From positions 1 through 22,410 of IMG/VR virus record IMGVR_UViG_3300020428_000100: a stretch of 22,410 nt of DNA. One strand, written 5' to 3'. Position numbers and translations under genes: made by a program. Each line of letters opens with the position of its first letter. Positions within the stretch are counted from its first letter, which is position 1. Below the pieces are notes generated by a model. The model saw only the letters and a program-made list of their open reading frames with translations, did not search any database and was not told the DNA's origin. Origin of the DNA: a virus. Positions 1 to 22,410 of this stretch are shown in pieces.

Positions 1-97
1 TAGCAATATCGTCTGCAACCACAATATCCTGTGCAATCTTTGATGATATAACTGCGTTATCAGCAATACCAAACGTATTAATTTTTGAAATAGGCAT
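1..97 (-). CDS. Partial fibre-like structural protein (N-terminus only)
   Basis: Only the first 32 codons are in the window; the gene runs off the left edge. The start is ATG at 97, three bases after the TAG of the upstream gene, with an AAGGA ribosome binding site about 8 nt ahead. The peptide begins MPISKINTFGIADNAVISSK and continues with alternating short Ala/Ile/Asp-rich segments. This is the style of tail-fibre or collagen-like adhesin N-termini in marine T4-like phages. Its place right after two fibre-repeat genes and two small beta proteins supports a fibre role. The assignment rests on composition and context, because too little is visible to define a domain. Confidence 0.5.
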   Translation of the reverse strand, partial: MPISKINTFGIADNAVISSKIAQDIVVADDIA

Positions 98-100
98 TTA

Positions 101-433
101 CTATGTCCTTTCCATTACCCCTAAAAATGCGTCTATAGCAGTTCCAGTTCCAGCTTGTACTTTTAATATATCTTCTGCTTCAAGTACATATTTTTGTCCA
201 CCCAAAACTTCTAATGTAGTGTTTGCTGGAATACTTACATCTTCTAAAAGTTGTATTGTACCAGATGGAGCTGCATCTGTTATTTGCACTTTTACTGTAA
301 CAGCAGATGTTGTTTTGTTTGCAAGAGCAAGACCAAGAATAATTGAAGTAGTACTACTTGGTGCAGTATATAATGGATGATAAGAACCATTATTTACATT
401 TGATTTTATTGCATTTTTAAATGTGTTTGCCAT
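101..433 (-). CDS. Small beta-rich virion protein, paralogue of the 1862-2209 product
   Basis: The product is 110 residues, begins MANTFKNAIKSNV, and is rich in Val, Thr, Ala and short beta-strand patterns. It aligns end to end with the product at 1862-2209. The two share the N-terminal MAN-FKNA, a central SAV-V-V segment, a P-x-x-(S/T)-T-L-x-V motif followed by GGQK or SGQK, and a closing acidic AED/ADD-x-x-x-V strand. I see no signal peptide, membrane segment or catalytic motif. The gene sits among fibre-repeat genes and has an AGGAAAA ribosome binding site. It is probably a small beta-sandwich virion component, such as a fibre-associated or decoration protein. The function is inferred from context only. 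Confidence 0.7.
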   Translation of the reverse strand: MANTFKNAIKSNVNNGSYHPLYTAPSSTTSIILGLALANKTTSAVTVKVQITDAAPSGTIQLLEDVSIPANTTLEVLGGQKYVLEAEDILKVQAGTGTAIDAFLGVMERT

Positions 434-447
434 TTTATTTTCCTATT

Positions 448-1047
448 TTATCCTAACGCAATTGCCAAGGCAGTTGCCTCATCTTCTGTATCAAATGCCA
501 TTTTCGCTTTTGTAATCGCTCCATCTGCAACAGTATTTATTGCATTTGTCATAGCAACATCAAGTTGCAATACTTGAACATTATTTGTTCCAGATGGTGG
601 AGCTGAAGAAAATGTTAGTGTATTGCCACTTACTGTATATGTTCCATATCTTTTGTATGCATTATCTACAAATACTAAAAACCTACTTCCAGATGGTGTT
701 CCTATTGATGTTTTAGTTAAAGTAAAAGCAGTATTTGATCCGTTACCGCTAAATTCATCTATGTGAGGTGTTATTTCTGGAGAACTTAAAAGTTGTTTAC
801 CCATGTAAACAATAAACACTCTGTGACTATTTCCAGGCGCACTAGTGAAAGTAATAGCAGAAGTGCCTCCAACAGCAGATACTGTATAACCTACATCTGG
901 TTCTAATACAACACCATTTACACTTACTAAAAGTGTACCAGCATTATTTACTACATGGTCTAAGTTGTATACTGTAGCAGTACCATTACCAGTAAAAAAC
1001 TGTTTTTCAAATGCACCATAGGAAGGTTGTGTTCCGATATATGACAT
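448..1047 (-). CDS. Short tail-fibre protein with two beta-repeat domains
   Basis: The product is 199 residues. It opens with MSYIGTQPS, an N-terminus shared in style with the next fibre protein (MSDSYIGVP). Two copies of a roughly 65-residue beta repeat follow, at residues 17-81 and 98-162. Each copy runs: F-(T/S)-G-N-G, a Y/F-x-L strand, a long-hydrophobic-V-D/N strand, a Y-T-V-S turn, then (I/L)TF-(T/S)SAP and a final hydrophobic strand. This repeat is common in short fibres of marine T4-like phages. The C-terminal tail (residues 166-199) has an NTVADGAITKAKM segment and ends in ATALAIALG, similar to the end of the 2243-2632 product. It is likely a distal baseplate fibre or adhesin. Receptor specificity cannot be read from the sequence. 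Confidence 0.75.
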   Translation of the reverse strand: MSYIGTQPSYGAFEKQFFTGNGTATVYNLDHVVNNAGTLLVSVNGVVLEPDVGYTVSAVGGTSAITFTSAPGNSHRVFIVYMGKQLLSSPEITPHIDEFSGNGSNTAFTLTKTSIGTPSGSRFLVFVDNAYKRYGTYTVSGNTLTFSSAPPSGTNNVQVLQLDVAMTNAINTVADGAITKAKMAFDTEDEATALAIALG

Positions 1048-1061
1048 TAAATTCTACCTCA

Positions 1062-1862
1062 CTATATTTGATATCTTACTAATATTACTGCACTATTAGC
1101 TGGTGCAGAAGTAAAAGTTAATACACTACCACTAATTGCATAATCTGTCGTTGGTTTCATTGCACTACCATTAACAAAAACAAATGCACTGTTTGTTGGA
1201 ACTCCATGATTTGCTAATGTAAAAGTTGTATCAGTTCCATCTCCAGTAAAAGTATCTAATTGAAAATCTGGTGCTCTACGAATGATTGAACGAACTGCAA
1301 GATGTTTAATTTCTATTTCTGCACCAGTATCTGGAGCTCCAGTAAATGTTAATGTATTTCCAGAAAGAGTAAAGTTTGTTGTAACTTTTTGTAAAATACC
1401 ATCTACGAAAACTAAAAGTGAATTTGAGTTGGGTGGTGTTTCTGATAAAGTATATGCAGTAGTTGAACCATTGCCTGTAAATGTATCTGTAGTAAAAGAT
1501 GTTAAATTTGTTGCAAGTTCATTTGCACCCACAGAACCAGTTGGGGGTTTCATTGCAAAACTACCAATTCCTCTATGAACAACATAAATTGATGCAGTAG
1601 ATGGTAGAGTACCTTGAAAATTTATTATCTTTGGTTGACTAGAAGCATTATCTCTAATTACATATGCAACGTCTGGTTGTTGAATAACATTGTCTATTAC
1701 AACCATAAGATTTTCTGCATTAGCGCCAGGAACTTCAGCAGTCAATTCATAAGAGTTTGCATGACCATTTACTGTAGAAAGATTTGATCCATCAAAATCT
1801 TCTTTTAAGAAGTTTGGCGAAACTCTATTTACAAATGGAACTCCAATGTAACTATCTGACAT
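1062..1862 (-). CDS. Short tail-fibre protein with three beta-repeat domains
   Basis: The product is 266 residues with the same repeat as the neighbouring 199-residue fibre, here in three copies: residues 22-97 (divergent, with an insertion), 127-187 and 203-264. Copies two and three carry the full pattern F-T-G-(N/D)-G, LVFVDG or FVFVNG, LSGNTLTFTGAP or ISGSVLTFTSAP. A flexible linker (PPTGSVGANELATNL) separates copies one and two. The protein ends directly after the last strand and lacks the C-terminal tail of its neighbour. The start ATG overlaps the stop of the upstream gene by one base (TAATG), which indicates translational coupling. It is probably a fibre segment that assembles with the next product. 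Confidence 0.75.
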   Translation of the reverse strand: MSDSYIGVPFVNRVSPNFLKEDFDGSNLSTVNGHANSYELTAEVPGANAENLMVVIDNVIQQPDVAYVIRDNASSQPKIINFQGTLPSTASIYVVHRGIGSFAMKPPTGSVGANELATNLTSFTTDTFTGNGSTTAYTLSETPPNSNSLLVFVDGILQKVTTNFTLSGNTLTFTGAPDTGAEIEIKHLAVRSIIRRAPDFQLDTFTGDGTDTTFTLANHGVPTNSAFVFVNGSAMKPTTDYAISGSVLTFTSAPANSAVILVRYQI

Positions 1863-2209
1863 TATGTGACACCCTCTAGTATTGATGCAACAACATCTAC
1901 TGTATTAGCTGTTGCATAAACTTGTACCTTATCGTCTGCATTTAAAACTATTTTTTGTCCAGAAACAACTTTCAATGTTGATCCTACTGGTACTGGTGCA
2001 TTTTTTACAACATGGTAAGATGTAGATGCTGATGTATCTCTTACAAGAACTGTAACACTAACTGCACTAGATCCAGTATTTGCAATATCAAGTTCTATCA
2101 AAATAGAATTAACACCACTACCACTTACAGATGCTGTATATATATCAGTAGGCGCTGCACTATTGATACTTACATTTGTTGCAAAAGCATTTTTGAAATT
2201 ATTTGCCAT
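1862..2209 (-). CDS. Small beta-rich virion protein, first gene after a late promoter
   Basis: The product is 115 residues beginning MANNFKNAFATNV and is a clear paralogue of the 101-433 product. Its middle has the pattern SILIELDIANTGSSAVSV, followed by PVGSTLKVVSGQK and a closing ADDKVQVYA strand. No enzymatic motif, signal peptide or membrane segment is visible. It starts 21 nt after a TATAAATA box and has an AGGA ribosome binding site, so it leads a late transcript covering the fibre genes to its left. It is likely a beta-sandwich virion component linked to fibre assembly. Its precise role is unknown. Confidence 0.7.
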   Translation of the reverse strand: MANNFKNAFATNVSINSAAPTDIYTASVSGSGVNSILIELDIANTGSSAVSVTVLVRDTSASTSYHVVKNAPVPVGSTLKVVSGQKIVLNADDKVQVYATANTVDVVASILEGVT

Positions 2210-2230
2210 TGTTTTCTGTTCCTTTTATCC

Positions 2231-2238
2231 TATTTATA
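2231..2238 (-). promoter_or_regulatory. T4-type late promoter box before the fibre cassette
   Basis: On the minus strand this reads TATAAATA, identical to the T4 late (gp55-dependent) consensus. It lies in the 33-base gap between two genes, 21 nt ahead of the ATG at 2209. It would drive the leftward fibre cassette. Confidence 0.75.
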
Positions 2239-2242
2239 TTCA

Positions 2243-2632
2243 CTAACTAAGTGCAATAGACATTGCAATTGCAAACCCTTGATCTGCAACACCAGTACCA
2301 CTTATATTTCCATTTACTGTTAAATTACCACTTACTGTTACATCATTAGGAAGTCCAATTGTTAGAGTGTCAGTTGCAGAAACAGTTGTTTCTATTTCAT
2401 TTGCAGTTCCATTTACTGTCAAAGTATTACCAGCTTGAAGTGCTTGTGTAGTTGTTCCATCTGAAAGAGTAATTCCAGAATTTAGTTGTGTTAATGCCTC
2501 AATAATATCTGTAGGACTACTACCACCTACATTTGGAAGATTAGCAATATCACCTACATCAGTTGCAAGTTGATTAAATTCTACTCTCCATTCTTCAAAG
2601 GTAAACGAGGCTGGTGCGTTACGATCTGCCAT
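2243..2632 (-). CDS. Fibre-like structural protein with FEEWR N-terminus
   Basis: The product is 129 residues. Residues 11-35 contain FEEWRVEFNQLATDVGDI, a helical N-terminal anchor that recurs in fibre or baseplate proteins of T4-like cyanophages and pelagiphages. The middle is a Thr/Gly/Asn-rich beta region, including LPNDVTVSGNLTVNGNI near residues 94-110, a pattern common just before fibre tips. The C-terminus ends GFAIAMSIALS, resembling the ATALAIALG end of the 448-1047 product. The start codon overlaps the upstream stop (TAATG). It is most likely a short connector or fibre that joins the baseplate and the fibre proteins that follow. Confidence is high that it is structural and low on its exact position. 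Confidence 0.7.
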   Translation of the reverse strand: MADRNAPASFTFEEWRVEFNQLATDVGDIANLPNVGGSSPTDIIEALTQLNSGITLSDGTTTQALQAGNTLTVNGTANEIETTVSATDTLTIGLPNDVTVSGNLTVNGNISGTGVADQGFAIAMSIALS

Positions 2633-2856
2633 TATTCTTTATCCACTAATTTTAATATGAGAGATTTAATTTCATGCATTTCACTTTTCAGTGTATTAAT
2701 TTCTCTTACTGCATCTCTCAGTTGATCTTTTTCTATTTTCTTTTTCTTCACAGTTTCCATGTAAGTATGATATGATGAACGACTTGTATTAATAATTGCA
2801 CCACTAGATGTTTCTCTTACAAGTTCTTTATATCCTTCTACTTTTATTCTATCCAT
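2632..2856 (-). CDS. Small conserved phage protein with C-terminal coiled coil
   Basis: The product is 74 residues, beginning MDRIKVEGYKELVRETSSGA. The first 30 residues match a small protein type I recognise from T4-like marine phages (R-I-K-V-E-G-Y..L-x-R-(D/E)-x-x-S-G-A-I-(I/V)-N). Residues about 35-74 form a charged heptad-like helix (KKKKIEKDQLRDAVREINTL and on), so a coiled coil is likely. It is encoded between the giant DUF4815-type protein and a fibre protein, with one base separating it from the former. This suggests a role in assembly or attachment of one of them. No function is established from the sequence. Confidence 0.65.
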   Translation of the reverse strand: MDRIKVEGYKELVRETSSGAIINTSRSSYHTYMETVKKKKIEKDQLRDAVREINTLKSEMHEIKSLILKLVDKE

Positions 2857-2857
2857 T

Positions 2858-5800
2858 TTATACTGCCAATGCTATTATTCTTAGGTTTTTAATTCTTGGT
2901 ACTTGTACTGTATTTGTTGATTTCATTTCTATTTTAATAGCCGCAGATGAAAAAGAGTTTAGATTATTAATAGTAAATTCTCTTTCTTTAAATGAGTTCT
3001 CATTATCATCTGGTGAATCTGCACTATCTATAGATGCAAGTACATAAGGTATCTTATCAAAATCACTTGTATCACCTTCTTCAACAATCTTATAGTATAC
3101 ATTTATTGTTGATGGGCTTGGTCTATTTGCATCAAATAAAACTTTTAGTGCAGTTGCTGGATTTGCCAAACTAAATCTTTTTGTCATATAGTTAGATGCA
3201 TTTGATGTTCCAGTTGGTGCAATACCATCAAGATATCTTTCGTGTTGAGTAATAGTAGTAGATGTACTAGAAGAATCTGACGCAGTAGCAGGAGAAACAT
3301 TAAATGAAGAACCATCATCTGCAACACTGGTAACAGTAAAGGTATTACCATCATTATTACCACCAGATATGGTTATTTCTTTACCTATGTCCAAAGTTTT
3401 AATTTCATCTCTAATAGTACCAGATGAACCAGCAGATATTATACCAGTAGCATCCATAGTAATAGCAGTTGATGCACCTAAAGCTCTATCATCTAAATTA
3501 GTATCATTAAATGTTGATCTTGTATAATTAGAAACTCTATTTGATGTTAAACATAGAGAAAATCTTTCTGCGTCTAATACTGGTGTTAAAAACGAACTTG
3601 TTGAAGTCATTATTGCACTAACATTTGCAGAAGTTCCAAGCGTTGCATTTGCATTACCAGTTCTTCCACCACCTAACTGAGCATCTTGGTTTACCTCTGA
3701 CGCAACAATTTGTCTACTTGGTGGATAATAACTTCTATTTTCTGTTATTGATCTTGCAATTTGTTTATTATATCCTGTGTCCATTCCTGTCCATGAATAT
3801 GTAATATTTGTGCCTGGAACTTTTATTTCTGATACTGCAAGTTGTACAATATCAGCGGCAAGATTTCTTGTTGCAGTAATAGTAGCACCCCCACTAAAAG
3901 TAGCTTTTAAAGCAGGTTTTCCGCCTGGAATGTTGGTTGCATTATCAGTAATACTAATAATATAACTATCAATATCTGCACTTGAAATATCATGTGTTCC
4001 ATTTAGTGCATCCCCAGTTATACCTTGAGATGTTGAATCTGCACCATAAAAACCATCTGCAACATTTGATATTTTAACTTTATCTCCAGATTTCATTCCA
4101 TGATTAAGATGATGAACTCTAACTTTTGTTGCAACATTATCATTAGTTCCAGTTCCAGTATTAGTTTGAAATGGATTTTCTTGCAACGTATCTGCTGGCA
4201 CTGTAGTATTAATAAAGGTAGGAGTTCCAGCAGCTGATGTTTCAAAGTTAGCACGATATAAAGTAAACTTAACATCACGAGTCTGGTGTGGTGTCCATGC
4301 TTGACCATTTTGCGATAAGAATAATGTACCAGCGTTTGGATTAGTAGATATTGTTCTATTGTCTGTTAAATTTTCTTCACCCAACTCAGCAAAGAAAACT
4401 CTTGTTCCAGGCTCATCAACCTTTATTAAAATTGCATAATACAAATCATCTTTTAAATATATAGGTGATGGAAAAGTAAATCTAGTTGCAACTGAAGCAT
4501 CTGATGAAGCATTAATTTGATCTGGTTCTAATGTTACCTCTGTCATAAACTTATTAGATGGAAATCCACCATCTATAGTATCACATATTTGAACTGTTAC
4601 TGGTCTTGTTCCAACAAAACTAAACCATAAATCTACACCAGTTATAAATGCACCCTCTTCACCTTCATTTAAGAAAGTTTGTGCAAGAGGATCATGTAGT
4701 TGTGGTGGAGGAGGAGGCGGTGGAGGAGGATCAGCAACGAATGCAGATGCTATTGGTCTAGTAGAATTAGTAACTGCACCTACAGTTGTTCTACTAACTG
4801 TTTGTGTTTCTTCTTTATAATCTCTTTGAAATTGTGCTTTTCTGATATTAAGAATAGTTTGTTCTCTTTCTTCTGCAATACCAGTTGCATAATATGTTTG
4901 TTCACCTTTAGTTGAATAAAGACCAATTTCAACTTTATTATTAAGATTATCAATTAATCTTAATACACGTTCACCAGTTCTAAATCTTACAGCATCTGTA
5001 TTTGGAATATAGAAAACACCACAAAATTGACCATTTGCATTAGTAATCAAATTACTAGCAGTTGTTTTCATTGTTGGAACACCAGAAGCTGTACCATTAA
5101 TTGATGCAATCGTCATTCCAGTATTAACTATACCATCAGAAATTTTTGCAATAGTTCCATTAATAATTTCACCTGGCGCAAATCCGTTAAGAACATTTGT
5201 TACGAAAATATCTCTTGCAGTAGTTGATCCAGGCCCTTGAGTTGCAACGTGACCAGATGCTTGAAGTCTTTGACAACTTCCATTTTGACCCCCAGAAGAA
5301 CCATTTATATCCATACTACCACCACCAATATTTGCGATAGTAATTATTAGTCCAGATACAGCAGTAACAACATAATTATTTTTTCTTGATACAGAAAAAT
5401 TTAAATTTGTAGAACTATCAACTGAAGTAAGTTGAACATGATGGCCTGGAGAAATACCAGTTACACTACTTAATGTAATATTTGCACTTGTAGCAGTAGA
5501 ACCAGTAAAAGAGATATTACTAATACTTACTGAAGTGTGAGTTGCATTTCTAATAATATCACCATAACCAAATGCTTGTACTGCATCAGTATTACCATCC
5601 CAAACTCTTCCAGAGTCAGTAGCTGCAGCTGCACCTGGCGTTTCTAATTGGTTTGGACTCAACTCTATGCCTGTTCCTGTTAGACTAAATGTATCTGCTT
5701 GTTTTACAAAAGTAGTGACATCTTCATTATCAAAAAACCCATATAATCTTGCACTAGGTTTCATATTTTGAATTGAAATACTTACTGGTCTAGAACGCAT

Positions 5801-8800
5801 ATAAGGTATCATTGATATACCTACAATTCTATCGCCCATATTATGACTTTCAACTGTAGATGTTAAAGTTGTTTCTATACCAGAACGAACTTGTCCTACA
5901 GTTTGAGAAAATACTTCTCTAGTTTGGGTTGTTTCTGAAGTTGTGGTAAGTGTTCCACCAGTTACATCAGAAACTGTAGATGATTGAAAAGATCCTAAAG
6001 TTTCAGTTCCAGCAGATACTGTAGAACCATACCAACTATCTTGCCAACTTTCCCATACAACTCCTGTTACCCCTGTTTCATCTGCAATTTCTTTAATTGC
6101 ATCAAAGTTATTATCATCATTTACTACAACGTCAGGCCTTCTTGTTACATCATTCCAATCATCAGAATATGGTACAAGAACAACATGACCATTAAAAGGT
6201 GCAACCTTATATGGATTTACATCAAAACTATCAGATGCATATGGTTGTTCTACATAAGATACTTCTGTATAAGGTAATGTTATAATACCATTATCATGTA
6301 CTTTATAATTTGAAGAAGTTCTAGCTGCATTAGATGTTACTGATTCTATCATCCCAACATTATCACTAAATGCTTTAGATCTCAATTCTCTTTTCTTCAT
6401 GTCTATAGAATTTTTGTAATCTGGATTTATAAAATCACCTACTATATGACCAGAAAAGTTATCTACAATAAATCCATTCTTTAATCTATCAAGTCCATCT
6501 GAATCTTTAACTGTAAGATCAGCTGTTTCTTTTTCTAAAAGGTTAAGAGATGTATAGTATTCTAAATTAGACAATCGTTTATTTAATTTACCAATATCTT
6601 TCATAGTATATCTACGATTATCTAATTTTTTATGAGTAACTTCTTTTAAATTTACTACATATGGTTCATATGCAACTTCAAATAAAACCATACCATTTTC
6701 TGGTTCTTGTGGTTTTTCTGGATTTGTAGATGCTACACCTTGTAAAACATCAAACCTACCTAATCTGTCTACAAAAACTAAATCTTTTCTTCCTAGATAA
6801 TACGAAAAGTCTGCTTCTGCATTTGTTCCAAACTTAGGCAACTCTGAACCAGCAACAAACGCAGTACCAGCATTATCTATTGTTGGTCTAAAGTCTAAAC
6901 AGTTTCTTAATTCAAACCTTCTTCCACTTCCTTGTGTAGAAGTATATGATGGTATATTTTTATAATCAAAACCAGAATAGGAATCTACAGAAAAATAATC
7001 ACCAGCACTATGAGTAAAATGATCAAAAGTAATAAGTAATTTTCCAGTTGGAGCTGGTTGACCAGGCTTAAGATTTATTCTTGCAAGATCATAAAATGCA
7101 TCTCTTTGTCCGCCATCAAAAGTATATCTACTTGTAATATCTGGATCTGATGCAGTTGGAGTTGTGCCTGCCTGAAAGTCTGCAGCCATCTTTACAGATG
7201 TTAATCTAAAACCATCTGATTTACCTAATTTAATTTCTGTGTTTTGAGCTGCAACTTGTGTAGTTGCAGAATGTGATGCACCAGAAACTAATGATTTTAT
7301 TTTTTCTTGAGCAGAAGAACCACTTACATCAACAGTTGCAATTAGTGCTAAACCATCACCATTATGTTGATTTAAAATTTCTACTGTTTGTGAACTGTTT
7401 ATTACACCTATATCAGAAGATGTTATTTGAATAATATCTCCTACATTATTAGAACTACCACTGCCTTTCGCAGTACAAATTACTGTGAAATCATTTACAT
7501 TACTTCCATTTCTAAAAATTTCTGTTGCTGATCCTGTAGCAAAACTTGCTTTACCGCCTGATACAGTATCGGCTGCAAATTTTCTTCTTACTGAATAACT
7601 TGTTGATAATGCACTATCTGGAGCAGATACTGTATCTCCACGAATTTTTCTTACTCTACGAAAGTTTGTAGGGAACACTAAAAGTTTTTGATCTGGTCTA
7701 AATATTTGTGAAGAAAATCTACCTATAGTTGCATTAGTAAATGAAGATGAAGCAGATGCAGCTAAACTTAAAGTAGCGTTATCAGTGAAACTACTTATTC
7801 TTCCAACATCAGTTTCTACACCAACAATTTTTGCAATTAATCTATCTTTTGTTTTTAATTGGAGTTGAAAAACAGAACCTTGAGCACCTTGAATTGTAAC
7901 AGAACCTGTGCTGCCAGTACCAACACCAGTAATAGCAACGAATGTTGGTTTTATATCAGCTTCAAAATCACTACCAGTACCACCTATGGTAGCATGATCA
8001 TTTATGGACTTAACATCTCTTGCAAAGTCTTTTCCATCATTCATTTTTATATCAAAAAGACCAAGTTTGAATGTTGGATTTGAACCATAAGAACCATCAT
8101 GTAAAATAAAGAATCTTACTCTTGCAGTTCCGATAACTGTATTACCACTAGTATCTCCTATAGTTTGATCACGCAAATTAAGTGTTTCAAATGTGCTTAT
8201 ATCTGGTAAACCAGATATATTTGTTATAAGAACATAATTACCTATAGGTGTTTGTATTGTTCTATCTTCAACACGATCAAATGTTCTTGGTTTATCTGCT
8301 TTGATAAACTGTGTTGTCATGGTTTCTATTTCATAACCATCTACATAAGCCTTGCCTGGTTCTACTGCGAAAACAAGCTTGTTTGTATCTCCACCATCAG
8401 ACGCAGAATAGATACCTCTATTTGATCCATCTTTTAAATGTTCACGAACTTCTGTCAAAAATGGTCTGACTTCATAATTACCACTTTCATCAAATGTTCT
8501 TCTTGCAAGTGTATGTTGTAATTCTGAATAATCTGCATTTTTCTTATATGATTCTATTTTACCACCACTAATTCTTCCTAACTCAACAAAGTTAGTATCA
8601 TCAGTTGCAGTTAAAGCTTTCTTTGTAAGTGTTAATGCAATTTTAAATCTATGAGCGCCTGGTGCATTTACATTAGATGATCCAGTTGCATTATCTAATA
8701 AACTGGTATCTTCTTCTGGTGTAGCAAAAGATTCTGCAACATCAAATCCTATACGATAGGATGGTAAATTTGTATACTTATCTAAAAGAATGACTTGTTC

Positions 8801-9424
8801 TGTATTAGAAACAAAGTGACCATTGATAAAGTAAACACCAGCATGAACCAGTACAGCAGAACCAGTACCAACTGGAGTATCAGTTGATTGTATAGTCGCA
8901 TTTAATTCGGTTGTCTGATTTGTACTTAAACTTGGATTTACAGTTGTAGTATTATCTGCATTCGTTGATGTAACAACTTCACTTGCAGAAAATTTAAGTG
9001 TTGCATTATCTGTACCACTATCTTCATATTTAATATAAAGAGTTAAAGGATCAGAAGATGTAGTTGATGTTGAACTTGTAGCTGCAACTGTACCAATAAC
9101 TTTTGCTTTTACACCAGTTGTTCCGCCTGTAATAATTTTATTTAAAAAACTTGTTCTGTATGTTTCGACTTCTAATGTATTATATGCAGAATTAACTTTT
9201 ATATAATCGTATTTTAAATCAAAGTTAATATCGCCTGGTATAACCATAGAACCATTTTGAAAAATATGATTACCAAATTTAGTAATTTGATTTTGAAGTA
9301 TGGTTTGTAGTTGTGTTAATTCACGAGCTTGTACTGAATAAGCAGGACGAAATAAAACTCTGTGAAAATTCTTTGATGAGTCATAATCATCATAGTATGG
9401 GTTTACGTTAAAATTTGTAGCCAT
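2858..9424 (-). CDS. Giant DUF4815-type baseplate/tail structural protein
   Basis: The product is 2188 residues and the largest gene in the window. The N-terminus (about residues 5-70) has NPYYDDYD..KNFHRVLFRPAYSVQARELTQLQTILQNQI..FGNHIF, which I recognise as the start of the DUF4815 family in marine T4-like phages. Conserved segments follow: IPYMRSRPVSISIQNMKPSA with RLYGFFDNEDVT near 1205-1240, and a GERVLRLID stretch near 1485. There is then a run of nine prolines at 1566-1574. After it comes a beta domain opening DPLAQTFL and containing SQNGQAWTPHQTRDVKFTLY, often seen in lectin-like modules. The last ~120 residues form another beta domain (YYKIVEEGD, IKIEMKSTNTVQVPRIKNLR). It probably forms a peripheral baseplate or fibre-bearing structure. 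It lies in the T4 gp9/gp10 position, but no homology to those proteins is claimed. Confidence 0.85.
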   Translation of the reverse strand: MATNFNVNPYYDDYDSSKNFHRVLFRPAYSVQARELTQLQTILQNQITKFGNHIFQNGSMVIPGDINFDLKYDYIKVNSAYNTLEVETYRTSFLNKIITGGTTGVKAKVIGTVAATSSTSTTSSDPLTLYIKYEDSGTDNATLKFSASEVVTSTNADNTTTVNPSLSTNQTTELNATIQSTDTPVGTGSAVLVHAGVYFINGHFVSNTEQVILLDKYTNLPSYRIGFDVAESFATPEEDTSLLDNATGSSNVNAPGAHRFKIALTLTKKALTATDDTNFVELGRISGGKIESYKKNADYSELQHTLARRTFDESGNYEVRPFLTEVREHLKDGSNRGIYSASDGGDTNKLVFAVEPGKAYVDGYEIETMTTQFIKADKPRTFDRVEDRTIQTPIGNYVLITNISGLPDISTFETLNLRDQTIGDTSGNTVIGTARVRFFILHDGSYGSNPTFKLGLFDIKMNDGKDFARDVKSINDHATIGGTGSDFEADIKPTFVAITGVGTGSTGSVTIQGAQGSVFQLQLKTKDRLIAKIVGVETDVGRISSFTDNATLSLAASASSSFTNATIGRFSSQIFRPDQKLLVFPTNFRRVRKIRGDTVSAPDSALSTSYSVRRKFAADTVSGGKASFATGSATEIFRNGSNVNDFTVICTAKGSGSSNNVGDIIQITSSDIGVINSSQTVEILNQHNGDGLALIATVDVSGSSAQEKIKSLVSGASHSATTQVAAQNTEIKLGKSDGFRLTSVKMAADFQAGTTPTASDPDITSRYTFDGGQRDAFYDLARINLKPGQPAPTGKLLITFDHFTHSAGDYFSVDSYSGFDYKNIPSYTSTQGSGRRFELRNCLDFRPTIDNAGTAFVAGSELPKFGTNAEADFSYYLGRKDLVFVDRLGRFDVLQGVASTNPEKPQEPENGMVLFEVAYEPYVVNLKEVTHKKLDNRRYTMKDIGKLNKRLSNLEYYTSLNLLEKETADLTVKDSDGLDRLKNGFIVDNFSGHIVGDFINPDYKNSIDMKKRELRSKAFSDNVGMIESVTSNAARTSSNYKVHDNGIITLPYTEVSYVEQPYASDSFDVNPYKVAPFNGHVVLVPYSDDWNDVTRRPDVVVNDDNNFDAIKEIADETGVTGVVWESWQDSWYGSTVSAGTETLGSFQSSTVSDVTGGTLTTTSETTQTREVFSQTVGQVRSGIETTLTSTVESHNMGDRIVGISMIPYMRSRPVSISIQNMKPSARLYGFFDNEDVTTFVKQADTFSLTGTGIELSPNQLETPGAAAATDSGRVWDGNTDAVQAFGYGDIIRNATHTSVSISNISFTGSTATSANITLSSVTGISPGHHVQLTSVDSSTNLNFSVSRKNNYVVTAVSGLIITIANIGGGSMDINGSSGGQNGSCQRLQASGHVATQGPGSTTARDIFVTNVLNGFAPGEIINGTIAKISDGIVNTGMTIASINGTASGVPTMKTTASNLITNANGQFCGVFYIPNTDAVRFRTGERVLRLIDNLNNKVEIGLYSTKGEQTYYATGIAEEREQTILNIRKAQFQRDYKEETQTVSRTTVGAVTNSTRPIASAFVADPPPPPPPPPQLHDPLAQTFLNEGEEGAFITGVDLWFSFVGTRPVTVQICDTIDGGFPSNKFMTEVTLEPDQINASSDASVATRFTFPSPIYLKDDLYYAILIKVDEPGTRVFFAELGEENLTDNRTISTNPNAGTLFLSQNGQAWTPHQTRDVKFTLYRANFETSAAGTPTFINTTVPADTLQENPFQTNTGTGTNDNVATKVRVHHLNHGMKSGDKVKISNVADGFYGADSTSQGITGDALNGTHDISSADIDSYIISITDNATNIPGGKPALKATFSGGATITATRNLAADIVQLAVSEIKVPGTNITYSWTGMDTGYNKQIARSITENRSYYPPSRQIVASEVNQDAQLGGGRTGNANATLGTSANVSAIMTSTSSFLTPVLDAERFSLCLTSNRVSNYTRSTFNDTNLDDRALGASTAITMDATGIISAGSSGTIRDEIKTLDIGKEITISGGNNDGNTFTVTSVADDGSSFNVSPATASDSSSTSTTITQHERYLDGIAPTGTSNASNYMTKRFSLANPATALKVLFDANRPSPSTINVYYKIVEEGDTSDFDKIPYVLASIDSADSPDDNENSFKEREFTINNLNSFSSAAIKIEMKSTNTVQVPRIKNLRIIALAV

Positions 9425-9442
9425 TAAATCAAATTCCTAGTT

Positions 9443-11002
9443 TTAAAATTCTATAACTATTTTTATATCTTCCGTTTGGTCTGATGCTCTTGATATTGGT
9501 CTACGATTTTCTACGTAGATAATATTTCCACTGTCATGTTCTAATTCTGGTAAAGCATAACCACTTGTAAATGTTATACCACTTGCCATGGCAGCATTAC
9601 CACTATTTGCAGCTGCATCATCAGCACCAGTTGCACCTGTTTTAACAGTTGCAACTTTACTACTTGATGCTCCTGTAATATTATTTCCACCACTGAATGC
9701 AACTTTAGTTTGGTAAGCACTATTTGAACTGTCAGAACTTATACCATAATTTTCCCATTGTTCTTGTATATAATACAATACTTTTTTTGTTGCATCCCAT
9801 TCAACAACCCTTCCAGTTGCATCAGTTGAAGCTTGTGTTATTTTTTCATCTACTTCAAAATCACCAGAAGTTGTATCTATTTTAATTGCATGAGTCATTC
9901 TTACTTGTGATACATTAGAAACTGTCGTAGTGCCTGCATTATAAGGATCTACAACAATACCAACTTCTCTAAAATCGTTTGCAACTGTAAAGTCACCACT
10001 TTCTGTTTGTTCTAATCTTGCGTTCATCATAACATAATGACCACCTAACTCTGAAACTGGATCATGTCCATGACCAATTCTTGGAGATATGATTGGGTGA
10101 ACAGCTGCACTACCACCAGATAAATTTATTGCTGGAGATGAATTTAAAGCAGAAGTACTATGACATTTTGTAAGATCAATTGTACCAAAAGTATAACCAC
10201 TTCCCCCAGCGTGCATAAGTGTACCATTTTCTCCAAATGCCTCAATAGCATTACCAGAAACTTTAATTTTTACAATTGCACCAGTTCCATCACCATTAAC
10301 TTTAGTATAATAATCTCCGTTTGCAAGACCAGAACCAACAGCTGTTACTCTTACAACCTGTATGGGAGCACCATTAAATGGTGCTGAATCGCCAGAGGCA
10401 GTTGTTACATCAGTAGTAACAGTTGCATCATTTCTAACTGCTAGAAAGTCTGTAGTTAAAAACTTTATAGTATCTGCTGTTTGTAATGTATACATATACT
10501 GTAAATAATAACCACCATGAAAAAAGGGTGCAGAACTTGTAGATGTTGGTGCATTACTATCACTAATAACAGCACCACCATTATTATCTAAAACTTTATA
10601 AACTCTATATGCGTCTGTAACAAAATAAAATGTACTATCGTAAATATTACTTGCACCACTTGTTGTTGCATTTGTAGCTGTAATATCATGCTCATACATA
10701 TCAAAGGTTACTTGCGAATAGTTTCTACGAGGAATAACAGGCATAACATCTGTGGATGTTATTTTTTTGGCAGCTAACATAGAATCCCATTTGTAGTTTT
10801 CTTCTATAACCCTATCATGTGGATTAGGTGGAGATGCGTCAGTACCACCTGTAGTTTCTTGGTCAGAGTACTTTGTTGTTGCAGAAAAAGGACTTGACTT
10901 TCCTACAAACAAATAATAGTTAGATGCAGATGCTTCAGTAAAAGATTCCTTAAACTGATCTGCATTATGTAATCTAAATTTTTCGGTTATAATTGCTGCC
11001 AT
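9443..11002 (-). CDS. gp8: Baseplate wedge protein, gp8-like
   Basis: The product is 519 residues, longer than T4 gp8 (334 residues). The N-terminus MAAIITEKFRLHNADQFKES, then NYYLFVGK, IPRRNYSQVTFDMYEHD and YDSTFYFVTDAYRVYKVLDN, match the pattern of gp8 homologues in marine T4-like phages. The middle (residues about 190-310) carries Gly/Thr-rich insertions, including a GSGLANGDYYTKVNGDGTGA segment. The C-terminus ends with IIYVENRRPISRASDQTEDI, also typical of this group. In T4, gp8 dimers bind gp10 and gp7 in the baseplate wedge. The start has an AGGA ribosome binding site 7 nt upstream and lies 18 nt from a TATAAATA box. The order after gp25 and gp6 agrees with T4 synteny. Confidence 0.85.
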   Translation of the reverse strand: MAAIITEKFRLHNADQFKESFTEASASNYYLFVGKSSPFSATTKYSDQETTGGTDASPPNPHDRVIEENYKWDSMLAAKKITSTDVMPVIPRRNYSQVTFDMYEHDITATNATTSGASNIYDSTFYFVTDAYRVYKVLDNNGGAVISDSNAPTSTSSAPFFHGGYYLQYMYTLQTADTIKFLTTDFLAVRNDATVTTDVTTASGDSAPFNGAPIQVVRVTAVGSGLANGDYYTKVNGDGTGAIVKIKVSGNAIEAFGENGTLMHAGGSGYTFGTIDLTKCHSTSALNSSPAINLSGGSAAVHPIISPRIGHGHDPVSELGGHYVMMNARLEQTESGDFTVANDFREVGIVVDPYNAGTTTVSNVSQVRMTHAIKIDTTSGDFEVDEKITQASTDATGRVVEWDATKKVLYYIQEQWENYGISSDSSNSAYQTKVAFSGGNNITGASSSKVATVKTGATGADDAAANSGNAAMASGITFTSGYALPELEHDSGNIIYVENRRPISRASDQTEDIKIVIEF

Positions 11003-11020
11003 TGTTTTTTCCTATAATCT

Positions 11021-11028
11021 TATTTATA
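11021..11028 (-). promoter_or_regulatory. T4-type late promoter box before gp8
   Basis: The minus strand reads TATAAATA, with exactly 18 nt between the box and the gp8 ATG. The same spacing is found before gp25 and before the OB-fold spike gene. The box lies between inverted AT-rich 6-mers (TATAAT and ATTATA at 11013-11018 and 11035-11040), which may be chance. Confidence 0.75.
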
Positions 11029-11038
11029 CTGGTAATTA

Positions 11039-11046
11039 TATTTATA
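11039..11046 (-). promoter_or_regulatory. Second late promoter box before gp8
   Basis: A second exact TATAAATA on the minus strand lies 18 bases from the first, giving a tandem pair. It is 36 nt ahead of the gp8 ATG, so it could give a longer leader or be a duplicate with little use. Only the exact match and the intergenic location support it. Confidence 0.5.
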
Positions 11047-11053
11047 TTCCATT

Positions 11054-12328
11054 TTAAACTATATTAATTGTACCATTCATGTTTGCATGAGATGTGCATT
11101 GATAATAAAGTGTTGCAGGCGCACTCATTGATACTTTAAGTATAACTGCACCAGAACCAGCATTATTTGTTACACCAACATTATATGCTGTTCCACTTGC
11201 ACCTTGTGTTGATTGTATTCTAATTGGGTGGCCACCAGAAATATTGTTGAATTTATATTGTTCACCTCTACGTAAATATAAAGTCGGATCATTTTCTACT
11301 GATGGAAACCAAATACCTCCAGTATCAGCAAAAACATAATGATCAGTTCCACTTGCAGTTATGTTAAAAGTATGCATAATAGTTTTGCCATTTACATCTA
11401 AATCGCCGCCTAGTTGAGGCGATGTATCCTCTGCAACATTTGATAGTGTACCAGTAGCTGCTGTTAATTGACCACTACTTACAGTAACACCAGTACCAGC
11501 AATAGCAGTTAGAAAATCAACGATTGATTCTTTCTTACTATTATTACTATCATCTGCATCAATAAATCCAATACTATCATTTTGAGTATTAACTGCACCA
11601 GCAGTTAAACTGTTTAAATCTGTACTTCCAGTAGAATTAATTGTAACACTATCAGCAGTAGCATTCGTAGTAATTGTAACATTAGTACCAGCAACTAAAG
11701 TAAGAGTATCAGTTGCACTATCTGCTACTACATTAGATTGTCCACTTACTGCAACTTTATCAAATACATTTTGTGAAGCACCGCCAGGAATAGTTATAGT
11801 TTTTGTTGCACCAGTTCCAGATGCAGTTACACCAGAACCTACAAAATTAAAAGTAGTTCCAGCAGTACTTAATGCACTACCTTCATCTTGCACACTTATA
11901 CCAGATCCGCCTGGTATAGTTAAAGTTTTTGTTGCACCAGTTCCAGACGCAGTAACCCCAGCACCTACAAAGTTTAAAGTGGTAGCACCAGTTGTAGATG
12001 TATTACTGCCTTCTTCTTGTATTAATAACGTATAAGCACTACCTATTCCAAGATTAGCTGGAGTAATCTTTTTTAGAACTCCACCATCATTTACCAAAAC
12101 ATGATCTGCATCAGAAATTGATGTAGTAGTTGTACCTACGTCTGAATTAGCAGTAGATAACACTGTAGCGTTTGCATCTGGAAATGTTAATGAATATAAA
12201 TTTGTACCATTTCCAAGTTTTGAATAAAATTCATTAAAGTTATCGTTTATTTTATCACCAGCAGTTCTTAATGGATCTCCACTTCCATCATTAGCTGCAG
12301 TACCTATTCCTATTACTTGTTTTGCCAT
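11054..12328 (-). CDS. Fibre-like baseplate protein with C-terminal cupredoxin-like domain
   Basis: The product is 424 residues. Residues 9-35 (GTAANDGSGDPLRTAGDKIN and DNFNEFY) form an N-terminal motif common in phage fibre and wedge-associated proteins. Residues 104-141 and 146-183 are tandem repeats with the core GVTASGTGATKT and the ending IPGG. Residues 200-320 are a Thr/Asn-rich fibre region with SPQLGGDLDVNG. Residues 325-424 look like a cupredoxin fold: DPTLYLRRGEQYKF, then GHPIRI with H367, then LYYQCTSHANMNGTINI with C411, H414 and M417. This matches the His/Cys/His/Met ligand set of type 1 copper sites. The gene is inserted between the gp7-position gene and gp8, where T4 has no gene. 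It likely has a fibre or host-contact role. Copper binding is inference. Confidence 0.75.
   Translation of the reverse strand: MAKQVIGIGTAANDGSGDPLRTAGDKINDNFNEFYSKLGNGTNLYSLTFPDANATVLSTANSDVGTTTTSISDADHVLVNDGGVLKKITPANLGIGSAYTLLIQEEGSNTSTTGATTLNFVGAGVTASGTGATKTLTIPGGSGISVQDEGSALSTAGTTFNFVGSGVTASGTGATKTITIPGGASQNVFDKVAVSGQSNVVADSATDTLTLVAGTNVTITTNATADSVTINSTGSTDLNSLTAGAVNTQNDSIGFIDADDSNNSKKESIVDFLTAIAGTGVTVSSGQLTAATGTLSNVAEDTSPQLGGDLDVNGKTIMHTFNITASGTDHYVFADTGGIWFPSVENDPTLYLRRGEQYKFNNISGGHPIRIQSTQGASGTAYNVGVTNNAGSGAVILKVSMSAPATLYYQCTSHANMNGTINIV
11780..12019 (-). repeat. Tandem coding repeat (two 38-residue units, 126-base period)
   Basis: Two units at 11906-12019 and 11780-11893 encode near-identical segments sharing GVTASGTGATKT-(L/I)-TIPGG. 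They lie in the fibre region of the cupredoxin-tipped protein. The DNA is less conserved than the protein at third positions, which suggests the duplication is old and under selection. Confidence 0.65.
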
Positions 12329-12355
12329 TTTAGAATTTCTCCAAAGGTTTACTCT

Positions 12356-12363
12356 TATTTATA
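12356..12363 (-). promoter_or_regulatory. T4-type late promoter box before the cupredoxin-tipped fibre gene
   Basis: The minus strand reads TATAAATA immediately after the stop codon of the upstream gene, with 27 nt to the ATG at 12328. A GGAG ribosome binding site lies about 10 nt from the start codon. Confidence 0.7.
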
Positions 12364-15231
12364 TTACTGGTCATCAAATGTTCTACTAGTATCGTCTATA
12401 GTAGAAGATGTACTATCAAATGTTACTGAACCAGTTCTTATTAAAATAATTTCGCCTGGTGGTTGAACATTTGTTTTAACACTTTTTGCACTTTCTGGTA
12501 TGTTTCCACTTGCATCACTTACTTCATTAATTTTAAATTGTGCAAATTGACCAATAGTATAATATGCACTTTTATTTGTATCATCAAGTCTTACAGTACG
12601 AACTAAGCCTGGATAGTGTGGAATTGCAATATTAGTTCCAGTTGGTGGTTGTGAAAATGCATACTTAGGAAGAAGATCTAATGTAGGACTAAATCTCCCT
12701 ACAGCTTCACCACCACCAACACTAATTTGAAATTTATAAGAAGTACTAAGAGTTCTTTCACGTTTATTATCAAGATCAAGTTTATTGTTTGCAGAATTTG
12801 TTGCCCATATATCTTCAAACTCTGTAGCACTCATTGGGTTAGTTGTATTTAATGTTGTACCATCATCAGCAGTACCTAATCTTCTTCTGAACCTTGAAGA
12901 GAATAGTGTTCTTAATGTAGATGCAAGTTCTGGTGAGTATGTTGTAGTATCAGAAGTAAAATCAATAACATCACCAGCAGCTGGATTTCGTATTTTCATA
13001 GAATGAAGTTGTGTCTGTGCAAGAGTTGTTGCTATGGATACCTCACCAAATACATTCCACCCAGCTGGATGAATTGATCTTTTAATACTATCTCTCCAAA
13101 TATTAATAGATTCTCCAACCTTCACAACATAAGAATAATCTTGATAGTATCTAGAATCTTGAATTTTCATTTGTTCTTCGTTAAGTTGTCCTCTTAATCC
13201 AGTAAAGTCACCATTGGAAACTGTTATTGCACCATTAGTTGCAGAAGCTTCTGCATGAACACATTGATGAACAGTTGCAGAACCAGCAGATGTAACAATA
13301 GGATCACCTTCAGAAAAATGTTCTAATTCAGATTGTATTTGTAATACTTGAGTTGCACTTTCATATGACACAACACTACCATCAAAAGATGTTATTGCAT
13401 CACCCTTTTCAAATGTACCTGTAATATTTTTAATAATTACATTTTTATTAAAAGTTACAGTAGGTGGACGAACATATCCTACACCATAATCTTTAATTAG
13501 TATTTCTAGTATTCGTCCAATACCATCTGTAGTTGTTGCAAGCATAGTTGCACTAGAACCTGTAGAAGATGTTATTGAAACAGAGGGTAATGTTGTATAT
13601 GAATTACCTTTTCCTGTGACACGAATATTTCTAATAGAACTACCTATTGTATTTGTAATAGATGAACTTTCTAAAATTATCTCATCACCATCTTCTAAAA
13701 TAAGATCATGCCCATTTTCTAAAAGAAAAACATCTGGATCAAATGTTGCAGTTTCTAAAATAATTCTATGACCATTTTCTAAAAGAAAATTATCATCATC
13801 TCCTAGTTGTTGTTCTTGAAGCAATTCATAAACTTCATTATCAGTATCGGTAACTATTAACTTATTATGATCTGAAGCTCCTTCTAAAACTATATTGTCT
13901 GGATAAGTAATACCTTCCATAGATACATAACCACCTAGTGCAGTTATTTTTGCATTTGCACCAACACCATTTGTATTAGAATTATTAAACGCAACAACGT
14001 CTGACATGGTGTATCCAGTACCACCATTTTCAACATAAACATCAGTTACGCCACCAGTTCCAATACTTCGTACTTCACCCTTAACACCAACCGAAACATC
14101 TTGATTGGTTGAAAAATGAATAGTATCATTAACTCTATAATATTGTCCTCTGCTAGAAAGACTAACATTATTAGTAATACCAACAACTCTTGCAGTAATT
14201 TCAAGGTCTATTGTATTAGAAATACCACTAATTAATTCTCCAAGTGTTCCTTCTTCACGAATTTTTTCTCCTACTTCACCTTCAGTAACTAAATGTTCAC
14301 CACTTTCCATTAACATTAGATCAGCAGAACCAGAGTCAAAAGTTCCTACGATTGTTTCACGATCTAAATTTAATTCTGCAATAACGTCTGAACCATAGAT
14401 AAATTTAGTAACACCTTGAACTACAGCCGTTGTACCAGTAGATGCACCAGTAATAGTTTTTCCTACTAATTCTGAAAAGTCTGAATTACCTTCTTCTCTA
14501 ACTCTCAATAAGTAATTAGTACCCCATTGACCATCTGAAAGTTTCATCATATTATCTTTTGGATATAGTAAACTAGATTCTTGATCAAACAATATTCTAA
14601 AAAATAATCTATGTCCTTCTGCTGTACCTCTTGCCTCGTATAAGTCTTTTACATTTTTAATTAAATTTCTTATATTAATATCATCTGTAATAGACTCAGG
14701 CAAAGATTCTAAAAATGATGCTTTAAATTTATCAAAGAAAGTAAATGTAGTATTATCAATATCTGCATACGCCAATAATTGTTGTATGTTCTGTATAGGA
14801 TTACCTTGATAATCATTAACAACAGCTCTTGCACCAGAAGTTAATCCAACTACGTTTTCACCTTTTGCAAATTTTTGTTGTGAACTAATATAGAGTTTAC
14901 CAGTAGAGTCATAATCATCTACCAGTATTGTTGCAGTATATTTACTTTTTTCTCCACGAATGGTTTCACCGACTTGAAACTTACCTACAGAACTTTCAAG
15001 AACAATCTTTTCATTATTCATATCAACAATTAAATTACTTGTTAAAGTTTCTTGTATAAGATAATCATTAGAACCACCTAGTGTTAAACAACCAGCTTCT
15101 AAAAATTGATAGTAATGTTTAACGAAAGTTGCAAACAAAGGATGTTCAGAGCGAACAAACTCTGGTAGTTGTTCCTCAATATGAGGAGATAGTTTACTTT
15201 CTAATTTAGATGTTCTGGGACAGCCTGACAT
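12364..15231 (-). CDS. Large baseplate wedge protein in the gp7 position
   Basis: The product is 955 residues (T4 gp7 is about 1030). The N-terminus has LPEFVRSEHPLFATFVKHYY, then LLAYADIDNT, FFDKFKASFLESLP, LIKNVKDLYEARGTAEGHRL, FFRILFD and YPKDNMMKLSDGQWG. I recognise these as a conserved large structural protein of T4-like marine phages. Later come glycine-rich beta repeats of the form V-x-x-G-G-T-G-Y (near 385-425) and V-x-G-K-G-N-S-Y..PSVSI (near 525-585), and an internal LLENGH repeat block at about 480-525. No transmembrane or enzymatic motif is seen. It lies between gp6 and gp8, exactly where T4 encodes gp7. That wedge role is inferred from synteny and size, not from recognisable gp7 residues. 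Confidence 0.75.
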   Translation of the reverse strand: MSGCPRTSKLESKLSPHIEEQLPEFVRSEHPLFATFVKHYYQFLEAGCLTLGGSNDYLIQETLTSNLIVDMNNEKIVLESSVGKFQVGETIRGEKSKYTATILVDDYDSTGKLYISSQQKFAKGENVVGLTSGARAVVNDYQGNPIQNIQQLLAYADIDNTTFTFFDKFKASFLESLPESITDDINIRNLIKNVKDLYEARGTAEGHRLFFRILFDQESSLLYPKDNMMKLSDGQWGTNYLLRVREEGNSDFSELVGKTITGASTGTTAVVQGVTKFIYGSDVIAELNLDRETIVGTFDSGSADLMLMESGEHLVTEGEVGEKIREEGTLGELISGISNTIDLEITARVVGITNNVSLSSRGQYYRVNDTIHFSTNQDVSVGVKGEVRSIGTGGVTDVYVENGGTGYTMSDVVAFNNSNTNGVGANAKITALGGYVSMEGITYPDNIVLEGASDHNKLIVTDTDNEVYELLQEQQLGDDDNFLLENGHRIILETATFDPDVFLLENGHDLILEDGDEIILESSSITNTIGSSIRNIRVTGKGNSYTTLPSVSITSSTGSSATMLATTTDGIGRILEILIKDYGVGYVRPPTVTFNKNVIIKNITGTFEKGDAITSFDGSVVSYESATQVLQIQSELEHFSEGDPIVTSAGSATVHQCVHAEASATNGAITVSNGDFTGLRGQLNEEQMKIQDSRYYQDYSYVVKVGESINIWRDSIKRSIHPAGWNVFGEVSIATTLAQTQLHSMKIRNPAAGDVIDFTSDTTTYSPELASTLRTLFSSRFRRRLGTADDGTTLNTTNPMSATEFEDIWATNSANNKLDLDNKRERTLSTSYKFQISVGGGEAVGRFSPTLDLLPKYAFSQPPTGTNIAIPHYPGLVRTVRLDDTNKSAYYTIGQFAQFKINEVSDASGNIPESAKSVKTNVQPPGEIILIRTGSVTFDSTSSTIDDTSRTFDDQ
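13693..13789 (-). repeat. 60-base coding repeat encoding LLENGH..ILE units
   Basis: Two copies of a 37-base near-identical stretch (13693-13729 and 13753-13789) are exactly 60 bases apart. They encode FLLENGHDLILE and FLLENGHRIILE, and a partial further unit gives DGDEIILES. The segment forms a short run of hydrophobic/acidic beta strands in the middle of the gp7-position protein. Confidence 0.75.
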
Positions 15232-15233
15232 TA

Positions 15234-17183
15234 TTAATAACCACTAGATGAAGATGATGAACTACTTGAAGATGATGAACTAGTTGCAGTGCTTGCTACT
15301 GATGTTGATGATGTTGTTGTTCCAAATGTTACTGTACCAGTTCCTGTAGTTGTTCCACCGAAAGAACCTACACTAGTATGAGAACCAACTGATGCAGTTG
15401 TTCCATTTTGATCTGTCTGTGCAGTTATAGAAGAACCACCAAGATCAATAGAAATAAGTTGATTTCTTACTGGGATAATATCATTTGAATCTGGTATAGT
15501 AAATATATGAATTGTACCATTTCCATTAATAGTAGATGTAACATTTAAATTTTTAACAACTACTGCACCAGTTTCATAATTGATTGTACCAGCATTACTA
15601 TCCACGTAAGTTCTAGTATCTGCAACCATTCTATATGTTCTTATAACACCAGAACCATTATCATCTAAAAAATGAGTTTCGGTAGAACCAGCAATTGTAA
15701 ATCCTGTAGAAGATACCACAGGAGATGCGTTGTTATCATAAGGGTGATATATTGCATTATAAAATTTTACATCATATTGTTTTGATTCTGCAATACTAGG
15801 AGTGAAAGCTTTATATAATCTTATGTTTGTAATATTATTCAATACAGAACTATCTGAATTATCTATTAATCTTGTAAGTTCTGAATATCTGAACATACCA
15901 TCAAATTTTTCTAAAGTATCTCCACTATAATTACTTACGATTGTGGTAATACTAGACTCTAAATCACTAGCACTTTTTACAGTTTTAATTGGATTATATC
16001 TAAAATCTATATCTACAATAACATATAAAACTTCTGGATCTATTATTACTGGTCGTACAGATGCAATATTATATTGTTTTAAATCTGAAACAATATTTGC
16101 TTTTTGTGTTTGTGTTAAAGTCGTTCCAGCAGTAGGTGTTATAGAAACATATACTTGACCATAGATAGGTGGATCATTATCTTCCCCACCCCACACTTGA
16201 ATACTTTTAACATTAGGATAAACTTTAGGAATAAGTGATTTATAATCATATGCAGTAACAGCTCTATTTTGTGCAGTATAAGTTAATGGTGCATAATACT
16301 TTATTGATTGTATAGTTTCTGGAGCATCACCACCAGTTGCGTCTGCGATAGTTGTTACAGATGCACCACTTTGTCCACCAATACTTGGTGCAGAAAATAT
16401 TGTTGCACCATTTGCTTCTGATTGATTTGTTACAATATATTCTAATATAACTATATTACCATCTACTAAACCTTGACCTAAAACATTATCACCAAAATAA
16501 ACTTCAAACTCTCCATGATGTTCTTCCTGTATAAAGTATACTTGAGATGCAGCCGTAACATTTGTAAGCTCAGTTGCAAGAGTATAAGTTACTATTCTTG
16601 TATCAGTTGCAGAATTTTGAACTGAAACTTTTAGTGTTGTTGTATCTGCTCTATTACTTGTGACAAGATATTTTTTATCTGGATTGTTAGTATCTACAGT
16701 ATATTTTACTGTTGCAAGTGTACCTTCATAGATAGGAACATTTACAAAACTTGCACGACTACCAGAAACAGTAGAAGTAATATCTTCATTAGCAAGAAAC
16801 CCATAAGTTGTTCCATCATAGTTTGTAGTAAACCTTGTACCTTTACTCATAGTAACAGAGGTAACATTAGCATTTGATACTGGCACTGATACATCAACAA
16901 ATGCTTTAGGAGCTCTTGATGAACGAGGAGTATATCCTAATCCCTTTGCGTGTGATACGACAGAGTCACGAGTCGTTGCAGTATCTAAAAACATTTCGTT
17001 TGTAAAATAATTTGCATTCATTGCTAAGTAATGTGTATTATATGCAAGAAGATCTACAAGAGTAGATAAACCAGAACCTTCAAAATTATAATCTGAAAAT
17101 TCACTTTGTCCTTTTAAATAGGTTTTTAAATTTGTTTTGATATTATCAAAATCTAATTCTGTTACTTGTAATTTACCAGCCAT
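15234..17183 (-). CDS. gp6: Baseplate wedge protein gp6 (baseplate J-like)
   Basis: The product is 649 residues (T4 gp6 is 660). The N-terminus LDFDNIKTNLKTYLKGQSEF, then YNFEGSGLSTLVDLLAYNTHY with AMNANYFTNEMFLDTAT and KGLGYTPRS, is the classic start of gp6 homologues of the baseplate J family. The middle has VYFGDNVLGQGLVDGN, APLTYTAQNRAVTAYDYKSL and PKVYPNVKSI, all conserved in gp6. In T4, gp6 dimers form the inner ring joining the six wedges. The final ~60 residues are unusual: a Gly/Ser/Thr-rich tail ending in 13 serines and GY. The gene is one base from gp25, as expected for a shared operon. Confidence 0.92.
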   Translation of the reverse strand: MAGKLQVTELDFDNIKTNLKTYLKGQSEFSDYNFEGSGLSTLVDLLAYNTHYLAMNANYFTNEMFLDTATTRDSVVSHAKGLGYTPRSSRAPKAFVDVSVPVSNANVTSVTMSKGTRFTTNYDGTTYGFLANEDITSTVSGSRASFVNVPIYEGTLATVKYTVDTNNPDKKYLVTSNRADTTTLKVSVQNSATDTRIVTYTLATELTNVTAASQVYFIQEEHHGEFEVYFGDNVLGQGLVDGNIVILEYIVTNQSEANGATIFSAPSIGGQSGASVTTIADATGGDAPETIQSIKYYAPLTYTAQNRAVTAYDYKSLIPKVYPNVKSIQVWGGEDNDPPIYGQVYVSITPTAGTTLTQTQKANIVSDLKQYNIASVRPVIIDPEVLYVIVDIDFRYNPIKTVKSASDLESSITTIVSNYSGDTLEKFDGMFRYSELTRLIDNSDSSVLNNITNIRLYKAFTPSIAESKQYDVKFYNAIYHPYDNNASPVVSSTGFTIAGSTETHFLDDNGSGVIRTYRMVADTRTYVDSNAGTINYETGAVVVKNLNVTSTINGNGTIHIFTIPDSNDIIPVRNQLISIDLGGSSITAQTDQNGTTASVGSHTSVGSFGGTTTGTGTVTFGTTTSSTSVASTATSSSSSSSSSSSSSGY

Positions 17184-17184
17184 T

Positions 17185-17628
17185 TTATCTTAATCTCTCT
17201 AAAAGTATATTCATTGATTGAACACCACTGGGTGAATTTATCAAAAAGAATGTTATCGTAACATTATAAGTGTTGTTATCAAAATCTTCAGTAGTATCAA
17301 CACTTACTAATTCTGCTCTTGGTTCATAGGTTTCTATTAAATCCCTTACAAATGTTTTAATAGAACTTGATACTGCACTAGTCATTGGTTCAAAAAGAGC
17401 TTTACGAATATCAGAACCAATCTCTGGTTGGAATGGTCTTTCTCCTTTATTCGTATTAATTAAATTTCTTACACTTGCTTTAACAGCTTCTACATTTGAT
17501 AGTTTTGCAATATCACCAGTAACTGGATGCCTAACCATATTTAAATTTATATCAGTAAATACTTGTGCATTTCTAGTAGAGTCACTTGTACTCTCTGCGT
17601 CTTTAAATGCATTTGGATTTGCAACCAT
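17185..17628 (-). CDS. gp25: Baseplate wedge protein gp25
   Basis: The product is 147 residues (T4 gp25 is 132). It belongs to the gp25/lysozyme-like family, which forms the sheath-initiating part of the inner baseplate in contractile tails and is not a lysozyme. Residues 61-81 read KGERPFQPEIGSDIRKALFE, and the E-P-R knob motif sits at 102-104 (TYEPRAEL). Both are hallmark positions. It is followed directly by gp6 and preceded by a TATAAATA box with 18 nt between box and ATG and a GGAG ribosome binding site. It is the first gene of the wedge transcript. Confidence 0.95.
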   Translation of the reverse strand: MVANPNAFKDAESTSDSTRNAQVFTDINLNMVRHPVTGDIAKLSNVEAVKASVRNLINTNKGERPFQPEIGSDIRKALFEPMTSAVSSSIKTFVRDLIETYEPRAELVSVDTTEDFDNNTYNVTITFFLINSPSGVQSMNILLERLR

Positions 17629-17646
17629 TACGTTTCTCCCTATTTG

Positions 17647-17654
17647 TATTTATA
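17647..17654 (-). promoter_or_regulatory. T4-type late promoter box before gp25
   Basis: The minus strand reads TATAAATA, with 18 nt to the gp25 ATG. It overlaps one arm of a 7-bp inverted repeat (ATTTGTA and TACAAAT on the plus strand, 17642-17648 and 17663-17669). The other arm overlaps the end of the nuclease gene. No T-tract follows, so a terminator is not indicated. Confidence 0.75.
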
Positions 17655-17661
17655 ACGATTT

Positions 17662-18057
17662 CTACAAATCATGGAAGGCACGATTTATAATATGTTGCTC
17701 TGCAATCTCATCTTTAGATTGTCCATGATATTCTACTGCATGATGTTCTTCAATCATCTTTTTATTAATATTCGTATCAAACACCCATAGTTCACCAAGT
17801 ATTCTACCAAACTTTCCTCTTCCATCTTTGGAAGTTTTAATTGTAACATCTCCACCATCTAGCCATTTTTTTAAAAATTCTGTTGCGGCCTTTCCATATG
17901 GTTTTTCAAATGGATCACTTGTTCTTGACTCTGGTGTATCAATACCATATAGTCTAATCCTTTGATCTCTTAACCAAACACCAAACCCTAAGTCAATGTC
18001 TACATCAACTGTATCACCATCAACCACATTTGTAACTTTACATTTATATTCAAACAT
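17662..18057 (-). CDS. Staphylococcal-nuclease-like (thermonuclease) protein
   Basis: The product is 131 residues, a complete small SNase domain. Residues 11-16 are VVDGDT, with D13 and D15 matching the calcium-site aspartates. Residues 33-43 are RIRLYGIDTPE, giving R35, D40 and E43, the same numbers as the catalytic residues of staphylococcal nuclease. R85 in GKFGRILGEL matches its second catalytic arginine. The family cleaves DNA and RNA in a calcium-dependent way. No signal peptide is visible, so it would act in the cytoplasm or travel in the virion. It sits between the PAAR tip and gp25 in the late structural region. A host-DNA degradation or virion-linked role is possible. Catalytic activity is well supported by the residues; the biological role is inference. 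Confidence 0.88.
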   Translation of the reverse strand: MFEYKCKVTNVVDGDTVDVDIDLGFGVWLRDQRIRLYGIDTPESRTSDPFEKPYGKAATEFLKKWLDGGDVTIKTSKDGRGKFGRILGELWVFDTNINKKMIEEHHAVEYHGQSKDEIAEQHIINRAFHDL

Positions 18058-18058
18058 T

Positions 18059-18322
18059 CTAATCCCCTATTTTAACATTACTATCACTACTTGCACTATG
18101 TCCACATGATGCAAGATCTCCAGAATTACAAACTTTAACACCACCAATTTTAACCTTCATACCAGAACCAGCAGAAATTGTTGCTGAATCATGTGGTGAC
18201 AAACCATGAGAAGCAACTGAATCACCATTTACTATAATTAATTTTCCATTCGCCTTTACTTTAGTTTGTGATGCACTTAGAGCACCACCAGCTGTATCAT
18301 CTTTTCTACATACACTAGGCAT
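18059..18322 (-). CDS. PAAR-domain spike tip protein
   Basis: The product is 87 residues from the ATG at 18322. An upstream in-frame TTG at 18334 would add four residues, but PAAR proteins usually begin M-P-x-V-x-R-x-x-D, which fits MPSVCRKDD. The protein shows the PAAR pattern of a sharp cone made from short beta repeats: VNGDSVASHG, the tip HG/H pair, GSGMKVKIGG, and a closing CNSGDLASCGH. Candidate zinc ligands are the His and Cys residues of SHG..PH and CGH. Such proteins cap the gp5 or VgrG beta-helix (T4 gp5.4). The gene overlaps the end of the spike gene by 8 bases, consistent with making the two together. Confidence 0.87.
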   Translation of the reverse strand: MPSVCRKDDTAGGALSASQTKVKANGKLIIVNGDSVASHGLSPHDSATISAGSGMKVKIGGVKVCNSGDLASCGHSASSDSNVKIGD

Positions 18323-20084
18323 AATACTGTGCAATCTGTCCTAGTTCAGTTGTTGTTTTTCCATTGTATTGTGTTATCATATCTGATCTATTACCAGACT
18401 CCTTACACCCAAGATGAATCCAAGGCATACCAGAACCAGTAGTTCTATATTGTAGTATGATAGAATCATGTGGTAAGTTTTCTCTAATCCATATTGCAAT
18501 CTCAAAGTATTCTCCTTTACTTGCATCTGCAACTTGTATGTCAACTGCTTCACCTAATGAATGTGCAGAAGATGTGCCAGGCCTTGATTCAAAATATCCC
18601 ATGTTAATTCTTAGTTTAGGATATTCTGCAAGTAATGGATCTAAACAATTAACTGCAAGAACTCTTAATTTATTAATAATTTTTTCTGATTCTTCTTTAC
18701 CCTTGTTTATTTTTTGTCCTACAGGTGGTGCAAGTGTAAGTTTAGAAAGTTTATACTTAGAAGATATGTACATATTGTAATCTATAGATCCATCATCTGG
18801 AAGTATTATCTTAGATGGTTTTACTATTGATGTAACCTTTGCAGCTTCTGTATAAAGTAATTCTGATTGTCCAGTTGAATATCCATGTTCTTTTGGAAAG
18901 TCTGGAACTGCTGGAACTGATATCAATGGTCTTGATGCACTTTCAGAACTATAACTTCCATCAATAGAATTGTAACTATAATCTGAAGATGAAGAAGGTA
19001 ATGCATTTCCAGAAGCAACATCAGTTTTAATATCTGCATCTGATTTTGGAATATCATCTTCACCAAAAACAGATTGTTCATCTGCTAATGCACTTAGGTC
19101 TTTTGCATCAAGCACTGTAGCTTCTAATGGTGCGTCAACTTCTTTACCTTCACTATATAAATTTACACCAGAACTATCTTTATATTTTGTATCTTCTACT
19201 TTTTCTACCTCTAATCTAGTTACATCATCATTTAAATCTATCGAACTACCTTTTAAGTTCATAGCACCACCACCAAGAATGTCAATAGTACTATTTCCAT
19301 TTATCATTATTGAACTTGGAGATTTTATACTAATATATCCATCAGAAGTAATTTTACTTAATCCTTTTATATTGGTAAGGTAATTACCCTCTGCATTAAT
19401 ATTCATATCTGCTTGAGATTGTAATGTCATCTTTGCCACAGACGTTGCAGTTAATTCTTTCTGTGCTGTAAACTCTATAGAGTCATTTGCATAAAATCTC
19501 ATATTCTTACCAGCATGAATATTAATATTCTTACCAGCGTGTAGATCTATATTCTCATCCACTTGTCCTGTTAACGAACCACGCACATACAAATCTGCAT
19601 CACCATCACAATAGACTTCAATATTTCCTCTTACTCTTAACTTTTTATTTTGATGTACAATCTCATAATCATCACCGATAATCTTTGTAACCTTTGTACC
19701 ATCTGGATGTACTTCGTAAAAAGTACCAGACCTATGATATTCATGTATACGTTCATGGCCTGGTGTATCATCAAACTCTACGATATGACCAGACTCCGTT
19801 TCCTTTACATGATTGTATGGATACTTTGACGCATACTGTGTTTCTGGTTCTCCTACCAGATCATCTATTCTTTGTCTTTTAAGATTGACCACAGGGTGCT
19901 GTTTAGTTGCATCATTTACTGCAAGTCTATTTGTATCAACTTCATTTACTCTACGAGGATAGAAAGAACGAGGATCAGCAAAACCATTAAGTGATTGTTG
20001 AGTAGAAACTTTTAGATTTACTTCTGTACCTTTTGCTGGTGGTTTATCAAATTTAATTTTTCTATCTTCTATTTCATAGGCCAT
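18315..20084 (-). CDS. gp5: gp5-C-like beta-helix spike protein with C-terminal M15-like domain
   Basis: The product is 589 residues. Residues 86-145 (KYPYNHVKETESGHIVEFDD, then TPGHERIHEYHRSGTFYEV) match the start of the gp5 C-terminal/VgrG spike. Residues 146-290 are short V-x-G-x-x beta-helix repeats (KNINIHAGKN, MNINAEG, SIMINGN, MNLKGSS). Residues 290-440 are a Ser/Asp-rich linker. The C-terminal ~130 residues resemble an M15 peptidase: GYFESRPG, then SSAHSLGEAVDIQV with H508-x6-D515, and PWIHL with H557, together the three zinc ligands. I do not see an obvious catalytic Glu or Asp near H557. There is no OB-fold, which lies instead in the separate gene just upstream. Compared with T4 gp5, this is a split spike. 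Confidence 0.87.
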   Translation of the reverse strand: MAYEIEDRKIKFDKPPAKGTEVNLKVSTQQSLNGFADPRSFYPRRVNEVDTNRLAVNDATKQHPVVNLKRQRIDDLVGEPETQYASKYPYNHVKETESGHIVEFDDTPGHERIHEYHRSGTFYEVHPDGTKVTKIIGDDYEIVHQNKKLRVRGNIEVYCDGDADLYVRGSLTGQVDENIDLHAGKNINIHAGKNMRFYANDSIEFTAQKELTATSVAKMTLQSQADMNINAEGNYLTNIKGLSKITSDGYISIKSPSSIMINGNSTIDILGGGAMNLKGSSIDLNDDVTRLEVEKVEDTKYKDSSGVNLYSEGKEVDAPLEATVLDAKDLSALADEQSVFGEDDIPKSDADIKTDVASGNALPSSSSDYSYNSIDGSYSSESASRPLISVPAVPDFPKEHGYSTGQSELLYTEAAKVTSIVKPSKIILPDDGSIDYNMYISSKYKLSKLTLAPPVGQKINKGKEESEKIINKLRVLAVNCLDPLLAEYPKLRINMGYFESRPGTSSAHSLGEAVDIQVADASKGEYFEIAIWIRENLPHDSIILQYRTTGSGMPWIHLGCKESGNRSDMITQYNGKTTTELGQIAQYYA

Positions 20085-21148
20085 TAAGTTGATACTCCTC
20101 TTTCATTCGCATACTTAGTAACAGACTTTTTTCCTATCCTTACAGCCTTTGGTGGATACTTAGGAAACTCTGATGGATAGAAGTGACCCATATCATTTGG
20201 AATACCATTTTGCATTCTAGCAGATTTAAATGCAGAACGAGCTCTTCCTGTATAGTTACTATCTCCTTTTTTTCCATCATCATAAGAACCATCTGCTCTG
20301 AATATTGTTATATCAACTGCACACGCAAAGTTGTGCCAAGAGAAACCAGGCTTTGCGGCTTTATTCTTTCTGGTGGCGAGCCATTTGTTATACAATTCTT
20401 GTTGCTGTGAATTAGTTCTATAACTAGAACCTATACTCATATCCCAACCACTATTGGATTGAAGAAAATTATTAATTCCTTGTGCAATCCTATCTCTTAC
20501 AAATGGTATTAATCTATTTAAAGCATTAGCAGTTTTACTACCCCTATTAGATAATGGAAAGTCATTTTTAGTATATACTCTTGCACCAGAAAATTCTGCT
20601 GTAGAAACTTCTGTATTCATAGATGAAGTTGCTGGTGCATTTGTTGCTTTATCTGGTATACCATCTTTAGTTACTAGAACTGTAGAGTCTTGTGAACTTG
20701 CTGGTAAATCAAACTCTGATGTAACCCCATCTGCAATAACTGTGTTTTCACTTATCTTGCCAGGTTCACGATTTTGATCTTGTGAATAATCATAAGGAGC
20801 TCCACCTTGAGGAGCACCATTAGGCCCTATGTAGCCAGGTATCGTTCCAAACACCATAGGTTCTTGTAGAAAGTCTGGATCTCTCCAGAAACCAATTACC
20901 CATGTTCCTTCTATTGGGCCTGTCGGAGAAGTTCCTACACCACCAGAGGAAGCAGATGTACAAGGTTGAATACAAAACGCCCAAGGCAAATCTATTGTCG
21001 CAAGTTTTGTTTTATCTGATGTATGATAACCAAATACTCTAACTCGTACTCTTCCTAGTGACATAGGGTCTGTACGATCTTCTACAACACCAACCCACCA
21101 GAGAAATCCATCTCTACCAGAAAAATATGATAGTCTTTGTGTTTGCAT
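20084..21148 (-). CDS. gp5: gp5-N-like OB-fold protein with M15-type peptidase domain
   Basis: The product is 354 residues. Residues 12-105 (GFLWWVGVVEDRTDPMSLGR and VRVRVFGYHT, then LPWAFCIQPC, GTWVIGFWRDPD, EPMVFGTIPG) form the OB-fold typical of gp5 N-termini. A variable segment (106-200) follows. The rest is a LAS/M15-type peptidase: SSYRTNSQQQELY (R244), then WHNFACAVDI with H272-x6-D279, and ND-x-GHFYP with D319 and H322. This supplies all three zinc ligands and a D-x-x-H catalytic acid as in Ply500-type L-Ala-D-Glu peptidases. It thus replaces the lysozyme of T4 gp5 with a peptidoglycan peptidase used in puncturing the cell wall. The start ATG directly follows the T-tract of a terminator; the AAAGGGA ahead of it is the only ribosome binding site. 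Confidence 0.88.
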   Translation of the reverse strand: MQTQRLSYFSGRDGFLWWVGVVEDRTDPMSLGRVRVRVFGYHTSDKTKLATIDLPWAFCIQPCTSASSGGVGTSPTGPIEGTWVIGFWRDPDFLQEPMVFGTIPGYIGPNGAPQGGAPYDYSQDQNREPGKISENTVIADGVTSEFDLPASSQDSTVLVTKDGIPDKATNAPATSSMNTEVSTAEFSGARVYTKNDFPLSNRGSKTANALNRLIPFVRDRIAQGINNFLQSNSGWDMSIGSSYRTNSQQQELYNKWLATRKNKAAKPGFSWHNFACAVDITIFRADGSYDDGKKGDSNYTGRARSAFKSARMQNGIPNDMGHFYPSEFPKYPPKAVRIGKKSVTKYANERGVST

Positions 21149-21185
21149 AAAAAAATCCCTTTGAAGTATTTATACTGCAAAGGGA
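21149..21185 (-). terminator. Rho-independent terminator directly ahead of the spike gene
   Basis: On the minus strand an 8-bp perfect stem (TCCCTTTG with CAAAGGGA), one mismatch, and a further 4-bp stem (AGTA with TACT) enclose a TAAA loop. Seven T residues follow immediately and end at the ATG of the OB-fold gene. It would end transcripts coming from the four-gene cassette. The 3' arm contains the ribosome binding site of the next gene, and the loop contains a late promoter box. Confidence 0.85.
21167..21174 (-). promoter_or_regulatory. T4-type late promoter box inside the terminator hairpin
   Basis: The minus strand reads TATAAATA across the loop and inner stem of the terminator, with 18 nt to the spike-gene ATG. 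A start 5-7 nt further on would fall at the beginning of the 3' arm. The late transcript would then lack the 5' arm and would not fold into the terminator. Confidence 0.8.
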
Positions 21186-21214
21186 AAGTTAGTTAAGAAA
21201 CAAAGAAAGGAAAA

Positions 21215-21493
21215 TTAATCACATTGTAGTTTGTTTACAATTGTACCATTGGAATTATATTTTTGAGAAATCCAACACATTCTTTCATGTTTGTTGGTAG
21301 CCCAATTTGCAATCACATTCTTGTTGATATTTGTATTACCAACATTTACTTGATTACCATTAAAGAGTTGATTTAATAACAACCCAATCATTTGTTGTTT
21401 AAGTGCATCTTGATTATTCATTCGCAATTCAAATGCATTGACAGGATGACAACCTATAGTTACTAAAGTTATAATAATTAATATTTTTTTCAT
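21215..21493 (-). CDS. Small exported protein of unknown function
   Basis: The product is 92 residues. Residues 1-20 form a good signal peptide: KK at 2-3, a hydrophobic core ILIIITLVTIG, and a VNA/F cleavage site. The mature part (about 72 residues) has an amphipathic helix with MIGLLLNQLF, an Asn-rich stretch NVGNTNINKNV, and two cysteines (C73 and C91) that could form a disulphide. C15 lies in a poor lipobox (TIGC), so a lipoprotein is possible but less likely. I do not recognise a family. It is the last gene of the sigma70-driven cassette. The start overlaps the upstream stop (ATGA). Candidate roles are envelope modification or superinfection exclusion, both speculative. Confidence 0.7.
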   Translation of the reverse strand: MKKILIIITLVTIGCHPVNAFELRMNNQDALKQQMIGLLLNQLFNGNQVNVGNTNINKNVIANWATNKHERMCWISQKYNSNGTIVNKLQCD

Positions 21494-21723
21494 GGGTTTA
21501 ATATCTCCACATCTGATTTATCAACCCACACAGTAATTAATTTCTCATGTAAGTCTTTAATTTTAAACATATCATGTTCGTCATTTTTAGAAAGAATAAT
21601 ACCCTCTCTGGTTAATACCTTATGACTACGAATGGGTAAGTCTGCAAGACTATATTGACCACCAGGCCTATCCCATGCATCTAAAGGAAATTTATACTTA
21701 TATTTTACAAAATACTTTTTCAT
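21490..21723 (-). CDS. Small hypothetical protein of the promoter-led cassette
   Basis: The product is 77 residues, basic, and begins MKKYFVKYKYKFPLDAWDRP. The pattern suggests a small beta-rich fold with an acidic end (VWVDKSDVEILNP). There is no signal peptide, Cys pair or known motif, and I do not recognise it. It is read from an ATG that shares a base with the upstream stop (TAATG), with AGGA about 8 nt upstream, and its own stop overlaps the next start. It was therefore very likely co-translated with its neighbours. Confidence 0.7.
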   Translation of the reverse strand: MKKYFVKYKYKFPLDAWDRPGGQYSLADLPIRSHKVLTREGIILSKNDEHDMFKIKDLHEKLITVWVDKSDVEILNP

Positions 21724-22133
21724 TATATAGTTCCTAAATTCTTTTGCTCTTTGTACGCATCTATTATAATCTTTGTATAGATAGGTTCTAATTCTAAATT
21801 GTAATGATTAAATTCATTATCAGTTATATTATTCCTAGTATAAGGAGCCCAACCAAAGAACTGTCTGAAATGAGATTTTCTATTCATAAGACCATTATTA
21901 AATAAATCGTAGATTAGATTTTGTGCAACTCTAAACTTTTCAAGACACTTGTTAACAGAACGTCCTTGTGGAACTGAGCCTTCACATGGAATAAGATCCG
22001 TTAGTTTTTCGTGAATGTTTTTATAACCTTCATGTAGAGCCCAACTTATTAAAAACAAATCGTCTTGAATATAATAATCATCTGATTCCAAAACACCACC
22101 TATACTTTTATAATATTCTTCATTAAAGGCCAT
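21723..22133 (-). CDS. Conserved hypothetical marine-phage protein
   Basis: The product is 136 residues from the ATG at 22133. A TTG at 22145 is also in frame, but the ATG has a GGAG ribosome binding site 6 nt upstream and forms a TAATG overlap like the other genes in the cassette. The sequence is mostly helical, with LFLISWALHEGYKN, then GRSVNKCLEKFRVAQNLIYD, LFNNGLMNR and HFRQFFGWAP. I recognise this pattern from uncharacterised proteins of T4-like marine phages. No catalytic motif or signal peptide is visible. It is likely a cytoplasmic protein of early or middle infection, given the promoter ahead of the cassette. The function is unknown. Confidence 0.75.
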   Translation of the reverse strand: MAFNEEYYKSIGGVLESDDYYIQDDLFLISWALHEGYKNIHEKLTDLIPCEGSVPQGRSVNKCLEKFRVAQNLIYDLFNNGLMNRKSHFRQFFGWAPYTRNNITDNEFNHYNLELEPIYTKIIIDAYKEQKNLGTI

Positions 22134-22336
22134 TATATACTCCAATCTCTCTTAGACCATATAGGGGCAAAATTACGTCCATAGTCAACATAGACAGTAC
22201 AAGGTTTACCAAGTTTCTTTGCCATCGCCTTACACTTTGCTAAAGTGTCAGATGTAAAAGTAACAAACTTATCGTCATTTAAAAATAAACTAAACTTTGG
22301 GGTTAACTTAACTTTTGGTAATGGTTGTCCAAACAT
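22133..22336 (-). CDS. Small hypothetical protein, first gene of the cassette
   Basis: The product is 67 residues, begins MFGQPLPKVKLTPKF, and is basic. A helix with LAKCKAMAKKLGKPC lies near residues 32-46, followed by TVYVDYG and a Trp-rich end (PIWSKRDWSI). I do not recognise a family. It starts with an AGGA ribosome binding site 9 nt upstream, about 26 nt downstream of the predicted start of a consensus sigma70 promoter, so it leads the transcript. Its stop overlaps the next start (TAATG). Confidence 0.7.
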   Translation of the reverse strand: MFGQPLPKVKLTPKFSLFLNDDKFVTFTSDTLAKCKAMAKKLGKPCTVYVDYGRNFAPIWSKRDWSI

Positions 22337-22369
22337 ATTATTATTTCCTCTCTCATTAATTATACATAT

Positions 22370-22398
22370 ATTATATACTGATTCGTTTTCTGTGTCAA
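22370..22398 (-). promoter_or_regulatory. Perfect consensus sigma70-type promoter for the small-gene cassette
   Basis: On the minus strand TTGACA (22393-22398) is followed by a 17-base spacer and TATAAT (22370-22375). Both hexamers match the bacterial housekeeping consensus exactly. Transcription should begin near 22362 and run left into the 67-residue protein gene. It is unlike the TATAAATA boxes elsewhere in the window, so host polymerase with its own sigma factor is the likely user. Confidence 0.87.
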
Positions 22399-22410
22399 GT
22401 CTTTTATGCA

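Follow-up and report, generated by a model that had tools for sequence, protein, structure and literature searches.

How would a phage structural gene be expressed when its only Shine-Dalgarno (SD) sequence forms part of a hairpin that also contains a late promoter box and runs directly into a T-tract? The question arises in the window, a 22,410-bp IMG/VR virus fragment from a marine T4-like phage, in which nearly all the larger ORFs lie on the minus strand.

The nested element and its neighbours

On the minus strand, from 21185 to 21149, the 37-nt element reads TCCCTTTG C AGTA TAAA TACT T CAAAGGGA TTTTTTT, followed by the ATG of the spike gene at 21148. The outer stem consists of eight perfect base pairs, in which the 5' arm TCCCTTTG (21185-21178), defined by sequence, fold and its co-change with the other arm across gp5 relatives, pairs with the 3' arm CAAAGGGA (21163-21156), enclosing a single C.T mismatch and an inner stem of 4 bp capped by a TAAA loop. 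A T4-type late promoter box, TATAAATA (21174-21167, minus strand), extends across the inner stem and loop, the 3' arm holds the only SD of the spike gene (AAGGGA, 21161-21156), and the T7 tract (21155-21149) would serve both as terminator tail and as spacer between SD and AUG. An earlier note on this DNA had described the two stems, the T7 adjoining the spike ATG, the late box across the loop and a sole ribosome binding site (AAAGGGA) in the 3' arm, all of which are found exactly so in the sequence.

The gene downstream (20084-21148, minus strand), identified by its ORF and domain matches, encodes a 354-aa spike protein that combines a Gp5 OB domain with a VanY peptidase domain and shares 51% identity with the OB-domain protein that Methylophilales phage Melnitz encodes. 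As in Melnitz the spike is split between two genes, this one being followed by a second (18315-20084, minus strand) whose product has a weak match to the Gp5 trimerisation domain. Upstream lie four small genes without a match in family searches (21215-22336, minus strand; ORFs 22336-22133, about 22124-21723, 21723-21490 and 21493-21215), presumed to be an early operon, and a perfect sigma-70-type early promoter, TTGACA-17-TATAAT (22370-22398, minus strand), also present in seven relatives. In all seven of these close relatives the early promoter stands 989-1240 nt upstream of the element, the intervening length of DNA varies, and the promoter spacer is largely conserved (AAAACGAATCAGT being mostly kept in all). 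One relative (L001) has two copies of the early promoter about 410 nt apart, resembling a repeated early-promoter cassette. A tRNA gene closely precedes the element in Melnitz and in several other relatives. The fragment itself has no genes for gp33, gp55 or gp45; a near-complete 145-kb relative encodes homologues of all three, the set that supplies late sigma factor, coactivator and clamp, with 74-79% identity to Melnitz. Among the 51 late-like boxes of this relative only the one before gp5 sits inside a G+C stem that has a T-tract. Elsewhere in the window two TATAAATA boxes 18 bp apart (11021-11046, minus strand) precede the gene 11002-9443.

A predicted switch between early and late transcription

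We consider it likely that these 37 nt act at the operon boundary as an early/late switch, combining a terminator, a mask of the ribosome binding site and a late promoter. Early, polymerase from the upstream promoter would transcribe the small genes, make the hairpin and U7, and mostly stop; in any RNA that reads through, the spike SD would be paired in the hairpin, allowing little spike protein to be made. Late, gp55-directed polymerase would start at the box inside the hairpin, and the resulting RNA, beginning at about 21161, would be without the 5' arm, carry the SD at its extreme 5' end and use the U-tract to space it from the AUG. Termination, start site and effect on translation are thus what we infer for the element, and the three parts can be weighed separately.

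A role of the hairpin and T7 as an intrinsic terminator is highly probable, as the element joins a G+C-containing stem (8 bp, four G-C pairs) to a run of seven T residues. The hairpin is kept when the minus-strand RNA is folded in a 251-nt context and has a value of -14.2 as a local leader; the plus-strand stretch folds at -14.2 kcal/mol (z -3.1), equalled by one of 200 shuffles, and shuffling of the 5' flank gave as good a stem in 41 of 20,000 trials. A terminator formula scores the fragment's element at 16 and some relatives below 0. The element is absent from the list of a generic terminator scan, probably because such a scan looks for a single continuous stem closed by a loop of 3-8, and here the mismatch breaks the stem. 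Rfam gave no match within the 22,410-bp window, nor did megablast of the region against phage records. A bidirectional terminator was considered and rejected, the plus strand having an A-run in front of the stem in place of a T-run.

The nested TATAAATA box is very probably a late promoter. It stands shortly upstream of a late gene, and gp55, gp33 and gp45 are encoded in the 145-kb relative. T4 late boxes occupy positions -13 to -6 (PMC1524935), a geometry that would place +1 at A21161 (minus strand), the sixth base 3' of the box and the third base of the 3' arm; the earlier note had likewise put the late start at or within this arm. The predicted late RNA begins AAGGGAUUUUUUUAUG, has a leader of 13 nt and is unable to form the hairpin, its fold leaving the SD and AUG region unpaired.

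Masking of the ribosome binding site, as a physical effect, is predicted with equally high confidence. The computed probability that the SD is unpaired is 0.00 in read-through RNA, as expected from the earlier claim that it is hidden in RNA arriving from upstream, and 0.90 in RNA from 21161; across the close group of this element the corresponding values are about 0 and 0.74-0.90. The further claim that late RNA exposes the site holds, by computation, for this group but not for several gp5 relatives, whose late RNA is predicted to re-pair the SD (0.19-0.44 unpaired). An upstream stop codon lies about 29 nt before the stem, from which distance a terminating ribosome should leave the stem unmelted. 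That masking is also a selected function we regard as evenly balanced, since sequence alone cannot separate it from a side effect of having the SD serve as the 3' arm.

Conservation before gp5 and recurrence before gp13

When 7-mers are permuted, loose criteria (stem of at least 6, T-rich tail) yield 0-4 such nestings per genome, so a single genome is suggestive only; it is conservation with covariation that takes the element beyond chance. Relatives were gathered by spike protein similarity, and their leaders were taken only if a T/CATAAATA box stood close to the start codon, which is why this box is present in 38 of 38 distinct gp5 leaders. At the sixth position 3' of the box every one of the 38 has an A. 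Of the 36 leaders scored, 26 have a hairpin around the box that also takes in the SD, with stem sequences that vary among relatives (TCCCTTTG, TCCCTTGT, TCCCCTTT, TCCTCTTT, ACCCCTTTA and others). Among 13 distinct gp5 arm sets, two-sided changes occur in six of nine stem pairs, with a covariation score of 0.412; shuffles give 0.150, none of 500 being as high, and sliding the register abolishes the signal. For this count the arms were cut by hand and attached to a constant box, because a MAFFT alignment of the whole element misplaced the 5' arms. As the SD constrains the 3' arm only and the 5' arm follows it, these changes point to selection on the hairpin.

The T-run accompanies the hairpin. 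The 26 hairpin leaders have a mean of 6.5 T in the eight bases after the SD, and the 10 leaders without a hairpin, which retain late box and SD, have a mean of 4.0 and no T-run longer than three. In some relatives the T-run is interrupted, as in TTACTTT. The distribution of the nested state on the protein tree requires at least two to three changes, and loss of hairpin together with T-run represents about two to three evolutionary events only, so that, the rows also being related, p-values for this association are not to be taken at face value. Two relatives (L062 and L080) have a terminator-like hairpin ahead of an un-nested late box instead, and another leader (L017) has an SD-covering helix and no T-run. 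In L080 (near 1277) and L078 (near 420), 5 nt separate a TAAATA box from the ATG of the gp5-like gene, so that T4 geometry would give a leaderless late mRNA.

The search that the earlier note had proposed, for a late box in an inverted repeat followed by a T-tract before gp5, thus finds the nesting in many relatives with compensatory changes, among them the isolate Melnitz, whose element lies at 76,321-76,359. By the criteria used, no nested element is present in P-HM2, HTVC008M, Mosig or AG-345-L05, and two weak matches in T4 were rejected as they are without the TATAAATA box. Judged by its sequence the element is real and conserved, and its putative roles as terminator and late promoter are supported by the comparison.

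The arrangement is also seen outside gp5. A scan of IMG/VR for CCCTT-box-AAGGG-T found 88 stretches, and the same scan with a scrambled first arm found 32, seven of them from this element's group. By our own count, 44 of the 86 retrieved matches lie before gp5 genes and 19 before gp13 neck genes. In some cyanophages the hairpins before gp13 have 10-12 bp and a loop formed by a late-like box (ATAAATA or CTAAATA), followed by T5-6; that of S-PM2 (L524, around 66,777-66,832) has a 12-bp stem and the loop ATAAATA. A TAAATA box within a hairpin, mostly as CTAAATA, is found at 80 IMG/VR gp13 loci (L525-L604; 50 distinct sequences), all retrieved with a single query and closely related among themselves. 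A second box, AATAAATA, lies just upstream of the gp13 hairpin, and both boxes are candidate late promoters. Among eight named cyanophages only Sf-CH1b (L605) has the element at gp13; the other seven have none there, and their gp13 mostly stands directly behind a gene on the same strand. Hairpins of the form CCCCTT...AAGGGG with ATAAATA inside and then T5 occur near the ATG of other genes in L342 (5394-5427) and L333 (9158-9198), and are either additional nested elements or conventional terminators that have A/T loops. There is perhaps an even chance that a compact three-way switch, built on a terminator with the loop as late promoter and the 3' arm as ribosome binding site of the next gene, recurs at operon boundaries before both gp5 and gp13 in marine T4-like phages.

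Selection may have acted on a terminator with a nested late promoter only, the SD lying in the 3' arm for economy and its hiding being unselected because there is little read-through. We think this rather unlikely, though it is the alternative that survives best. Economy suits these compact genomes, hairpin and T-run go together, and cyanophage gp13 keeps both even though its SD-like AAGGGA is about 13 nt from the ATG. Against it, the mirror orientation, with purines in the 5' arm and the box inside, occurs in 22 stretches, all of them lacking an ORF start within 20 nt, compared with the 88 that bear the SD; this ties the 3' arm to the ribosome site, and does not imply that hiding it is of benefit. 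It is improbable that the hairpin instead serves the ribosome binding site and nested late promoter with no meaningful termination, the T-run being an A/T-rich spacer. T4 gene e does work in this way with no T-tract, and the T-runs of some relatives are interrupted, but runs longer than three occur solely alongside the hairpin, some un-nested relatives have a separate terminator at the equivalent place, and what lies upstream is an early operon or a tRNA gene. That a late promoter and an inverted repeat overlap by chance, as the loose nestings of permuted boxes and the one nested box of the 145-kb relative might suggest, is extremely improbable, as it is already contradicted by compensatory changes across lineages and is opposed by the flank shuffles (41 of 20,000) and by recurrence at gp13 in other phages.

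Implications and comparison with known systems

If the element is indeed the early/late switch we favour, phages of streamlined marine bacteria would pack three functions into 37 nt, i.e. ending the early operon, guarding against early structural protein and starting late transcription, and almost every base would be doubly employed. A specific prediction follows, that about 6-12 nt separate an RNA 3' end from an RNA 5' end, which is testable in the cultured phage Melnitz. It would also be a warning for annotation, as terminator and late-promoter predictions may coincide at one site.

Marine myoviruses have T4-type late promoters, NATAAATA in S-PM2 (PMC2984593) and also in Melnitz (PMC9004378), and the likeness to the present element extends to the same box, a position upstream of structural genes, and phages with gp55, gp33 and gp45. 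In their accessible parts both accounts (PMC2984593, PMC9004378) treat promoters and terminators separately and nesting is unmentioned. The literature searched, in which subscription journals are thinly covered, gave no description of a combined late promoter and terminator. The PeSL (promoter-early stem-loop) cassettes of T4-like phages, which are described as pairing terminators with early promoters (PMC4503421), are likewise compact intergenic cassettes of stem-loop terminator and promoter, and the varying length of DNA between early promoter and hairpin among our relatives is PeSL-like. However, the promoter coupled to the present stem-loop is a late one lying within it, and the early promoter is about 1.2 kb upstream, so the element is not a PeSL.

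The closest parallel is in T4 itself, where the early RNAs of e, soc, 49 and I-TevI hide the ribosome binding site in a hairpin, and that of gene e and I-TevI is freed in late RNA (PMC3014915). In the leader of gene e (lysozyme), as here, the helix that hides the ribosome binding site has the late promoter in its 5' part, and late RNA escapes that helix; for the present element the SD is likewise predicted to be paired in RNA initiated upstream and the predicted late RNA is without the 5' arm. Sequestration of a ribosome binding site with a nested late promoter is therefore already known. The e hairpin, however, is followed by GGAGGTATTATG and no T-tract, whereas this element has T7, stands where an early operon ends and precedes a structural gene. 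What is new is the addition of a probable intrinsic terminator, whose T-tract doubles as the spacer between SD and AUG.
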